DNA of 64,000 bases from Polaribacter sp. BAL334. GTDB taxonomy: Bacteria; Bacteroidota; Bacteroidia; Flavobacteriales; Flavobacteriaceae. The position numbers and the translations under genes were made by a program. The notes under the pieces were generated by a model. That model searched no databases, was not told the origin of the DNA, and worked only from the letters and a program-made list of their open reading frames with translations. Where the stretch lies: contig NZ_JADWOV010000319.1 in the NCBI RefSeq assembly GCF_015767435.1, forward strand, positions 186,001 to 250,000. Reading direction: 5' to 3'. Positions within the stretch are counted from its first letter, which is position 1, and the number at the start of each line of letters is the position of its first letter. This document shows positions 1-64,000 of this stretch, in pieces.

Positions 1-147
1 AAAAATGAATTTGGAAAATTATTAAAATTTAGTTTATATATGTTGAAAATCTCTAAGTACAAAAGAATCTTTGGTTTTTTAGTTGAAATTTTTAAGAATA
101 GATTTATAAAGAAATCTTTTAAAATTATTGAAAGAAGGAGTTATTAA
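1..147 (+). CDS. 3' end of a truncated CDS, unknown function
   Basis: Frame 1 is open from the first base to a TAA at 145-147, giving 48 C-terminal residues that are basic and rich in Lys, Phe and Ile and end in ERRSY. The gene begins outside the window. It runs towards the leftward EEP gene, whose stop lies 6 bases away. The fragment is too short to name a family; the Lys/aromatic-rich tail would suit a soluble enzyme such as a glycosyltransferase, but that is a guess. An open frame of this length can also occur by chance in such AT-rich DNA. Confidence 0.45.
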   Translation, partial: KNEFGKLLKFSLYMLKISKYKRIFGFLVEIFKNRFIKKSFKIIERRSY

Positions 148-152
148 ATAGT

Positions 153-1163
153 TTACCAACTAATTTTTGTCAATATTGGAAAGTGATCAGAATATTTTTT
201 AGTAAAAGATGAAAAATCTTGTATTTCAGCAGTTTTATCGGTTAAAATAAAATCAATTCTTAGGGGAAACCAATAGTTATACGTTTTTCCAAATTCTTTT
301 CCTGCTTCAATAAAAGCATCTTTTTTGTTTTTAGAAATTTGATTATAAACCCATGAAAAACTAGTATTATTAAAGTCTCCTGCAATTATTTTTTTTCCTT
401 TCCAATTTCTTTCATGTTCTAAAAAAACAGTTGTTTGATTGACTTGCTTTTTAAAACCATCTTCCAAAATAGATACTAATTTTTCTGAATTTTCCTGACC
501 AAAATTTTCTTTATCCGTTTTTAATTTCAATGATTGCAAATGCAAATTATACACTCTTATAGTATCTTTTCCTTTTAAAATATCAGCAAAAATAATGTTG
601 TTTGAAGTGTTTTTTAAATCCAAAGAACCACTATTGATAATGGGAAATTTGGAGTAAATCGCCAAACCATTTTTATTGTTTTTTGTTTTGGTGTTGATAT
701 AGTGATATTTATAGTTAAAATCTTGATTTACAAGCGTGTAAAAATCTTGAAATAGTAAAATATCAGGAGATTTTTCTTGAATAAAATGATTGATTTTTTC
801 AGGGATTTTATCATCATTAATCCATTCCCAATGATTGAATAACCGCACATTGTAACTCATCACAGTCAAACCATTTTCTGAGACTGATTTTTTTTCAAAA
901 AACTTATAAATTGGAGTCAATGTTATCCATCCTAAAAATAGAATGGAAGCAGACAATATGAATTGTCTTTTAAAAAATAAAAGCCAATAAACAGAAAAAA
1001 CGATATTAGCGAATATCAAAAATGGCACTAACAAACTTAAAATTGCCAAAACAGGAAGCCTTTCTGGTGAAATAAAAGGTAATAAATATGAGGATAAAAG
1101 TAATAATGCTACAACAATATTTACCAAGTAAATAATTTTGTTGATGATAGATAGCTTTTTCAA
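153..1163 (-). CDS. Endonuclease/exonuclease/phosphatase (EEP) family membrane protein
   Basis: 336 residues. Three hydrophobic segments lie in about the first 85 residues, followed by an EEP (DNase I-like) domain. Visible motifs are MSYNVRLFNHW near the domain start, FQDFY where the catalytic Glu usually sits (Gln here), AGDFNN and YSDHFPI with the catalytic Asp-His pair. The start codon is TTG, six bases after the stop of the upstream rhomboid gene; no ATG fits the N-terminal membrane region. It ends a leftward run with the two rhomboids and mutL. Related proteins are annotated as phosphodiesterases or nucleases without a known substrate; the Gln for Glu change leaves activity uncertain. 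Confidence 0.85.
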   Translation of the reverse strand: MKKLSIINKIIYLVNIVVALLLLSSYLLPFISPERLPVLAILSLLVPFLIFANIVFSVYWLLFFKRQFILSASILFLGWITLTPIYKFFEKKSVSENGLTVMSYNVRLFNHWEWINDDKIPEKINHFIQEKSPDILLFQDFYTLVNQDFNYKYHYINTKTKNNKNGLAIYSKFPIINSGSLDLKNTSNNIIFADILKGKDTIRVYNLHLQSLKLKTDKENFGQENSEKLVSILEDGFKKQVNQTTVFLEHERNWKGKKIIAGDFNNTSFSWVYNQISKNKKDAFIEAGKEFGKTYNYWFPLRIDFILTDKTAEIQDFSSFTKKYSDHFPILTKISW

Positions 1164-1169
1164 TTATGG

Positions 1170-2021
1170 TTAATTTTTTCCTTGTTTAAACAAAAATTCC
1201 TTTTCTGCTTTTGTAAGTGTATCATATCCTGATTTGCTTATTTTATCTAAAATTTCGTCAATCTGTTTTTGTGTAAAGTCGCTTTTTTCAGTTGTTTTTT
1301 TAGTGGAATTAGATTTATAAACCGTTTTTAGAGGTTTCTTTTTCGGTTTGAAAATGGAAAAAAACTGCTCAAAAGCACTGATTTTTTTGTTGCTAAATTG
1401 ATTTACAAACAAAAATCCAAAAACACTTCCTCCTAAATGCGCAAAATGTCCTCCAGCATTATTTCCTGCCAAAGCTAATATATCTAAACCAACCCAAATT
1501 GCTGCCAAATACCATAATTTCACAAATCCAATAAAACGAATTTTCAATTCATAATTGGGCATATAGGTTGCAATTCCTATAAAAATTGCAGAAATTCCAG
1601 CAGAAGCACCAACCAAAACAGCTGTTCTTCCTTGAAATAATGGAAAATAATTTTGACTGAATAGAAAGAAAAATCCACCAAATAAAGTTCCTAATAGGTA
1701 AAAAGTCAATAATTGTTTTTGAGTGAAATATTCAATAAAAAGATTTCCTATAAAATACAAAGCAATTAAATTGAATAAAATATGTAAAAAATCAGCATGT
1801 AAAAATCCGTAACTAAGTAAAGTCCATGGTTTTGTTAATACAACGTTTATTGAACCATCTAGAGAAAGCCAATCAATCAAGAAATTAGCATCATTTTTAT
1901 ACAAGCTCTGAAAAACACTCAATAACATGGTACTGAAAAAGAAGAAAATATTGATGTAGATTAATTTTTCTACAATTGTTCCTCTTTCAAATCGTTGTTT
2001 TAAATTATGTAAAATACTCAT
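1170..2021 (-). CDS. Rhomboid family intramembrane serine protease (first of two)
   Basis: 283 residues with a six-helix rhomboid core and a charged, Lys-rich tail of about 70 residues. The catalytic Ser is in VGASAGISA and the catalytic His in GGHFAHLGG, the usual GxSxG plus HxxHxxG pairing. Rhomboids cut transmembrane helices of partner proteins inside the membrane. It abuts the second rhomboid gene with no gap and is followed 6 bases later by the EEP gene, so all three are probably co-transcribed. The C-terminal tail has no recognisable domain; such tails resemble the short linker motif proteins of Bacteroidota rhomboids. Confidence 0.93.
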   Translation of the reverse strand: MSILHNLKQRFERGTIVEKLIYINIFFFFSTMLLSVFQSLYKNDANFLIDWLSLDGSINVVLTKPWTLLSYGFLHADFLHILFNLIALYFIGNLFIEYFTQKQLLTFYLLGTLFGGFFFLFSQNYFPLFQGRTAVLVGASAGISAIFIGIATYMPNYELKIRFIGFVKLWYLAAIWVGLDILALAGNNAGGHFAHLGGSVFGFLFVNQFSNKKISAFEQFFSIFKPKKKPLKTVYKSNSTKKTTEKSDFTQKQIDEILDKISKSGYDTLTKAEKEFLFKQGKN

Positions 2022-2753
2022 TTAATGCATTTTAAATTGATTTTTTTTCCAATAATATGCGATGATAAATCCAATCAATGCACCTCCAATATGCGCAAAA
2101 TGAGCAACATTTCCAACAGAATATTTTGTTACTCCAAAAAATAAATCTCCCAAAATCATCACTGGAATAAAATATTTTGCTGCAATTGGCACAGGAAAGA
2201 AAATCAAAGCCAATTTAGCATCTTTAAAATACATTCCAAAAGCTACTAAAACTCCATAAACGGCTCCTGAAGCTCCAACAGCAGGAGTGTTATACAAAGC
2301 AAAAATTTCATTGAATTGTTGTTGAGATATTGCTCCTAAAACTCTCAAATCATTAGTACTTCCTTCTTTTAAAATTGTAATTACCTCATTATCAGTTAAT
2401 CCTGCTTGAATAAATAATTCAAAAATCGAATTGAATTGATAGTAATTTACCAAAGTATAAATCAAACCTGCTCCAATTCCAGATGAGAAATAAAAGAAAA
2501 TAAATTTATTTTTTCCCCACATTTGTTCTAAAGGTGTTCCAAAAGCCCACAAACCGTACATATTGAAAAGAATGTGCGCAAAACCTCCATGCATAAACAT
2601 ATGTGTAACATATTGCCAAAAACCGAAATGTTCATTTTTGGGAAAATGTAAGGCTAAAATGTTCGTAAAATCTGATTGCAGCAATTGTGGCGCAATAAAT
2701 ACTATTACGTTTATGATAATCAAATGTTTGATAGCATCTGTAATGTTATTCAT
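2022..2753 (-). CDS. Rhomboid family intramembrane serine protease (second of two)
   Basis: 243 residues. The membrane core shows VGASGAVYGV with the nucleophile Ser and AHFAHIGGALIGF with the catalytic His; HMFMHGGFAHILFNM contains the early conserved His/Asn. A hydrophilic insertion of roughly 45 residues lies between helices 3 and 4. The gene starts 3 bases after the mutL stop and touches the next rhomboid gene. It is distinct in sequence from its neighbour, so the pair looks like an old duplication or two subfamilies, not a recent copy. Substrates cannot be told from the sequence. Confidence 0.93.
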   Translation of the reverse strand: MNNITDAIKHLIIINVIVFIAPQLLQSDFTNILALHFPKNEHFGFWQYVTHMFMHGGFAHILFNMYGLWAFGTPLEQMWGKNKFIFFYFSSGIGAGLIYTLVNYYQFNSIFELFIQAGLTDNEVITILKEGSTNDLRVLGAISQQQFNEIFALYNTPAVGASGAVYGVLVAFGMYFKDAKLALIFFPVPIAAKYFIPVMILGDLFFGVTKYSVGNVAHFAHIGGALIGFIIAYYWKKNQFKMH

Positions 2754-2756
2754 ATT

Positions 2757-4568
2757 TTAACTGTTAAAAAGATTATCTATTTCGCTCAATGTCAATGTTT
2801 TGAAAGTTGATTTTCCAGTTGGTGAAATGGAAGGTTCTTTGCACGAAAATAAGTCATTTACCAAATTTTCTTGTTCTTTTTCCGATAAAAATGTCCCAGT
2901 TTTGATAGACAACGTTTTAGCAAACGATTTTGCCATTACATCAAAATGACTATAACTTGTTTCAGGAACTTCTAAATTGATGTCGTTCAATAAATCCTCT
3001 AAAATTATTGAAATTTTACTTTCAGTTACTGACGTTGGAATTCCTTTTATAGTAACGCTGTCTTTGGTAAATTCATCGAAAGAAAATCCAGCATTTTCCA
3101 ATTCTTGTTTGATGGTATAAATCATTTCAATTTCATTGGATGAAAAAGAAATTTTTACGGGGAACAATAATTGCTGACTATTTGCTTCTTTGACAGTGAT
3201 ACTTTCCAAAAAAGATTCATACAAAATGCGCTGATGTGCTAAGGATTGATGAATTAAAACCACTCCAGATTTTATCAAACTGATAATGTATTTTCGCTGA
3301 ATTTGAAATGTTTTTTGGGTTTTATCTTGCTGATTTTCAAATAGATTTTCTTGTTTATTTTGTTCGAAAGTTTCAATTGAAGTATACAAAGATTCCCAAC
3401 TTTGTGTGTGTTTTTCTCTGTTAAAAGGAAAATGAATTTCTTTTTGACTAGCCTCTTTAAAAGGATTGAAATTAGGATCTACAATGATTTTTGGTGTAGA
3501 TGTATAACTCGAATTTTTTTCAATTTGATATGGAATATCTAGATTGGCATCTCTATTAAAATCTAAAATTGGAGCCACATTGTATTGTCCCAAACTATGT
3601 TTGATAGTAGCTCTTAACATGGCATACAACGCATTGGCATTGTCAAACTCAATCTCCGTTTTTGTGGGATGAATATTGATATCAATCGTATTTGCAGGAA
3701 CTTGTAAATATAAAAAATAGGAGGGATGTGAACCTGATTCTAACAAACCCTCAAAAGCACTCACAACTGCATGATTTAAATACCCATTTTTTATAAATCG
3801 ATCATTTACAAAAAAGAATTGTTCCCCTCTTTTTTTCTTTGAAAAAGAAGGTTTTGTAACGAAACCTGTGATTGAAACAATATCCGTTTGCTCTTCAATA
3901 GGAACCAATTTTTCATTCATTTTTGAACCAAAAACAGCCACAATTCGTTTTCTAAAATTACTACTTTTTAGGTTATATACCTCAATATCATTGTGATGTA
4001 ATAAAAATGAAATTCCAGGATGTGCCAAAACCACTCGTTGAAATTCATCAATAATATGACGCGTTTCAATCGTATCAGATTTCAAAAACTTTCTTCTAGC
4101 AGGAATGTTATAAAACAAGTTTTTTACAGCAATGCTTGTGCCTTTTGATGTGTTTACAAATTCTTGGGAAGTGATTTTACTTCCTTCAATTTTAATACAC
4201 GTTCCAAGCTCTTGATTTTCTTGTTTGGTTTTTAATTCAACATGTGCAATAGCAGCAATTGAAGCCAATGCTTCTCCACGAAAACCTTTGGTGTGAAGGC
4301 TAAATAAATCCTCAGCTTTTCTAATTTTGGAAGTTGCATGACGTTCAAAACACATTCTTGCATCAGTAACACTCATGCCTTTTCCGTTATCAATTACTTG
4401 AATTAGGATTTTTCCAGCTTCTTTGATGAGTAATTTGATGTCAGTTGCACCAGCATCAATGGCATTTTCAAGCAATTCTTTTACTACAGATGCAGGACGT
4501 TGAACGACCTCACCAGCAGCAATTTGATTGGCTACATGATTTGGTAAGAGTTGAATGATATCTGACAT
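2757..4568 (-). CDS. mutL: DNA mismatch repair protein MutL
   Basis: 603 residues. MutL couples MutS mismatch recognition to strand excision. The N-terminal GHKL ATPase shows ENAIDAGATDI, DNGKGM, HATSKI and KGFRGEALASI; the transducer domain and a C-terminal dimerisation domain follow. The C-terminal position that holds the endonuclease motif DQHAxxExxxxE in nuclease-type MutL proteins reads H440-Q-S-L-A-H-Q-R-I-L-Y-E451, so the key Asp and first Glu are missing. The start codon overlaps the stop of the upstream 91-residue protein by one base, and the two are likely translated from one message. Confidence 0.97.
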   Translation of the reverse strand: MSDIIQLLPNHVANQIAAGEVVQRPASVVKELLENAIDAGATDIKLLIKEAGKILIQVIDNGKGMSVTDARMCFERHATSKIRKAEDLFSLHTKGFRGEALASIAAIAHVELKTKQENQELGTCIKIEGSKITSQEFVNTSKGTSIAVKNLFYNIPARRKFLKSDTIETRHIIDEFQRVVLAHPGISFLLHHNDIEVYNLKSSNFRKRIVAVFGSKMNEKLVPIEEQTDIVSITGFVTKPSFSKKKRGEQFFFVNDRFIKNGYLNHAVVSAFEGLLESGSHPSYFLYLQVPANTIDINIHPTKTEIEFDNANALYAMLRATIKHSLGQYNVAPILDFNRDANLDIPYQIEKNSSYTSTPKIIVDPNFNPFKEASQKEIHFPFNREKHTQSWESLYTSIETFEQNKQENLFENQQDKTQKTFQIQRKYIISLIKSGVVLIHQSLAHQRILYESFLESITVKEANSQQLLFPVKISFSSNEIEMIYTIKQELENAGFSFDEFTKDSVTIKGIPTSVTESKISIILEDLLNDINLEVPETSYSHFDVMAKSFAKTLSIKTGTFLSEKEQENLVNDLFSCKEPSISPTGKSTFKTLTLSEIDNLFNS

Positions 4569-4843
4569 TATTTTGTAAAAAATATAGACAAATCAAAATC
4601 GATGATAAATAAAAAAACCAATACAAGTACTAAGATAATATAGATAATAGTTCTGTTAACTCCTTTTTCTGAGTCTCTTAACTCACTAATTGCATCTGTT
4701 AATTTTGATTTTAAATTTTTGTTTTTACCTGCTGTTTTTCGGTATTTATCCAGTTTGTGTTCTATTTTATATGGACTTCCTTCTCCTTTGTAAAAACGAG
4801 GTTTGTATTCAAATTTTTTATTGGTTCTTTTTAAAAATCCCAT
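4568..4843 (-). CDS. Small single-pass membrane protein, unknown function
   Basis: 91 residues: a basic hydrophilic N-terminal half (many Lys, Arg, Tyr), then one hydrophobic helix at about residues 66-84 and the short tail FFTK. It is found next to mutL in this layout, overlapping the mutL start by one base. No enzyme motif is present. The N-terminal half is predicted to stay in the cytoplasm (positive-inside rule). The arrangement between ribH and mutL probably reflects operon packing and says little about function. Confidence 0.75.
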   Translation of the reverse strand: MGFLKRTNKKFEYKPRFYKGEGSPYKIEHKLDKYRKTAGKNKNLKSKLTDAISELRDSEKGVNRTIIYIILVLVLVFLFIIDFDLSIFFTK

Positions 4844-4859
4844 AGTTTTAGCATCTTGA

Positions 4860-4887
4860 TTGGAAAGAAAAAAAGAAATCTTTCCAA
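4860..4887. other. 8-bp stem hairpin between ribH and the mutL operon
   Basis: TTGGAAAG at 4860-4867 pairs with CTTTCCAA at 4880-4887 around a 12-base A-rich loop. A run of T follows on the + strand only, where no + strand gene ends, so it may be a 5'-leader hairpin of the leftward mutL transcript instead of a terminator. Confidence 0.35.
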
Positions 4888-4978
4888 TTTTTAAAAGTAT
4901 TCAAATTTAAAGAAATAATAGGAATACATCAAGAAATGATGCAAAAAGAATTCTTAAAAAAACAGCTTGGTTTATTTG

Positions 4979-5485
4979 CTAAAAGCCAATACTTTCTGAT
5001 GATTTTCCAGTATTTTTTAAGACAGCCATCTTGATGGCAGCTATGGCACATTCAATTCCTTTATTGCCTAATTTTCCTCCAGAACGATCTAAAGATTGTT
5101 GTTTTGTATTGTCTGTTAATACACAGAAAATCACAGGAATATCATACTTTACATTCAAATCTACGATGCCTTGTGTAACGCCTTCACAAACAAAATCAAA
5201 ATGTTTTGTTTCTCCTTGAATTACATTTCCAATGGCAATAATGGCATCTAGTTTTTGGGTTTGAATCATTTTTTTACATCCAAAAACCAATTCAAAACTC
5301 CCTGGAACATCCCAAGAAATAATGTTTTTTTCTTGAGCTCCACAATCTAGTAAGGTTTCAATGGCACCTTTTTTTAAATTTTGGGTAATCTCTGGATTCC
5401 ATTCAGAAACAACAATCCCAAATCGAAATGAATTCGCATTTGGGATTTTAGTTTTGTCGTAATATGATAAATTGGTTGTTGCCAT
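4979..5485 (-). CDS. ribH: 6,7-dimethyl-8-ribityllumazine synthase
   Basis: 168 residues. It condenses 5-amino-6-ribitylamino-uracil with 3,4-dihydroxybutanone phosphate in the penultimate step of riboflavin synthesis and forms an icosahedral or pentameric shell. Seen are VSEWNPEIT near the N-terminus, VPGSFELVF (substrate loop), IGNVIQGETKHFDFV with the catalytic His, and GVLTDN-like FCVLTDNT. The ATG at 5485 is preferred over one seven codons upstream, because the extra residues (MNFELRI) derive from a repetitive AATTCAAAG-type intergenic stretch. Confidence 0.96.
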   Translation of the reverse strand: MATTNLSYYDKTKIPNANSFRFGIVVSEWNPEITQNLKKGAIETLLDCGAQEKNIISWDVPGSFELVFGCKKMIQTQKLDAIIAIGNVIQGETKHFDFVCEGVTQGIVDLNVKYDIPVIFCVLTDNTKQQSLDRSGGKLGNKGIECAIAAIKMAVLKNTGKSSESIGF

Positions 5486-5570
5486 TATTCTTAATTCAAA
5501 GTTCAAAGTTTAGAGTTCAAAATTTAAAGATGATTTTTTACAACTAAAACTTTCAACTAAAAACTAAAAC

Positions 5571-6338
5571 CTATTCTGCGTATTTTGCAGCGTTTATGAA
5601 TTTTTCAATATCTCTTCCTTGATCAGATTTTGAATAATTTTCTTTGATTTTAGTAAAGAATCCTTCCGCTTTTCCAAATTCTTTCAAATTCATAGCAGTT
5701 TGTCCTGCTTTGAATAAATATAAAGGAGTTGTAAATTCGTTGTCTTTTTTGTTGGCAGCTTTTTCATAATATTCCAATGCATCTTTTGGTTGATTGATAT
5801 CAGAAAAAGCATCACCAATTGCGCCTAAAGAAATTGGCCCTAACATTTCGTCATCAGAATCGAATTTGCTTAAAAATTCAATTGCTTTGTCATATTGTTT
5901 CAATTGTAAATAAGAAACACCTGCATAATAATTTGCCAAATTTCCAGCATTTGTGCCACTGTAAGATTCAGCGATATCAACAAAACCATATTTTCCATCT
6001 GCACCCTCTAATCCTAAGTTTAATAAAGAATCTATTCCAGATCCTGCAACAGCAGCCTCATCAAAATATTTTCTTGGAAAAGCCAATTCATCTGCAGCTT
6101 CTAATTCTTTTGGTTCTTCAATAAACTTATTATATCCTAGGTAACCCAAGAAAACAACCACCAAACTGATTAAAGTAATTAGTAAAGGTTTGCTGTTTTT
6201 TTCAATCCATTGTTCAGATTTTGAAGCAGTTTCATCCAAAGTATTCAAAACACCAGCTGTTTCATAAGCTGATTCATCTGATTGATTTTCTTCTTTTTTG
6301 TTTCCTGGTTTATATCCTCTCTTCTTGTATGTTGCCAT
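5571..6338 (-). CDS. TPR membrane protein, YfgM-like
   Basis: 255 residues. A basic N-terminal tail is followed by one transmembrane helix (about residues 53-70), then a periplasmic domain with tetratricopeptide-like helices such as NLANYYAGVSYLQLKQYDKA and PKDALEYYEKAA. The topology matches YfgM-type ancillary proteins linked with SecYEG and periplasmic chaperones. A separate function as an organiser of envelope complexes is equally possible. The gene is monocistronic by spacing and divergent from recF. Confidence 0.8.
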   Translation of the reverse strand: MATYKKRGYKPGNKKEENQSDESAYETAGVLNTLDETASKSEQWIEKNSKPLLITLISLVVVFLGYLGYNKFIEEPKELEAADELAFPRKYFDEAAVAGSGIDSLLNLGLEGADGKYGFVDIAESYSGTNAGNLANYYAGVSYLQLKQYDKAIEFLSKFDSDDEMLGPISLGAIGDAFSDINQPKDALEYYEKAANKKDNEFTTPLYLFKAGQTAMNLKEFGKAEGFFTKIKENYSKSDQGRDIEKFINAAKYAE

Positions 6339-6361
6339 CTTTCTTTAAAAATTTGTGGGCA

Positions 6362-6369
6362 CAAAAATA
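6362..6369 (-). promoter_or_regulatory. Candidate -7 box of the TPR gene
   Basis: On the minus strand the site reads TATTTTTG, a match to the Bacteroidota -7 consensus TAnnTTTG, 24 bases before the ATG at 6338. No clear -33 TTTG is visible. Confidence 0.5.
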
Positions 6370-6452
6370 GTTTTTTTAATTGGATTTTAAAAGCGCTTAT
6401 TTTGCAAAATTTTCGATAATTTGCGATTCCATTGAGAAGTAAAAATAAAGGA

Positions 6453-7532
6453 ATGTATCTTCGAAAAATATCCATCGTTAATTTTAAAAATATTGAGTCT
6501 CAAACTTTTGATTTTCAGCCGAAAATAAATTGTTTTGTGGGTAATAATGGTGTTGGAAAAACCAATGTATTGGATGCAATTTATTATTTATCTTTTGCTA
6601 AAAGCTATTTTAATACGGTTGCTGTTCAAAATATCAATCACAATGCTTCTTTTTTTATGGTTGAAGGAGATTATTTGATCAATGAAAGACCAGAGAAAAT
6701 TATTTGCAGTTTAAAAAAGGGACAGAAAAAAGTACTGAAGAGAAATGATAAAATTTACGAGAAATTTTCAGAACATATAGGTCAATTTCCGTTGGTAATT
6801 ATTTCTCCTGCTGATAGAGATTTGGTTACAGAAGGAAGTGAAACCCGAAGAAAATTTATGGATGGTGTGATTTCTCAACAAAACAAATCCTATTTAAACG
6901 ATTTGATTTCTTACAATAAAGTATTAACTCAACGAAATGCTTTGTTGAAATATTTTGCTGCAAATAGAACTTTTGATGCGTTGAATTTGAGTGTTTATGA
7001 CGAACAACTTTCGGAGTTTGGTGCTCGAATTTATGAAGTTCGAAAGCAGTTTTTAGAGGCTTTTATTCCGATTTTCAATCAAAAATATCAAGTTATTTCT
7101 GGAGATTCTGAAAGAGTTAATTTGTTGTACAAGAGTCAGTTGTATGATTTTAAAATGAATGATTTATTAAAAAAATCATTGGAGAAAGATAAAATTTTGC
7201 AATTCACAACAGCAGGAATTCATAAAGATGATTTGAGTTTTGATATAGGAGAATTTCCCATTAAAAAGTTTGGCTCTCAAGGACAGCAAAAATCGTATTT
7301 GATTGCTTTAAAATTGGCGCAATTTGAATTTATCAAGCAAAAATCTACTATTACACCTATTTTATTATTAGACGATATTTTTGATAAATTGGATGAAATT
7401 AGAGTTTCACATATTGTAGATTTGGTCAATAAAGATGAATTTGGACAAATTTTCATCACAGATACACATCCAGAAAGAACAGAAAATATTGTAAAAATGA
7501 GCAATAAACCCTATCAAATTTTTAAATTGTAA
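6453..7532 (+). CDS. recF: DNA replication/repair protein RecF
   Basis: 359 residues. RecF is an SMC-like ATPase that helps load RecA at gaps. The Walker A is GNNGVGKT, the signature is [17 protein letters not shown], and the Walker B is [13 protein letters not shown]. The ATG at 6453 begins [13 protein letters not shown], the usual family N-terminus; an in-frame TTG at 6432 would add residues that are not family-like. The stop overlaps the next start (TAATG), which suggests translational coupling with the DUF721 gene. Confidence 0.97.
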
Positions 7533-7828
7533 TGGCAAAAAGAGAAAACGATTCTTTTTTGGTAAAAGACTTAATGCAACTATTTATCAAAGAAAATAAT
7601 TTGACAAAAGGAATGCAAAAAATTCAGATAGAGGAAACATGGGCAAAGTTGATGGGACAAGGAGTTGCAGGCTACACAACATCCGTAAAATTACAAAACA
7701 AAACGTTGATTGTTCAATTATCCTCTTCCGTTTTACGTGAAGAACTAACCTATGGAAAAGATAAAATTATCAAAATGATGAATGAAGAAATGGGAGATCA
7801 TTTGATTTCAAAAATCATTTTAGCATAA
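7532..7828 (+). CDS. DUF721 (DciA-like) protein
   Basis: 98 residues. It belongs to the DUF721 family, related to DciA, the ancestral loader of the replicative helicase DnaB. The family pattern is seen in WAKLMGQGVAGYTTSVKLQN and LIVQLSSSVLREELTYGKD. It is translationally coupled to recF (one-base overlap), a neighbourhood that fits a role in replication. The protein is short and lacks the C-terminal extension found in many DciA proteins. Confidence 0.88.
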   Translation: MAKRENDSFLVKDLMQLFIKENNLTKGMQKIQIEETWAKLMGQGVAGYTTSVKLQNKTLIVQLSSSVLREELTYGKDKIIKMMNEEMGDHLISKIILA

Positions 7829-7830
7829 AA

Positions 7831-7856
7831 AAACTCGCCAATAAATCAGCGAGTTT
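7831..7856. terminator. Bidirectional-type terminator between DUF721 gene and ndk
   Basis: AAACTCGC (7831-7838) pairs perfectly with GCGAGTTT (7849-7856) around a 10-base loop. An A run precedes it and T-rich DNA follows it, so it can serve both converging genes. Confidence 0.8.
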
Positions 7857-7890
7857 CTCTAAATATAACACTAAGAATTTTTACTAATTC

Positions 7891-8310
7891 TTAAAATTGT
7901 TCTCTTCCTGAAAAATGGAAATTTCCTTCAATCAAAGCATTTTCATCAGAGTCAGAACCATGAATTGCATTTTCACCCATAGAGGTAGCATATAATTTTC
8001 TGATGGTTCCTTCAGCAGCATTTGCAGGATTTGTAGCACCAATCAGTGTTCTAAAATCTTCTACAGCATTTTCTTTTTCTAAAATGGCAGCAACAATTGG
8101 GCCTCTTGTCATAAACTCAACCAATTCTCCAAAAAATGGACGTTCTTTGTGAACTTCGTAAAAAGTCTCTGCATCATTTTTTGTCATTTGTGTTTTTTTC
8201 AACGCAACAATACGAAATCCAGCAGCATTAATTTGTGCCAAAATTGCTCCAGTATGACCGTTTTCAACTCCATCTGGTTTAATCATTGTAAATGTTCTAT
8301 TTGTAGCCAT
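7891..8310 (-). CDS. ndk: Nucleoside-diphosphate kinase
   Basis: 139 residues, normal family length. It transfers a gamma phosphate between nucleotides through a phosphohistidine. The active-site His is in [12 protein letters not shown], and [13 protein letters not shown] at the N-terminus is the nucleotide-binding start of the family. The gene is monocistronic, convergent with recF-DUF721, and has the best promoter of the window in front of it. Confidence 0.98.
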
Positions 8311-8332
8311 GCTAATTTTTTAAAAATTTTTG

Positions 8333-8362
8333 CAAAAGTACGGTTTTAAATCTTAAAACCAA
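8333..8362 (-). promoter_or_regulatory. Promoter of ndk (-33 TTG, 19-bp spacer, -7 TACTTTTG)
   Basis: On the minus strand TTG at 8362-8360 is followed by exactly 19 bases and then TACTTTTG at 8340-8333. This is the Bacteroidota primary-sigma arrangement. The start codon lies 22 bases downstream of the box. Confidence 0.75.
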
Positions 8363-8363
8363 G

Positions 8364-9395
8364 TTAAGGATATACTTGTTTTAACTCTTGTAATAAAATA
8401 TTTTTATCACCACGCATTTGCATAACAATCGATTTTTTATCGAAATCAATTAAAAGCAATCCAAAACTTATTTCTTTTACAACTTCTTTCACGCGAAATT
8501 TATTTGGTTCACCAGAATAACTAGTATAAGAATGAGTTAAACCACTTGAAGTAAAATCAATAATTGGATAATTTAAACCTTCAATGGTGTCTCTTGAAAA
8601 TTCAGAAATATGCCTATCTCCTGATAAAAAAAGTACATTTTTAGAAGCTGTTTTTTTAATTAAATTTTTCATTTTTTCTATTTCATGAGGAAAATTTCCC
8701 CAAGTTTCAAAACCATGTTCTGAAGATAAAAATTGAATACTACTTACAATTATTGTAAAATCTGTTTTTGATATTTTTAATTCATTTTCTAACCAATTCC
8801 ATTGGTCTGCTCCTAAAATAGTTCCCTCTCCAAATATATTTGGTTGGTATCTTTTATTAGCAGCTTTTGTTAAGCTAGTTCTAAAATAGCGTGTGTCCAA
8901 AACAATTACTTTGATACTTCCTTTTTTTGTTGAAAAAATTTGTGAATGATAAATACCTTCTCGTTTTCTTCTACTATCATTTTTTGGTACATCAAAAAAA
9001 TCAAGGAACAATTCCTGAGATTCTTTTTTCTTGGTAAATTCAATGCCAGCATCATTCAAACCATAGTCATGATCATCCCAAGTAGCCAAAACTGGGATAT
9101 TTTTTGTGAGTTGCAAATAGCCTTGTTGATTTCTTAATTCTTGATAATCTTCCCTCATTTTTGTCATATCTTCAGTATCAGCATAGATATTATCACCACC
9201 CCAAATCCATAAATTTGGTTCATTTTTTGCGATTTCTTTCCATAAAATATTTGCTTTGGATTGTTTATTGCAAGATCCAAATGCAATTATAAAATCTGAT
9301 TTTTCAGTTTTTAACTCCGTATTTTTAGGTATACTAGAACATGAAATGAAATTTATAATTGTAATAAGAAATGTGTAAATAATTATTTTTCTCAT
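8364..9395 (-). CDS. PhoD-like alkaline phosphatase D family lipoprotein
   Basis: 343 residues. An N-terminal lipoprotein signal ends in FISCSS. The metallophosphatase motifs are IAFGSCNKQ, WGGDNIYAD, TWDDHDYGLND, VLDTRYFR and FLSGDRHISEF, the order found in PhoD-type calcium/iron phosphatases. It is probably anchored in the outer membrane or periplasm and takes phosphate from esters. The start at 9395 is chosen because the lipoprotein signal begins there; the 17 codons upstream add a poorly fitting leader. Confidence 0.9.
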   Translation of the reverse strand: MRKIIIYTFLITIINFISCSSIPKNTELKTEKSDFIIAFGSCNKQSKANILWKEIAKNEPNLWIWGGDNIYADTEDMTKMREDYQELRNQQGYLQLTKNIPVLATWDDHDYGLNDAGIEFTKKKESQELFLDFFDVPKNDSRRKREGIYHSQIFSTKKGSIKVIVLDTRYFRTSLTKAANKRYQPNIFGEGTILGADQWNWLENELKISKTDFTIIVSSIQFLSSEHGFETWGNFPHEIEKMKNLIKKTASKNVLFLSGDRHISEFSRDTIEGLNYPIIDFTSSGLTHSYTSYSGEPNKFRVKEVVKEISFGLLLIDFDKKSIVMQMRGDKNILLQELKQVYP

Positions 9396-9474
9396 AATTT
9401 TAGGTTTAAAAATAATGTAAAAGTAAACACAATTTACTTTACACAAATGTTATTAAATTGTATATTCGCAACCT

Positions 9475-10503
9475 ATGATTTTAAAAGGAATTAACGAATT
9501 AAAACAGTTTTTAGAGAAATCTAGAAATATTGTAATTATTGGTCACAAAAACCCTGATGGTGATGCTATTGGCTCTACATTAGGTCTTAAACATTATCTG
9601 GATAAAAAAGGGCACAATTGTACAGTTTTGGTGCCTAATGAATATCCTGATTTTTTACATTGGTTGCCTGGCTATGAAACTACTTTTCGATTTGATTGGC
9701 AAAATAAGCAAGCACAAAAAGCAATTTCAAATTCTGACATTATTTTTTTGTTAGATTTTAATGCATTACACAGAGTTGGAGAAGATATGCAAAATACTTT
9801 GGAAAAATATCCAAACGATTTTGTATTGATAGATCATCATCAACAGCCAGATGATTTTACCTATATGTATTCGGATATTGAAATTTGTTCTACAGCGCAA
9901 ATGGTGTATCAATTTATAGAAATGAATTCTGATTTAGAGTTGATTGATGCAACAATTGCAACCTGTTTGTATACTGGAATTATGACAGATACAGGTTCAT
10001 TTCGATTTAGATCTACTACAAGTAAAACACACAGAATTATTGCAGATTTAATTGATAAAGGTGCTGAAAATGATCGAATTCATTCAAATGTCTATGATTC
10101 CAATTCAAAAAATAGACTGCTATTATTGGGACAAGCCTTGCAAAATCTAAAAGTTTTAGAACAGTATAAAACAGCATTTATTACATTAACTGATGAAGAA
10201 AAAAATAGATTTGAGTTCCAAAAAGGAGATTCTGAGGGAGTTGTAAATTATGCTTTATCGATAATGGGAATTGTCTTTGCAGCTATTTTTATTGAAGATA
10301 AAGAACAAAATATCATTAAAATATCTTTTCGTTCAAAAGGAAATTTTTCAGTAAATCAATTCGCTAGAAATCATTTTGAAGGTGGAGGTCATGACAATGC
10401 TGCTGGAGGAAAATCTATAACTTCATTAGACGAAACAATTCAAAAATTCGTTTCCCTTTTACCAAATTATGAAGAAGCTTTACAAAATTCGTATGTTCAA
10501 TAA
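9475..10503 (+). CDS. nrnA: DHH/DHHA1 phosphoesterase, NrnA-like nanoRNase/pAp phosphatase
   Basis: 342 residues. DHH motifs are present in order: GHKNPDGDAIGS, LLDFNALHRVG, LIDHHQQPDDF and GIMTDTGSFRF, followed by a DHHA1 domain with GGGHDNAAGG. NrnA-type enzymes degrade 2-5 nt RNA and dephosphorylate 3'-phosphoadenosine 5'-phosphate. It heads a five-gene rightward operon; the gldI start lies inside its 3' end. Confidence 0.92.
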   Translation: MILKGINELKQFLEKSRNIVIIGHKNPDGDAIGSTLGLKHYLDKKGHNCTVLVPNEYPDFLHWLPGYETTFRFDWQNKQAQKAISNSDIIFLLDFNALHRVGEDMQNTLEKYPNDFVLIDHHQQPDDFTYMYSDIEICSTAQMVYQFIEMNSDLELIDATIATCLYTGIMTDTGSFRFRSTTSKTHRIIADLIDKGAENDRIHSNVYDSNSKNRLLLLGQALQNLKVLEQYKTAFITLTDEEKNRFEFQKGDSEGVVNYALSIMGIVFAAIFIEDKEQNIIKISFRSKGNFSVNQFARNHFEGGGHDNAAGGKSITSLDETIQKFVSLLPNYEEALQNSYVQ

Positions 10504-11029
10504 ATTCTTTTTTATTTTAAGTTTTTTATTTCTTTTTTCTTGTTCTAAAATAGAACCAAGAAGACCTATAAATCCAAAACCATCTACTATTTTTTATAAA
10601 GAAGTTATCGAGGATTCAAAAAAAATAAATAAATCCGAAGATGAATTAATTGCAAAGTTGATAAAAAACGATACAATATTTGATTACAAGCAATCTTCAG
10701 AAGGTTTTTGGTATGCTTATATTCATAAAATTGAAGAAAATTTACCCACTCCAAAAATGGGAGATGAAGTTGTAATTGAGTATGAAATTTCAGATTTGAA
10801 TGACTCTATTATATATAGTAAGGAAGAATTAGGACAAAAAACATATAAAATTGACAAAGAAGATTTTATTTCTGGCTTACAAAAAGGAATAAAGTTGATG
10901 AAGACAGGAGAAACCATTACATTTGTGCTTCCATTCTACAACGCATTTGGAGTTTTAGGTGATGGAAAAAAAATAGGTGTTAACCAATCAGTAAAAAGTA
11001 CAGTAACATTAATTAAAATAACAAACTAA
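10493..11029 (+). CDS. gldI: Gliding motility-associated FKBP-type peptidyl-prolyl isomerase GldI
   Basis: 178 residues. The ATG at 10493 begins a lipoprotein signal, FLFLFSCSK, overlapping nrnA by 11 bases; an earlier in-frame start would lie deep in nrnA. The C-terminal FKBP domain shows GDEVVIEYEISD, SGLQKGIKLMKTGE and FVLPFYNAFGVLGDG. GldI is a periplasmic, membrane-anchored foldase needed for gliding and type IX secretion in Flavobacterium. Placement beside two further PPIases supports the call; separation from a generic FKBP lipoprotein rests on family resemblance and context. Confidence 0.82.
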   Translation: MFNKFFFILSFLFLFSCSKIEPRRPINPKPSTIFYKEVIEDSKKINKSEDELIAKLIKNDTIFDYKQSSEGFWYAYIHKIEENLPTPKMGDEVVIEYEISDLNDSIIYSKEELGQKTYKIDKEDFISGLQKGIKLMKTGETITFVLPFYNAFGVLGDGKKIGVNQSVKSTVTLIKITN

Positions 11030-11031
11030 AA

Positions 11032-11739
11032 ATGAGAATTTTAAAAAATTTCGCAATGCTTGTAGCACTTACAAGTTTAATTTCATGTAACAACAAACCA
11101 AAAGAAGTTACTTCCTTAAAAACAGAAATCGATTCAGCAAGTTATGCCTTAGGATTAGACATGGCAGTGAAAGTAAAAGCTAATTTTGAAGAAGCAAACA
11201 CTGATTTATTTTTACAAGGCTACAGAAATGGAATTGATTCAACAAATTTGTTGATCAAACAAGAAGATTTAAATGCTTTTTTAAGCAAATTTTTCCAAAA
11301 ATTACAACAAGAAAAAGTTCAAAAAGAAGCTGAGAAAAAATTTGGCGCTGTTAAAAAAGCAGGAGAAGATTTTTTAGCTGAAAACAAAGTTAAAAAAGGA
11401 GTAATTACTACAGAAAGTGGTTTACAATACGAAGTAATCACAGAAGGTTCAGGTGATAAGGCTTTGCCAACCTCAAAAATTAAAATTCATTATCATGGAA
11501 CTACAATTGACGGTCAGGTTTTTGATAGTTCAGTTGATAGAAAAGAGCCTATTGATGCAACTCCTACTCAATTCATTGCAGGATTTAGCGAAGGTTTATT
11601 ATTGATGAATAAAGGAGCGAAATATCGTTTGTATATTCCTCAAGAATTGGCTTATGGTGCACAACAAAGAGGAGATTTAATCAAACCATTCTCAACATTA
11701 GTTTTCGATATTGAGATGTTGGAAATCACTAATGAGTAA
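11032..11739 (+). CDS. FKBP-type peptidyl-prolyl cis-trans isomerase lipoprotein (FkpA/Mip-like)
   Basis: 235 residues. Lipoprotein signal ending SLISCNN, an N-terminal helical dimerisation region (SYALGLDMAVKVK), a Lys/Glu-rich linker, and a C-terminal FKBP domain with IHYHGTTIDGQVFDSS and PQELAYGAQ. This is the Mip/FkpA layout: a periplasmic V-shaped dimer acting as foldase and chaperone. It starts 2 bases after gldI and overlaps the next gene by one base. Confidence 0.93.
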   Translation: MRILKNFAMLVALTSLISCNNKPKEVTSLKTEIDSASYALGLDMAVKVKANFEEANTDLFLQGYRNGIDSTNLLIKQEDLNAFLSKFFQKLQQEKVQKEAEKKFGAVKKAGEDFLAENKVKKGVITTESGLQYEVITEGSGDKALPTSKIKIHYHGTTIDGQVFDSSVDRKEPIDATPTQFIAGFSEGLLLMNKGAKYRLYIPQELAYGAQQRGDLIKPFSTLVFDIEMLEITNE

Positions 11740-12893
11740 TGAAATATTTGAAACTATTACTTTTAATTCCTTTCATATTTAGCTGTAATTCAGCTAAATA
11801 TGATGGATTGAAAGATGGTTTGTATGCAGAAATTCAAACAAACAAAGGCGATATTTTATTGGAATTGTACTATGAAGATGTTCCAATGACAGTTGCCAGT
11901 TTTGTTTCTTTGGCAGAAGGAACTAACGACAAAGTTCCAGATTCAATCAAAGGAAAAAAATATTATGATGGACTTCGTTTTCACAGAGTTGTAAATAATT
12001 TCATCATTCAAGCAGGTGATCCAACAGAAACTGGGAAAGGGTTTCCAGGATATCGTTTTGGAGATGAATTTCCAGTTGATGAAACCAATGAATATATTTA
12101 TTCTCATAACGATTATGGGATGTTATCCATGGGAAATTCAGGACCTGATACTAATGGAAGTCAATTTTTTATTACCAAAACTCCATCACAACATTTGGAT
12201 GGAAAACATCCAGTTTTTGGAAAAACTATTGTGAATTCTTTACAATTAAAAGAGCTAAAAAAACAATTTTCAGACACTTTAACACTCAAAAAAGCAATTG
12301 ACTCTGTTCGACTTTTAGTTGTAAATTCAATTGTGCAATTTGATACCATCAAAAAAATTAAAATCATCAGAATAGGAGAGGAAGCAAAGAATTTTGATGC
12401 TCCAAAAGTTTTTGAAGAAGAAATGGTTCAATATGAATTAGGAGAAGAAGGGCGTCAAAAAATAAAAGATGCTATTGAAGAAAAAAGATATAATGAATAC
12501 TTAGTCAATAAAAATGCTTTTTTTACAAAATTGGATGAATCAAATGCAGTTAAAACGTCTTCTGGTTTAGGATTTTTAGTTTTGAAAAGCAATCCAAAAG
12601 GACAAAAAGTTGTTGATTTTAAATCGATAAAAGCTCATTTTTCATTATTTCTTGCAGATGGTAAAAAAATACAATCCACTGAAGATAGTGGTGCACCTTT
12701 GGTTTTTCGTTTAGATGATAAACAAAGACCAATGATAACTGGCTTTGCAGAAGGTGTAAGAATGATGAAAGAAGGTGAAAAAGCACGCTTATTTGTGCCT
12801 TATTATATAGGTTTTGGAGAGGCTGCTTATGGTCCTTTTCCAGCAAAATCAGATTTGGTTTTCGAAGTAGAGATAATAGAAATAGAAAAATAG
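11739..12893 (+). CDS. Cyclophilin-FKBP fusion peptidyl-prolyl isomerase lipoprotein
   Basis: 384 residues with two unrelated PPIase folds in one chain. After the signal IFSCNSA, residues about 30-205 are a cyclophilin (FHRVVNNFIIQAGDP, YGMLSMGNSGPDTNGSQFFI, LDGKHPVFGK). Residues about 270-384 are an FKBP domain (VRMMKEGEKARLFVPYYIGF, LVFEVEIIEIE). The cyclophilin keeps the Arg of FHRV and the GSQFFI core. The start overlaps the previous stop by one base (TAATG). Likely exported and lipid-anchored like its neighbours. Confidence 0.93.
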   Translation: MKYLKLLLLIPFIFSCNSAKYDGLKDGLYAEIQTNKGDILLELYYEDVPMTVASFVSLAEGTNDKVPDSIKGKKYYDGLRFHRVVNNFIIQAGDPTETGKGFPGYRFGDEFPVDETNEYIYSHNDYGMLSMGNSGPDTNGSQFFITKTPSQHLDGKHPVFGKTIVNSLQLKELKKQFSDTLTLKKAIDSVRLLVVNSIVQFDTIKKIKIIRIGEEAKNFDAPKVFEEEMVQYELGEEGRQKIKDAIEEKRYNEYLVNKNAFFTKLDESNAVKTSSGLGFLVLKSNPKGQKVVDFKSIKAHFSLFLADGKKIQSTEDSGAPLVFRLDDKQRPMITGFAEGVRMMKEGEKARLFVPYYIGFGEAAYGPFPAKSDLVFEVEIIEIEK

Positions 12894-12894
12894 T

Positions 12895-13455
12895 TTGTTA
12901 GAAATTCTTATACAAAAAGATAAAGAACTTCTTATTTTCTTAAACAATTTAGGAAGTGAACAATGGGATTCGTTTTGGTTACTAATCACAAAACAATTTT
13001 ATTGGACTCCTTTGTTTCTTCTTATTTTATTTATGATTTTTAAAACTTTCGGACTTAAAAAAGGAGGTTTTATTTTATTATCAATCGTAATTTTAGTTGC
13101 TTTTTCTGATCAATTCACAAATTTAATCAAGGATTATTTTCAAAGATTGAGACCCAATAATGACCCAGAAATAAATCATTTGCTGCGTAATTTTATTCAA
13201 CCACAAAGTTTTAGTTTTACTTCAGGACACGCAACAACTTCAACTTTTTTTACAGTTTTTATCATTCTTTTACTAAGAAAATACTATAAAAACACCTATT
13301 TTTTGTTGTTTTTTCCTTTAATTTTCGGGTATAGTAGAATCTATTTAGGAGTTCATTTTCCTTTGGATATATTTATCGGTTTTATAGCAGGAACCATTTT
13401 TGCAATCATTTATTATCAATTATTTAGCCTAGTTTTTAAAAAATTAATGGGCTAA
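12895..13455 (+). CDS. PAP2 superfamily phosphatase
   Basis: 186 residues, about five membrane helices. The tripartite PAP2 site is complete: KDYFQRLRP, FTSGHATTS and SRIYLGVHFPLD. Members dephosphorylate undecaprenyl pyrophosphate, phosphatidylglycerophosphate or similar lipids. The start is TTG, two bases after the previous stop; no ATG precedes the conserved part. The last 12 bases overlap the convergent LTA-synthase-like gene. Confidence 0.9.
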   Translation: MLEILIQKDKELLIFLNNLGSEQWDSFWLLITKQFYWTPLFLLILFMIFKTFGLKKGGFILLSIVILVAFSDQFTNLIKDYFQRLRPNNDPEINHLLRNFIQPQSFSFTSGHATTSTFFTVFIILLLRKYYKNTYFLLFFPLIFGYSRIYLGVHFPLDIFIGFIAGTIFAIIYYQLFSLVFKKLMG

Positions 13456-15441
13456 TTTTTTGTTATTAAAATACAAGTATTTTGTTGAATGATAATAAGC
13501 CATCAACAAACTATCCATTTGTGATGCTTTTATGGAATCAATTTTAGAAAGATTATCCATCGTTTTTGTTCTCAAATCATACAATCCTTTTGTCTTTGTT
13601 ACTAAAGTTTTAGAAAAGTATAAACTGTCTTTCAATATTCCAATGGTTGGTTCTCCATTCATCCTTAAATACACGAAGGAAAAAGAATCTTTTGCGGCAA
13701 TTGGATCTAAAAGATTTCTTCCCAAAGTATAATTTGTATGATTGATATTCATCAAACTCATGACTGTTGGAAATAAGTCAATCAATTTTCCGTACGTTTT
13801 TATTTCAATTGGCGTAACTACTTTTGGGGCATGAATAATGAAAGGAACATGCTGTAATTGAATATTTAAGTCAAATTCTTTTGAATATCTATCAGTTTGA
13901 TTCATAGCTGTATTATGATCTCCAAAGAAAACAAAAACAGTATTGTCATAATAGCCTGATTTTTTTGCTCTTTGTAAAAATTTACCAACATTGAAATCCA
14001 AATAACGCAATGCATTTAATTGTTCCATAGATTTAAATCCTGACTTTTCCAATATATCCGCAGCAATTGAATCTTTAGAAAGAGGTTTAAATTCCTCTTT
14101 TTCGTCAGGAACAGTAAAGGGAATGTGATTTGAAGCGGTTTGTATATAAGCTACAAAAGGTTTTTTCTGTTCATGTAATTTTTTAAATTCTTCATCAGAT
14201 TCTTTGAACAATTCATAATCATCAATTCCCCAAACATCAGCTCTATTTTCCATGTCATAACTTCCTTCTTCAAAAATATGAAGACCTGTTATATTCGCCT
14301 GAAAAATACCTCTGATATTCGCCCAATTCGCACTTCCTCCAATCAAATACAATTTTTCATAACCATCAAATTGATCAAACAGAATTCGCTGATCTATAAT
14401 CATAGGATTTCTTGAGGCTGTATTAATGTCATCCACATCTGGCAAACCAGTAACACTGGAAAAAACACTAGCTGCTGTACCTGATTTGTGCACGTAAAAA
14501 TTGGAAAAGTGAATACTTTTTCTCAATAAAGAATCAATATGAGGTGAAGCGTTTGCTGCATTTCCATAATATCCCAAAGGTTTTACTCCTAAGGACTCTA
14601 ACATTACAAAAACAACATTCATTTTTTCAGTGGATGCATTGTTGAAAATCATTTTTCTTTCGAAAGAAATACTGTCTTTTCGTAAATTTAAATTTTCTGA
14701 AATAATAGGATAGTATCTTTTAAAATCCTCTAAATCAACACCTTCACTTCTAAAAGCAAAACTATCAAAAAAGTATAAAACCGGATTCAAAGCAAATTGA
14801 TTGATCGCAATATTTTTTGAAAAAAAAGCTTGACTCCAACGTAAAGGATAATGTGTAAAGCTACTATAAATGAAAAAAGAAAGTACAAAAATTGTATTAG
14901 CAAAAAAGATGCTTTTTTTCTTTTTTGAAATAAGTATATTATTTTTAGAGGATATTTTGTACTGCCAATTGCTAAATTTATAAACTAGGAATCCAAGAAT
15001 CAACAATCCAAAAAGTCCTGAAAAAACAGGATAACTTTCCAACATTACTTGTAGTGAAATTTTTAAATTCGTTGTAAAACGGAGTGCAGTTGCATCAATT
15101 CTTGTATTTAAATAATTGTAAAAACCAAAATCAAATAAGTAAAATACGGTAATAACCACATAAAAAATCACCCAATAATAGAGCGCAATTTTTTTAAATA
15201 GTAGTTTTGTAAAAAATCGATTATTGAGAATTAGTATTAAAATTGCAATAGGAAACACTACCAAAGTAGCCAACTTTAAATCAAATCTTATTCCTAAGAA
15301 AAAAGCATTCTTTATTTCTGAAGTATCAAAATCGGACGTATCAAGTGCAAAAAAATAAAATATCAATCGAAAAATTGTAAGGTATACAAAAAGAAAAAGT
15401 ACATTTTTAAAAATATACTTTATATAATTAGCTAATTTCAA
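13444..15441 (-). CDS. LTA synthase family sulfatase-fold membrane protein
   Basis: 665 residues. Five N-terminal transmembrane helices, then a periplasmic alkaline-phosphatase/sulfatase domain. Metal and catalytic motifs: FVMLESLGVK, KSGTAASVFSS (nucleophile Thr) and FVFFGDHN. Family members transfer phosphoglycerol or phosphoethanolamine onto envelope polymers. Gram-negative Bacteroidota lack lipoteichoic acid, so the acceptor is unknown and lipid A or a capsule polymer is possible. It sits tail to tail with the PAP2 gene and in line with a GT39 gene, all envelope-lipid enzymes. Confidence 0.9.
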   Translation of the reverse strand: MKLANYIKYIFKNVLFLFVYLTIFRLIFYFFALDTSDFDTSEIKNAFFLGIRFDLKLATLVVFPIAILILILNNRFFTKLLFKKIALYYWVIFYVVITVFYLFDFGFYNYLNTRIDATALRFTTNLKISLQVMLESYPVFSGLFGLLILGFLVYKFSNWQYKISSKNNILISKKKKSIFFANTIFVLSFFIYSSFTHYPLRWSQAFFSKNIAINQFALNPVLYFFDSFAFRSEGVDLEDFKRYYPIISENLNLRKDSISFERKMIFNNASTEKMNVVFVMLESLGVKPLGYYGNAANASPHIDSLLRKSIHFSNFYVHKSGTAASVFSSVTGLPDVDDINTASRNPMIIDQRILFDQFDGYEKLYLIGGSANWANIRGIFQANITGLHIFEEGSYDMENRADVWGIDDYELFKESDEEFKKLHEQKKPFVAYIQTASNHIPFTVPDEKEEFKPLSKDSIAADILEKSGFKSMEQLNALRYLDFNVGKFLQRAKKSGYYDNTVFVFFGDHNTAMNQTDRYSKEFDLNIQLQHVPFIIHAPKVVTPIEIKTYGKLIDLFPTVMSLMNINHTNYTLGRNLLDPIAAKDSFSFVYLRMNGEPTIGILKDSLYFSKTLVTKTKGLYDLRTKTMDNLSKIDSIKASQMDSLLMAYYHSTKYLYFNNKKLAH

Positions 15442-15519
15442 AGTATATAAAATTTGACTTCAAAATTATTAAATTAAAGTTAAATTTATGTTATGAATTT
15501 TTATTGTTTTTTAAAATAT

Positions 15520-17184
15520 TTAATGATTTATTAATACTAAAAAACGAGTTTCAAGAGCTTGATTTCTAGTGTTTTCTGATAAAAACTGAAATGAAAGTCT
15601 GCTAATTTGAAAATTAGAAATTTCTTTAGTGATTCGATAATCAATATTTTTTCTTTTGAAAACCTCTAACTCAGTCTTATCCAAATAAAAAACGTTCCCT
15701 TTTTCTTTATGAATTTGTAATGTGTCAACTCTTTTTAAAGGTGTATCTAAATAAAATTCAAAACCAAAATGATGATATTTATTGTCCAACAATCGTGCTT
15801 TTCCATCAAAATTTTTATTCACAAATGTAGCAGCGCTTTTTCCACCTTGAAATTGAATGATTGTAGGATAAAAATGTGTAAATAAATATCCATAGCAAAC
15901 TAAAAAAATAGTTGCTGAAAGTAAAGTTACTGACATTATTTTTGAAATTTCTGCATAGTATATTTTCCAAATAATAAAGCTTGCGAAAATAATAATGGGT
16001 ATTATTATGATATTAAAATTTGGTTTTAAAAAATAATGTAAGGAAAGGATAATAAATAAAATAATGATATTTTGAAACCCAAAAACAAACTTGATTGATA
16101 GTTGATATTTATGATAAATAGAATTTAATCTTACTATAAAATCAGCAACTAAAATTGAAATAAAGGGAAAAATGATATTTGTGTAATGAGCTAGTTGAAA
16201 TTGGCTTAGTGAAAAAATTATAATGGTAATTACACTTCCAAAAAAGGTGTAGAATTCTTCTGAAACTTGAATTTTTAGAAAATTTCTTTTTACTTTTAAA
16301 AAACTTGCGAAGTAAAAAATAATACCCCAAGGCAAAAAAGCCCATAAAATTGTATGGAAAAAGAAGAAAATATCTCCTGAACCTTTAATGGGAGCTGTAT
16401 TAAAAAATCGACCAAACTGACTGTCCCAAAAGAAAAATTGGATTCCAGAAACTTCTGTTCTATTAAAAATCACCTTTTCTGGATGCAAATCAAACTGAAG
16501 GTATAAGGCAATTAATTCTGGCATAATAAAAAGGAAAATTAATAAAAATGCAATAATCCAAATTGGGTGGAAAAGTTGTTTCCAATTTCGTTTTATTACT
16601 AATTCTCCTCCCAAAGCAGCAGCAATCGGAATTAAAGAAAAAATACCTTTTGTCATGATTGCTAAACTGCAAAAAACACATGCAAATAGTAGCGATTTAA
16701 AGGAATTTTTTTTTATAAAACTATCAAAAAAATAAATGCTTGCAATTATAAATGTTGTTAAATAAGGCTCAGCTCTAACGTCAAAATTTGAAATTACACT
16801 ATGAGTTGAAATTGCTAAAATTATTGCCGAAAAACAGGCAACTCTGGTCGAATAATTTTTTTGTGCAAACTTAAAAGTCATCCAAATTCCAAAGAAAAAA
16901 GTTAGGATTGCAGGAAGTTTATATGCCCAATTGGAAACACCGAAAATTTTAAAAGAGAGTGCTGTAACCCAAAACGGGAAATGTGGTTTGTCTAACCAGT
17001 CGTGACCAAGAGAGTATAAATTAATAGCATCAGAATTTTCGACAATTGTTTTGGAAATTGTGGCATAAAGTGCGGCATCAGGATCAATTAAATCGATTGG
17101 AAGTCCAATAAAAGTGATAAAAATATATAAAATAAAAATCAGAAAAAACAGGTTTCTTTCCTGTTGAAGTAGTACTTTTTTCAT
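15520..17184 (-). CDS. Glycosyltransferase family 39 / ArnT-like membrane protein
   Basis: 554 residues, about 11-12 hydrophobic segments. The N-terminal loop carries PDAALYATISKTIVEN and HDWLDKPHFPFWVTAL, the Asp/Glu and Lys-Pro-Pro-like loop typical of ArnT/PMT-type transferases that use polyprenyl-phosphate sugars. The C-terminal 120 residues are soluble. It probably decorates lipid A, a glycan or a protein in the periplasm. The gene is leftward, 79 bases upstream of the LTA-synthase-like gene. Confidence 0.87.
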   Translation of the reverse strand: MKKVLLQQERNLFFLIFILYIFITFIGLPIDLIDPDAALYATISKTIVENSDAINLYSLGHDWLDKPHFPFWVTALSFKIFGVSNWAYKLPAILTFFFGIWMTFKFAQKNYSTRVACFSAIILAISTHSVISNFDVRAEPYLTTFIIASIYFFDSFIKKNSFKSLLFACVFCSLAIMTKGIFSLIPIAAALGGELVIKRNWKQLFHPIWIIAFLLIFLFIMPELIALYLQFDLHPEKVIFNRTEVSGIQFFFWDSQFGRFFNTAPIKGSGDIFFFFHTILWAFLPWGIIFYFASFLKVKRNFLKIQVSEEFYTFFGSVITIIIFSLSQFQLAHYTNIIFPFISILVADFIVRLNSIYHKYQLSIKFVFGFQNIIILFIILSLHYFLKPNFNIIIIPIIIFASFIIWKIYYAEISKIMSVTLLSATIFLVCYGYLFTHFYPTIIQFQGGKSAATFVNKNFDGKARLLDNKYHHFGFEFYLDTPLKRVDTLQIHKEKGNVFYLDKTELEVFKRKNIDYRITKEISNFQISRLSFQFLSENTRNQALETRFLVLINH

Positions 17185-17364
17185 TAAAAATTATTTGAAA
17201 TAGTTATTTTTCAACTTTTTTTTTAAAAATGTAAAGTAACAATTTTCAGACGATAATTTTTCTGTATGATTGGTTATTATTTTTTTAAATATTTCTACAT
17301 CTTTAAATATAAAAAATCCATTTGCTATTTTTAGAATTCCCCAAAATAAGTTGATTAAAATACT

Positions 17365-17372
17365 TAAATTTG
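17365..17372 (+). promoter_or_regulatory. Candidate -7 box of pheT
   Basis: TAAATTTG matches TAnnTTTG, 25 bases before the pheT ATG. Uncommonly for this window, a strong Shine-Dalgarno-like AAAAGGAG (17387-17394) also precedes the start. Confidence 0.5.
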
Positions 17373-17397
17373 CCCCAGAAAAACTCAAAAGGAGATT

Positions 17398-19824
17398 ATG
17401 AAAATATCATACAATTGGTTGCAACAATTTTTGAATGTAAGTTGGGAAGCTGCTAAAACTGGAGAATTGTTGACTAATTTAGGTTTAGAGGTGGAAGGAA
17501 TTGAAAAAGTTGAATCGATTAAAGGAAGTTTGGAAGGGATTGTTGTGGGAGAAGTTTTGACTTGTATTCAACATCCTAATGCGGATAAATTAAAAATAAC
17601 AACAGTTGATTTGGGCGATGGAATTCCTGTGCAAATTGTGTGTGGTGCTCCCAATGTTGCTGTTGGTCAAAAAGTGCCTGTAGCCAATGTTGGAACTACT
17701 TTATATACTGAAAAAGGAGAATCTTTTGTCATCACAAAAAGCAAAATCAGAGGTGAAGTAAGTCATGGAATGATTTGTGCAGAAGATGAAATAGGTTTGG
17801 GAAAAAGTCATGATGGCATCATGATTTTAGATGCTTCTTTAGCATCAGGAACTCCAGCAGCAAAAGTATTTGATATCAAAACAGACTATGTTTTTGAAAT
17901 TGGTTTAACACCCAATAGATCTGATGCCATGAGTCATTATGGTGTGGCAAGAGATTTGAGAGCTGGTTTGATTCAGCGCGATTTAAAATTAGAATTGATT
18001 TCTCCATCTGTAAGTGATTTTCACGTGGATGAGAGAACAGCACGAATTGAAGTTGAGATTCCTAATAAAGAATTGGTGCCTCGTTATTGCGGAATTACCA
18101 TTTCTGATATCAAAATCAAAGAATCTCCAAAATGGATTCAAAATCGACTAAAAGCGATTGGAATTACCCCGAAAAATAATGTGGTTGACATCACAAATTA
18201 TGTGATGCACGAATTAGGACAACCTTTGCATGCTTTTGACGCTCAGAAAATTACAGGAAATAAGGTCATTGTGAAAACACTTCCTGAAGGAACAAAATTC
18301 ACCACTTTAGATGGTGTAGAACGAACTCTTTCTGATGAAGATATTATGATTTGCGATGCCAAAGAAAATCCAATGTGTTTGGGTGGGGTTTTTGGAGGAA
18401 TCAATTCAGGTGTAACTGAACAAACCAATTCAATTTTTTTAGAAAGCGCTTTTTTCAATCCAATTTCTATCAGAAAATCAGCAAAACGTCATGGATTAAA
18501 TACAGATGCTTCCTTCAGATTTGAAAGAGGAATTGATATCAATATGACAAAATATGCTTTAAAAAGAGCTGCTTTATTGATTGAAGAATTTGCAGGAGGA
18601 AAATTAACTTCTGATATTTCTGATTTTTATCCTGATAAAATTGAAGATTATCAGGTATTTTTATCTTACGAAAATGCATTTCGTTTGATTGGTCAAGTAA
18701 TTTCAAAAGATACTATTAAAAATATTTTAGCTTCTCTTGAAATTAAAATTAATAGTGAAACTGAAGGAGGTTTAGGGTTGACAATTCCGTCTTATAGAAC
18801 TGACGTTCAACGTGAAGCTGACATTATTGAAGAAATTTTACGAGTGTATGGCTATAATAATATTGAATTTTCATACAAATTAAATACGTCAATTTCGTTC
18901 GATAAAAATGACGATATTAAAGTGGAAAATAGCGTTGCAAATCAGTTAACTTCTCTTGGTTTTAATGAAACTATGGCGAATTCTTTAACAAAAAGTTCGT
19001 ACGTAAATCTTAGTGAAAATTTACAAGAAAATGCAAATGTAAGTATTTTAAATCCTTTGAGTAATGATTTAAGTGTCCTTCGTCAATCGTTGTTATTCAG
19101 TGGATTAGAATCAGTAAATTACAATATTAACAGAAAGAATAGTTCTTTAAAGTTTTTTGAATTTGGAAAATCATATCACAATTTTGAAAGTGGTTTTTCA
19201 GAAGAAAAACACCTAACACTTTTTGTAACTGGAAATAGAAGTAAAGAATCTTGGAATTCAACTACAAAAACCACTGACTTTTTTTATGTAAAAGGAGTAG
19301 TTACTGCTATTTTATCACGATTAGGAATACACAATCTTAAAAATAATCCAACCAAAAATGATATTTTTTCTGAAGGAATTTCTTTGAGTTTAGGAAAAAC
19401 TATTTTGGTTGATTTTGGTGTTGTAAAGAAATCCATTTTGAAAGAGTTTGGAATCAAACAAGAAGTGTTGTTTGCTGATTTTAAATGGGAAAATGTTTTA
19501 AAATTATCAAATAATCAAAGTTTCAAAGTACGTGAATTGCCAAAATTCCCTCTGGTAAAAAGAGATTTAGCCTTGTTGTTAGATGCAAAAACTGAATTTA
19601 AAGAAGTGTATAATTTGGCTTTTCAATCGGAAAAAAACCTATTGAAAGAAGTTGATTTGTTCGATGTTTATGAAGGTAACAATTTGCCAGATGGAAAAAA
19701 ATCTTATGCAGTAAGTTTTGTGTTGCAAGATGAATCAAAAACGTTGGAAGAAAAGCAAATTGAAAAAATCATGCAAAAATTACAACAAACTTTTGAGAAA
19801 AATTTAAACGCTGTTTTGCGATAA
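17398..19824 (+). CDS. pheT: Phenylalanine-tRNA ligase beta subunit
   Basis: 808 residues, full length. Domains in order: tRNA-binding (EMAP-like) region from about residue 40 (VVGEVLTCIQHPNADKL), B3/B4 editing domain (GLNTDASFRFERGID), B5, the catalytic-like core, and the C-terminal ferredoxin-fold anticodon-binding domain (FPLVKRDLALLLD). It pairs with PheS, which is not in this window. The SD-like AAAAGGAG and a terminator directly after the stop make it a single-gene unit. Confidence 0.98.
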   Translation: MKISYNWLQQFLNVSWEAAKTGELLTNLGLEVEGIEKVESIKGSLEGIVVGEVLTCIQHPNADKLKITTVDLGDGIPVQIVCGAPNVAVGQKVPVANVGTTLYTEKGESFVITKSKIRGEVSHGMICAEDEIGLGKSHDGIMILDASLASGTPAAKVFDIKTDYVFEIGLTPNRSDAMSHYGVARDLRAGLIQRDLKLELISPSVSDFHVDERTARIEVEIPNKELVPRYCGITISDIKIKESPKWIQNRLKAIGITPKNNVVDITNYVMHELGQPLHAFDAQKITGNKVIVKTLPEGTKFTTLDGVERTLSDEDIMICDAKENPMCLGGVFGGINSGVTEQTNSIFLESAFFNPISIRKSAKRHGLNTDASFRFERGIDINMTKYALKRAALLIEEFAGGKLTSDISDFYPDKIEDYQVFLSYENAFRLIGQVISKDTIKNILASLEIKINSETEGGLGLTIPSYRTDVQREADIIEEILRVYGYNNIEFSYKLNTSISFDKNDDIKVENSVANQLTSLGFNETMANSLTKSSYVNLSENLQENANVSILNPLSNDLSVLRQSLLFSGLESVNYNINRKNSSLKFFEFGKSYHNFESGFSEEKHLTLFVTGNRSKESWNSTTKTTDFFYVKGVVTAILSRLGIHNLKNNPTKNDIFSEGISLSLGKTILVDFGVVKKSILKEFGIKQEVLFADFKWENVLKLSNNQSFKVRELPKFPLVKRDLALLLDAKTEFKEVYNLAFQSEKNLLKEVDLFDVYEGNNLPDGKKSYAVSFVLQDESKTLEEKQIEKIMQKLQQTFEKNLNAVLR

Positions 19825-19830
19825 TTTATA

Positions 19831-19854
19831 AGCTCCATATTGGAGCTTTTTTTT
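19831..19854 (+). terminator. Terminator of pheT
   Basis: AGCTCCA-TAT-TGGAGCT (19831-19847) followed by seven T, starting 6 bases after the pheT stop. It overlaps a spurious upstream start of pyrD and so supports the later pyrD ATG. Confidence 0.88.
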
Positions 19855-19866
19855 ATATTTGAGGAT

Positions 19867-20898
19867 ATGTATAAAAATTTTTTAAGACCTATTTTATTTC
19901 TTTTTGACCCAGAGAAAGTTCATTATTTTACCTTCTCTCTCATTGGGTTTTTGTCAAAAATTCCACTTGTTTCTAGCTTATTCAGAAGTTATTTTCAAGT
20001 AAATGATGTGAAATTAGAGCGAAAATTATTTGGTCTTACTTTTAAAAATCCAGTAGGTTTAGCAGCAGGGTTTGATAAAAATGCGGTTTTATACAACGAA
20101 TTGGCTGATTTTGGTTTTGGATTCATCGAAATTGGAACTGTGACACCAAAAGGGCAAGAAGGAAATCCTAAAAAACGCTTGTTTCGTTTGAAAGATGATC
20201 AAGGAATCATCAATAGAATGGGCTTTAACAATCATGGTTTGGAGGCAGTAATTAAACAATTGAAAAAGAACAAACACAAGGTAATTATTGGCGGAAATAT
20301 TGGAAAAAATACGTTCACCTTACCTGAAAATTACACAGCTGATTACATAGAATGTTTCCAAGAATTACATCCTTTTGTGGATTATTTTGTGTTGAATGTG
20401 AGTTGTCCAAATGTGGGAAGTCATGCAAAATTGAATGACAAAGACTATTTGATTTCTTTAATTACGGAATGTCAAAAAGTGAATCAAACATTCAAAATTA
20501 AAAAACCAATTTTACTAAAAATAGCTCCAGACTTGAATCATCATCAATTGGATGAAATTATTGAATTGGTAGCTGAAACAAAAATTGATGGTGTCATTGC
20601 TTCCAATACTTCCACTTCAAGAGAAGATTTAAAAATTTCTAAGGAAATCTTAGCACAAATAGGAAATGGTGGTTTGAGTGGTCAACCTATTAAAAATCAA
20701 AGTACTAGAGTAATACAATATTTGGCTGATAATTCTCAAAAAGCATTTCCAATTATTGGAGTAGGAGGAATTCATTCTGAAGAAGATGCTTTAGAAAAAC
20801 TGAATGCAGGCGCAGATTTAATTCAAATTTACACAGGTTTTATTTATGAAGGCCCAAGTTTGATAAAACGCATCAATAAAGCGATTTTAAATCAGTAA
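19867..20898 (+). CDS. pyrD: Dihydroorotate dehydrogenase (quinone), class 2
   Basis: 343 residues. It oxidises dihydroorotate to orotate with membrane quinone in pyrimidine synthesis. The N-terminal amphipathic helices ([20 protein letters not shown]) are the class 2 membrane tunnel. The FMN/active site shows [28 protein letters not shown] with the catalytic Ser environment, [12 protein letters not shown] and [11 protein letters not shown]. The ATG at 19867 is chosen because the earlier start lies inside the pheT terminator. Confidence 0.97.
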
Positions 20899-20904
20899 TT
20901 TTCA

Positions 20905-21519
20905 ATGATTGAAATCTTACTTTCATTTGTATTCGCATCATCAGTTTTGGCTATTTCTCCTGGGCCTGATAATATTTTTGTGCTAACTCAAAGCATTGTG
21001 AATGGTAAAAAACAGGGTTTTGCAACCGTTTTTGGATTGATGACAGGATGTATTATTCATACTTCTTTGGTTGCTTTTGGTGTTTCTGCAATCATCAAAA
21101 ATAACGAAAATATCTTCCTTTTATTGAAAGTATTTGGAGCTTCTTATTTGTTGTATTTGGCTTATAAAGTATATCAAAGTGATGCTGAGATTTCCTTTTC
21201 TACTGATAACGTTCAAAAAAAATCTGAAATTCAATTATTCAAAACAGGTTTTTTGATGAATGTATTGAATCCAAAAGTGACTATTTTTTTCTTGGCTTTT
21301 TTTCCTCAATTTTTGTTTTCCAAAGACCTTTCTGTAGTGCTGCAATTTTATATTTTGGGATTTATTTTTATCCTAGTTTCGTTTGTTATTTTTGGAAGTA
21401 TCGCTTTTTTGGGTGGCAAAATATCTACTTATATTCAGCAAAACAAACAAATTGGCTTGGTTTTAAAATGGGCACAAATTTTTGTTTTTGTTGGGATTGC
21501 GCTTTTGATATTTTTGTAA
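20905..21519 (+). CDS. LysE family amino-acid exporter
   Basis: 204 residues, about six hydrophobic helices. The N-terminal signature AISPGPDNIFVLTQSI and the GFLMNVLNPKVTIFFLAFFP segment are typical of LysE/RhtB exporters, which expel basic or other amino acids such as homoserine or threonine. It begins 6 bases after pyrD and is probably co-transcribed with it. Confidence 0.93.
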   Translation: MIEILLSFVFASSVLAISPGPDNIFVLTQSIVNGKKQGFATVFGLMTGCIIHTSLVAFGVSAIIKNNENIFLLLKVFGASYLLYLAYKVYQSDAEISFSTDNVQKKSEIQLFKTGFLMNVLNPKVTIFFLAFFPQFLFSKDLSVVLQFYILGFIFILVSFVIFGSIAFLGGKISTYIQQNKQIGLVLKWAQIFVFVGIALLIFL

Positions 21520-21648
21520 TTGTAATCAATAAAAGGGTTTGGAAATTGTTTTCAAAAAATAGTTGTATTTTTCTCAAAAAAGCATTCTAATTTTTTAAAA
21601 TTCAATAATTTTCCATGGTAAAAAATTTCAGAAATAGCTTACTTTAAC

Positions 21649-21656
21649 TATCTTTG
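21649..21656 (+). promoter_or_regulatory. Candidate -7 box of the HMG-CoA lyase gene
   Basis: TATCTTTG (TAnnTTTG) ends only 6 bases before the ATG at 21663, with TTTC (one off TTTG) at 21626-21629, a spacer of 19. The transcript would be nearly leaderless and the TTG start at 21654, inside the box, is unlikely. Confidence 0.6.
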
Positions 21657-21662
21657 ATTTCA

Positions 21663-22520
21663 ATGAAACAAGTCAAAATCATAGAATGTCCAAGAGATGC
21701 CATGCAAGGCATCAAAAGTCATTTTATTCCTACTGAAAAAAAAGCATTATATATCAATTCTTTGCTGAATGTTGGTTTTGATACCTTAGATTTTGGAAGT
21801 TTTGTGTCGCCCAAAGCGATTCCTCAAATGCGAGATACTGCAGAAGTTTTAGCAATGTTAGATTTGTCAAGAACGCAAACCAAATTGCTAGCAATTGTCG
21901 CCAATACAAGAGGAGCAATGGATGCATCACAATTTGAGGAAATCAATTATTTAGGATATCCTTTTTCTATTTCCGAAAATTTTCAGATGCGAAATACGCA
22001 CAAAACCATTGAGGAATCTATTGAAACTTTGGATGAAATTTTGGAAATTGCTACTAAGACACATAAAGAAGTGGTTGCCTATTTGTCTATGGGTTTTGGA
22101 AATCCATATGGAGATCCTTGGAATGTTGAAATCGTTGGAAAATGGACTGAAAAACTAGCCAAAATGGGTGTAAAAATTTTATCATTATCAGATACAATTG
22201 GCAGTTCAACACCCGAAATTATTGACTATTTATTCTCTAATTTAATTTCTCAATATCCAGCAATTGAGTTTGGTGCGCATTTGCATACCACTCCTGATTC
22301 TTGGTTTGAAAAAGTAAATGCTGCATACAAAGCAGGTTGCGTTCGTTTTGATGGTGCTATTATGGGTTTTGGAGGTTGTCCAATGGCAAAAGATGACTTG
22401 ACAGGAAATATGCCCACTGAAAAATTACTAAGTTATTTTACGGTACAAAAAGCGATTACAAATATAAAACCTATGAGTTTTGAAAGCGCTTATAACAAAG
22501 CATTAGAAATATTTGAATGA
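21663..22520 (+). CDS. Hydroxymethylglutaryl-CoA lyase
   Basis: 285 residues. It splits HMG-CoA into acetoacetate and acetyl-CoA, the last step of leucine breakdown. The TIM-barrel starts with IIECPRDAMQG; the metal site is in FGAHLHTTPDSW and the catalytic Cys loop is GFGGCPMAKDDLTGN. The start at 21663 follows the promoter box. The stop overlaps the nucleotidase start (ATGATG). Confidence 0.95.
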   Translation: MKQVKIIECPRDAMQGIKSHFIPTEKKALYINSLLNVGFDTLDFGSFVSPKAIPQMRDTAEVLAMLDLSRTQTKLLAIVANTRGAMDASQFEEINYLGYPFSISENFQMRNTHKTIEESIETLDEILEIATKTHKEVVAYLSMGFGNPYGDPWNVEIVGKWTEKLAKMGVKILSLSDTIGSSTPEIIDYLFSNLISQYPAIEFGAHLHTTPDSWFEKVNAAYKAGCVRFDGAIMGFGGCPMAKDDLTGNMPTEKLLSYFTVQKAITNIKPMSFESAYNKALEIFE

Positions 22521-24025
22521 TGAAAAATTTCAAGTTTTATATTGTTTTCACCTTTTTAATATCCCTTTTTTCCTGTAAAAAAGAGGATCAAAAAATTAAT
22601 TTTACTTTTTTGCAACTTAATGATGTTTATGAAATTGCACCTATTCAAGGAGGAAAATTTGGAGGAATGGCAAGAGTTGAAACTGTTCATCAAGAATTGC
22701 TAAAAGAAAATAAAAATACACTTTTGATGATGGCTGGCGATTTTTTAAATCCATCTTTGATTGGAACTTTAAAGGTTGATAATGAGCGAGTTTATGGAAG
22801 GCAAATGATTGAAGTGATGAATGCTATGAACTTTGACTTGGTTGCCTTTGGAAATCATGAGTTTGATTTATCTCAAAATGACCTTCAAAAAAGATTGAAT
22901 GAAAGTCAATTTCCTTGGATTTCATCCAATGTAAAATTGATTTCAGAAAAAGATACTGTTGCATTTTACAAAGAAATAAATGGTCAAAAAGTACCCTTAA
23001 AAGATACTTTTATCAAAGAGTTTGAAGATGAAGATGGTACTAAAATCAAAATTGGTTTTATCAGTGTGTGTATTCCTTCCAATCCTAAAGATTATGTTCA
23101 TTATGAAAACATGTTTGACAAAGCAAGGGCTTCTTACAATGCCCTCAAAGATAGTGTTGATGTGGTTTTTGGATTGACACATGTGAAAATTGTGAATGAT
23201 AAACGGATTGCAAAGTTATTGCCAAACATTCCCTTAATTATGGGTGGTCATGAGCACACAAATAGCAAAGATAATGTTGGGAATGTGTTGATTACAAAAG
23301 CGGATGCGAATGCCAAAACAGTATATATTCATAGAATTTCATTTGATAAAAAAACTAATAAAGTGATTGTAAATTCGGAATTGAAAGAAATCAATGATGG
23401 AATTCATGAAGACAAAAAAGTAGGAGGAATTGTTTCAAAATGGCAAAGAATTTTAACGGAAAACATCAAAAAAATCATTGACAATCCCAACGAAATTATT
23501 TACAATGCCAATCCTGGTTTGGATGGTAGAGACACTCCAATTCGAAGTGAGCAAACCAATTTAGGAATTCTCATTACAAAATCAATGTCCTATTCTTTTG
23601 ATAATGAGGTAGATTGTGCTTTGGTGAATGGAGGGTCCATTCGCATTGATGATGTTTTATTGGGAGATATAACTCCAGTTGATATTTTTAGAGTGTTGCC
23701 TTATGGAGGTGCAGTTTTGAAAGTGCAACTCAAAGGAAGATTGTTAAAAAGAGTTTTAGATTATGGTGTTTTAGCAGCTGGAACTGGGGCTTATTTACAG
23801 CGATATAATGCAGAAAAAGTAAACGATATTTGGATGATTAACAATCAACAAATAAATATTCAAAAAACATATACTGTAGCTTTTTCAGACTATTTATTAA
23901 AAGGTTTTGACATTCCTTTTTTATCGGAAAAAAATAAAGAGGTAATTTCAATTTATGAACCAAAACCTGATGAATTGGCTTTTGATATTCGAAAAGCAGT
24001 AGTTGCGTTTTTGAAAAAAAAATAA
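22517..24025 (+). CDS. Bifunctional metallophosphatase/5'-nucleotidase lipoprotein
   Basis: 502 residues. Lipoprotein signal SLFSCKK, then a calcineurin-like metallophosphatase domain (LNDVYEI, MAGDFLNP, FGNHEFD, MGGHEHT) and a C-terminal 5'-nucleotidase domain with NGGSIRIDDVLLGD and YGGAVLKVQL. These periplasmic enzymes release nucleosides and phosphate from nucleotides. It overlaps the HMG-CoA lyase stop by 4 bases. Confidence 0.95.
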   Translation: MMKNFKFYIVFTFLISLFSCKKEDQKINFTFLQLNDVYEIAPIQGGKFGGMARVETVHQELLKENKNTLLMMAGDFLNPSLIGTLKVDNERVYGRQMIEVMNAMNFDLVAFGNHEFDLSQNDLQKRLNESQFPWISSNVKLISEKDTVAFYKEINGQKVPLKDTFIKEFEDEDGTKIKIGFISVCIPSNPKDYVHYENMFDKARASYNALKDSVDVVFGLTHVKIVNDKRIAKLLPNIPLIMGGHEHTNSKDNVGNVLITKADANAKTVYIHRISFDKKTNKVIVNSELKEINDGIHEDKKVGGIVSKWQRILTENIKKIIDNPNEIIYNANPGLDGRDTPIRSEQTNLGILITKSMSYSFDNEVDCALVNGGSIRIDDVLLGDITPVDIFRVLPYGGAVLKVQLKGRLLKRVLDYGVLAAGTGAYLQRYNAEKVNDIWMINNQQINIQKTYTVAFSDYLLKGFDIPFLSEKNKEVISIYEPKPDELAFDIRKAVVAFLKKK

Positions 24026-24026
24026 T

Positions 24027-24058
24027 AAAAAAGCTTCACAATTTGTGAAGCTTTTTTT
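24027..24058. terminator. Bidirectional terminator, nucleotidase / DEAD-box helicase
   Basis: Stem AAAAAAGCTTCACA / TGTGAAGCTTTTTT around ATT: an A run on one side and a T run on the other serve both convergent genes. Confidence 0.9.
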
Positions 24059-24076
24059 TAGTTTTAAAGTGAGATA

Positions 24077-25882
24077 TTATTTTCTTTTTCTACCAAATCC
24101 ACCTGCTTTTTTATCAACAGAGGTTTTTGGGCGATCACTAAATTTTCTATCAGTTCTTTTTCTTCCGCCAAAATCTGCTCCTTTTTTAGCACCACCTTCA
24201 TCACTTCTGCGTCTTCCAAAACCACCTTCTTTTTTAGCAAATGGTTTTTTACCATCTCTTCTTTCATTTCCAGAACGTTCTTTTTTTGTGACTTCAATAT
24301 TCACTGTACGTCCTTCAAAATCAGGTTGGTTACTTGCAAATGCTTCTAAAGTTTTCTCTTCGAAGTTTTTGTCGATTTCAAAAAACGAAAAAGTATCTAA
24401 AATATCAATGGCACCAATTTCAATTTTGTTTCCAATATTTTGGTCGTTGATCAATCCAATCAATTTTGCTGGATTCAAGCTGTCTTTTCTACCAATATTG
24501 ATGAAAAAACGAGTCATATTTTCGCTTGTTACTCTAGTTTTCGAACTTTCTCTTGATAAATCATTCAAATCTTTTGAATTTTCATAATAAGATAAGAACG
24601 TGTTGAATTCGAGAGAAACAAACTTTTTAATCAATTCTTCTCTTGAAAAATCTTCTAACTTTTTATAAATACTAGGTAGAAATTCCTGAATTTCACTTTC
24701 ATTTACAACCGTATTTTTTACTCTATCAATCAAGTGCATTAATTGACTTTCGCAAATTTCTTTTCCAGAAGGAACTCTCGTTTCAATAAACTTTTTGTTG
24801 ATGATTTTTTCAATCGGTCTTAATTTGCTCTTCTCTTTATTGTTCACCAAAACCAACGAAATCCCTTTTTTCCCAGCTCTTCCTGTACGTCCACTTCTAT
24901 GGTTGTAATTTTCGATTTGGTCTGGTAATTTGTGATTGATAATGTGTGTCAAATTATTTACGTCAATTCCACGTGCAGCAACGTCAGTAGCCACTAACAA
25001 TTGCACACTTTTATTGTGGAATTTATCCATTACTGAATCTCTTTGCGCTTGTGATAAATCACCATGCAATGCATCAGCATTGTAACCATCTTTGATTAAT
25101 TTATCAGCAACTTCTTGAGTTTCTCTTCTTGTTCTACAGAAAATAATTCCATAAATATCAGGATTTAAATCTGCAATTCTCTTTAAGGCAAGGTAACGTG
25201 TACTTTCGTTTACCAAATAATATTCGTGACTAACATTGTCTGAACTTTCATTTTTTTGACCAGAAGTAATCTCAACTGGTTTGGTCATGTAGTTTCTAGA
25301 AATAGCTTCAACTTCTGCAGGGAATGTTGCAGAAAACAACAACGTTTGTTTTGTTTTTGGAGTAACTTGTAAGATATTATCTAAATCTTCTTTGAAACCC
25401 ATATTCAACATTTCGTCAGCTTCATCTAACACCAACCATTCTACATTGCCTAATTTTAGTGCTCTTCTGTTGATTAAATCTAACGTTCTACCTGGAGTTC
25501 CCACAATGATTTGAGCACCTTTGTTTAAAGAACGAATTTGTTCTTCCATGCTTGCACCACCATACACAGTAACTACTTTCAAATTTTTTAAATACTTAGA
25601 AAAATCTTGAATGTTTTTACCAATTTGAACAGCTAATTCTCTAGTTGGTGATAAAATAATTGCTTGTGTATTGGAGTTGTTTTCATCTACTAATTGTAAT
25701 ATTGGCAAACTAAATGCGGCAGTTTTTCCTGTTCCTGTTTGTGCAAATGCTTTTAAATCGCTTTTTGAAGAAATAATTTGAGGAATTGCTTTTTCTTGAA
25801 TTACTGTAGGATTTTCATATCCTAAATCTAATAATGCTCTTGTGATAGGTTCTTTCAAACCCAACTCTAAAAATGTTGACAT
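24077..25882 (-). CDS. DEAD-box ATP-dependent RNA helicase (CsdA/DbpA-like)
   Basis: 601 residues. Helicase motifs: AQTGTGKTAA, PTRELA, GTPGR, DEAD, SAT, ATDVAARGID and HRSGRTGRAG. A DbpA-type RNA-binding domain follows (about residues 475-550, MTRFFINIGRKDSLNP), then a basic Gly/Arg/Lys-rich tail with repeated GGFGR elements. It likely acts in ribosome assembly and RNA decay, often at low temperature. Start at 25882 (MSTFLELGL) fits the family; seven upstream codons are optional. Confidence 0.95.
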   Translation of the reverse strand: MSTFLELGLKEPITRALLDLGYENPTVIQEKAIPQIISSKSDLKAFAQTGTGKTAAFSLPILQLVDENNSNTQAIILSPTRELAVQIGKNIQDFSKYLKNLKVVTVYGGASMEEQIRSLNKGAQIIVGTPGRTLDLINRRALKLGNVEWLVLDEADEMLNMGFKEDLDNILQVTPKTKQTLLFSATFPAEVEAISRNYMTKPVEITSGQKNESSDNVSHEYYLVNESTRYLALKRIADLNPDIYGIIFCRTRRETQEVADKLIKDGYNADALHGDLSQAQRDSVMDKFHNKSVQLLVATDVAARGIDVNNLTHIINHKLPDQIENYNHRSGRTGRAGKKGISLVLVNNKEKSKLRPIEKIINKKFIETRVPSGKEICESQLMHLIDRVKNTVVNESEIQEFLPSIYKKLEDFSREELIKKFVSLEFNTFLSYYENSKDLNDLSRESSKTRVTSENMTRFFINIGRKDSLNPAKLIGLINDQNIGNKIEIGAIDILDTFSFFEIDKNFEEKTLEAFASNQPDFEGRTVNIEVTKKERSGNERRDGKKPFAKKEGGFGRRRSDEGGAKKGADFGGRKRTDRKFSDRPKTSVDKKAGGFGRKRK

Positions 25883-26018
25883 ACTGTGTTTTTTGTGATT
25901 CACAGACGCCCACCTGCAAACCGATTGTTATAATTCGACTTGATTTTAAACAAAATAATCTCGTTTCAAAAATCGTGCAAAGGTAATCTAAATAAAATGA
26001 ATAGCAAGTATTTATAAA

Positions 26019-27413
26019 CTATTTTAATTTATTTAAATTCATAAGATATTCATCCAAGTTTGGTGACGAAATAGAAGCATAGCCATTCATTACTTTTCCT
26101 TGTTTATTTACAAGAATTGAACGAGGCATTTTGGAAGTTAAGAATTGGTTTGCTGAGCTGTCATCAGCAAGATAAAATTGTGCTTTGATATCCAATTTTT
26201 CAATACGTTCTGTTTTCACACCATCAATTTTGATTGGAATAAATGCAATATTTTGATAGGTATTTGATAAAAAGTTGATGCGAGAAACCAAATAGGGTTC
26301 AGATACATATTCAGGACTCCAAAAGAAAAGAAACGCATTTTTACCTTTTATCAAATCGTGTATTGATCTTGGAGTATCTAAATAATCATTGATGCTAAAT
26401 TCAACTAATTTACTATTTAAAAGTATTGATTGTGTATCACTGATAAGATTTCTTACTTGATTTTTATCTTCTTCATCAGAGCTAAATTTCAAAAATTTAT
26501 CAAATGGAACTTGATTTAAATTACAACTTGATTTATTGAAAAAATGACTTAGAATTGTTTGCTTTAAGAACGCATTTTTAGTATCCTCATGAGAAATTTT
26601 CTTGTGTATGATTGTCAATAAATCCGATGTAAAATTGGCAGTATAATTCTTTTTCATTGGGGTATAGCCCAAAGAATAGGTTTCATTGTACAAATGATTT
26701 CTTACATATTTTGAATATGGTGGGTAATAAATCAATGAATCGTCATCAATTTCAACAGATTTTCTGTAGTCATAGAACGATTTGTTAATCTCAGGAAGTT
26801 TATCAGATTCTGTCAGTTTTGCATGAATCATTGGGTATTTTTCCAAACGTGCATATAAAGGATAGGTCAAAGCAACTTTTAATACTTTTCGGTAACCATT
26901 ACTTTCTTCAGGATGAGTTTTAACATACTCATCATATAAAAAGAGCTTATCTTTAATTAATGAATCAAATTTTTCTTTAAAATTTTTAGGTTCTAACTTA
27001 TTAAATTCATAAGTGCTGTTTGATTCTCTTTCCTCTTCTAAAAAACAATCAATCAACACATTATTTCGGTCAGCACCTTTTCCAGCAAAAACAAGTGATT
27101 CATCAAAATCCCAAGTATTTAAGCGCAATAATAAACTATCATTTGGTTGTAAATACAAGTATTGATTTTCATATCCATGTGTAAAATAAAACAATCCTTC
27201 AGAGGCAATTTTTAATTCTCCAAAAAAATTATTGTTTTCGTCCAAATAAAAAGTGTCAATTGCTTGATCCATAGAATACAAAATAACATGATCCGATTTT
27301 GGGTGTATGATCTTTCCTCCAAAATAAGTATGAACTTCTTTCACCTCTGATTTACAGTTGATTAAAGAAATTGAGATCGTTATGAATGCAAGATATTTTA
27401 CGTATGTAAACAT
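26019..27413 (-). CDS. TlpA-like thioredoxin-fold lipoprotein lacking CxxC
   Basis: 464 residues. Lipoprotein signal SLINCKSE, a Bacteroidota-type N-terminal beta and helical region (about residues 25-330), and a C-terminal thioredoxin-like domain from about residue 345 (GKNAFLFFWSPEY). The active site usually read WCxxC is WSPEYVSEP, with no Cys, so disulfide chemistry is not expected. The tail IAFIPIKIDG and PRSILVNKQGKV keep the cis-Pro strand of the fold. Role unknown; perhaps a binding or scaffold protein. Confidence 0.82.
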   Translation of the reverse strand: MFTYVKYLAFITISISLINCKSEVKEVHTYFGGKIIHPKSDHVILYSMDQAIDTFYLDENNNFFGELKIASEGLFYFTHGYENQYLYLQPNDSLLLRLNTWDFDESLVFAGKGADRNNVLIDCFLEEERESNSTYEFNKLEPKNFKEKFDSLIKDKLFLYDEYVKTHPEESNGYRKVLKVALTYPLYARLEKYPMIHAKLTESDKLPEINKSFYDYRKSVEIDDDSLIYYPPYSKYVRNHLYNETYSLGYTPMKKNYTANFTSDLLTIIHKKISHEDTKNAFLKQTILSHFFNKSSCNLNQVPFDKFLKFSSDEEDKNQVRNLISDTQSILLNSKLVEFSINDYLDTPRSIHDLIKGKNAFLFFWSPEYVSEPYLVSRINFLSNTYQNIAFIPIKIDGVKTERIEKLDIKAQFYLADDSSANQFLTSKMPRSILVNKQGKVMNGYASISSPNLDEYLMNLNKLK

Positions 27414-27437
27414 TTATTTATTTTACTATAGACAATA

Positions 27438-27445
27438 CAAATTTA
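27438..27445 (-). promoter_or_regulatory. Candidate -7 box of the TlpA-like gene
   Basis: Minus strand TAAATTTG, 25 bases before the ATG at 27413. Confidence 0.5.
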
Positions 27446-27446
27446 G

Positions 27447-29212
<1,766 letters not shown>

Positions 29213-29213
<1 letters not shown>

Positions 29214-29244
29214 AAAAAAGGAAGCTGAAAAGCTTCCTTTTTTG
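29213..29244. terminator. Bidirectional terminator, ABC-F / oxyR
   Basis: GGAAGCT-GAAA-AGCTTCC (29220-29237) with an A run before it and six T after it. A GNRA-type tetraloop caps the stem. Confidence 0.9.
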
Positions 29245-29246
29245 TT

Positions 29247-30188
29247 TTATTTCTTTTGAATTGGACTGACGATTTTTACATCCGAAAAAGAAATGGCACC
29301 TCTAACAACGCCATCAATGGTTTTTTTCAAAGCCTCAATTAATTGCATTTTCAATTGCGATTTATGATAAATCAAACTCACTTCTCTTGCAGGTGGTGGA
29401 CTTTGAAATTCTCTCAAATGTTTTTGATCTTTTTCTGATAAATCTAACGTGTGTAAATAAGGTAATAATGTCATTCCTAAACCTTCTTTGGAAAGTTTAA
29501 TCAAAGTGTCAAAACTTCCACTTGCCAACTGAAATCCTTTTTTATTATCAACTTTATAGTTTCTGCATAAATTGATAATACTATCCTTAAAGCAATGACC
29601 ATCTTCCAAAAGCAAAATATCTTCCATTTCTAAATCTTCCACAGTAATTTGTTTATTTTGAAAAAGACGATGATTTTCAGGAATCAAACCTACAAAAGGT
29701 TCATAATATAAAGGACGTTCTTTAATGGCTTCATTTTCTAATGGGGTAGCCACAATAGCTGCATCCAAATGTCCATCAGTCAATTTTTTTATGATGTCTT
29801 CAGTGGTTAATTCTTCAATGATGAGCTTTACTTTTGGATATTTTTTGGTAAAGTTATTCAAAAACATAGGCAATAATGTGGGCATAATTGTAGGAATCAT
29901 TCCTAATTTGAATTCGCCTCCAACATATCCTTTTTGTTGATGAACAATATCTGAAATTCGGGTACTTTCATCCACAATTACCTTAGCTTGTTCCACAATT
30001 TTTTTTCCAACTTCGGTTAATTCTATAGGTTTTTTAGAACGATTGAAAATCTTTACATCTAATTCTTCTTCTAATTTTTGAATTTGCATACTCAATGTGG
30101 GCTGAGTAACAAAACTATGCTCTGCTGCAATAGTGAAATTTTGATATTCAGCAACAGATAAAACGTATTTTAATTGGGTAATTGTCAT
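29247..30188 (-). CDS. oxyR: Hydrogen peroxide-sensing LysR-type regulator OxyR
   Basis: 313 residues. LysR helix-turn-helix at residues 1-60 (YQNFTIAAEHSFVTQPTLSM) and a periplasmic-binding-like sensor domain. Cys199 and Cys208 in GHCFKDSIINLC take exactly the positions of the redox pair of E. coli OxyR, which separates it from other LysR proteins. It is divergent from dps, a classic OxyR target, with a palindrome between them. Start at 30188 (MTITQLKYV) is the family start. Confidence 0.94.
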   Translation of the reverse strand: MTITQLKYVLSVAEYQNFTIAAEHSFVTQPTLSMQIQKLEEELDVKIFNRSKKPIELTEVGKKIVEQAKVIVDESTRISDIVHQQKGYVGGEFKLGMIPTIMPTLLPMFLNNFTKKYPKVKLIIEELTTEDIIKKLTDGHLDAAIVATPLENEAIKERPLYYEPFVGLIPENHRLFQNKQITVEDLEMEDILLLEDGHCFKDSIINLCRNYKVDNKKGFQLASGSFDTLIKLSKEGLGMTLLPYLHTLDLSEKDQKHLREFQSPPPAREVSLIYHKSQLKMQLIEALKKTIDGVVRGAISFSDVKIVSPIQKK

Positions 30189-30218
30189 GTAAATAGTATT
30201 ATTTGATAAAGATATTAA

Positions 30219-30241
30219 AACTATCAATAATAATTATAGTT
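30219..30241. promoter_or_regulatory. Candidate OxyR operator (AACTAT-N11-ATAGTT)
   Basis: Perfect 6-bp inverted arms with an 11-base spacer, a LysR-type dyad, in the oxyR-dps gap. Its centre is about 31 bases upstream of the dps -7 box, the normal spot for activation. It shares ATAG/CTAT half-sites with E. coli OxyR boxes, though with different spacing. Confidence 0.55.
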
Positions 30242-30260
30242 AATTGCGATATTTTTTGAG

Positions 30261-30268
30261 TAAATTTG
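30261..30268 (+). promoter_or_regulatory. Candidate -7 box of dps
   Basis: TAAATTTG, 22 bases before the dps ATG, downstream of the palindromic operator. The -33 element is weak, as expected of an activator-dependent promoter. Confidence 0.6.
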
Positions 30269-30290
30269 AAAGAATACTAAAATAAAGATT

Positions 30291-30764
30291 ATGAGCAAAT
30301 TAACCATTGGATTAGACAAGATTGATAGTAAAAATGTTGCCGAAAAATTGAATGTATTATTAGCAAATTTTCAAATTTATTACCAAAATTTGAGAGGTTT
30401 GCATTGGAATATCAAGGGTAAAAATTTCTTTGAATTGCATTTAAAGTTTGAGGAATTTTATACAGATGCTCAAGTAAAAATCGATTTCATTGCAGAGCGA
30501 ATTTTGACATTGCAAGCCAAGCCATTACACACTTTTCAAGATTATTTGAATACATCCACAGTTCCTGTTGGGAAAGATATTTCAAACGATGTGGAAGCTG
30601 TAGAATTGGTTGTCAGTTCTTTGTCAAAATTATTGATTTTAGAGAGAGAAATTTTACATCTTTCAGATGAAACCAATGACGAAGGAACCAATTCCATGAT
30701 GAGTGATTTCATTGCAGAGCAAGAAAAAACCATTTGGATGTTGAATTCTTGGTTGGGAAAATAA
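30291..30764 (+). CDS. dps: Dps ferritin-like DNA protection protein
   Basis: 157 residues. Dps forms a 12-subunit cage that oxidises iron with peroxide and can coat DNA. The ferroxidase signature is complete: LRGLHWNIKGKNFFELH and FEEFYTDAQVKIDFIAER supply the inter-subunit His, Asp and Glu ligands. It is divergent from oxyR and so probably peroxide-induced. Confidence 0.96.
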   Translation: MSKLTIGLDKIDSKNVAEKLNVLLANFQIYYQNLRGLHWNIKGKNFFELHLKFEEFYTDAQVKIDFIAERILTLQAKPLHTFQDYLNTSTVPVGKDISNDVEAVELVVSSLSKLLILEREILHLSDETNDEGTNSMMSDFIAEQEKTIWMLNSWLGK

Positions 30765-30780
30765 GCTGGAACTTATTGAG

Positions 30781-30813
30781 TAAAAAAAAAGACCTTGCAA
30801 AAGGTCTTTTTTT
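30781..30813. terminator. Bidirectional terminator, dps / PagL-like gene
   Basis: GACCTT-GCAA-AAGGTC (30791-30806) flanked by nine A and seven T. The T run reaches the stop codon of the leftward gene. Confidence 0.9.
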
Positions 30814-31453
30814 AGTTTAAAATATAATTGTAACCAATTTCTAAACCCAAAATATTATAGCCATCATTGGGTTTTTGAAAATCAAGATTGGAAACGTGAC
30901 CAAAATTTGTACCCAAATAAAATTGAGATTTTGAAGTAGTTTTATACAAAATACCTAAAGATAAGTTTTCAATAAATGTAAATCCTTTTGCCAGTCTTTC
31001 TGTTCGTGTGTCAATCACAGAAAATCCTAAGCTTAAACTTCCTTGGAAATACACTTTTTGAAAAATTTTTTTCACACCTGCCAATCCAAACTCAATACCA
31101 TACAAATGCATCGTTTTTGGTTGTATAAATTCAGCAATTTTTTCTTGATAATTTTCTTGATCAGGAGTTACATACCATTCATTTATCAATTGATGCTTTA
31201 GTACTTGTACTTGCGGTTGCGCAATCAACTCAAAATCCCAATTTTTCCAAGTTCCTAATTTGTAAAAAAGTTGTCCTTTATAGGTTTGAGTTGAATAGGT
31301 ATAATCAACATCATCATTTACAAAATTTTCATTGGTGCCATAATTGTAGAGAAATCCAATTTTATATGGTTTCAAAACAGCCTTTTTCTTTTCTTGACTT
31401 ATTGTGAACGTTATCGAAAAAAGAAAGAAAAGGAGGAAGAGTTGGTTTTTCAT
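30812..31453 (-). CDS. PagL-like acyloxyacyl hydrolase / lipid A 3-O-deacylase family
   Basis: 213 residues with a signal peptide (ITFTISQ) and alternating beta strands of an eight-stranded outer-membrane barrel, ending in the aromatic-rich strand EIGYNYILN. Near the C-terminus, FGHVSNLDFQKPNDGYN followed by GLEIGY reproduces the PagL His-x-Ser-Asn pair and downstream Glu, the catalytic triad. Such enzymes remove a 3-O acyl chain from lipid A. The call rests on this motif plus the barrel pattern; overall similarity cannot be tested here. Confidence 0.72.
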   Translation of the reverse strand: MKNQLFLLFFLFSITFTISQEKKKAVLKPYKIGFLYNYGTNENFVNDDVDYTYSTQTYKGQLFYKLGTWKNWDFELIAQPQVQVLKHQLINEWYVTPDQENYQEKIAEFIQPKTMHLYGIEFGLAGVKKIFQKVYFQGSLSLGFSVIDTRTERLAKGFTFIENLSLGILYKTTSKSQFYLGTNFGHVSNLDFQKPNDGYNILGLEIGYNYILN

Positions 31454-31471
31454 TGAAATTGCTTTTGTTCT

Positions 31472-31972
31472 TTAATATTCTGAAATTATAAACTCATTAG
31501 GTTTTTTTATCTCAACTCCATAAATTTGCTCCCCTAACCTTAACTCAAAGTGATTAAAATTATTCCACTTGTTAAATTCTAAATTATTTGTTTGTCCATT
31601 AGTTATTCCAGACATTTTTTCAAAATCAATTCGTGTACTTTTGGAAATTCTTTGCATTCCTTCACCATAATATTCTATATGACTTACATATACAGATTTA
31701 TATATTTCACTTAAATATATTTCAACTCTATAGTTTTCTCCATAAATATCATTCTTTTCATTTTCGATGTATCTAAATTCTCCAGATGAAAGAAATTCAA
31801 TTGTTTTAAATAAGGTTTTATATTTTTTTAGTTCAGCATTTATAGAGTCTAGTTTTGAATTCAAGTAGTTATTCTGAGATTTACTATCTTGATTTGTAAT
31901 TATATTTTTTTTACTTTCTTTTTTACATTCAAATAATGTAAGAACTAAAATTATTATTAAAATTCTTCTCAT
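31472..31972 (-). CDS. Small lipoprotein, unknown function
   Basis: 166 residues. Lipoprotein signal ending LFECKKES, then a short coiled-coil-like stretch (LNSKLDSINAELKKYK) and a mixed domain rich in Tyr and Glu. No family was recognised. It lies 18 bases upstream of the PagL-like gene in the same direction and might share its transcript. Confidence 0.7.
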   Translation of the reverse strand: MRRILIIILVLTLFECKKESKKNIITNQDSKSQNNYLNSKLDSINAELKKYKTLFKTIEFLSSGEFRYIENEKNDIYGENYRVEIYLSEIYKSVYVSHIEYYGEGMQRISKSTRIDFEKMSGITNGQTNNLEFNKWNNFNHFELRLGEQIYGVEIKKPNEFIISEY

Positions 31973-32086
31973 TTTCTTAGTTTACTTTGAAGGGCTTTAA
32001 AAACCTTTAATTATAATTTAATTTGTATTAATTTTCAATTAGAAACGAACTTCAATTACTCTAGTTTTCAACTTGTAAATAACATT

Positions 32087-32974
32087 TTAAACAAACATTT
32101 TTGATACAATTTCAGCTTTTTTATTTTCTGAATAATCATAAAAACCTTCTCCAGATTTTACGCCCAATTTTCCTGCTCTCACCATATTTACCAACAATGG
32201 ACAAGGAGCATATTTTGGGTTTTTAAATCCTTCATACATTACGTGTAAAATAGATAAACAAACATCCAACCCAATAAAATCAGCCAATTGCAATGGTCCC
32301 ATAGGGTGTGCCATTCCCAATTTCATTACTGTATCAATTTCGGAAACTCCAGCAACGCCATTATATAAAGTTTCAATGGATTCATTAATCATTGGCATCA
32401 AAATGCGGTTTGCTACAAACCCAGGATAATCATTCACTTCCACAGGGATTTTTCCTATTTTCTGAGATAAATCCACAATAAAATTGGTCACTTCATCACT
32501 CGTATTATAGCCTCTGATAATTTCTACCAATTGCATGATGGGTACAGGATTCATAAAATGCATGCCAATTACTTTGTCTGCTCTTTTGGTTGCAGCTCCA
32601 ATTTGCGTGATAGAAATGGAAGAAGTATTCGTCGCTAAAACAGTATCTTCAGCACACACTTCGTCTAATTCTTTGAAAATTTGGGTTTTCAAAGCCACAT
32701 TTTCAGTTGCAGCTTCAATCACTAAACTAGCATATTTTACTCCTTCTTTAATCGAAGTAAAAGTGGTAATATTTGATAATGTTTTTTCCTTTTCAGCAAT
32801 GGTTATTTTTTCTTTTGCAACCATTCTGTCCAAGTTTTTGGCAATAGTATCCATGCCACGTTTCAATGACGCTTCAGAAACATCAATCAATTGAACATTA
32901 TAATCACATTGTGCAAACGTGTGTGCAATGCCATTTCCCATGGTTCCAGCACCAATTACAGCTATATTTTTCAT
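32087..32974 (-). CDS. 3-hydroxybutyryl-CoA dehydrogenase
   Basis: 295 residues. The NAD-binding fold begins IGAGTMGNGIAHTFAQ; catalytic motifs include NTSSISITQIG, VIGMHFMNPVPIM (catalytic His), VNDYPGFVANRIL and the C-terminal PMGPLQLADFIGLD. It interconverts acetoacetyl-CoA and 3-hydroxybutyryl-CoA in fatty-acid or butanoate metabolism. Length fits the single-function enzyme, not the FadB fusion. Confidence 0.96.
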   Translation of the reverse strand: MKNIAVIGAGTMGNGIAHTFAQCDYNVQLIDVSEASLKRGMDTIAKNLDRMVAKEKITIAEKEKTLSNITTFTSIKEGVKYASLVIEAATENVALKTQIFKELDEVCAEDTVLATNTSSISITQIGAATKRADKVIGMHFMNPVPIMQLVEIIRGYNTSDEVTNFIVDLSQKIGKIPVEVNDYPGFVANRILMPMINESIETLYNGVAGVSEIDTVMKLGMAHPMGPLQLADFIGLDVCLSILHVMYEGFKNPKYAPCPLLVNMVRAGKLGVKSGEGFYDYSENKKAEIVSKMFV

Positions 32975-33000
32975 AAAATAGGATATATTATTTTAGTGTT

Positions 33001-33071
33001 GTTTCTATTGTTTCTGTTGTTTTTTTGTTTAAATAGTTAATCAAAACTTGAAATCCTTCAACAATAGAAAC
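33001..33071. repeat. TTTCTRTTG-type short repeats in inverted orientation
   Basis: GTTTCTATTG and TTTCTGTTG at 33001-33019, with the exact inverse CAATAGAAAC at 33062-33071. The same 9-bp words recur at 39764-39866 and 41476-41513. Confidence 0.7.
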
Positions 33072-33094
33072 ACTTCAACATTTAAACTTTTAAA

Positions 33095-34054
33095 TTAAAA
33101 ACTATCAATCACCATTTGTGCAATTCTCAATGCTTCTGTTCCATTACTCAATGTTACCACAGGAGTTGTATTGTTGATGATGGCATCTGCAAAGGTTTCC
33201 AATTCGTCCAAAATGGCATTGTTTTGTTTTACTTCAGGATTTTCAAAATAGATTTGTTTTTGAACACCTTCATCGTTTTGCAAAATCATGGCATAATCAT
33301 CAGGATGTTCAGGAACATCCTTCATACGAACCACTTCTGTTTTTTTCTCTAAAAAGTCAACAGAAATGTAAGCGTCTTTTTGAAAAAATCGTGTTTTACG
33401 CATGTTTTTCATCGAAATTCTACTCGATGTTAAGTTGGCAACGCAACCATTTTCAAACTCAATTCTGGCATTGGCAATATCAGGAGTTTCTGAAATGACA
33501 GAAATTCCACTAGCATGCACATTTTTAACTTTTGATTTTACAACCGATAAAATAATGTCAATATCATGAATCATCAAATCCAACACCACAGGCACATCTG
33601 TTCCTCGTGGATTGAATTCCGCCAATCTGTGCGTTTCAATAAACATAGGATTGTTGATCAAATCTTTGGCAGCCAAAAAAGCAGGATTAAAACGCTCCAC
33701 ATGACCAACTTGCCCCAAAACATGGTATTGACTTGCCAATGTTTTAATTGCCTCAGCTTCAATAACTGTTTTGGCAATTGGTTTTTCCACAAAGATATGA
33801 CAGCCTTTTTCAATCGCTTTTTTAGCACAGTCAAAATGAGAAAGTGTGGGTGTTACAATATCAACAACTTCAACGGCATCAATCAAATCATCCACAGAAT
33901 TGAATGATGTATAGCCAAATTCAGCAATTACTTTTTCGGTATTTTCTGGAGATGGATCGTAAAAACCAACCAACTCATATTTATCAGATTGTTGCAATAA
34001 ACGCAAATGAATTTTACCAAGATGACCCGCACCTAAAACTCCCACTTTCAACAT
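33095..34054 (-). CDS. Gfo/Idh/MocA family oxidoreductase
   Basis: 319 residues. N-terminal NAD(P)-binding Rossmann fold (GVLGAGHLGKIHLRLLQQ) with the conserved EKPIAKT, then a GFO/IDH C-terminal domain (LDLMIHDIDIILSVV). Members oxidise or reduce sugars, inositols or related compounds; the substrate is not visible. A candidate promoter lies 45 bases upstream. Confidence 0.93.
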   Translation of the reverse strand: MLKVGVLGAGHLGKIHLRLLQQSDKYELVGFYDPSPENTEKVIAEFGYTSFNSVDDLIDAVEVVDIVTPTLSHFDCAKKAIEKGCHIFVEKPIAKTVIEAEAIKTLASQYHVLGQVGHVERFNPAFLAAKDLINNPMFIETHRLAEFNPRGTDVPVVLDLMIHDIDIILSVVKSKVKNVHASGISVISETPDIANARIEFENGCVANLTSSRISMKNMRKTRFFQKDAYISVDFLEKKTEVVRMKDVPEHPDDYAMILQNDEGVQKQIYFENPEVKQNNAILDELETFADAIINNTTPVVTLSNGTEALRIAQMVIDSF

Positions 34055-34098
34055 AAATTCTTTATTTTTTAGAAATTGATTAAAAAAATCAGCAAAAA

Positions 34099-34106
34099 CA
34101 AAGATA
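34099..34106 (-). promoter_or_regulatory. Candidate -7 box of the Gfo/Idh/MocA gene
   Basis: Minus strand TATCTTTG, 45 bases before the ATG at 34054. Confidence 0.5.
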
Positions 34107-34162
34107 CAATTTTATGAGAATTTATCTGAAAATATTCCTATTTTTAGCTTTCTTAAAAGAAC

Positions 34163-34810
34163 ATGACATTGAAAGATACTGCAAAACACCAAGGACTTCG
34201 TAATCAATTAGCCAACGTTCTCAAAGCCAAAGGAATCACTGATGAAAATGTATTGAATGCCATTCGTAGCATTCCTAGGCATTTGTTTATTGATTCTAGC
34301 TTTGAAGACCATGCTTATCAAGATAAGGCATTTCCTATTGCAGCTGGGCAAACCATTTCACAACCTTATACTGTGGCTTTTCAATCACAAACGTTGCAAG
34401 TACAAAAAGGTGAAAAAGTGTTGGAAATTGGCACAGGTTCAGGGTATCAAACAGCGGTTTTATTGGAACTAAAAGCCTTAGTATATACCATTGAAAGACA
34501 GGTAGAATTGTTTAAAAAAACCTCATTGTTTTTACCGAAATTAGGATACTATCCAAAGAAATTTATTTTTGGTGATGGTTATAAAGGTTTGCCCGAAGAA
34601 GCTCCTTTTGATAAAATTATTGTCACAGCAGGTGCGCCTTTTGTACCCAAACCTTTGATGGCGCAATTGAAAGTAGGAGGAATGTTACTGATTCCTGTGG
34701 GCGATCAAACTCAAATTATGACCTTATTTATTCGGAAATCCAATAAAGAATTTGAAAAACATGAGTTGGGCGATTTTGCTTTTGTGCCGATGTTGGAAGA
34801 GCGAAATTAA
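34163..34810 (+). CDS. pcm: Protein-L-isoaspartate O-methyltransferase
   Basis: 215 residues. It methylates isoaspartyl residues to start repair of aged proteins. SAM motif I is VLEIGTGSGYQTAVL; the N-terminal substrate loop shows FPIAAGQTISQPYTVA and the C-terminal part GGMLLIPVGDQ. Monocistronic with its own terminator. Confidence 0.96.
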   Translation: MTLKDTAKHQGLRNQLANVLKAKGITDENVLNAIRSIPRHLFIDSSFEDHAYQDKAFPIAAGQTISQPYTVAFQSQTLQVQKGEKVLEIGTGSGYQTAVLLELKALVYTIERQVELFKKTSLFLPKLGYYPKKFIFGDGYKGLPEEAPFDKIIVTAGAPFVPKPLMAQLKVGGMLLIPVGDQTQIMTLFIRKSNKEFEKHELGDFAFVPMLEERN

Positions 34811-34867
34811 CTTAATTGTTTGAAAAATTCAACTATTAAAAAGTAACATAAAATTCTCTTTTAGAGC

Positions 34868-34899
34868 AAAAAAAAACCGAGTAAAACTCGGTTTTTTTA
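34868..34899. terminator. Bidirectional terminator, pcm / M28 peptidase
   Basis: ACCGAGT-AAA-ACTCGGT (34876-34892) with an A run before and seven T after. Confidence 0.9.
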
Positions 34900-34922
34900 A
34901 ATGAAATCAAAAAAATGCTTTC

Positions 34923-35954
34923 TTATTTTTTTACTGCTTTGTCAGCAATGATTCTTGTTTCTTTGTTTGCCACTTCCCAAGCAGTGTGAAATACCAAACG
35001 AGCTCTATTTTCTAACAATTCATAGTTGATTTTATCAGGAGTATCTGTTGGTCTGTGATAGTCAGCATGAGTTCCGTTAAAATAAAAAATAATTGGAATG
35101 TTGTGTTTTGCAAAGTTATAGTGGTCTGAACGATAGTAAAAACGATTTGGATCGTTCTCATCATTGTATTTATAATCTAAATTGATTTTTGTGTATTTGT
35201 TATTGATTTCTTCAGAAAGCGTATGTAATTCTGTACTCAATTTATCAGAGCCAATCAAATACACATAGTTTGGATCTTCTTTATGACGGTCGTCAATTCT
35301 TCCAACCATGTCAATATTTAAGTTACAAACTGTATTTGCCAAAGGAAAAATAGGATTGTCAGTATAATATTGAGAACCTAATAAGCCTTTTTCTTCACCA
35401 GTTACATGTAAAAATAAGATAGAACGTTTTGGGCCTTTTCCTGCTTTTACTGCCATTTGAAAAGCTTGTGCAATTTCTAACAAAGCGACTGTACCTGAAC
35501 CATCATCATCAGCACCATTATAAATTTCACCATCTTTGATGCCTTCATGGTCTAAATGCGCAGAGATCACAATAATTTCATCAGGTTTTTCGGAACCTTT
35601 TATAAAAGCAACCACATTTTCAGAGTCTTTTAAAGGAACTTGTCTTTTGCGTTTGTTCAAAAACTCGGCTGGAACTTCTTGAAAATAATCATCACTTGAA
35701 ATTGGTGAAGGAATTGCTTGACTTACATAATAGTTTTTTAAGTATTCAACTGCTTTTTTTTGTCCAGGTTCGCCAGTATTTCTACCTTCAAATTCATCTG
35801 ATGCATACGTAAATAGGTGAGTCCCTAATTCTTTAGCAGTGATGGTTGAAGCGTATTTAGAGGCTTGGTCTATATTGCTGTCCTCGGCAGTGTTTTTATT
35901 AGCTCCACAAGCATATATTGCCAATGCGCCAGCAAGAAAAAGTATTTTTTTCAT
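34923..35954 (-). CDS. M28 family zinc metallopeptidase lipoprotein
   Basis: 343 residues. Lipoprotein signal ALAIYACGANK. The two-zinc site is complete: ISAHLDHEG, NGADDDGSGTVALLE, TGEEKGLLGSQYY, LNIDMVGR and THADYHRPTDTPD. M28 enzymes are aminopeptidases, here probably periplasmic or surface-attached. The peptide specificity is not visible. Confidence 0.93.
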   Translation of the reverse strand: MKKILFLAGALAIYACGANKNTAEDSNIDQASKYASTITAKELGTHLFTYASDEFEGRNTGEPGQKKAVEYLKNYYVSQAIPSPISSDDYFQEVPAEFLNKRKRQVPLKDSENVVAFIKGSEKPDEIIVISAHLDHEGIKDGEIYNGADDDGSGTVALLEIAQAFQMAVKAGKGPKRSILFLHVTGEEKGLLGSQYYTDNPIFPLANTVCNLNIDMVGRIDDRHKEDPNYVYLIGSDKLSTELHTLSEEINNKYTKINLDYKYNDENDPNRFYYRSDHYNFAKHNIPIIFYFNGTHADYHRPTDTPDKINYELLENRARLVFHTAWEVANKETRIIADKAVKK

Positions 35955-36120
35955 AAATGAAATCTTTATAAATTATTGATTATTTATTATTTTTCAAATG
36001 TAGGAAAAAAGAAGTGAATTCTGTTTTTCGAAATTTATTTTTTGGCAAACTGTTAAGTTTTTTAGTGATTTCAGTATTTGATGTTTTTTTTTGATTAAAA
36101 AATGATACATCAGTTAAAAT

Positions 36121-36148
36121 AAAAAAGAGCTGCTTTCGCAACTCTTTT
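36121..36148 (-). terminator. Terminator after the 96-residue secreted protein gene
   Basis: Near-perfect stem AAAAAGAG-C-TGC / GCA-A-CTCTTTTT around TTTC, with one C/A mismatch, just past the stop at 36155. Confidence 0.7.
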
Positions 36149-36154
36149 TGGTTT

Positions 36155-36445
36155 TTATTTTTGCCAAGGATGGTAATTTTTTCTTTTTGGACCTTGCAAA
36201 TCATGCATTTTTCGATTCCCTATTTTAACAACCATGTCTGTTGTTGATTTTCGTTGCCAAACTTGTAAATTTTTAAGTTCTGGTGATTTCAATTCGGGGG
36301 TTACTACACCTTTTACGTTTAAAACGGTAGCCGTTTTTTTCACTTCCCATACGTTAGTGTTTTTAAACTTTGGTCCTGTTACACCTTGTTGCGCAAAAGC
36401 GCTTCCTGCTAAAAACATCATTCCAATAATTGCTAATTTTCTCAT
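36155..36445 (-). CDS. Small secreted repeat protein, unknown function
   Basis: 96 residues with a clear type I signal peptide (FLAGSAFAQQG). The mature 77 residues hold three copies of a ten-residue element: GPKFKNTNVW, SPELKNLQVW and GPKRKNYHPW, consensus [GS]P-x-x-K-N-x-x-x-W, spaced about 25-30 residues. The mature protein is strongly basic. It has its own promoter box and terminator, so expression as a single gene is likely. No known family was recognised. Confidence 0.78.
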   Translation of the reverse strand: MRKLAIIGMMFLAGSAFAQQGVTGPKFKNTNVWEVKKTATVLNVKGVVTPELKSPELKNLQVWQRKSTTDMVVKIGNRKMHDLQGPKRKNYHPWQK

Positions 36446-36828
36446 AATTATAGTGCTTTTAAGTTCGCTAAATTTATTATGTCAAAGATACAAAACACTA
36501 AAAGTGAACTATGTTAAAAAATTGCAAATACATTCGAATACCTTCCTATGAATTATTAATAATGTAATAATTAGGAAATATAATACTTAATATTTGATAA
36601 TATGTAATAAAAAATCAGTTTTGATGTGAATAATTTTTGACACACATTTTTAATTATGAAACTCATAATTTTTCAATTATTGACTTTTTTGGATGTATAA
36701 ATAATAGCTCCCTAAGGTTCAGATAATTATCAAAAATTGATAAAAAACGAAAAATTTTGAATCGAAAAATGAGTTTCAATATTTGGGAAATGTGTTAAAA
36801 AAGAAGTTAGTTAACGACGAAATAGTTG
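36446..36828. other. 383-bp gene-free AT-rich region
   Basis: Between the 96-residue protein and the ABC ATPase (both leftward). The first 50 bases hold the promoter box of the secreted protein gene (36483-36490). The rest is very AT-rich without a credible frame, strong hairpin or repeat; I see nothing else in it. Confidence 0.5.
36483..36490 (-). promoter_or_regulatory. Candidate -7 box of the small secreted protein gene
   Basis: Minus strand TATCTTTG, 37 bases before the ATG at 36445. Confidence 0.55.
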
Positions 36829-37620
36829 TTATTTCATCACAAATTGTTGGAGCGTTTTATCAAAACGAATTATTTCGTCTGGAAAAAGTGTATCAAAAAT
36901 ATTGTTTTCAATCAAATTTTTTGGACTGTCTTTGTGAAATGAATTTTCTGTCATCAAGGCAATTTCATCAGAAAATTTGATAGCTAAGTTTACTTCATGT
37001 GTAGAAATCAAAATAGTTTTTGAAGTTTCTGAAACCAACTTTTTCAGAACTTTAAAAATTTGTAAGGTATGATGCAAATCCAAATGCGCTGTAGGTTCAT
37101 CTAAAATAATTAAAGGAGTGTCTTGCGCAAGTGCTCTTGCTATTAAAACACGCTGCAATTGACCATCACTCAACTCATAATATCTTTGATTTGACAAATG
37201 AGTAATTTCGGTGAGTGTCATAGCAGTTTCAATTTTTTCAACATCAAGAGGAGTTAACTGATCAACCCAGTTTGTATGAGGCTGTCTACCAAGTGCAATC
37301 AATTCAAAAACAGTGAGTTGACTTTCGGGCAATCGTTCTGTAAGTACCAAACTGATAGCGGTTGCCAAACTTTTAGTGCTGTAAGATTCCAATGGTTTTT
37401 CATCCATAAAAATTGCTCCTTCAAGTGGTTTTTGAACATTGGAAATAGTTCGTAACAATGTTGATTTTCCAATACCATTTTTTCCTAATAAAGCAACAAA
37501 ACTTCCTTTTTGAAGATGGAAATTAATGTTTTTAGCCACAGAAATCGACTTCTTTTTAGCAGTGTATCCAATATGTAAATTTTCTGTGCGTAAAATAGTA
37601 TTCGTACTTTCCATAATCAT
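36829..37620 (-). CDS. FecE/BtuD-type ABC transporter ATP-binding protein
   Basis: 263 residues. Walker A LLGKNGIGKSTLLR, signature LSDGQLQRVLIARALAQ, Walker B LIILDEPTAHLD and the switch His in ILISTHEVNL. It powers a siderophore, heme or cobalamin importer with the permease encoded immediately upstream. The ATG at 37620 overlaps the permease stop by one base (TAATG). Confidence 0.95.
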   Translation of the reverse strand: MIMESTNTILRTENLHIGYTAKKKSISVAKNINFHLQKGSFVALLGKNGIGKSTLLRTISNVQKPLEGAIFMDEKPLESYSTKSLATAISLVLTERLPESQLTVFELIALGRQPHTNWVDQLTPLDVEKIETAMTLTEITHLSNQRYYELSDGQLQRVLIARALAQDTPLIILDEPTAHLDLHHTLQIFKVLKKLVSETSKTILISTHEVNLAIKFSDEIALMTENSFHKDSPKNLIENNIFDTLFPDEIIRFDKTLQQFVMK

Positions 37621-38648
37621 TACACGTAAAGTTTCTTTTTTCTGATGAGCAACCAAATCACCACAGGTGCACCAAAAAGTGAGGTAATTGCATTGATGGG
37701 CAAGGTATGTTCGCTTGTTGGCAATTGCGCAATAATATCACAAAGCAGTAATACAATAGCTCCAATTAACATAGTTGCAGGCACTAAAACCTTATGATTT
37801 GAGGTTGTAAAAAGCATTCTTGCCAAATGAGGTACAGCCAATCCTACAAAAGCAATTGGTCCTGAAAATGCTGTAATAACGCCAGTCAATATACTCGTAA
37901 TGAGCAAGATGATATTTCTGTTTTTTTGAATCGGAATTCCTAAACTTTTTGCATAGTTTTCGCCCAAAAGCAAACTGTTTAAAGATTTTAAAATGGGAAA
38001 AATTCCGCACATGGCTAACACATAGAAAACAGCAAAAACTAGGATTTCATTCCAACTCAAATTGCCCAAACTACCAAAACTCCAAAACACGAATTGTTGC
38101 AATTGAGTAGCTTCACTAAAATAAGATAACACACTGATAATTGCAGATGCAAAACTGCCAAACATCAATCCAATAATCAAAATGGACATGGTATTTCGTA
38201 CATTATTGGCAGCAAAAATAACAGCTGATAATACTAAAAATGCGCCTAAACTGGCAGCAATTGGCAATGTCCAGTTTGATAAAGTTCCGCTCATTAAAAC
38301 GCCTCCAAACAAACTAGAACCCAACAATAAAAAGGCAACACCCAAACTTGCGCCTGAAGAAATTCCCAATACAAAAGGACCTGCCAACGGATTTCTGAAC
38401 AAGGTTTGCATCAACAAACCACTCACAGACAATCCTGAGCCAACCATCACAGCAGTAATTGCTTTCGGAATTCGGAAATTCAACACAATAATTTCCCAAC
38501 TTTCTTTATTGGCATTTTCGCCCATCAAAACAGCCATAATATCTTGAATAGGAATCATTACAGAACCCAAACTGATGTTCACAAAAAACAATACAATCCC
38601 TAAAACAGAGAGGAATAAAAAATGTTTTTTGTAAGATGTTTTGTTCAT
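37620..38648 (-). CDS. FecCD family ABC transporter permease
   Basis: 342 residues, about ten helices. Family landmarks are GLLMQTLFRNPLAGPFVLGISSG in the N-terminal half (only part quoted: GLLMQTLFRNPLAGP) and GPIAFVGLAVPHLAR in the C-terminal half. Imports iron-siderophore, heme or cobalamin across the inner membrane. No periplasmic binding protein or TonB-dependent receptor is nearby, so these must be encoded elsewhere. Confidence 0.95.
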   Translation of the reverse strand: MNKTSYKKHFLFLSVLGIVLFFVNISLGSVMIPIQDIMAVLMGENANKESWEIIVLNFRIPKAITAVMVGSGLSVSGLLMQTLFRNPLAGPFVLGISSGASLGVAFLLLGSSLFGGVLMSGTLSNWTLPIAASLGAFLVLSAVIFAANNVRNTMSILIIGLMFGSFASAIISVLSYFSEATQLQQFVFWSFGSLGNLSWNEILVFAVFYVLAMCGIFPILKSLNSLLLGENYAKSLGIPIQKNRNIILLITSILTGVITAFSGPIAFVGLAVPHLARMLFTTSNHKVLVPATMLIGAIVLLLCDIIAQLPTSEHTLPINAITSLFGAPVVIWLLIRKKKLYV

Positions 38649-38708
38649 TTTAAAAGTTCAATACTATTCAAATTTTTTGATTATTTATTGATAGATAACT
38701 ATTTATTA

Positions 38709-39050
38709 CTATTCCTTAAATTTATTATATTCTTCTAAATCAATATCACTTTTCTCAGGATTTTTAGATGAGTAATAGACTTTAAAGGTTTTTCCAACAC
38801 AGCCCTTAGTGCCATCTTTGCATCTAAAAAATCTTGTAGAAATTATATTTTCAAATTCTATGTTATCTACTTTATACATATATATAAGTCTATATTCTTT
38901 GTTTGAATAATGAAAATCAACTATTTCTCCTATTGTTTCCTCTTTGTTATTATTAATTTCATTTTGATAACTATTTTTATTGTAAACAACATAAAGAATT
39001 ATGATAAACATAAGAAAAATGAACCAAAAAGTATTTTTATTATTTTCCAT
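38709..39050 (-). CDS. Small membrane-anchored protein, unknown function
   Basis: 113 residues: one N-terminal helix (about 8-24) and a soluble domain of about 85 residues with two Cys six residues apart (FFRCKDGTKGCVG) and a strand-rich pattern ending KVYYSSKNPEKS. The shape recalls DUF3592-like domains, where strands end in a V-x-Y-x-P-x-x-P motif, but this is a loose match. Leftward, upstream of the permease gene. Confidence 0.65.
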   Translation of the reverse strand: MENNKNTFWFIFLMFIIILYVVYNKNSYQNEINNNKEETIGEIVDFHYSNKEYRLIYMYKVDNIEFENIISTRFFRCKDGTKGCVGKTFKVYYSSKNPEKSDIDLEEYNKFKE

Positions 39051-39130
39051 TTAAATTATTATCAAATGATTTGATTCTTGAAGAAACTTCTAATTTCGTA
39101 TGTGTATTTCCAAACCATTGACTTAGATAT

Positions 39131-39712
39131 TTATGCTACATATTCAGTTAAAAATTTCACTAATTTTTCAATAGCCAAACCTCTATGAGAAATCCGATTT
39201 TTATCTGCTGAGTCCATTTCAGCAAAGGATTTTTCAAATCCATTTGGTTGAAAAATTGGGTCGTATCCAAAACCTTGGTTGCCTTGTTTTTTAGTGAGGA
39301 TTGTTCCTTTGCAAATCCCTTCAAAATAATATTGATTTCCATCTAAATTCAGACAAATTACAGTTCGGAATTGCGCATTTCTGTTCTCAACACCAGCCAT
39401 TTCAGAAAGCAATTTTGTCATATTATTTTCAGCATTGCTAGGCTCTCCAGCATATCTTGCAGAATATACTCCAGGTTTTCCATCAAGTGCAGTTACTTCC
39501 AAACCAGTATCATCCGCAAAACAATTCATTCCATATTTTTGGGTGATAAAATCGGCTTTTATGGCTGCATTTCCTTCCAAAGTTGTGGCAGTTTCTTCAA
39601 TGTCCTCCTCACAATTGATGTCTTTCAAACTCACTAATTGTATAGAGTTTGGCAACATTTCTTGCACTTCTTTCAGTTTGTGGGCATTGTTGGTAGCAAA
39701 AACCAGTGTCAT
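39131..39712 (-). CDS. rdgB: Non-canonical purine NTP pyrophosphatase (RdgB/HAM1)
   Basis: 193 residues. It hydrolyses ITP, dITP and XTP to the monophosphate and so keeps damaged purines out of DNA and RNA. Landmarks: [34 protein letters not shown] (catalytic DDTG), [13 protein letters not shown] and [10 protein letters not shown]. Confidence 0.97.
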
Positions 39713-39763
39713 CTATTATTTTTTAAAAGGCAAAACTAAACAAAATTTTAAGGGTTTTTGTAG

Positions 39764-39866
39764 TTTCTGTTGTTTCTATTGTTTGAGGGTTTCTATTGTT
39801 TCTGTTGTTTGAGGGTTTCTATTGTTTCTGTTGTTTGAGGGTTTCTATTGTTTTTATTGTTGTATT
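39764..39866. repeat. 26-bp tandem repeat built from TTTCTRTTG words
   Basis: Three 26-bp units begin at 39785, 39811 and 39837 (GAGGGTTTCTATTG, then TTTCTGTTGTTT), preceded by two loose 9-bp words. Located between rdgB and rlmH. The inverse of this unit occurs at 41476-41513. Confidence 0.9.
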
Positions 39867-39876
39867 AGTTTATTGC

Positions 39877-39923
39877 TACATTAACTCATTGCTACATTAT
39901 CTCATTATCTCATTATCTCATTG
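39877..39923. repeat. 8-bp TCTCATTA / CTACATTA array at the end of rlmH
   Basis: Loose words CTACATTA and ACTCATTG are followed by three near-identical TCTCATTA units; the array runs into the rlmH stop codon at 39918. Confidence 0.75.
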
Positions 39924-40391
39924 ATGATGATAAGGCTCATTTTTCAGAATCGTATACGCTCTGTACAATTGTTCAATCACAAAAACTCGAATCATTTGAT
40001 GTGAAAAAGTCATTTTTGATAGAGAAATTTTACCACTTGCTTTTGCATAGACTGCTTCCGAAAAGCCATAAGGACCACCAATTACCAAGACCAATTGTTT
40101 GGTGCCTGCATTCATTTTTTTCTGTAAAAAATTGGAAAATTCAACAGATGTAAATTGACTGCCATTTTCATCCAACAATAGCAATTCATCTGTAGGTTGT
40201 AGTTTGCTGAGAATGAGTTCGCCTTCTTTTTCTTTTTGTTGTGATTCGCTTAAATTTTTGGCATTTTTGATATCTTGAATTACTTCAAACTCAAATTTGA
40301 TATAGTGTTTTAAACGCTGCTGGTATTCATCCATCAAAGATTGTAAAGCTTTGTTGTCTGTTTTTCCGATAGCAAGTAGTTTGATTTTCAT
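39918..40391 (-). CDS. rlmH: 23S rRNA (pseudouridine1915-N3)-methyltransferase RlmH
   Basis: 157 residues, a SPOUT trefoil-knot methyltransferase that acts on helix 69 of assembled ribosomes. Landmarks: LLALGKTDNK-like start (LLAIGKTDNK), LLLDENGSQFTSVEFS, FVIGGPYGFSEAV-like VIGGPYGFSEAVY and the C-terminal HQMIRVFVIEQLYRAY. A leader with nested hairpins lies in front of it. Confidence 0.97.
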   Translation of the reverse strand: MKIKLLAIGKTDNKALQSLMDEYQQRLKHYIKFEFEVIQDIKNAKNLSESQQKEKEGELILSKLQPTDELLLLDENGSQFTSVEFSNFLQKKMNAGTKQLVLVIGGPYGFSEAVYAKASGKISLSKMTFSHQMIRVFVIEQLYRAYTILKNEPYHHQ

Positions 40392-40426
40392 ATGTGTAAA
40401 ATTTATTTTTTAGCGGTCACATATGC

Positions 40427-40482
40427 AATCGCCAATTTATTCATTGGTGTTTGCTACAGCAAACTCATAATTGATGGCGATT
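40427..40482 (-). other. Nested hairpin in the rlmH leader / nadC-rlmH gap
   Basis: AATCGCCA (40427-40434) pairs with TGGCGATT (40475-40482), enclosing GTTTGC-TACA-GCAAAC (40449-40464). A minus-strand -7 box ends at 40491, so the whole fold would lie at the start of the rlmH leader. Confidence 0.5.
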
Positions 40483-40490
40483 TCATGTCG

Positions 40491-40498
40491 CAAAATTA
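40491..40498 (-). promoter_or_regulatory. Candidate -7 box of rlmH
   Basis: Minus strand TAATTTTG, about 100 bases before the rlmH ATG, placing the nested hairpin inside the 5' leader. Confidence 0.45.
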
Positions 40499-40548
40499 CA
40501 AATTATGCCATATGAATTTGTATTTTTACCTCGAACAAACAAAATTAT

Positions 40549-41406
40549 ATGATTTCAAAAGCTCAATTTGATAAAGAAATAGCCTTGATTATCGAAAATG
40601 CCATTAGAGAAGATGTGGGTGATGGCGATCACAGTTCGCTTTCTTGCATCCCAAAAGAAGCCACAGGCAAAGCAAAATTGCTAGTGAAAGATGAAGGAAT
40701 CATTGCAGGTGTTGCGTTTGCAAAACAAGTTTTTGTATATGTAGATGCCAATTTAAAAGTGGAAACGTTCATCAATGATGGAGAAATAGTAGCTTTTGGC
40801 GATGTTGTTTTTCATGTTTCAGGAAGTTCACAATCCATCTTAAAAGCAGAACGTTTGGTGCTCAATGCCATGCAAAGAATGAGTGCAATTGCGACCAAAA
40901 CAGCGCATTTTGTAGAGGTATTAAAAGGTACAAATACCAAAATTTTAGACACCAGAAAAACCACTCCAGGCATTCGTGCATTGGAAAAATGGGCTGTAAT
41001 CATTGGAGGAGGAGAAAACCACAGATTTGCCTTGTATGACATGATCATGCTGAAAGACAATCATATTGATTTTGCAGGCGGAATTTCGGAGGCAATTCAC
41101 AAAACAAAAGCGTATTTACAAGCAAACAATCTCGATTTAAAAATCATTGTAGAAGCTAGAAATCTGGAAGAAATTCAGGAAATTCTAACTCATGAAGGCA
41201 TTTATAGAATTCTGATAGACAATTTTAGTTTCGAAGACACCAAAAAAGCAGTGGAATTGATTGGCAATAAATGTTTGACAGAATCCTCAGGAGGCATCAA
41301 TGAAAATACCCTCAGAAAATATGCAGATTGTGGTGTCAATTACATTTCATCAGGCGCATTAACGCATTCTGTGTATAATATGGATTTGAGTTTGAAAGCT
41401 TTTTAA
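40549..41406 (+). CDS. nadC: Nicotinate-nucleotide pyrophosphorylase (carboxylating)
   Basis: 285 residues. It makes nicotinate mononucleotide from quinolinate and PRPP in NAD synthesis. Landmarks: IREDVGDGDHSS at the N-terminus, LNAMQRMSAIATKTA, ILDTRKTTPGIRALEKWAV (phosphate and quinolinate site) and ESSGGINENTL near the C-terminus. Confidence 0.97.
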   Translation: MISKAQFDKEIALIIENAIREDVGDGDHSSLSCIPKEATGKAKLLVKDEGIIAGVAFAKQVFVYVDANLKVETFINDGEIVAFGDVVFHVSGSSQSILKAERLVLNAMQRMSAIATKTAHFVEVLKGTNTKILDTRKTTPGIRALEKWAVIIGGGENHRFALYDMIMLKDNHIDFAGGISEAIHKTKAYLQANNLDLKIIVEARNLEEIQEILTHEGIYRILIDNFSFEDTKKAVELIGNKCLTESSGGINENTLRKYADCGVNYISSGALTHSVYNMDLSLKAF

Positions 41407-41407
41407 A

Positions 41408-41455
41408 GTGGCAAAGTGGCAAAGTGACAAAGTAGCAAAGAGGCAAAGTGGAAAT
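41408..41455. repeat. 8-bp GTGGCAAA tandem array (6 units)
   Basis: Six consecutive 8-bp units, starting directly after the nadC stop: GTGGCAAA, GTGGCAAA, then single-base variants. The same unit recurs at 42100-42147, and in reverse at 42623-42662. Confidence 0.92.
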
Positions 41456-41475
41456 GAATCAATGAACTAAACTAA

Positions 41476-41513
41476 CAATAGAAACCCTCAAACAATAGAA
41501 ACAACAGAAACCA
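41476..41513. repeat. CAATAGAAACCCTCAAA repeats, inverse of 39764-39866
   Basis: CAATAGAAACCCTCAAA, then CAATAGAAACAACAGAAAC: the reverse complement of the 26-bp unit at 39785-39862. The two copies flank rlmH-nadC in inverted orientation. Confidence 0.85.
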
Positions 41514-41521
41514 AAAGAAAC

Positions 41522-42094
41522 ATGTCAAATAACTTTATAGAAAGTGAAGAATTTGTAAAAATTGATTTTTCAAAAACACCCTTGAAAAAGGGAATTTATG
41601 ATCAATGTAGATTTGTGAATTGTAATTTTGAAAATGTACATGCTTCCAATATCGAGTTTGTTGAGTGTGAATTTATAGACTGTAATTTTAGCAATGCCAT
41701 CGTAAAAGATACTGCTTTTAAAGATGTCCGATTTGAGAATTGCAAAATGCTAGGTGTAAAATTTAGTGATTGCAATTCTTTTTTACTCAAAGTGTATTTT
41801 AAAGAGTGCACGTTGTCTTTTGCTTCATTTTTCCAATTGAAAATGTCGCATACAAAGTTTATGAAATGCAATCTAACTTCTGTTGATTTTGTTGAAACCC
41901 AGCTCACAAATGCTACTTTTGAACAATGTGATTTGAAAAGCGCTATTTTTGAAAGTTCAAATCTTCAAAAAGCAGATTTTAGTTCGTCGTTTAATTTTAT
42001 CATCAGCCCAGATAAAAATCTACTAAAAGGAGCTATTTTTAGCAAAGAAAATGTTGTGGGACTTTTGGATGGGTTTGGGATTGTTGTTCATTGA
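41522..42094 (+). CDS. Pentapeptide-repeat protein (Qnr/MfpA-like shape)
   Basis: 190 residues, almost all in A(D/N)LxF-type pentapeptides, such as CNFENVHASNIEFVECEF and ATFEQCDLKSAIFESSNL. Such proteins form a right-handed quadrilateral beta helix; some mimic DNA and protect gyrase. Eleven or so Cys face inward positions. A two-part fold split near residue 100 (FASFFQLKM) is reminiscent of Qnr, but gyrase binding is not established here. Confidence 0.88.
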   Translation: MSNNFIESEEFVKIDFSKTPLKKGIYDQCRFVNCNFENVHASNIEFVECEFIDCNFSNAIVKDTAFKDVRFENCKMLGVKFSDCNSFLLKVYFKECTLSFASFFQLKMSHTKFMKCNLTSVDFVETQLTNATFEQCDLKSAIFESSNLQKADFSSSFNFIISPDKNLLKGAIFSKENVVGLLDGFGIVVH

Positions 42095-42099
42095 GTAAA

Positions 42100-42147
42100 G
42101 TGGCAGAGAGGCAAAGAGGCAAAGCAGCAAAGTGGCAAAGAGGCAAA
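42100..42147. repeat. 8-bp GTGGCAAA / GAGGCAAA tandem array (6 units)
   Basis: GTGGCAGA, GAGGCAAA, GAGGCAAA, GCAGCAAA, GTGGCAAA, GAGGCAAA. It lies 33 bases upstream of the four-helix-bundle gene. Confidence 0.92.
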
Positions 42148-42180
42148 GTTTGCAAGAATTGAATTGTAATAAAATATGCT

Positions 42181-42513
42181 ATGAAAACTTTTAAAGAATT
42201 ATTAGTTTGGCAAAAATCAATGCTTTTGGTTACTGAAATTTATAAGGTTACGAAGGAATATCCAAAAGAAGAATTATTTGGTTTAAGTTCTCAAATGAGA
42301 AGAAGTTCAGTTTCAATACCCAGTAATATTGCTGAGGGTTTTGGAAGAGAGGGCTTAAATGATTTTATTCGATTTTTAAATATTTCAATATCATCACTTT
42401 TTGAAATACAAACTCAAATAGAGATATCCTATAATTTGAATTTTATTGATAAAGTTGTGTTTGAAGATTTATATACATCAACAAAAGAAATTGAACGAAT
42501 GCTTTCAAGTTAG
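42181..42513 (+). CDS. Four-helix-bundle protein (23S rRNA intervening-sequence protein family)
   Basis: 110 residues. Family signature: FKELLVWQKSM, LSSQMRRSSVSIPSNIAEGF and FLNISISSLFEIQTQ. These proteins fold as pentamers of four-helix bundles and are encoded both within rRNA intervening sequences and as free chromosomal genes; their function is unresolved. Here the gene lies between 8-bp arrays in opposite orientation (42100-42147 and 42623-42662), outside any rRNA. Confidence 0.93.
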   Translation: MKTFKELLVWQKSMLLVTEIYKVTKEYPKEELFGLSSQMRRSSVSIPSNIAEGFGREGLNDFIRFLNISISSLFEIQTQIEISYNLNFIDKVVFEDLYTSTKEIERMLSS

Positions 42514-42622
42514 ATAAGAAGTCTAAAAGCAAAAAAGATGTCTAATTTTCAATCAAACAATTATTAAGAAAAAGAGATGAAATCTAAAGTAAATAAAAAG
42601 TCGTTCAACATTTCTTTAAAAC

Positions 42623-42662
42623 TTTGCAACTTTGCCACTCTGCAACTTAGTAACTCAAAAAC
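42623..42662. repeat. 8-bp array in inverted orientation (TTTGCCAC type)
   Basis: TTTGCAAC, TTTGCCAC, TCTGCAAC, TTAGTAAC, TCAAAAAC: five units whose reverse complement is the GTGGCAAA unit. It ends 8 bases before the YihY start. Confidence 0.85.
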
Positions 42663-42670
42663 TTAAAAAA

Positions 42671-43618
42671 ATGTCCAAAGAAGTAGAAGAACAATTACAA
42701 AAAATACCCATCATCAATTGGTTGGTGAAATTCGGAAAAAAAATAAAAATTCCTGGATTGGAAGGTATGTCTTTGTATGATGTGTTGGAAATGTATGGAA
42801 TTGGTATTATTAAAGGCGCTTTAACATCAAGAGCAGGAGGCATTGCTTTTAGTTTTTTTATGGCTATTTTCCCGTTTTTACTGTTTATTTTAACACTCAT
42901 TTCATACATTCCAATTGATGGATTTCAAGAAGGATTATTTGCATTTATCAAAGATGTTTTACCGCCAAAAACTTTCGATTCTGTAAATATGGTTTTGTTG
43001 GATATTCTTAACAATCAATATGGTGGTTTGTTGTCTTTCGGATTTGTATTATCCATTTTTTTAATGACAAATGGCATCAATGCTATTTTTGGGGGTTTTG
43101 AATATTCGTATCACGTTAAAGAATTTCGCAATGTTTTTAGGTCGTATTTCGTTTCTTTAGGAGTGTCTTTAATTCTATCACTTTTTTTAATTATTACTGT
43201 AACGCTCACTATTTTTTACCAAGTTGCATTGGCTAAAATTCACGAAAATGGCTGGTTAAATACCTCAGATTTAAACCTGTTTTATATTGGTAAAAATATC
43301 CTTTTTTTAATCATGATTTTTACGATTGTTTCCTTACTTTTTCGATACGGAACAAAGCAAGGAAAAGAAACGAAATTCTTCTCTGTAGGAGCAATTTTGA
43401 CCACAGTAGTTTCGCTTTTTACCTTTTATTTATTTGGAATTTATGTGGAGAAATTCGCACAATACAATCAGTTGTATGGTTCCATAGGTACCTTACTAAT
43501 TTTGATGTTATTCGTTTGGCTAAATGCCATCATTCTCTTGCTTGGTTTTGAATTAAACGCCTCTTTATACGCATTGAAATGGCGAAATAAAACCAAAAAA
43601 CGTCTTGAGAATAGCTAG
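42671..43618 (+). CDS. YihY/BrkB family inner-membrane protein
   Basis: 315 residues, about six helices. Family landmarks: ALTSRAGGIAFSFFMAIFPFLL near the first helix, LSIFLMTNGINAIFGGFEYSY and GSIGTLLILMLFVWLNAIIL (each only partly conserved). Once annotated as RNase BN, the family is now seen as a putative transporter or flippase. The ATG at 42671 (MSKEVEEQ) avoids the repeat array that the longer frame would translate. Confidence 0.9.
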   Translation: MSKEVEEQLQKIPIINWLVKFGKKIKIPGLEGMSLYDVLEMYGIGIIKGALTSRAGGIAFSFFMAIFPFLLFILTLISYIPIDGFQEGLFAFIKDVLPPKTFDSVNMVLLDILNNQYGGLLSFGFVLSIFLMTNGINAIFGGFEYSYHVKEFRNVFRSYFVSLGVSLILSLFLIITVTLTIFYQVALAKIHENGWLNTSDLNLFYIGKNILFLIMIFTIVSLLFRYGTKQGKETKFFSVGAILTTVVSLFTFYLFGIYVEKFAQYNQLYGSIGTLLILMLFVWLNAIILLLGFELNASLYALKWRNKTKKRLENS

Positions 43619-43647
43619 GTTTTATCGATATTTGCGGCTTGATTAGG

Positions 43648-43693
43648 AATTACGAACTACGAATTATCAAGTGTAAATTCGTAATTCGTAATT
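43648..43693. repeat. 18-bp near-perfect inverted repeat before hisS
   Basis: Arms 43648-43665 and 43676-43693 match at 17 of 18 positions around a 10-base loop. Each arm is itself built of ATTACGA words. No T run follows, so it is not a standard terminator; it ends 20 bases before the hisS ATG and could affect initiation. Confidence 0.8.
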
Positions 43694-43713
43694 AAAAATT
43701 TGTAATTAATTAT

Positions 43714-45081
43714 ATGAAACCAAGCATTCCAAAAGGAACTAGAGATTTTTCACCTACAGAAGTAGCCAACAGAACCTATATCATCAATACCATAAAAACG
43801 GCTTTTGAAAACTTCGGATTTCAGCCAATTGAAACACCCAGTTTTGAAAATTCAGAAACCTTGATGGGCAAATATGGTGAAGAAGGTGATCGATTGATTT
43901 TTAAGATTTTGAATTCTGGGGATTATTTGGATAAAGCCACTGAGCAATTTTTAACAGAGAAAAATAGTGTAAAACTCACATCACAAATCTCCGAAAAAGC
44001 CTTACGTTATGACCTTACAGTCCCTTTTGCAAGATATGTAGTGCAACACCAAAATGACATTACCTTTCCTTTCAAACGCTATCAAATTCAGCCAGTTTGG
44101 CGCGCAGATCGTCCACAAAAAGGACGTTTTAGAGAGTTTTATCAGTGTGATGCTGATGTGGTTGGCAGTGATTCTCTATGGCAAGAAGTGGAGTTTGTAC
44201 AATTGTATGACAGTGTTTTTTCAAGCTTAGGTTTGCAAGGAACTACTATCAAAATCAACAACCGTAAAATCCTTTCTGGAATTGCGGAAGTGATTGGTGC
44301 ATCAGACAAATTGATTGATTTTACAGTTGCTTTAGATAAATTGGATAAAATCGGTAAAGAGGGTGTTGAAAAAGAAATGATTTCCAAAGGAATTTCGGAA
44401 GAAGCTATTGAAAAAGTGCAACCTTTGTTTGATTTTTCGGGAACAAATCTTGAGAAATTAGGAGCACTTGACAATCTATTGCAATCGTCAGAAGAAGGAA
44501 AAAAAGGCGTTGCTGAGTTGCGTTTTATCATCGAAAACACCCAGCAAATGGGATTGCAATCAGCCACATTGACCATTGATGTTACCTTGGCAAGAGGACT
44601 CAATTATTATACAGGAGCTATTTTTGAAGTGGCTGCACCCAAAACAGTGAGCATGGGTTCCATTGGTGGTGGTGGAAGATATGATGATTTGACAGGAATT
44701 TTTGGCTTGAAAGATGTTTCTGGAGTGGGGATTTCCTTTGGATTGGATCGAATTTATTTGGTGTTGGAAGAATTGGGATTGTTCAAAGCAGTTGCCTTGC
44801 CAAAACCCAAAGTCTTATTTCTGAATTTGGGCGAAAATGAAGCCTTGTATTCTTTGAAAGCCATTCAACAATTGAGAGCCTTACACATCAAATCAGAATT
44901 GTATCCTGAAGCTGCAAAAATGAAAAAACAATTTGCGTATGCTGACAAACGTGCCATTCCTTTTGTGGTGATTGTGGGTTCAGAAGAAATTACAAATGAA
45001 AGCTACACATTGAAAAACATGGTTTCTGGGGAGCAAAATTCGGTATCGCTTTCAGAATTGATATCACTAGTAACCGTATAA
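43714..45081 (+). CDS. hisS: Histidine-tRNA ligase
   Basis: 455 residues, class II. Motif 1 region [14 protein letters not shown], motif 2 [13 protein letters not shown], the His-specific motif [13 protein letters not shown], motif 3 [13 protein letters not shown], and a C-terminal anticodon-binding domain ([15 protein letters not shown]). Full length. Confidence 0.98.
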
Positions 45082-45189
45082 AATCCGATACTTTTATAGT
45101 TTTAATTGATACCAAATTAGAATTAATAATTTGTAATCACGTAAATTTGCACTTCCATATTGGAGATATTTTTTGATTTATAATTCAGC

Positions 45190-45858
45190 ATGAACGACGA
45201 AACCATCAACGAAATAGGAGAAAATCACATTGCAACTTCTGCAAAAACTCCCTTGAGAGCAGATGCATTTGAACTTTCTGACCAAGAAAAAATAGATAGA
45301 ATTCAAGAAAGTGTAAAAGATATTTTACACACTTTGGGCATGGATTTGACAGACGATAGCCTTCAAGGAACTCCAAGAAGAGTTGCAAAAGCCTTTGTCA
45401 ATGAGTTGTTTATGGGATTGAATCCGAAAAACAAACCAAAACCATCCACCTTTGAAAACAACTACAATTATGGTGAAATGCTCGTAGAAAAAAACATTGT
45501 GGTCTATTCTACTTGCGAACATCATTTGTTGCCCATTATTGGTCGTGCACATGTAGCCTATATTTCCAATGGAAGAGTGATTGGATTGTCAAAAATGAAC
45601 AGAATTGTAGAATATTTTGCCAAAAGACCTCAAGTACAAGAGCGTTTGACGATGCAAGTGGTGCAAGCCATGCAAGAAGCCTTAGGCACTCAAGATGTAG
45701 CTTGTGTGATTGACGCCAAACATTTGTGTGTTAATTCACGCGGAATCAAAGACATTGAAAGTAGCACTGTAACTGCTGAATTTGGAGGAAAATTCAAAGA
45801 AGCTGCCACCAAAAGTGAGTTTTTAGATTACCTGAAATTGGAAACGAGATTTGAGTAA
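45190..45858 (+). CDS. folE: GTP cyclohydrolase I
   Basis: 222 residues. First step of tetrahydrofolate and pterin synthesis, from GTP to dihydroneopterin triphosphate. Zinc ligands are in STCEHHLLP and AKHLCVNSRGI. Also seen are TPRRVAKAF and GLSKMNRIVEYFAKRPQVQE. Normal length with a non-conserved N-terminal tail of about 35 residues. Confidence 0.98.
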   Translation: MNDETINEIGENHIATSAKTPLRADAFELSDQEKIDRIQESVKDILHTLGMDLTDDSLQGTPRRVAKAFVNELFMGLNPKNKPKPSTFENNYNYGEMLVEKNIVVYSTCEHHLLPIIGRAHVAYISNGRVIGLSKMNRIVEYFAKRPQVQERLTMQVVQAMQEALGTQDVACVIDAKHLCVNSRGIKDIESSTVTAEFGGKFKEAATKSEFLDYLKLETRFE

Positions 45859-45883
45859 AGAATATAGAGGAGAGAATGAAGAG

Positions 45884-45975
45884 GAGAGAATAAAGAGTAA
45901 AGAAAAGAGAATAAAGAGTAAAGAAAAGAGAATAATAAAGAGTAAACTTCTAATATCTAACTTCTAACTTCTAAA
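45884..45975. repeat. Purine-rich 21-bp direct repeats and CTTCTAA words after folE
   Basis: AGAGAATAAAGAGTAAAGAA repeats about two and a half times at 45884-45945, followed by three CTTCTAA words at 45947-45975. Strong purine strand bias. Confidence 0.85.
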
Positions 45976-45988
45976 AACAACCAACTCC

Positions 45989-46684
45989 ATGAGTCAAATA
46001 ACCACCAGTACTTTTTTTAAAGTAGCTACATTTTCTAATAAATGGTGGGCTTTTACTCAAATGCAATTGGGTCATCTTGGAATGAAACAGGTTGCTGGAC
46101 TCACATTTTACAAGATTTTAGGTTCAGGTGCAAAGAATGGTTTTAGTGCGATACCGAATTTTGGCACCTATGTTCTTTTTTGTGTTTGGGAATCAGAAGC
46201 ATTTGCAACCGCTTTTTTTGAAGAGAATACTTTTTTCAAAAACTACCAAAAACGAAGTAGCGAACATGTGACGGCTTATTTGAATTCCGCTGAAGCACAT
46301 GGTTTTTGGAATGGTACACAACCTTTTCAAAAAACAGCTACTTTAGCCAAAGACAAACCAGTTGTGGTCTTGACAAGAGCGCGCATTCGTTTCCGAAAAT
46401 TGTGGTCTTTTTGGAGTAAAGTAAGTACTGTAAGCCAAAGTTTGGAAGGCTATGATGGATTGGTTTTGTCCATAGGAGTAGGAGAATGGCCTTTGATTCA
46501 GCAAGCGACCATCAGTATTTGGAAAACCCAAGCAGAAATGATGGACTATGCCTATAAAAATCCACGACACAAAGAAGTAGTCTTGTTGACCCGAAAACTA
46601 AACTGGTATCAAGAAGAACTATTTGCACGATTTGTTCCTTATAAATTCGTTGGGACTTGGGACGGAAAACCTGTTGAGGTTTAA
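45989..46684 (+). CDS. CrtA-like (spheroidene monooxygenase family) protein
   Basis: 231 residues. The pattern TFFKVATFSNKWWAFTQMQL, LSIGVGEWPLIQQATISIW and MMDYAYKNPRHKEVV (each a family core) matches spheroidene monooxygenase CrtA-like proteins. CrtA oxygenates acyclic carotenoids and binds heme. No other carotenoid gene is present in the window, so the substrate may differ. Monocistronic, flanked by repeat-rich gaps. Confidence 0.78.
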   Translation: MSQITTSTFFKVATFSNKWWAFTQMQLGHLGMKQVAGLTFYKILGSGAKNGFSAIPNFGTYVLFCVWESEAFATAFFEENTFFKNYQKRSSEHVTAYLNSAEAHGFWNGTQPFQKTATLAKDKPVVVLTRARIRFRKLWSFWSKVSTVSQSLEGYDGLVLSIGVGEWPLIQQATISIWKTQAEMMDYAYKNPRHKEVVLLTRKLNWYQEELFARFVPYKFVGTWDGKPVEV

Positions 46685-46911
46685 CATAGAGCGTTTCGAA
46701 TTGTAAACTCCCCAAAACCCTGAATCTTGAATTTTAAACCTTGAACTCCAACCGCCACGAATTCACGGATGTTGAATTGTTTTGATGGATTTCCACGGAT
46801 GAGAATCAATTTTCAATTGATTTAAATGAAGCATAATAATGAATTTCTGAGCCTTAAAGATGAAATTTTAAAACTAAAAGTAAGTAATTTAATAAATCTA
46901 TTGAGTATTGA

Positions 46912-47409
46912 TTATTCCCCAACTTTCAGCACCTTATAGTCCTTTTTATTTCCTTGAATAGTAACTATAAACAAGCTAGCATTATCATCATCAGCCATGT
47001 CTTCAAGGAACGTTGCCTCCATAATTTTATTGACAAATGCAGGGGTTGTATTGCTATGACCCACAATCAATACTGATTTTCCAACAGTTGCTTTTTGAAA
47101 ATCAGCAGCATACAATTCTCTAGGATTGTAAGAGAGGATTTCTAAATTTTTAGCTGTTGCAGTGGGTTTTGCAGTTTGTTGTGTTCGTTTATAGTTGGTG
47201 GAATACACAGCATCTAATGAAATGTCTTTGAAATAAGTTGCCCATTTTTCAGCACGTTTTAATCCATCTTCATTCAAATTTGGGTCTTGATTTGCAGGAT
47301 TTGTTCGGTCTTTTTCTGCATGACGAATCAAATAATACGTGGTGATTTGAGGTTGTTTGCAGTTTGTAAAAGCAACAAATACGAGTGCTAAAAAAAGAAT
47401 TTTTCTCAT
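46912..47409 (-). CDS. Histidine phosphatase family lipoprotein (SixA-like)
   Basis: 165 residues. Lipoprotein signal VAFTNCKQ. Histidine-phosphatase motifs: YLIRHAEKDRT with the catalytic RHA, YSTNYKRTQQTAKPTA, and LIVGHSNTTPAFV with the second His. A periplasmic location separates it from cytoplasmic SixA. The substrate is unknown. Confidence 0.92.
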   Translation of the reverse strand: MRKILFLALVFVAFTNCKQPQITTYYLIRHAEKDRTNPANQDPNLNEDGLKRAEKWATYFKDISLDAVYSTNYKRTQQTAKPTATAKNLEILSYNPRELYAADFQKATVGKSVLIVGHSNTTPAFVNKIMEATFLEDMADDDNASLFIVTIQGNKKDYKVLKVGE

Positions 47410-47535
47410 GGGGTTTTGATTTATGAAACGAATTTACAAAATAATTACTGAAAAACCTTTCTTAGCATTTTCTTAATCTTTTGGCAACTTTTTAGTTGAT
47501 TTTGAGAGCTGTTACACAAAATGCACAAAGTAAAA

Positions 47536-47604
47536 CACAAAGAATCTCAAAGATTTAATTTGATTTTCTTTGTGTCTTTTGTGAATTCTTTGAGAAACTT
47601 TGTG
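47536..47604. repeat. 17-bp imperfect palindrome of CACAAAG words downstream of clpB
   Basis: Arms 47536-47552 and 47588-47604 pair at 15 of 17 positions around a 35-base loop that itself contains CTTTGTG and CTTTTGTG. It lies 24 bases past the clpB stop and may fold in its 3' end. Confidence 0.75.
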
Positions 47605-47627
47605 GAATAGATAAAAGAAAGTAAGCC

Positions 47628-50234
47628 TTAATTTTCAATCAAATCTGTTTGATTTCTAAATACCAGTTGCTCATCAAATGCATCCAACAAAATAATGCTA
47701 TCTGTGGTTATTTTTCCTGATAAGATTTCTTTAGAAAGTTGGTTCAAAACTTCTTTCTGAATCACTCTTTTTACAGGTCTTGCACCAAATTCTGGTTGAT
47801 ATCCTTTTTTAGCCAAATAAGCAATTGCCTCATCTGTAGCATCTAAGGTGATGTCTTGCTTGCCAATCATTTTTTTCAATTGGTCTAATTGCAAACGCAC
47901 AATTTCGAAAATATCTTTTTGATGCAAAGGCGTAAACATAATCACATCATCAATTCTATTTAAAAATTCAGGTCTCACAGATTGTTTTAACAATGCCAAC
48001 ACTTCAATTTTTGCCAATTCAGTCACAGCATCTAAATCTGCTTTTGGATCACTGAATTTATCCATGATGATATGACTTCCTATGTTGGATGTCATGATGA
48101 TGATGGTGTTTTTAAAATCGGCAACACGTCCTTTGTTGTCTGTCAATCTTCCTTCGTCCAACACTTGCAATAAAATATTGAAGGTATCTGGATGCGCTTT
48201 TTCTATTTCGTCTAACAACACCACAGAATAAGGTCTTCTTCTGACAGCTTCTGTCAATTGTCCACCTTCATCATAGCCCACATATCCTGGAGGTGCACCA
48301 ATTAATCTGCTCACAGCATGACGTTCTTGGTATTCGCTCATGTCAATTCGGGTCATGGCATTTTCGTCATCGAACAAATATTCAGCCAAGGCTTTTGCCA
48401 ATTCTGTTTTTCCAACACCTGTAGTTCCTAAAAACAAGAAACTTCCTATAGGTTTGTTGGCATTTTGCAATCCAGCTCTTGAACGTCTTACAGCATCCGA
48501 AACTGCAATGATGGCTTCTTCTTGTCCAATCACTCTTTTGTGCAAATGTTGTTCTAGTTTTAGCAATTTATCACGTTCAGATTGAATCATTTTAGTGACA
48601 GGAATTCCAGTCCATTTGGCAACCACTTCCGCAATATCTTCATACGTTACTTCTTCTTTGATAAGTGAATTTCCAGCCTGATTTTCAGACAAGGTTTTTT
48701 GGAATCCTTCCAATTGTTCTTGTGCTACTTTGATTTTTCCGTATCGAATTTCAGCTACTTTTCCATAATCACCTTCACGCTCAGCTTTTTCAGCTTCTGT
48801 TTTGAGGTTTTCAATGTCTAATTTGGCATTTTGAATATTGTCCACCACCTCTTTTTCTGACTTCCATTTGGCATTGATTTCATTGCGTTCTTCTTTCAGA
48901 TTTGCCAAATCCGAATGCAAAGATTTCAATTTGGTCTCATCTTTTTCTCTCTTAATCGCTTCAATTTCGATTTCTAATTGCATGATTTTTCGATCCAAAA
49001 CGTCCAATTCTTCGGGTTTTGAATTGATTTCCATACGTAATTTAGACGCAGCTTCATCCATCAAATCAATGGCTTTGTCTGGTAAAAAACGATTGGTAAT
49101 ATAGCGTTGAGACAATTCAACAGCAGCAATAATCGCTTCGTCTTTGATGCGCACTTTGTGATGCGTTTCATATTTTTCTTTGATACCTCTCAGAATAGAA
49201 ATCGCACTTTCCGTATCTGGTTCGTCCACCAACACTTTTTGAAAACGACGCTCTAACGCTTTGTCTTTCTCGAAATATTTTTGATATTCATCTAAGGTTG
49301 TGGCACCAATGGCGCGCAATTCGCCACGAGCCAACGCAGGTTTTAAAATATTGGCAGCATCCATCGCTCCTTGACCACCTCCAGCACCTACTAAGGTGTG
49401 AATTTCGTCAATAAACAATACAATATCGCCTTCGGAAGTTGTTACTTCTTTGATGACTGCTTTCAAGCGCTCTTCAAACTCTCCTTTGTATTTTGCACCC
49501 GCAATTAAAGCACCCATATCCAAAGAAAAAATGAGTTTATCTTTTAGGTTTTCAGGCACATCACCATCTACAATTCTGTGTGCTAATCCTTCAGCGATCG
49601 CCGTTTTTCCTGTGCCAGGTTCCCCCACTAAAATGGGATTGTTTTTGGTTCTTCGTGATAAAATTTGTAGCAAACGTCTGATTTCTTCATCTCGACCAAT
49701 GACAGGATCTAATTTGCCATCTCTAGCCAATTGATTCAAGTTTTTGGCATATTTGTTCAAAGAATTGTAGGTTTCTTCCTGACTTTGAGAAGTCACTCTT
49801 TCCCCTTTTCTAAGTTCTTCAATCGCACTTGTTAAGGCTTTTTCAGTAACTCCTTGGTCTTTTAATACTTGAGCAATTTGACTTTTCGATTTGAAAATTG
49901 CCAAAATCAAATGTTCAATAGAAACAAATTCATCCTTCATGCTTTTGGCGATGATGGCTGCTTCGTTCAATGTTTTTGAGGCTTCTCTTGAAAGCAATAG
50001 TTCAGCTCCTGATACTTTTGAAAAACTCTGCAATTGCTTTTCTAAAAGTTGTTGTAGGAGGGAAGTATTGATATTCAATTTCTTCAATAAAAAAGGCAAT
50101 ACATTTTCATCAACTTCTGTTAAAGCCTTGAAAATGTGCTCATTTTCTATCTGATTATGACCATAACTTTGCGCCAATTGTTGCGCCATTTGTATGGTTT
50201 CTTGTGATTTTGTGGTAAAATTTGTAAAGTTCAT
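47628..50234 (-). CDS. clpB: ATP-dependent chaperone ClpB
   Basis: 868 residues, full length. N-terminal Clp repeats, AAA domain 1 (GEPGTGKTAIAEGLA, Walker B LFIDEIHTL), a long coiled-coil middle domain (about 405-525) and AAA domain 2 (GTTGVGKTELAKALAEY, VLLDEIEKAH). With DnaK it dissolves aggregates. It lacks the LGF-type ClpP loop of ClpA/ClpX as expected. A heat-shock site was not recognised upstream. Confidence 0.98.
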   Translation of the reverse strand: MNFTNFTTKSQETIQMAQQLAQSYGHNQIENEHIFKALTEVDENVLPFLLKKLNINTSLLQQLLEKQLQSFSKVSGAELLLSREASKTLNEAAIIAKSMKDEFVSIEHLILAIFKSKSQIAQVLKDQGVTEKALTSAIEELRKGERVTSQSQEETYNSLNKYAKNLNQLARDGKLDPVIGRDEEIRRLLQILSRRTKNNPILVGEPGTGKTAIAEGLAHRIVDGDVPENLKDKLIFSLDMGALIAGAKYKGEFEERLKAVIKEVTTSEGDIVLFIDEIHTLVGAGGGQGAMDAANILKPALARGELRAIGATTLDEYQKYFEKDKALERRFQKVLVDEPDTESAISILRGIKEKYETHHKVRIKDEAIIAAVELSQRYITNRFLPDKAIDLMDEAASKLRMEINSKPEELDVLDRKIMQLEIEIEAIKREKDETKLKSLHSDLANLKEERNEINAKWKSEKEVVDNIQNAKLDIENLKTEAEKAEREGDYGKVAEIRYGKIKVAQEQLEGFQKTLSENQAGNSLIKEEVTYEDIAEVVAKWTGIPVTKMIQSERDKLLKLEQHLHKRVIGQEEAIIAVSDAVRRSRAGLQNANKPIGSFLFLGTTGVGKTELAKALAEYLFDDENAMTRIDMSEYQERHAVSRLIGAPPGYVGYDEGGQLTEAVRRRPYSVVLLDEIEKAHPDTFNILLQVLDEGRLTDNKGRVADFKNTIIIMTSNIGSHIIMDKFSDPKADLDAVTELAKIEVLALLKQSVRPEFLNRIDDVIMFTPLHQKDIFEIVRLQLDQLKKMIGKQDITLDATDEAIAYLAKKGYQPEFGARPVKRVIQKEVLNQLSKEILSGKITTDSIILLDAFDEQLVFRNQTDLIEN

Positions 50235-50353
50235 TTTTCGTACTTTTTATTTGAAAACAGCAATTGTAATACCATTTGAAACAGGTGCTTTGAATCCGTC
50301 ATTTTGTCTTTAAAATAGTTGGTTTTGCTGACTTTTTGACTTGAAAAGTTTCT

Positions 50354-50361
50354 TATCTTTG
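50354..50361 (+). promoter_or_regulatory. Candidate -7 box of ytxJ
   Basis: TATCTTTG, 17 bases before the ATG at 50379, in the gap divergent from clpB. Confidence 0.55.
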
Positions 50362-50378
50362 TCAAAAAAAGCAAGCAA

Positions 50379-50771
50379 ATGAGTTTATTCGGCACTCTTT
50401 TTGGCAATAATGAGCCTTATAAAGATACTAAAAATATTCCCAATTGGATTCCATTAACTACTGAAAATCAATTGGAAGAACTGAAAAGCATTTCAAAAAC
50501 TCACTCCGTATTGATCTTCAAACATTCCACAAGTTGTGGTATCAGCAATATGGTGATCAAACGCTTTGAAAAGTTATTTTCTGAGGAACATCAGTCATTA
50601 AAAGTCTATTATTTGGATTTGTTACGCTATCGAACAATTTCTAATGAAATTGCAAATAGGTTTGAAATCGTGCATGAATCTCCACAATTATTGGTGATTA
50701 AAAACGAGGTTTGTGTGTTCAATGCATCGCATTATTCCATTCTCGAAATAAATTTATCAAGATTTATATAG
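50379..50771 (+). CDS. ytxJ: Bacillithiol system redox-active protein YtxJ
   Basis: 130 residues with a thioredoxin-like fold. The single active-site Cys lies in IFKHSTSCGISNMV, the monothiol motif of YtxJ/BrxC-type proteins that take bacillithiol off oxidised protein thiols. This implies the cell makes bacillithiol, as known for many Bacteroidota. Start just after its promoter box. Confidence 0.9.
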   Translation: MSLFGTLFGNNEPYKDTKNIPNWIPLTTENQLEELKSISKTHSVLIFKHSTSCGISNMVIKRFEKLFSEEHQSLKVYYLDLLRYRTISNEIANRFEIVHESPQLLVIKNEVCVFNASHYSILEINLSRFI

Positions 50772-50830
50772 CAGAAACTTGCATGAAACCCTTTTTAAGT
50801 CTTATTTTTGTTACTTAAATTTTTATAAAA

Positions 50831-52378
50831 TTGTCAGAGAATTCCATTTCAGAAAAAAAAGTAGGTAAAGAATTATACGGGTATCAAAAAGAAGCATTGG
50901 AGGAAATTTTTCGAAGATTTGAAAATGCTCCTGAAGCGTATCATTTGTTATACCAATTGCCCACAGGTGGTGGAAAAACAGTTATTTTCTCTGAAATTGT
51001 TCGTCGTTATTTAGAGCGCTTTCAAAAAAAAGTGTTGGTGTTGACACACAGAATCGAGTTGAGCAAACAAACTTCAAAAATGCTCAATGAGTTTCATGTA
51101 ACGAATAAAATCATCAATTCTACTGCAAAATTAGACGATCAAGAAAACTACAGTTGTTTTGTGGCGATGGTAGAAACGCTCAATAATCGTTTGAATGACG
51201 AAAAATTTGACATTTCGGATATTGGTTTGGTGATTGTGGATGAAGCGCATTACAATTCTTTTACCAAAATTTTCAAGTTTTTTGACGATAGTTTTATTTT
51301 GGGTGTGACTGCAACTCCATTGAGTTCAAACATCAAATTGCCCATGTATGAAAATTATCATGAGTTGTTTGTGGGCGAGTCCATTCAGCATTTAATTGAC
51401 AATGAATATTTGGCAAAAGCAAATATGTATTCCTACAATGTGGGTTTAACCTCCTTAGAAGTTGGCGCCAATGGTGATTATACCGTAAAATCATCTGAAG
51501 ATTTATATACGAATGCAGACATGCTTTCTAAATTGGTTTCTGCTTACGAAGAAACTGTAAAAGGCAAAAAAACACTGATTTTTAATAATGGAATCAACAC
51601 TTCTATCCAAGTTTTTCATGCTTTTAAAAAAGCAGGATATCCCATTGCGCATTTGGATAATACCAATACCAAAAAAGAGCGTGAACTGATTTTACGTTGG
51701 TTTCACAAAACACCAAATGCAATTATTACTTCTGTAAGTATTTTAACAACTGGGTTTGATGAGCCTAGTATTGAAGCAATTATACTCAATAGAGCTACAA
51801 AATCCTTGACCTTGTATTACCAAATGATTGGACGAGGTTCTCGAATATTTGGCAAAAAAGCTACTTTTGATGTGATTGATTTGGGAAATAATTTTTACAG
51901 ATTTGGACCTTGGGGAGCAGATTTGGATTGGCAAAAAATGTTCCGTTCACCCGATTATTATTTGAATGCCATCTTGTCTGATGAAGAGATAGAAAGTTCA
52001 TTTCGATATGAGTTGCCAGCAGATATCAAAAAGGATTTTGCCAATTCAAAAGACTTGTTTTTTGATGTAAAAAGAGTGTATATTGAAACCATCAGAACAG
52101 GAGAATCGTCTAAACGAGTGTTGGAAAAATCCATAGAACATCATGCGAAAATTTGTGTTGAAAACAGTGAAGATGTTTTTGATGCGTTGATTTTGGCAAA
52201 AAAGTTAGGAGAAGAAATAGATGATCGCATCAACAGATATGCAAAATGCATTTCAAAAAGTACGCATAATTTTGTAACTTGGCTGAAAGATGATTACCGA
52301 AAAAAATTGAATACCCATTTGCGCACTAATTTTGATGAAATCTATGAGCAAGTATATGGACATCCTCCTGAAGATTAA
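50831..52378 (+). CDS. DEAD/DEAH-type superfamily 2 helicase (SSL2-like)
   Basis: 515 residues. Motifs: LPTGGGKTVIFSE (Walker A), IVDEAHYN (DEAH), GVTATPLSS, SVSILTTGFDEPS and QMIGRGSRIFGK (motif VI). The C-terminal 150 residues (WGADLDWQKMFRSPDYY onwards) are typical of a Bacteroidota subgroup. Translation appears to start at TTG (50831); no ATG precedes the Q-motif-like YQKEAL. Role in DNA or RNA repair is presumed. Confidence 0.88.
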   Translation: MSENSISEKKVGKELYGYQKEALEEIFRRFENAPEAYHLLYQLPTGGGKTVIFSEIVRRYLERFQKKVLVLTHRIELSKQTSKMLNEFHVTNKIINSTAKLDDQENYSCFVAMVETLNNRLNDEKFDISDIGLVIVDEAHYNSFTKIFKFFDDSFILGVTATPLSSNIKLPMYENYHELFVGESIQHLIDNEYLAKANMYSYNVGLTSLEVGANGDYTVKSSEDLYTNADMLSKLVSAYEETVKGKKTLIFNNGINTSIQVFHAFKKAGYPIAHLDNTNTKKERELILRWFHKTPNAIITSVSILTTGFDEPSIEAIILNRATKSLTLYYQMIGRGSRIFGKKATFDVIDLGNNFYRFGPWGADLDWQKMFRSPDYYLNAILSDEEIESSFRYELPADIKKDFANSKDLFFDVKRVYIETIRTGESSKRVLEKSIEHHAKICVENSEDVFDALILAKKLGEEIDDRINRYAKCISKSTHNFVTWLKDDYRKKLNTHLRTNFDEIYEQVYGHPPED

Positions 52379-52459
52379 AGAATTAAAGAAATAAAAAGAG
52401 TTAGATTGAAAAAAAAGTCACTTTTTTTTACGTTTTTGTTTTTGTATATAAAAAACAGT

Positions 52460-52467
52460 TATTTTTG
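52460..52467 (+). promoter_or_regulatory. Candidate -7 box of the speA leader RNA
   Basis: TATTTTTG followed by C, about 277 bases before speA, which gives a leader long enough to hold the nested stems. Confidence 0.45.
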
Positions 52468-52511
52468 CGCTGCTTATGTAAGTAAAATGTATTGTTTTTC
52501 TTGTTTCGTTC

Positions 52512-52622
52512 GCAATTTATTTTTGGAGAAAAATGATTGCTCTGCATTTTGGAAATGCAACGAAAAAATTGAGATTTCTCCACTTACTTTTCTCAAAGAT
52601 CTGCAACGCTATTTTAAATTGC
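52512..52622 (+). ncRNA. Candidate structured RNA (three nested stems) upstream of speA
   Basis: P1 GCAATTTA (52512-52519) with TAAATTGC (52615-52622), P2 TGGAGAAA (52524-52531) with TTTCTCCA (52575-52582), and P3 TGCATTT-TGG-AAATGCA (52543-52559). All three are perfect and nested, about 110 nt in total, with a 32-nt single strand on the 3' side between P2 and P1. It could be a regulatory leader of speA or a free small RNA such as a 6S-like RNA. Single 8-bp matches occur by chance in AT-rich DNA; the nesting is what makes it stand out. Confidence 0.45.
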
Positions 52623-52743
52623 ACGTTGTTTACCTACAAATCATTCAGTAATTAAAATCACTTTATCATATCAATTTTTTGATACTAAAATTTCAGAAAT
52701 ATTTTAGTTTAAACTATTTATTATACCTTATTAAAAGAACAAA

Positions 52744-54135
52744 GTGAATACAAAATATAAAGATTTAATAGACCAAACATTCGTTTTTCCACAAGAAGAA
52801 TTTAAAACCGAAAACAATAAATTATTTTGGCATGACATCAATTTGATGGAATTGATTGAGCAATATGGCTCTCCATTAAAATTTACCTATTTGCCAAAAA
52901 TCTCTGAAAACATCAACAAAGCCAAAGATTGGTTCCAGCAAAGTATGAAAAAACACAAGTACAAAGGCAAGTATTTTTACAGCTATTGTACAAAAAGTTC
53001 GCACTTTAAATATGTGTTGGATGAAGCATTGAAAAATGACATTCATATAGAAACTTCTTCTGCTTTTGATATTGATATTGTTAAAAATTTAAAGAAAGAA
53101 GGCAAAATCACCAATAAGAATTTTGTGATTTGCAATGGCTTTAAAAGAGATCAATATATTTCGAACATTGCTGATTTGATTAATTCTGGTCACAAAAATT
53201 GCATTCCGATTATTGACAATTATGAGGAGTTGACTTTGTTGCAAGAAAAAATAAATAGGAAATTCAAAGTTGGGATTAGAATAGCCTCTGAAGAGGAACC
53301 AAAGTTTGAGTTTTATACCTCAAGATTGGGAATTGGATATAAAAACATCGTGTCTTTTTATGAGCGTGAAATTGCTGAAGACGAGCAAGTTGAACTTAAA
53401 ATGTTGCATTTTTTCATCAATACTGGCATCAAAGACAATGCGTATTATTGGAATGAATTGGTGAAATGTATCTCTGTGTATATCAGCTTAAAAAAAGTGT
53501 GTCCTACATTGGATAGTTTGAATATTGGAGGTGGATTTCCTATTAAAAACTCTTTGGCATTCGAGTTTGATTATCAATATATGATTGATGAAATTATTTA
53601 TCAAATCAATGAATCTTGTAAAAATGCAGAAGTAGATGTTCCTCATATTTTTACAGAATTTGGAAGTTTTACAGTAGGTGAGGCTAGTGGTGCCATTTAT
53701 GAAGTTTTGTATCAAAAAAAGCAAAATGACAGAGAGCGTTGGAATATGATCAACTCATCATTTATCACGACATTACCAGATTCTTGGGCCATCAACAAAC
53801 GATTTATCATGTTGCCCATCAACAAATGGAATTTTAAATATGAGCGTGTTTTATTAGGTGGATTGACCTGTGATAGTGATGATTATTACAATTCAGAACA
53901 ACATATAAATGCCATATATTTGCCTATTTATGAAAAAGATAGACCTTTGTATATTGGATTTTTCAACACAGGAGCTTATCAAGAAACGATAGGAGGTTAT
54001 GGTGGATTGCAACATTGTTTGATTCCACATCCAAAACATATTTTGATTGATAAAGATGAAGAAGGTAATTTTGTGACTAAAGTATTTAAAGAAGAACAAA
54101 AAAGCAATGAATTATTATCGATTTTAGGATATTAA
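52744..54135 (+). CDS. speA: Arginine decarboxylase (short, PLP-dependent, alanine-racemase fold)
   Basis: 463 residues, shorter than the E. coli-type SpeA. It converts arginine to agmatine with PLP. The PLP Lys is probably K84 in YSYCTKSSH; the domain also shows IETSSAFDIDIV, NIGGGFPIK (phosphate loop) and EFGSFTVGEASG. The start is GTG. It is the first gene of a polyamine cluster with three genes in the same direction behind it, and its leader may carry an RNA structure. Confidence 0.93.
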   Translation: MNTKYKDLIDQTFVFPQEEFKTENNKLFWHDINLMELIEQYGSPLKFTYLPKISENINKAKDWFQQSMKKHKYKGKYFYSYCTKSSHFKYVLDEALKNDIHIETSSAFDIDIVKNLKKEGKITNKNFVICNGFKRDQYISNIADLINSGHKNCIPIIDNYEELTLLQEKINRKFKVGIRIASEEEPKFEFYTSRLGIGYKNIVSFYEREIAEDEQVELKMLHFFINTGIKDNAYYWNELVKCISVYISLKKVCPTLDSLNIGGGFPIKNSLAFEFDYQYMIDEIIYQINESCKNAEVDVPHIFTEFGSFTVGEASGAIYEVLYQKKQNDRERWNMINSSFITTLPDSWAINKRFIMLPINKWNFKYERVLLGGLTCDSDDYYNSEQHINAIYLPIYEKDRPLYIGFFNTGAYQETIGGYGGLQHCLIPHPKHILIDKDEEGNFVTKVFKEEQKSNELLSILGY

Positions 54136-54183
54136 TTTTAGTATTTTTGAAACATAAAAAACAAAACCAGATTACAAAACAAC

Positions 54184-55119
54184 ATGAAAACATACGCAGG
54201 AATTCCTGAAAACTATGCAACATTAAGCAATTCAAAGATTGTGTTGATTCCTGTTCCTTATGAAGGGACAAACAGATGGCAAAAAGGTGCAAGCAAAGGG
54301 CCACAAGCTTTTTTAGAAGCCTCTGAAAACATGGAATTGTATGATATAGAAACCGATTCTGAGGTTTACAAAGAGGGTGTTTTTTTAGCAGACCCAATTA
54401 CTGAAAATGCTTCTCCACAAGCCATGGTAAACGCGGTGCATCAAACCGTTAAAAAATTCATCAACAGAAACAAGTTTGTGACCGTTTTTGGAGGCGAACA
54501 TGCTGTTTCTATTGGAACAGTGAAAGCATTCAATGATTGTTTTCAAAGTTTGACAGTGTTGCATTTTGATGCACATGCCAACTTGAGAAAAGAATTTGAA
54601 GGCTCTCCGTATCATCACAAATGTGCGATGTACGAAGCAAATCAAAACACTAATTTGGTTCAAGTGGGTATCAGAAGTATGGATATTTCTGAAAAAAGAA
54701 CCATGAATCCTGACAAAGTGTTTTTTGCTCATGACATGGCTGTGAATGAATATTGGATGGACGATGTGATTGATCAATTGACAAGCAATGTGTTTATTTC
54801 TTTTGATTTTTCTGCTTTTGATGCATCACTTTTTTCTGCAACAGGAAATCCAGTTTCTGGTGGATTGTTTTACTACGAAACCATGGAATTCTTAAAAAGA
54901 GTTTTTGCTGAGAAAAATGTGGTAGGATTTGACATGGCTGAATTTTGCCCAAATCCAAATCAAAAAAGTTCAGATTCATTGGCTGCAAAATTGTATTATA
55001 AAATGTTGAGTTACAAATTCTCTTCAAAAGATGATACTTATGACACTGATGATTCAAACTCAAATAACAATCCTTTTAGCAAGTTGTCTAAATTTAAAAA
55101 CGACGAAGAGGAATTCTAA
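54184..55119 (+). CDS. speB: Agmatinase-like ureohydrolase with altered metal site
   Basis: 311 residues of the arginase/agmatinase fold plus an acidic Ser/Asn-rich tail. Expected Mn ligands: H106 (GGEH), D129 and H131 (DAHAN) and D208 are present. The fifth, normally Asp in DAHxD, is N133, and the sixth, normally Asp in DxDxxDP, is S210 (FDFSAFDAS). Active agmatinases would release urea and putrescine. With two of six ligands changed the protein may be inactive, regulatory, or use another chemistry. Position after speA still ties it to agmatine. Confidence 0.85.
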   Translation: MKTYAGIPENYATLSNSKIVLIPVPYEGTNRWQKGASKGPQAFLEASENMELYDIETDSEVYKEGVFLADPITENASPQAMVNAVHQTVKKFINRNKFVTVFGGEHAVSIGTVKAFNDCFQSLTVLHFDAHANLRKEFEGSPYHHKCAMYEANQNTNLVQVGIRSMDISEKRTMNPDKVFFAHDMAVNEYWMDDVIDQLTSNVFISFDFSAFDASLFSATGNPVSGGLFYYETMEFLKRVFAEKNVVGFDMAEFCPNPNQKSSDSLAAKLYYKMLSYKFSSKDDTYDTDDSNSNNNPFSKLSKFKNDEEEF

Positions 55120-55128
55120 TCCAATTGG

Positions 55129-56655
55129 ATGATAAAAAATATCGAGAATATCGAATTAAAGTACCTGACAATAAATGATTATCAGGAATTGAAACAAGCA
55201 ATGATTGAGGTGTATGCAAACATGCAAAACATCTATTGGGAAGAATCTCAAATTCAATCATTGATTACCAAATTCCCTGAAGGTCAGATTGTTATAAAAA
55301 TAAATGGTCAATTAGCAGGTTGTGCGTTATCTATCATTGTAGATTACAACACCTTTGACGATCATCATACCTACAAAGAAATCACTGGAAATTATTCGTT
55401 CAATACGCACAATAGCCATGGAGATGTTTTGTATGGAATCGATATTTTTATCAAACCAGAATACAGAGGATTGCGTTTGGGAAGACGTTTGTATGATTAC
55501 AGAAAAGAATTGTGCGAACAACTCAATCTTAGAGGCATTGCTTTTGGAGGACGAATTCCGAATTATCATAAATTCGCTTCCGAAATTTCGCCCAAAGAAT
55601 ACATTGAAAAAGTAAAGCGAAAAGAAATTCACGATCCTGTATTGAACTTTCAAATTTCCAATGATTTTCATCCCTCAAAAGTGATGAAAGGCTATTTGCA
55701 AGGTGATAAAGATTCCAATGAATACGCAGTTTTACTGGAATGGGACAACGTGTATTATGTGAAACAAAACACCAAAGCTGCAACCAAAAAAAGAGTGGTG
55801 CGTTTGGGATTGATTCAGTGGCAAATGCGTTTGTACAAAGGTTTGGAAGGATTGATGGAACAAGCAGAATATTTTGTGGATTCCGTTTCTGCATACAGAT
55901 CCGATTTTGCCTTGTTTCCTGAATTTTTCAATGCGCCTTTGATGGCTGATAATAACCATCTTCCAGAATCAGAAGCGATTAGAGAATTGGCAAAATACAC
56001 ACCAGTTATTGTTAAGAAATTTTCGGAATTAGCGATTTCCTATAACATCAATATCATTACTGGAAGCATGCCAGAAGTGAAAGATGGTTTGCTGTATAAT
56101 GTAGGATATTTGTGCAAACGCGATGGAAACATTGAACGCTATGAAAAATTGCACGTAACTCCAGATGAAGCAAAAGTATGGGGAATGCAAGGAGGAACTG
56201 AATTGCGAACTTATGATACTGACTGTGGGAAAATAGGAATTTTGATTTGTTATGACTCTGAATTTCCTGAATTGAGCAGAATTTTGGCAGATGAAGGCAT
56301 GGATATTTTATTCATTCCTTTTTTGACAGATACCCAAAATGGCTATTCAAGAGTGCGTCATTGTGCCCAAGCAAGAGCCATTGAAAACGAATGTTATGTG
56401 GCGATTGCAGGAAGTGTTGGGAATTTACCAAAAGTAAATAACATGGATATTCAGTATGCACAATCCATGGTTTTTACGCCTTGCGATTTTTCATTTCCAG
56501 CCAATGGCATCAAAGCAGAATCAACAACCAATACTGAAATGATTTTAATAGCAGACGTAGATTTAGATTTGCTGAAAGATTTGAATCAATTTGGAAGTGT
56601 ACGAAACTTAAAAGACAGAAGAAAAGACATTTTTGAAGTGCGAAAACTTCGATAA
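55129..56655 (+). CDS. GNAT acetyltransferase / carbon-nitrogen hydrolase fusion
   Basis: 508 residues. Residues about 1-205 are a GNAT domain (IFIKPEYRGLRLGRRLYDYR acetyl-CoA loop). Residues about 220-508 are a nitrilase-superfamily domain with the full Glu-Lys-Cys triad E265 (FPEFF), K340 (YEKLH) and C374 (ICYDSEFPE). The fusion is known in bacteria; substrates are not established. Its place between an agmatinase-like and a DHS-like gene suggests acetylation and amide or carbamoyl hydrolysis of polyamine intermediates. It begins 9 bases after the previous gene. Confidence 0.92.
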   Translation: MIKNIENIELKYLTINDYQELKQAMIEVYANMQNIYWEESQIQSLITKFPEGQIVIKINGQLAGCALSIIVDYNTFDDHHTYKEITGNYSFNTHNSHGDVLYGIDIFIKPEYRGLRLGRRLYDYRKELCEQLNLRGIAFGGRIPNYHKFASEISPKEYIEKVKRKEIHDPVLNFQISNDFHPSKVMKGYLQGDKDSNEYAVLLEWDNVYYVKQNTKAATKKRVVRLGLIQWQMRLYKGLEGLMEQAEYFVDSVSAYRSDFALFPEFFNAPLMADNNHLPESEAIRELAKYTPVIVKKFSELAISYNINIITGSMPEVKDGLLYNVGYLCKRDGNIERYEKLHVTPDEAKVWGMQGGTELRTYDTDCGKIGILICYDSEFPELSRILADEGMDILFIPFLTDTQNGYSRVRHCAQARAIENECYVAIAGSVGNLPKVNNMDIQYAQSMVFTPCDFSFPANGIKAESTTNTEMILIADVDLDLLKDLNQFGSVRNLKDRRKDIFEVRKLR

Positions 56656-56671
56656 AAAACAAGTAAAAAAA

Positions 56672-57640
56672 ATGAATAAACCAATCACCAATTTTATAGA
56701 AAAATACTTTTTACATTTCAATGCAGCAGCTTTAGTAGATGCCGCAAAAGGATATGAAAAGCAGTTGAATGATGGCTCTAAAATGTTAGTTTCATTAGCA
56801 GGAGCCATGAGTACAGCAGAATTAGGGAAAATTTTTGCCGAAATAATTCGTCAAGACAAAGTGCAAATTATTTCGTGTACAGGTGCCAATTTAGAAGAAG
56901 ATGTGATGAATTTAGTTGCACATTCACATTACAAACGCGTACCAAATTACCGTGATTTAACACCACAAGATGAATGGGATTTGCTAGAAAAAGGCTTAAA
57001 CAGAGTTACTGATACCTGTATTCCTGAAGAAGAAGCTTTCAGACGTTTGCAAAAACACATTGTGAAAATTTGGAAAGATGCAGAAGCAAATGGAGAACGT
57101 TATTTTCCGCACGAATTTATGTACAAACTATTGCTTTCCGGAGTTTTAGAGCAATATTATGAAATAGACATCAAAAATTCTTGGATGTATGCAGCTGCTG
57201 AAAAAAACTTACCAATGGTCGTTCCAGGTTGGGAAGATTCAACCATGGGAAATATTTTTGCGTCCTATGTTTTGAAAGGCGAAATCAAAGCAAGTACTAT
57301 GAAATCAGGTATTGAATACATGACATTTTTGGCTGATTGGTATACTCAAAATTCTGAAAACGGCATAGGATTTTTCCAAATAGGAGGAGGAATTGCTGGC
57401 GATTTCCCAATTTGTGTGGTACCAATGTTATACCAAGATATGGAAAGAACAGATACGCCTTTTTGGAGTTATTTCTGTCAGATTTCTGATTCAACCACCA
57501 GTTATGGTTCGTATTCAGGAGCGGTTCCTAACGAAAAAATCACTTGGGGAAAATTAGATATTCATACGCCAAAATTCATCATAGAAAGTGATGCAACCAT
57601 TGTTGCGCCATTGATTTTCGCGTATTTATTAGAGATGTAA
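56672..57640 (+). CDS. Deoxyhypusine synthase-family protein
   Basis: 322 residues. The DHS fold is clear from CTGANLEEDVMNLV, PGWEDSTMGN and the C-terminal SYGSYSGAVPNEKITWGKL. The catalytic Lys of the W-G-K motif is kept (K294), as is E288. The two Asp of human DHS that hold spermidine (D313, D316) are Y278 and Y281, and the K-H-H after the Gly-Gly-Gly is absent. Bacteria have no eIF5A, so the acceptor must differ, perhaps putrescine or another amine. The ATG at 56672 is preferred over an upstream TTG inside the previous gene. Confidence 0.88.
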   Translation: MNKPITNFIEKYFLHFNAAALVDAAKGYEKQLNDGSKMLVSLAGAMSTAELGKIFAEIIRQDKVQIISCTGANLEEDVMNLVAHSHYKRVPNYRDLTPQDEWDLLEKGLNRVTDTCIPEEEAFRRLQKHIVKIWKDAEANGERYFPHEFMYKLLLSGVLEQYYEIDIKNSWMYAAAEKNLPMVVPGWEDSTMGNIFASYVLKGEIKASTMKSGIEYMTFLADWYTQNSENGIGFFQIGGGIAGDFPICVVPMLYQDMERTDTPFWSYFCQISDSTTSYGSYSGAVPNEKITWGKLDIHTPKFIIESDATIVAPLIFAYLLEM

Positions 57641-57718
57641 AAAAAAATGTTTTTTTTTTACTTTAGGTTATTGTATTAAAGAAAAAGATTTTAAATTCGT
57701 ATTTGTAAAAACGAACGT

Positions 57719-58009
57719 ATGAAAAGAGTAATTGTAGATTACGCTAAATTGACAAAAGACATTTTGAATATGCTAATTGAGAAATATCCTGATGGATATG
57801 ATTATAGCGATATTATTTCTTTCAAAAATGCGAAAGGAGAAACCATTAAAGCTGTGGAAGTTCGCACAGAAGACACTATTTATTTGGTGAAAATCAGTTC
57901 TAAATTGGAGCAAACCATGGAAGATTTTGCCGATGATGAAGACTCATTTGATGACAATGAAGACTTTGATGTAAACATTGAAGATGAAGATGCTGCAGAT
58001 GAAGATTAA
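57719..58009 (+). CDS. Small acidic protein, unknown function
   Basis: 96 residues. The first 65 form a compact mixed domain (KGETIKAVEVRTEDTIYLVK); the last 30 are almost entirely Asp/Glu. It has no membrane segment. Acidic tails of this kind suggest binding to basic proteins or metal. A good terminator follows, so it is the end of its transcript. No family was recognised. Confidence 0.78.
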   Translation: MKRVIVDYAKLTKDILNMLIEKYPDGYDYSDIISFKNAKGETIKAVEVRTEDTIYLVKISSKLEQTMEDFADDEDSFDDNEDFDVNIEDEDAADED

Positions 58010-58053
58010 TTCTTTGCCAACATCTTTGCCTTTTTACTTCTTTAAAAATACAA

Positions 58054-58078
58054 AACCTCACAATTTGTGGGGTTTTTT
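58054..58078 (+). terminator. Terminator after the acidic protein gene
   Basis: AACCTCACA pairs with TGTGGGGTT (one G-T pair) around ATT, followed by six T. Confidence 0.85.
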
Positions 58079-58126
58079 ATTTGATTAAGTTTTTAAAACT
58101 TTTATATATTTATAGAAATTTCTAGT

Positions 58127-58309
58127 ATGATCACTAAAACGAAATTAAAAGAGCAAATTGATAGTTTCCCAGAACAATTTTCCATTGATGAATTGATTGA
58201 GAGATTAATCTTGATTGAAAAAATTGAAATTGGAAAAATGCAATTCGAAAATAATCAAATAATAAGTGAGTCCGAACTTGATAAAGAATTGGATACATTG
58301 TTCAAATAA
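58127..58309 (+). CDS. Antitoxin-like small protein without an adjacent toxin
   Basis: 60 residues. The pattern QIDSFPEQFSIDELIERLIL, then SESELDKELDTLFK, is that of Bacteroidota antitoxins paired with ParE/RelE toxins: a helical N-terminal half and a toxin-wrapping tail. The next gene (58347) is not toxin-like. It may be an orphan whose partner was lost, or its partner could be distant. Confidence 0.65.
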   Translation: MITKTKLKEQIDSFPEQFSIDELIERLILIEKIEIGKMQFENNQIISESELDKELDTLFK

Positions 58310-58346
58310 ATTTGCCTCACAATTAGATCAAATAAATATGTAAACA

Positions 58347-58985
58347 ATGAGATTGCTATTTTCTGTCATAATAAATTTACTAATTATGAATACCTCTGAA
58401 TTCAAAGCACAAAATGTTTATGAACAGATAATTTCTGATACATTACTTATAAAACCAGATTATATTACATTAAAAGTAAAATTTATTGAAGATACATATT
58501 ATCGTAAACTTGGTTTAAATGAAATTAATGTTGTCAAAGAAGATGAATTCACAAATTATGTAAACAACAATAAAAATATAATAGTCCTAGAAACTAAGAA
58601 AATAAATATTTCAAATATCCATTTTATTGAAAAACAATTAAAGTTTGATACTTCAAAAGCTTATATTGAGTTTGTTGAAAAATTCCAAGGAAAAATTTTA
58701 TGTTATGGAATTACACCAGTTTTTAATAATGATGAACATACTGAAAAATTAATGTTACAATTAGAAGAATCTTCTCGAAGTTATGTTTTGAAAAAATTCA
58801 AAGATGTAAGATTGATTTCTTTTGAGGAAGTAATTACTAGATATAAAATCAGTAATGAACCCAAAACTTTTCATGAATCATTAAAGGAAAAATTTATTGA
58901 GGATAAACATACTTTAGATGAGAATGGTTTGGTTATTTTTAAGAAAGAATATAAATTTATTTGGGAAATAATAAATAAAAAATGA
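58347..58985 (+). CDS. Secreted protein of unknown function
   Basis: 212 residues. Signal peptide LLFSVIINLLIMNTSEFKAQ with cleavage after FKA likely. The mature part is rich in Lys, Glu and Ile with mixed helix and strand and no Cys except one; it contains CYGITPVFNNDEHTEKL. No family was recognised. It stands alone, rightward, without a clear terminator. Confidence 0.7.
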   Translation: MRLLFSVIINLLIMNTSEFKAQNVYEQIISDTLLIKPDYITLKVKFIEDTYYRKLGLNEINVVKEDEFTNYVNNNKNIIVLETKKINISNIHFIEKQLKFDTSKAYIEFVEKFQGKILCYGITPVFNNDEHTEKLMLQLEESSRSYVLKKFKDVRLISFEEVITRYKISNEPKTFHESLKEKFIEDKHTLDENGLVIFKKEYKFIWEIINKK

Positions 58986-59156
58986 CCTGACTTAGCATTT
59001 TTCTGAAATCAACATTACCAAAAACATTTTTATTTACACAAAACCATCATTCTTCATCTTAGTTTTTATAGTATTAAAATCACCATAAAATAACATTTTC
59101 TTATTGGATTATGGATGCTATTTTTTAGTAATTTCGCACAAAATAACAATCCGTTT

Positions 59157-60557
59157 ATGAAAAATATAAAGAGAGTTTTTGTGCTGTCAATTGCGTTAAT
59201 ATTGGTTGCACTTTTGTACAATTGTGGCAGCACAAACAAAATAGAAGCTCTAAAACCTCTGCCTTCAAACAATGATCCAATTGCTTTTAAAACAACGACT
59301 TCTATCATTAGCATGCCTTTAGAAATCACGTTGAAAGAGATTGAAAATCAACTCAATAAATCTCTAAACGGTTTGATTTACGAAGACAACAATATTGATG
59401 ATGACAAAACCGAAATGAAAATCTGGAAAACGGGCACCATCAAATTAATCGAAAAAGACGGAAAAATTCAGTCAATAATTCCCTTGAAAATTGTCACAAA
59501 ATATAAATATGGCACTGAATTTATGGGCTTGAATGATACCAGAGAAATCAATTTGAGTGGCAAAATAACCTTATTGAGTTCCGTAAAATTGTCCAATTGG
59601 ATGATGAATACCAATTCTAAAATTGAAGATATTCAATGGAATGAGAGTCCATCAATATTAGTTGCAGGCAAAAAAGTGCCAATTACCTATATCATAAATC
59701 CTACGTTATCCATTTTCAAAACTAAATTAGCCAAAAAAATTGACGAAGCCATTTCTCAATCTTGCAACTTTAAACCTTATGTTTTGGATGTGTTAGAAAC
59801 CATAGGCACACCCTTTAAAACCAGTCCTGAATATGAAACTTGGTTCAAATTAATTCCTATAGAAGTGTATGTCACGGATGCTGTTTTGCAAAAAAACAAA
59901 GTTTTGATGGATTTAGGTTTGAAATGCAATATGCAAACAGTTGTTGGGCAAGAACCCTCAAAGGCTATTGACAAAGCTTCTATTTCTTTCAAACCAGTAA
60001 CTAAAATACCAACTCAAACCAATGCATCAATTGCAGCAATTTCCACCTATGAAAACGCATCAAGAGTGATTACTAAAAATTTTCAAGGAAAAGAATTTTC
60101 ATCTGGAAGCCGAAAAATAACCATTCAAAAGGTTGATTTATGGCTCAAAGACGGAAAAATGATTTTTGCGCTCAACATGGCAGGCAGTGTAGATGGCACC
60201 TTATATTTATCTGGAATTCCAAATTACAATACCATCACAAAAGAAATTTATTTTGAACAAATGGATTATGTTCTCAACTCAAAAGGCATATTGACTAAGA
60301 CTGCCAATTGGTTGTTGCAAGGAAATATTTTAAAGAAAATTCAAGAAAATTGTCGCTATTCTGTGGGTGATAATTTAGAAGAGGCAAAGAAAAGCATGTT
60401 GCCTTATTTGAATAATTTTTCGCCCATGAAAGGTGTTTTTGTAAATGGTAGCTTAGACGATTTTTATTTTGAAAAAGTAGAACTTACTGATAAAGCCATC
60501 ATCGCATTTATAAAAGCGAGCGGAAAAATGAGAGTCAATATTGATGGAATGGAGTAG
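59157..60557 (+). CDS. DUF4403 family lipoprotein
   Basis: 466 residues. Lipoprotein signal ending LLYNCGSTN, then a long beta-rich DUF4403 chain: KPLPSNNDPIAFKTTTSI, MPLEITLKEIENQLNKSL and two related halves, the second from about residue 290 (KISFKPVTKIPTQTNAS-like). DUF4403 proteins resemble TULIP/SMP-like lipid-binding folds in predicted structure; no activity is established. Start chosen at the lipoprotein signal. Confidence 0.85.
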   Translation: MKNIKRVFVLSIALILVALLYNCGSTNKIEALKPLPSNNDPIAFKTTTSIISMPLEITLKEIENQLNKSLNGLIYEDNNIDDDKTEMKIWKTGTIKLIEKDGKIQSIIPLKIVTKYKYGTEFMGLNDTREINLSGKITLLSSVKLSNWMMNTNSKIEDIQWNESPSILVAGKKVPITYIINPTLSIFKTKLAKKIDEAISQSCNFKPYVLDVLETIGTPFKTSPEYETWFKLIPIEVYVTDAVLQKNKVLMDLGLKCNMQTVVGQEPSKAIDKASISFKPVTKIPTQTNASIAAISTYENASRVITKNFQGKEFSSGSRKITIQKVDLWLKDGKMIFALNMAGSVDGTLYLSGIPNYNTITKEIYFEQMDYVLNSKGILTKTANWLLQGNILKKIQENCRYSVGDNLEEAKKSMLPYLNNFSPMKGVFVNGSLDDFYFEKVELTDKAIIAFIKASGKMRVNIDGME

Positions 60558-60616
60558 GATGATTTTTTCTTTGTAAAGTTTTCTTTTTAAAAATCATAGA
60601 ATGCAGGTTTTATAAT

Positions 60617-60686
60617 GCTTTGCGATGTCAGGAGAACATCGCAAAGCACATTTTTATAAAATAAGACTTTGCTAAGTAGGTTTGAA
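60617..60686. repeat. REP-like dispersed element, copy 1
   Basis: GCTTTGCGATGT-CAGGAGA-ACATCGCAAAGC (60617-60647) is a perfect 12-bp stem with a 7-base loop. The 39 bases after it also match copy 2 at 63494-63560; 56 of 67 aligned positions agree with no gaps. GCAAAG inside the stem could pair instead with CTTTGC downstream. Confidence 0.88.
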
Positions 60687-60727
60687 AAAAATGAGTACAA
60701 CAATTTCGTTCATCCACAAACCCAATC

Positions 60728-62359
60728 CTACTTCTTATTAAAATTCAAGTTTTTAAATTGCGCTACATCAATCACTTTTTCTTGATCAATATCAAACGAT
60801 ATTTTCACACTATCACCCACAATTGTCAAAGGAATATCTGAACTAATTTGGGTGGAACCAACAAAAATATTGGAATAATCTTTTACCGTAAAATAGTAAA
60901 AACTATTGCCGTTTTTCACATCGCTTTGAATACGCGTGATGACAGATTTTAATTGTTTTTTAGTATCTGAACTTGTCGGATTTATTCTATTTCCTGAGGA
61001 GTTATAGGCACTCTTAAAAGATGTCAATGCTTCTCGCATAGAATTACCAACTCCCACAATTGTGTAATCATTGATGGCAACCATTGCATACATTTTTACC
61101 AAACCTCCATCGTCTTTTAAGGTCATGACATAGGTAGGAATGTTGTTAATATTATACGGAATTGGCAAGGAAGTAGAATATCCTTTTTCTTGCACTTTTC
61201 CTTCTGCAGATTGTTGCGCTGCATATTCAGTAGCACCACTTTGTTTGTAAAAAGTAGTTTCTTTGGTTCTTGTATCCACCAAAACAAAACCAACAGCACT
61301 TTCATCAGAACCCACAGAGGTCAATCCTGTGTACCAATAAGAACGATCGTCTTTTCCGTATACTAAAGTCAATCCTTCTGTAATTTGCAATTTGTCTTTG
61401 TTAGAAAAATTCCAATAACCGTTGATATATTCACCCCAATCATTCAATTGCTCTTCTATAAAATCAACAGGTTGAATTCTATCTACCCATTTTGGAGCAT
61501 TTTCAATACTATATTGTTCAATTTCACCAGTTTGAACATCCACAACAAGCACACCTGTAGCATTTCTTCCTGAAAATCCAATTTGTTTTTCGTAGGTTGA
61601 AATCACCCAAAAAGGTTTCCCTTCTTCGTTAATTTCAAAAGTATAATCGGTCAAACCCATAGAGGCAAAACCATTGAAATAGACATGACGCTCTAAATCG
61701 TCAAAGAAATAGGCGCTTGGTTGATAGCGAATAAAAAAAGGTTTTCCGTTGACAGATTGCACTAATTTCACATCACGTTCATTGGTTGCAGAAACCATGA
61801 CATATCCATTTGTTCCTCCAGAATTATTCAACCATTTGAAAAACCCAGAGTGTAATAATGGCGCCACCCAATACAATTCGTTGTTTACTTGTTGAATCGT
61901 AAATTCTCCTAAAACAATTTGACTTCCCAAAGCAGGTTGCGAACCTATCACTTTTTCACCCAATAAATACGCTAATTTTTTATCAACCACACGAATTTTA
62001 TCCATGGAAATAGGAGCAATTTGGGTAGAAATTTTTTGACCATTGTCAACTTTCCCAATTAACTTTTGATATTTTGAGGTATGAAAAATGGGAGCACTTG
62101 TAAGCAAAGGAAGTACAGTGATATACACCAAAAACAGGACAAAAAGCAATAGGACAAATACATTTGGTTTTGAACTTACTCTGAAATTTTTTCCTGATGC
62201 ATCAGTTGTAACTCCCATAGAAAGAAGGATGTACAACACTAACAGCAGGGCAAGAATTACTCCAATTCCTGTAAAACCATAATTCAGCACAGGTAGATTT
62301 ACATAAAATAGAATTCCTGCTAGTACTGCTAAAAATAAAATTATTTTTAAATGTTTCAT
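60728..62359 (-). CDS. Large membrane-anchored protein with beta-rich domain, unknown function
   Basis: 543 residues. Three hydrophobic segments in about the first 90 residues, then a long soluble part of repeated strands with many aromatic and Asn residues, such as GSQIVLGEFTIQQVNNELYW and GKPFWVISTYEKQIGF. It includes stretches like QIGFSGRNATGVLVVDVQTG that recall PepSY-type domains. No catalytic motif is visible. It lies alone on the minus strand, downstream of REP-like copy 1 and between two accessory-type regions. Confidence 0.75.
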   Translation of the reverse strand: MKHLKIILFLAVLAGILFYVNLPVLNYGFTGIGVILALLLVLYILLSMGVTTDASGKNFRVSSKPNVFVLLLFVLFLVYITVLPLLTSAPIFHTSKYQKLIGKVDNGQKISTQIAPISMDKIRVVDKKLAYLLGEKVIGSQPALGSQIVLGEFTIQQVNNELYWVAPLLHSGFFKWLNNSGGTNGYVMVSATNERDVKLVQSVNGKPFFIRYQPSAYFFDDLERHVYFNGFASMGLTDYTFEINEEGKPFWVISTYEKQIGFSGRNATGVLVVDVQTGEIEQYSIENAPKWVDRIQPVDFIEEQLNDWGEYINGYWNFSNKDKLQITEGLTLVYGKDDRSYWYTGLTSVGSDESAVGFVLVDTRTKETTFYKQSGATEYAAQQSAEGKVQEKGYSTSLPIPYNINNIPTYVMTLKDDGGLVKMYAMVAINDYTIVGVGNSMREALTSFKSAYNSSGNRINPTSSDTKKQLKSVITRIQSDVKNGNSFYYFTVKDYSNIFVGSTQISSDIPLTIVGDSVKISFDIDQEKVIDVAQFKNLNFNKK

Positions 62360-62586
62360 TTTCTTATTGATTTAAGTTCTGATTAATTAGTGTATGATTT
62401 GATAAATATGTTACAACAATTTATTCAAAATACACTGTAAATATAGGCAATTGAGTGTAAATAAAAGTTACATACGTATTGTCTTGTAAAAGGAAGTTTT
62501 AGAAAGTTGCGAGATTTCTAAATGAGGTTTCAAATTCTAACTACTTGGTTTAGTTTTTTTGATTAAGAAACATTAATGAGTGACTT

Positions 62587-62893
62587 TTATTTCGTTTCAG
62601 TTATCTTTTTAAGGTCCTGTCTTGTGTCAAAAACGTTTGCAATTTCAATTCTATTAAAATCAATATTTACCCAATAAACAATTTTATAATTTTTAAAAAC
62701 TAGATACCTGAATTCTTGCGATAAGTGTTTTAAGGTATTTTCAATTTGACCAATTTGAGGTTGTTTTTCAATCCCAATTGTTGATTCGACAATTCCGTTG
62801 ATTAGTTTTTTGGCTAGCCTTTACTGAATAATAACTATAAATATCTTCAAGTTTACTCTCGGCAAGTTCTAACCAATAAACTTCTAAAGCCAT
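62587..62893 (-). pseudogene. Frameshifted ParE/RelE-type toxin
   Basis: From the ATG at 62893, 24 codons read MALEVYWLELAESKLEDIYS, the start of a ParE/RelE toxin, but then run into a stop after another 20 codons that do not fit. One frame over, from about 62822, the expected remainder follows: LAKKLINGIVES, EFRYLVFKNYKIVYWV, ANVFDTRQDLKKI, to a TAA at 62587-62589. A one-base gain or a short loss near 62815-62826 explains it. The start overlaps the antitoxin stop by 10 bases, a normal TA layout. Confidence 0.85.
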
Positions 62894-63126
62894 TTTTGGA
62901 TTTTAGCTTTTAAGTCAGTAGCTTTTATCATTCTTCCATTTTTTGAATCCTCCATTGCTTGATCAATTTCAGCATTGTATTGCTCCATTGTCATAGGCTC
63001 AAAACTATTTTCAATCAATTCAGCTTTTCTTTTACGTAATAATTTTTCAAGGCCACTAACGATATCTTTGTTTTGTAATCTTAAAAACTCTTGTACAAAT
63101 GATATTTTCCTAGCTTCTAAATCCAT
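62884..63126 (-). CDS. Antitoxin of a ParE/RelE-type TA module
   Basis: 80 residues, all helical: DLEARKISFVQEFLRLQNKD, a basic LEKLLRKRKAE, then MTMEQYNAEIDQAMEDSKNG and the tail KATDLKAKIQKWL. This pattern is that of Bacteroidota antitoxins upstream of ParE/RelE toxins. It overlaps the toxin pseudogene by 10 bases. With its toxin broken, it is free to drift or to act as a lone regulator. Confidence 0.82.
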   Translation of the reverse strand: MDLEARKISFVQEFLRLQNKDIVSGLEKLLRKRKAELIENSFEPMTMEQYNAEIDQAMEDSKNGRMIKATDLKAKIQKWL

Positions 63127-63214
63127 TTTCTATGTTTTTTTATCAAAGATACTAAACTGTCAATTTCTGTTTTTAATTTTTATATTTTATTGTATTTCTT
63201 AGCGTGAATGACTG

Positions 63215-63445
63215 CTTCCTTCGACTGCGTAACCACTTCCTTTGAGTCCGTGACTACTTCCTATGAGTTTGTGACTACTTCCTACGACTGCGTGACTGCT
63301 TCCTACGACTGCGTGACTGCTTCCTACGACTTCGTAACCACTTCCTTAGAGTCCGTGACTGCTTCCTACGACTGCGTAACCACTTCCTACGACTGCGTAA
63401 CTACTTCCTACGACTTCGTAACCACTTCCTTTATTACTGTGATTG
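63215..63445 (+). repeat. 21-bp minisatellite, 11 units, GC-rich against its surroundings
   Basis: Eleven head-to-tail 21-bp units with core CTTCCTACGACTGCGTRACY, each exactly 21 bases, plus a degenerate twelfth unit to 63466. Variation is concentrated in bases 7-13 and 16-21, and units alternate between GTAACCA and GTGACTG endings. Because 21 is a multiple of three, an 84-codon frame (63208-63462) with heptads such as TTSYDCV stays open; there is no other sign that it is translated. Confidence 0.95.
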
Positions 63446-63493
63446 CTACCTTGATATTGTAAACTCATTTTTGGGATTAAAAATAATGAATTA

Positions 63494-63560
63494 TTGCGAG
63501 GTCAGGAGACCATCGCAAAGCAAGGTTTTATAAATTAAGACTTTGCGGAGCAGGATTCAA
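63494..63560. repeat. REP-like dispersed element, copy 2
   Basis: Aligns without gaps to 60620-60686 (about 84% identity). Its hairpin is TTGCGA-GGTC-AGGA-GACC-A-TCGCAA, different in base pairs but equally able to fold, and the GCAAAG...CTTTGC alternative pairing is kept. Confidence 0.88.
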
Positions 63561-63633
63561 TTTTCAAATCTTTTTCAACTTCTGATTTCGTGTATGATTA
63601 GTTTGTGTGGTAAAATACTTTTAACTGAATAAA

Positions 63634-64000
63634 CTATAATTGTATTATATTTACTATTTCTTGAACGGTGAAATGTATTTTTTTTAAATCATCATCAATT
63701 GAATATATCTCACTGCCAGAATATCTTAAAACATCTTTAAACCCTATGCTTTTAAGGGCTCTTTCTCTAATTTTATCTTCTCTAAATTTTATTGGGTCTT
63801 TATGATAGTCGTAACCATCACATTCAATAGCAATTTTTTGAGATTTTAATACTTTATCATCTTTTTTTAAATTTAACTTAATTACAATATCTATACGATA
63901 GGCTTTATCTGCAATTTCAATCTCGTATTGAGGGTAAACTTCAAATTCTTTATATTCACCATTTTCCCCATATCCAGTAAAATTTGTTAGAGCTTTAAAT
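63634..64000 (-). CDS. DUF559-type PD-(D/E)xK nuclease domain protein, partial
   Basis: 122 C-terminal residues of a leftward gene that begins beyond the window; the stop is at 63634-63636. The nuclease core is YPQYEIEI, AYRIDIVIKL, KIAIECDGYDYH and FREDKIRERALKSIGFKDVLRYSGSE (last quoted only in part: REDKIRERALKSIGF). This is the Asp/Glu-x-Asp arrangement of DUF559/Vsr-like endonucleases. Its N-terminal part could be a helicase or a separate domain, as in several restriction or defence proteins. Confidence 0.78.
   Translation of the reverse strand, partial: FKALTNFTGYGENGEYKEFEVYPQYEIEIADKAYRIDIVIKLNLKKDDKVLKSQKIAIECDGYDYHKDPIKFREDKIRERALKSIGFKDVLRYSGSEIYSIDDDLKKIHFTVQEIVNIIQL

Follow-up and report, generated by a model that had tools for sequence, protein, structure and literature searches.

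The E. coli agmatinase SpeB has six metal ligands (H126, D149, H151, D153, D230, D232), the guanidinium group is contacted by H163, T244 and E274, and D153 is in addition a member of an Asp/Glu proton-transfer pair (PMC8049259). The protein analyzed here shares with SpeB the fold, four of the six ligands and the equivalents of H163 and E274. It differs in that the equivalents of D153, D232 and T244 are Asn, Ser and Asn and in that it carries an acidic C-terminal tail.

Arginase-fold proteins without metal are already known. The arginase-like protein (ARG) of T. brucei, reportedly described by Hai in 2015, is said to lack the Mn cluster. It is likewise a metal-free arginase fold with an unassigned role, and we know of no tie between this protein and a replacement route. 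It is, however, eukaryotic, whereas the bacterial loss recurs and tracks the gene aguA. In metformin hydrolase the metal-free MetCb supports its active sister MetCa, and the functions of metal-free arginase-family proteins are called elusive in the same source (PMC11271267). MetCb is also an arginase-fold protein which has lost its metal ligands and has yet been kept. It is encoded beside its active sister subunit, whereas judging by motifs read by eye none was found in the genome studied here. Dead proteins of polyamine metabolism are further known from trypanosomes, namely a dead paralogue that activates deoxyhypusine synthase (PMC3663545) and the AdoMetDC prozyme, reportedly likewise a dead paralogue (PMC5201418). 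These proteins, too, are kept for a non-catalytic role. They are, however, paralogues of the enzyme which they activate, whereas here the sole agmatinase was converted and no active agmatinase paralogue was found in the genome. In Shewanella an agmatinase coexists with AguA routes (PMC12283126).

Results

The window, that is the whole analyzed stretch of 64,000 nucleotides, belongs to contig G000:C245 of a genome (G000) whose nearest named genomes are Polaribacter and Tenacibaculum. A gene cluster on the plus strand is led by an open reading frame for a SpeA-like arginine decarboxylase (52744–54135, 463 aa; PF02784 above cut-off, the NCBIfam speA models below theirs). Then follow the agmatinase-family gene (54184–55119, 311 codons without interruption), a fusion of a GNAT and a carbon-nitrogen hydrolase (nitrilase) domain (55129–56655, 508 aa; PF00583 and PF00795) and the gene for a deoxyhypusine-synthase-like (DHS-like) protein, probably a homospermidine synthase (56672–57640; PF01916, 145 bits). 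The start of the latter is an ATG picked within an open reading frame that begins at 56633. The sequence-only reading had described the polyamine cluster as otherwise intact. This holds for the SpeA and DHS-like neighbors within the blocks compared: four blocks of SpeA are near-identical across 13 sequences, with only Ser/Cys and Phe/Tyr swaps, and all 15 sequences compared have the WGK block of the DHS-like protein. For five relatives (L127, L130, L131, L132, L136) the stretches of about 7 kb showed no GNAT-nitrilase fusion, and in L133 and L135 it is inverted and located beyond the DHS-like gene. Thus, its place in the cluster is labile.

By sequence and by fold the product of 54184–55119 is a member of the agmatinase family. 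It scores above cut-off with both PF00491 (178 bits) and TIGR01230 (188.7 bits, cut-off 174.3). The model predicted from 68 aligned sequences has an arginase fold with a mean pLDDT of 89.2. It resembles 3pzl (Z 36.6, rmsd 1.9, 276 residues) and the E. coli SpeB structures 7lol and 7lba (Z 33.6–33.8, rmsd 2.2–2.3, 270–272 residues; for 7lol Z 33.6, rmsd 2.2, 272 residues). Chains of metformin hydrolase also rank among the nearest folds, with Z about 35–36.

The active-site residues were assigned from the spacing of the motifs and from an alignment with 7lol. The equivalents of the SpeB ligands are H106, D129, H131, N133, D208 and S210 (HDHNDS instead of H, D, H, D, D, D), and those of the guanidinium contacts are H145, N222 and E253. 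This mapping confirms what had been read from the letters alone, namely that H106, D129, H131 and D208 are retained and that N133 and S210 replace ligand aspartates. Given the equivalence to SpeB D153 and D232, one ligand is lost in each Asp motif. The codons are AAC for Asn133 (54580–54582) and TCT for Ser210 (54811–54813); both positions are Asp in the 202 intact orthologues. A third active-site loss had been overlooked: the T244 equivalent, which is Thr in intact orthologues, is Asn222 (AAT, 54847–54849), with H145 and E253 being kept. Since two of six metal ligands are replaced in a protein with the family fold, the latter taken from the predicted model, we refer to it as a pseudo-agmatinase.

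All six ligands are present in 202 of 223 distinct orthologues, and each of these 202 also has H145 and E253. The remaining 21, here called degenerate, come from a clade of six genomes including the window genome (six proteins) and from other genomes with aguA (15 proteins). All 21 reading frames are full length (308–314 aa). When 11 degenerate proteins were tested, 8 of them, among these the window protein, exceeded the agmatinase equivalog cut-off.

N133, S210 and N222 are common to all six genomes of the clade (G000, G074, G152, G153, G006, G109). In our first set of orthologues position 133 is Asp in 70 distinct sequences and Asn is confined to this clade. A sequencing error is ruled out because the six genomes carry the identical three changes and one of them, G074, consists of a single contig. 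The sequence-only reading had proposed to look for a clade with both N133 and S210, and such a clade exists. We take the shared changes to be inherited from a common ancestor; the divergence of the clade then postdates the ligand loss. In 15 pairwise comparisons (Nei-Gojobori) the agmatinase-family gene has a median dN/dS of 0.048 (0.021–0.075) at a median dS of 0.74. For the same genomes we obtained 0.030 for speA, 0.041 for the fusion (five genomes), 0.020 for the DHS-like gene, 0.076 for aguA and 0.041 for aguB. Codon 210 cycles between TCT, TCA and TCG and codon 133 between AAC and AAT, and the residues stay Ser and Asn. The low dN/dS and the synonymous turnover indicate that the gene was kept by selection after the loss, and the former contradicts the plain decay that had been considered at the outset. 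It was also considered whether the frame is held open merely for the translation of the downstream gene. This is ruled out, as an open frame alone would not hold the amino acids at a dN/dS of 0.05.

Agmatine deiminase (PF04371) was found in 14 of 166 genus-level genomes. Nine of the matches are strong (E < 1e-100), and all six clade genomes are among these nine. G000 has an overlapping aguB-aguA pair on the minus strand of another contig (L114, 7342–8229 and 6314–7345). The best models for AguA and AguB are agmatine deiminase and N-carbamoylputrescine amidase, with both scores below the NCBIfam cut-offs. Our search for aguB covered the nine genus-level genomes with strong aguA, and in all of them, the six of the clade as well as G072, G075 and G151, it adjoins aguA. 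G072, G075 and G151 have aguBA and an intact agmatinase. If the genes act as their families do, agmatine can become putrescine without agmatinase, and this gene pair outside the window would explain why the agmatinase chemistry became dispensable.

No second agmatinase was found in G000. The single other PF00491 match is a protein of 386 aa encoded outside the window (L002, 1369–2529, plus strand, G000:C225), downstream of an open reading frame which by eye resembles topoisomerase I. In its motifs GGGQD, DSRFD and IDIGAVKQSD, read by eye, several metal ligands seem to be missing. Thus, there appears to be no active cognate subunit in G000. Weak matches recur in the group with frames of 386–405 aa. 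The protein in G000 is possibly an older arginase-fold pseudoenzyme.

The survey of the family covered 395 genomes, and a PF04371 match with E < 1e-100 was counted as strong aguA. Any PF04371 match is present in 128 of the 395 genomes, strong aguA in 55 besides G000. Forty of these 55 have an orthologue of the agmatinase-family gene. All 40 were read; 25 are intact and 15, from eight genus codes, are degenerate. An orthologue is also present in 244 genomes without strong aguA (285 less 41), some of which, for example G407 and G410, have weaker PF04371 matches. From these 244 we fetched 110 sequences, namely 80 of 103 low-scoring ones picked by eye and 30 higher-scoring ones; one duplicate and one frame-broken sequence were dropped, leaving 108 distinct sequences. 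Degenerate orthologues make up 15 of 40 in the aguA-positive genomes versus 0 of 108 in the genomes without strong aguA. Fisher's test gives p 2.8e-10 for 15/40 versus 0/109 (duplicate counted) but treats the genomes as independent, which they are not. The set also includes, without individual aguA typing, 66 intact sequences drawn from named genomes and from the genus and the order. Matches below 42% identity were left out, and three broken sequences (L020, L138, L258) were excluded. The presence of aguA is not sufficient for the loss: 28 of the 49 orthologues from strong-aguA genomes (40 from the family and 9 from the genus) are intact.

In G168 (L138/L020) the agmatinase gene has several stops, the neighboring DHS-like match is in two pieces and the genome has no PF04371 match. 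This broken gene is ordinary decay or an assembly error, unlike the window clade. In G242 (L258), a single-contig genome without strong aguA, the agmatinase match lies in two frames.

The distribution of the degenerate proteins requires a minimum of 4 state changes on the agmatinase tree (85 rows, active-site columns removed) and of 6 on the SpeA tree (88 rows), two trees with weak support for many of the deep branches and no inferred root. Taking aguA to be present in 41 of the 285 genomes with an agmatinase, we arrive at a rough probability of about 4e-4 to 9e-6 that 4 to 6 losses would all hit genomes of this kind. Asn133 together with Ser210 is found in three groups (the window clade, g115 and g136). 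In other groups the ligand sites are occupied by Gly, His, Ser, Cys or Asn, with one Arg at H106, and the lowest retention is two of six ligands (HGHHSS). In the genus g57 the genome G413 has lost the ligand D133 as well as H145 and E253, and two sisters, which likewise have aguA, are intact. Between G413 and these sisters dN/dS is 0.074–0.079, compared with 0.018 from sister to sister. The other degenerate groups have values of 0.04–0.10, intact ones mostly 0.015–0.07 with one distant pair at 0.089. All five degenerate groups with at least two members have a dN/dS of at most 0.10; in g137, where the residues differ, the ligands may in part have changed only after the split. The constraint is thus somewhat relaxed.

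Much of the remaining protein is conserved. Of 103 positions with at least 97% conservation in intact proteins, 54 are retained in at least 95% of the degenerate proteins. Counted over the nine groups, D133 and T222 are changed in 9, H145 and P214 in 7 and D210 in 6. In five of the nine groups canonical motif sites (fixed list) are changed more than other conserved sites (p < 0.05). The window clade has no such excess, with 4/17 motif sites versus 9/86 other conserved sites changed (p 0.22). The C-terminal segment LAAKLYYKMLSYKF (residues 266–279, 54979–55020, plus strand) has a mean consensus match of 0.925 in degenerate and 0.958 in intact proteins. The acidic C-terminal tail (residues 282–311, 55027–55116, plus strand) ends with SKLSKFKNDEEEF and is predicted to be disordered, as pLDDT is below 50 over 282–311. 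Its Lys303-Phe304 is present in 21 of 21 degenerate proteins and its Asp307 in 20. Searched with a loose pattern, the tail is found in 24/28 intact proteins from aguA-positive genomes and in 112/174 other intact proteins. It is therefore ruled out as a hallmark of the pseudoenzyme, since most intact proteins possess it. Some intact agmatinases (L139-L288 and relatives) are without the acidic Lys-Phe tail and have 0–22 residues after position 277, versus 30–37 elsewhere.

The orthologue is equally frequent in genomes with strong aguA (41/56) and in the others (244/339). In the 15 of 55 aguA-positive family genomes that have no orthologue, speA and the DHS-like gene are always present (15/15) as adjacent genes separated by roughly 30 to 205 bases. 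Within the genus 59 genomes are without the gene. Thirty-seven of them are at least 90% complete; none of these 37 has speA or the DHS-like gene (E 1e-20), and four have weaker PF04371 matches. Thus, within what was searched, the cluster without a working agmatinase occurs only with aguA. Some lineages can do without the protein, and in others it is under selection.

Discussion

We consider it probable that the window gene is a former SpeB-type agmatinase, now a metal-free pseudoenzyme which was kept after aguBA had taken over the chemistry and which probably binds to another protein. The conversion would have happened in place, without duplication. We suggest the following course of events. 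With the gain of aguBA, agmatine would be converted via N-carbamoylputrescine to putrescine, replacing the agmatinase chemistry. The metal site would then be free to be lost. Exchange of Asp for Asn, Ser, Gly, His or Cys could let the fold stand without metal; where a residue lacking negative charge replaces the aspartate, the loss of clustered negative charge would stabilise the metal-free fold. Several lineages would keep the protein for a second, non-catalytic job. This is most likely the binding of a partner via the surface and the acidic Lys-Phe tail, and the protein could for example be a structural or regulatory subunit of polyamine enzymes. The job would be helpful and not essential, because the 15 other aguA-positive genomes have the neighbors but not the gene. 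Overall, we read the degenerate groups as proteins which have lost the chemistry, are under some relaxation and retain a surface-based role.

Alternatively, the pocket of the window clade could have been rebuilt for another reaction using one metal or none. In its favor, all six species carry the altered residues without exception, and four ligands as well as H145 and E253 persist; within the clade 5/31 pocket sites vary, no more than the 30/175 body sites, although this comparison carries little weight because the pocket list was picked in hindsight. Against such an enzyme, which we regard as improbable, speak the other groups. They lose other ligands and some of them H145 and E253 as well, and except for N133/S210 in three groups the ligand sites have not converged on a shared set of new residues. 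Moreover, the neighboring genes hint at no new substrate. The initial reading had left the choice between decay, new chemistry and a regulatory role. As the ligand losses differ by lineage and the catalytic His is gone in 7 of 9 groups, retention for a non-catalytic role fits better than new chemistry.

Asparagine is able to ligate metal ions. Asn and Ser might therefore hold the metal loosely, so that a weak agmatinase activity stays under selection, and the 8 of 11 equivalog hits would be in line with it. We hold this to be unlikely, since other groups are down to two of six ligands and the loss is observed only alongside strong aguA. In addition, both the ligand and proton-transfer partner D153 and the guanidinium contact T244 of SpeB (PMC8049259) are lost.

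The gene could also be slowly decaying and on its way out, the end state being the 15 of 55 aguA-positive family genomes in which both neighbors are present and the gene is missing. The somewhat higher dN/dS in the degenerate groups would agree with this. We think it quite unlikely, because dN/dS does not exceed 0.10 in any of the five multi-member groups (in g137 part of the change is perhaps later), not one of the 21 frames is shortened and the altered codons turn over synonymously. Finally, the protein could be an inactive prop for an active arginase-family subunit, like the metal-free ureohydrolase partner MetCb (PMC11271267), and metformin hydrolase chains are indeed among the nearest folds. 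This is very improbable, since the one other PF00491 match of G000 also appears to lack ligands (GGGQD, DSRFD, IDIGAV).

The favored reading remains a pseudoenzyme that is kept for a non-catalytic role. In a literature search with subscription papers and preprints outside its range, we found no report of an agmatinase ligand loss tied to aguA or of repeated in-place conversion tied to a rival route. Metal-free arginase-fold proteins as such are known; the present case differs in the repeated conversion in place of a sole agmatinase in step with a rival route. There is also a consequence for annotation. Because 8 of the 11 degenerate proteins tested pass the NCBI agmatinase equivalog cut-off, such genomes would be credited with an agmatinase which probably fails, and their putrescine is likely to come from aguBA.

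More tentatively, and stopping somewhat short of an even chance, we propose that flavobacterial agmatinases have a built-in second function which is non-catalytic, resides in the surface and the acidic Lys-Phe tail and is masked by the chemistry. This function alone would keep the protein where aguBA takes the chemistry, and the degenerate lineages would be repeated natural separation-of-function mutants. With several natural conversions, at the fewest 4 or 6 depending on the tree, and with intact sister species as controls, the function of metal-free arginase-family proteins becomes directly testable.
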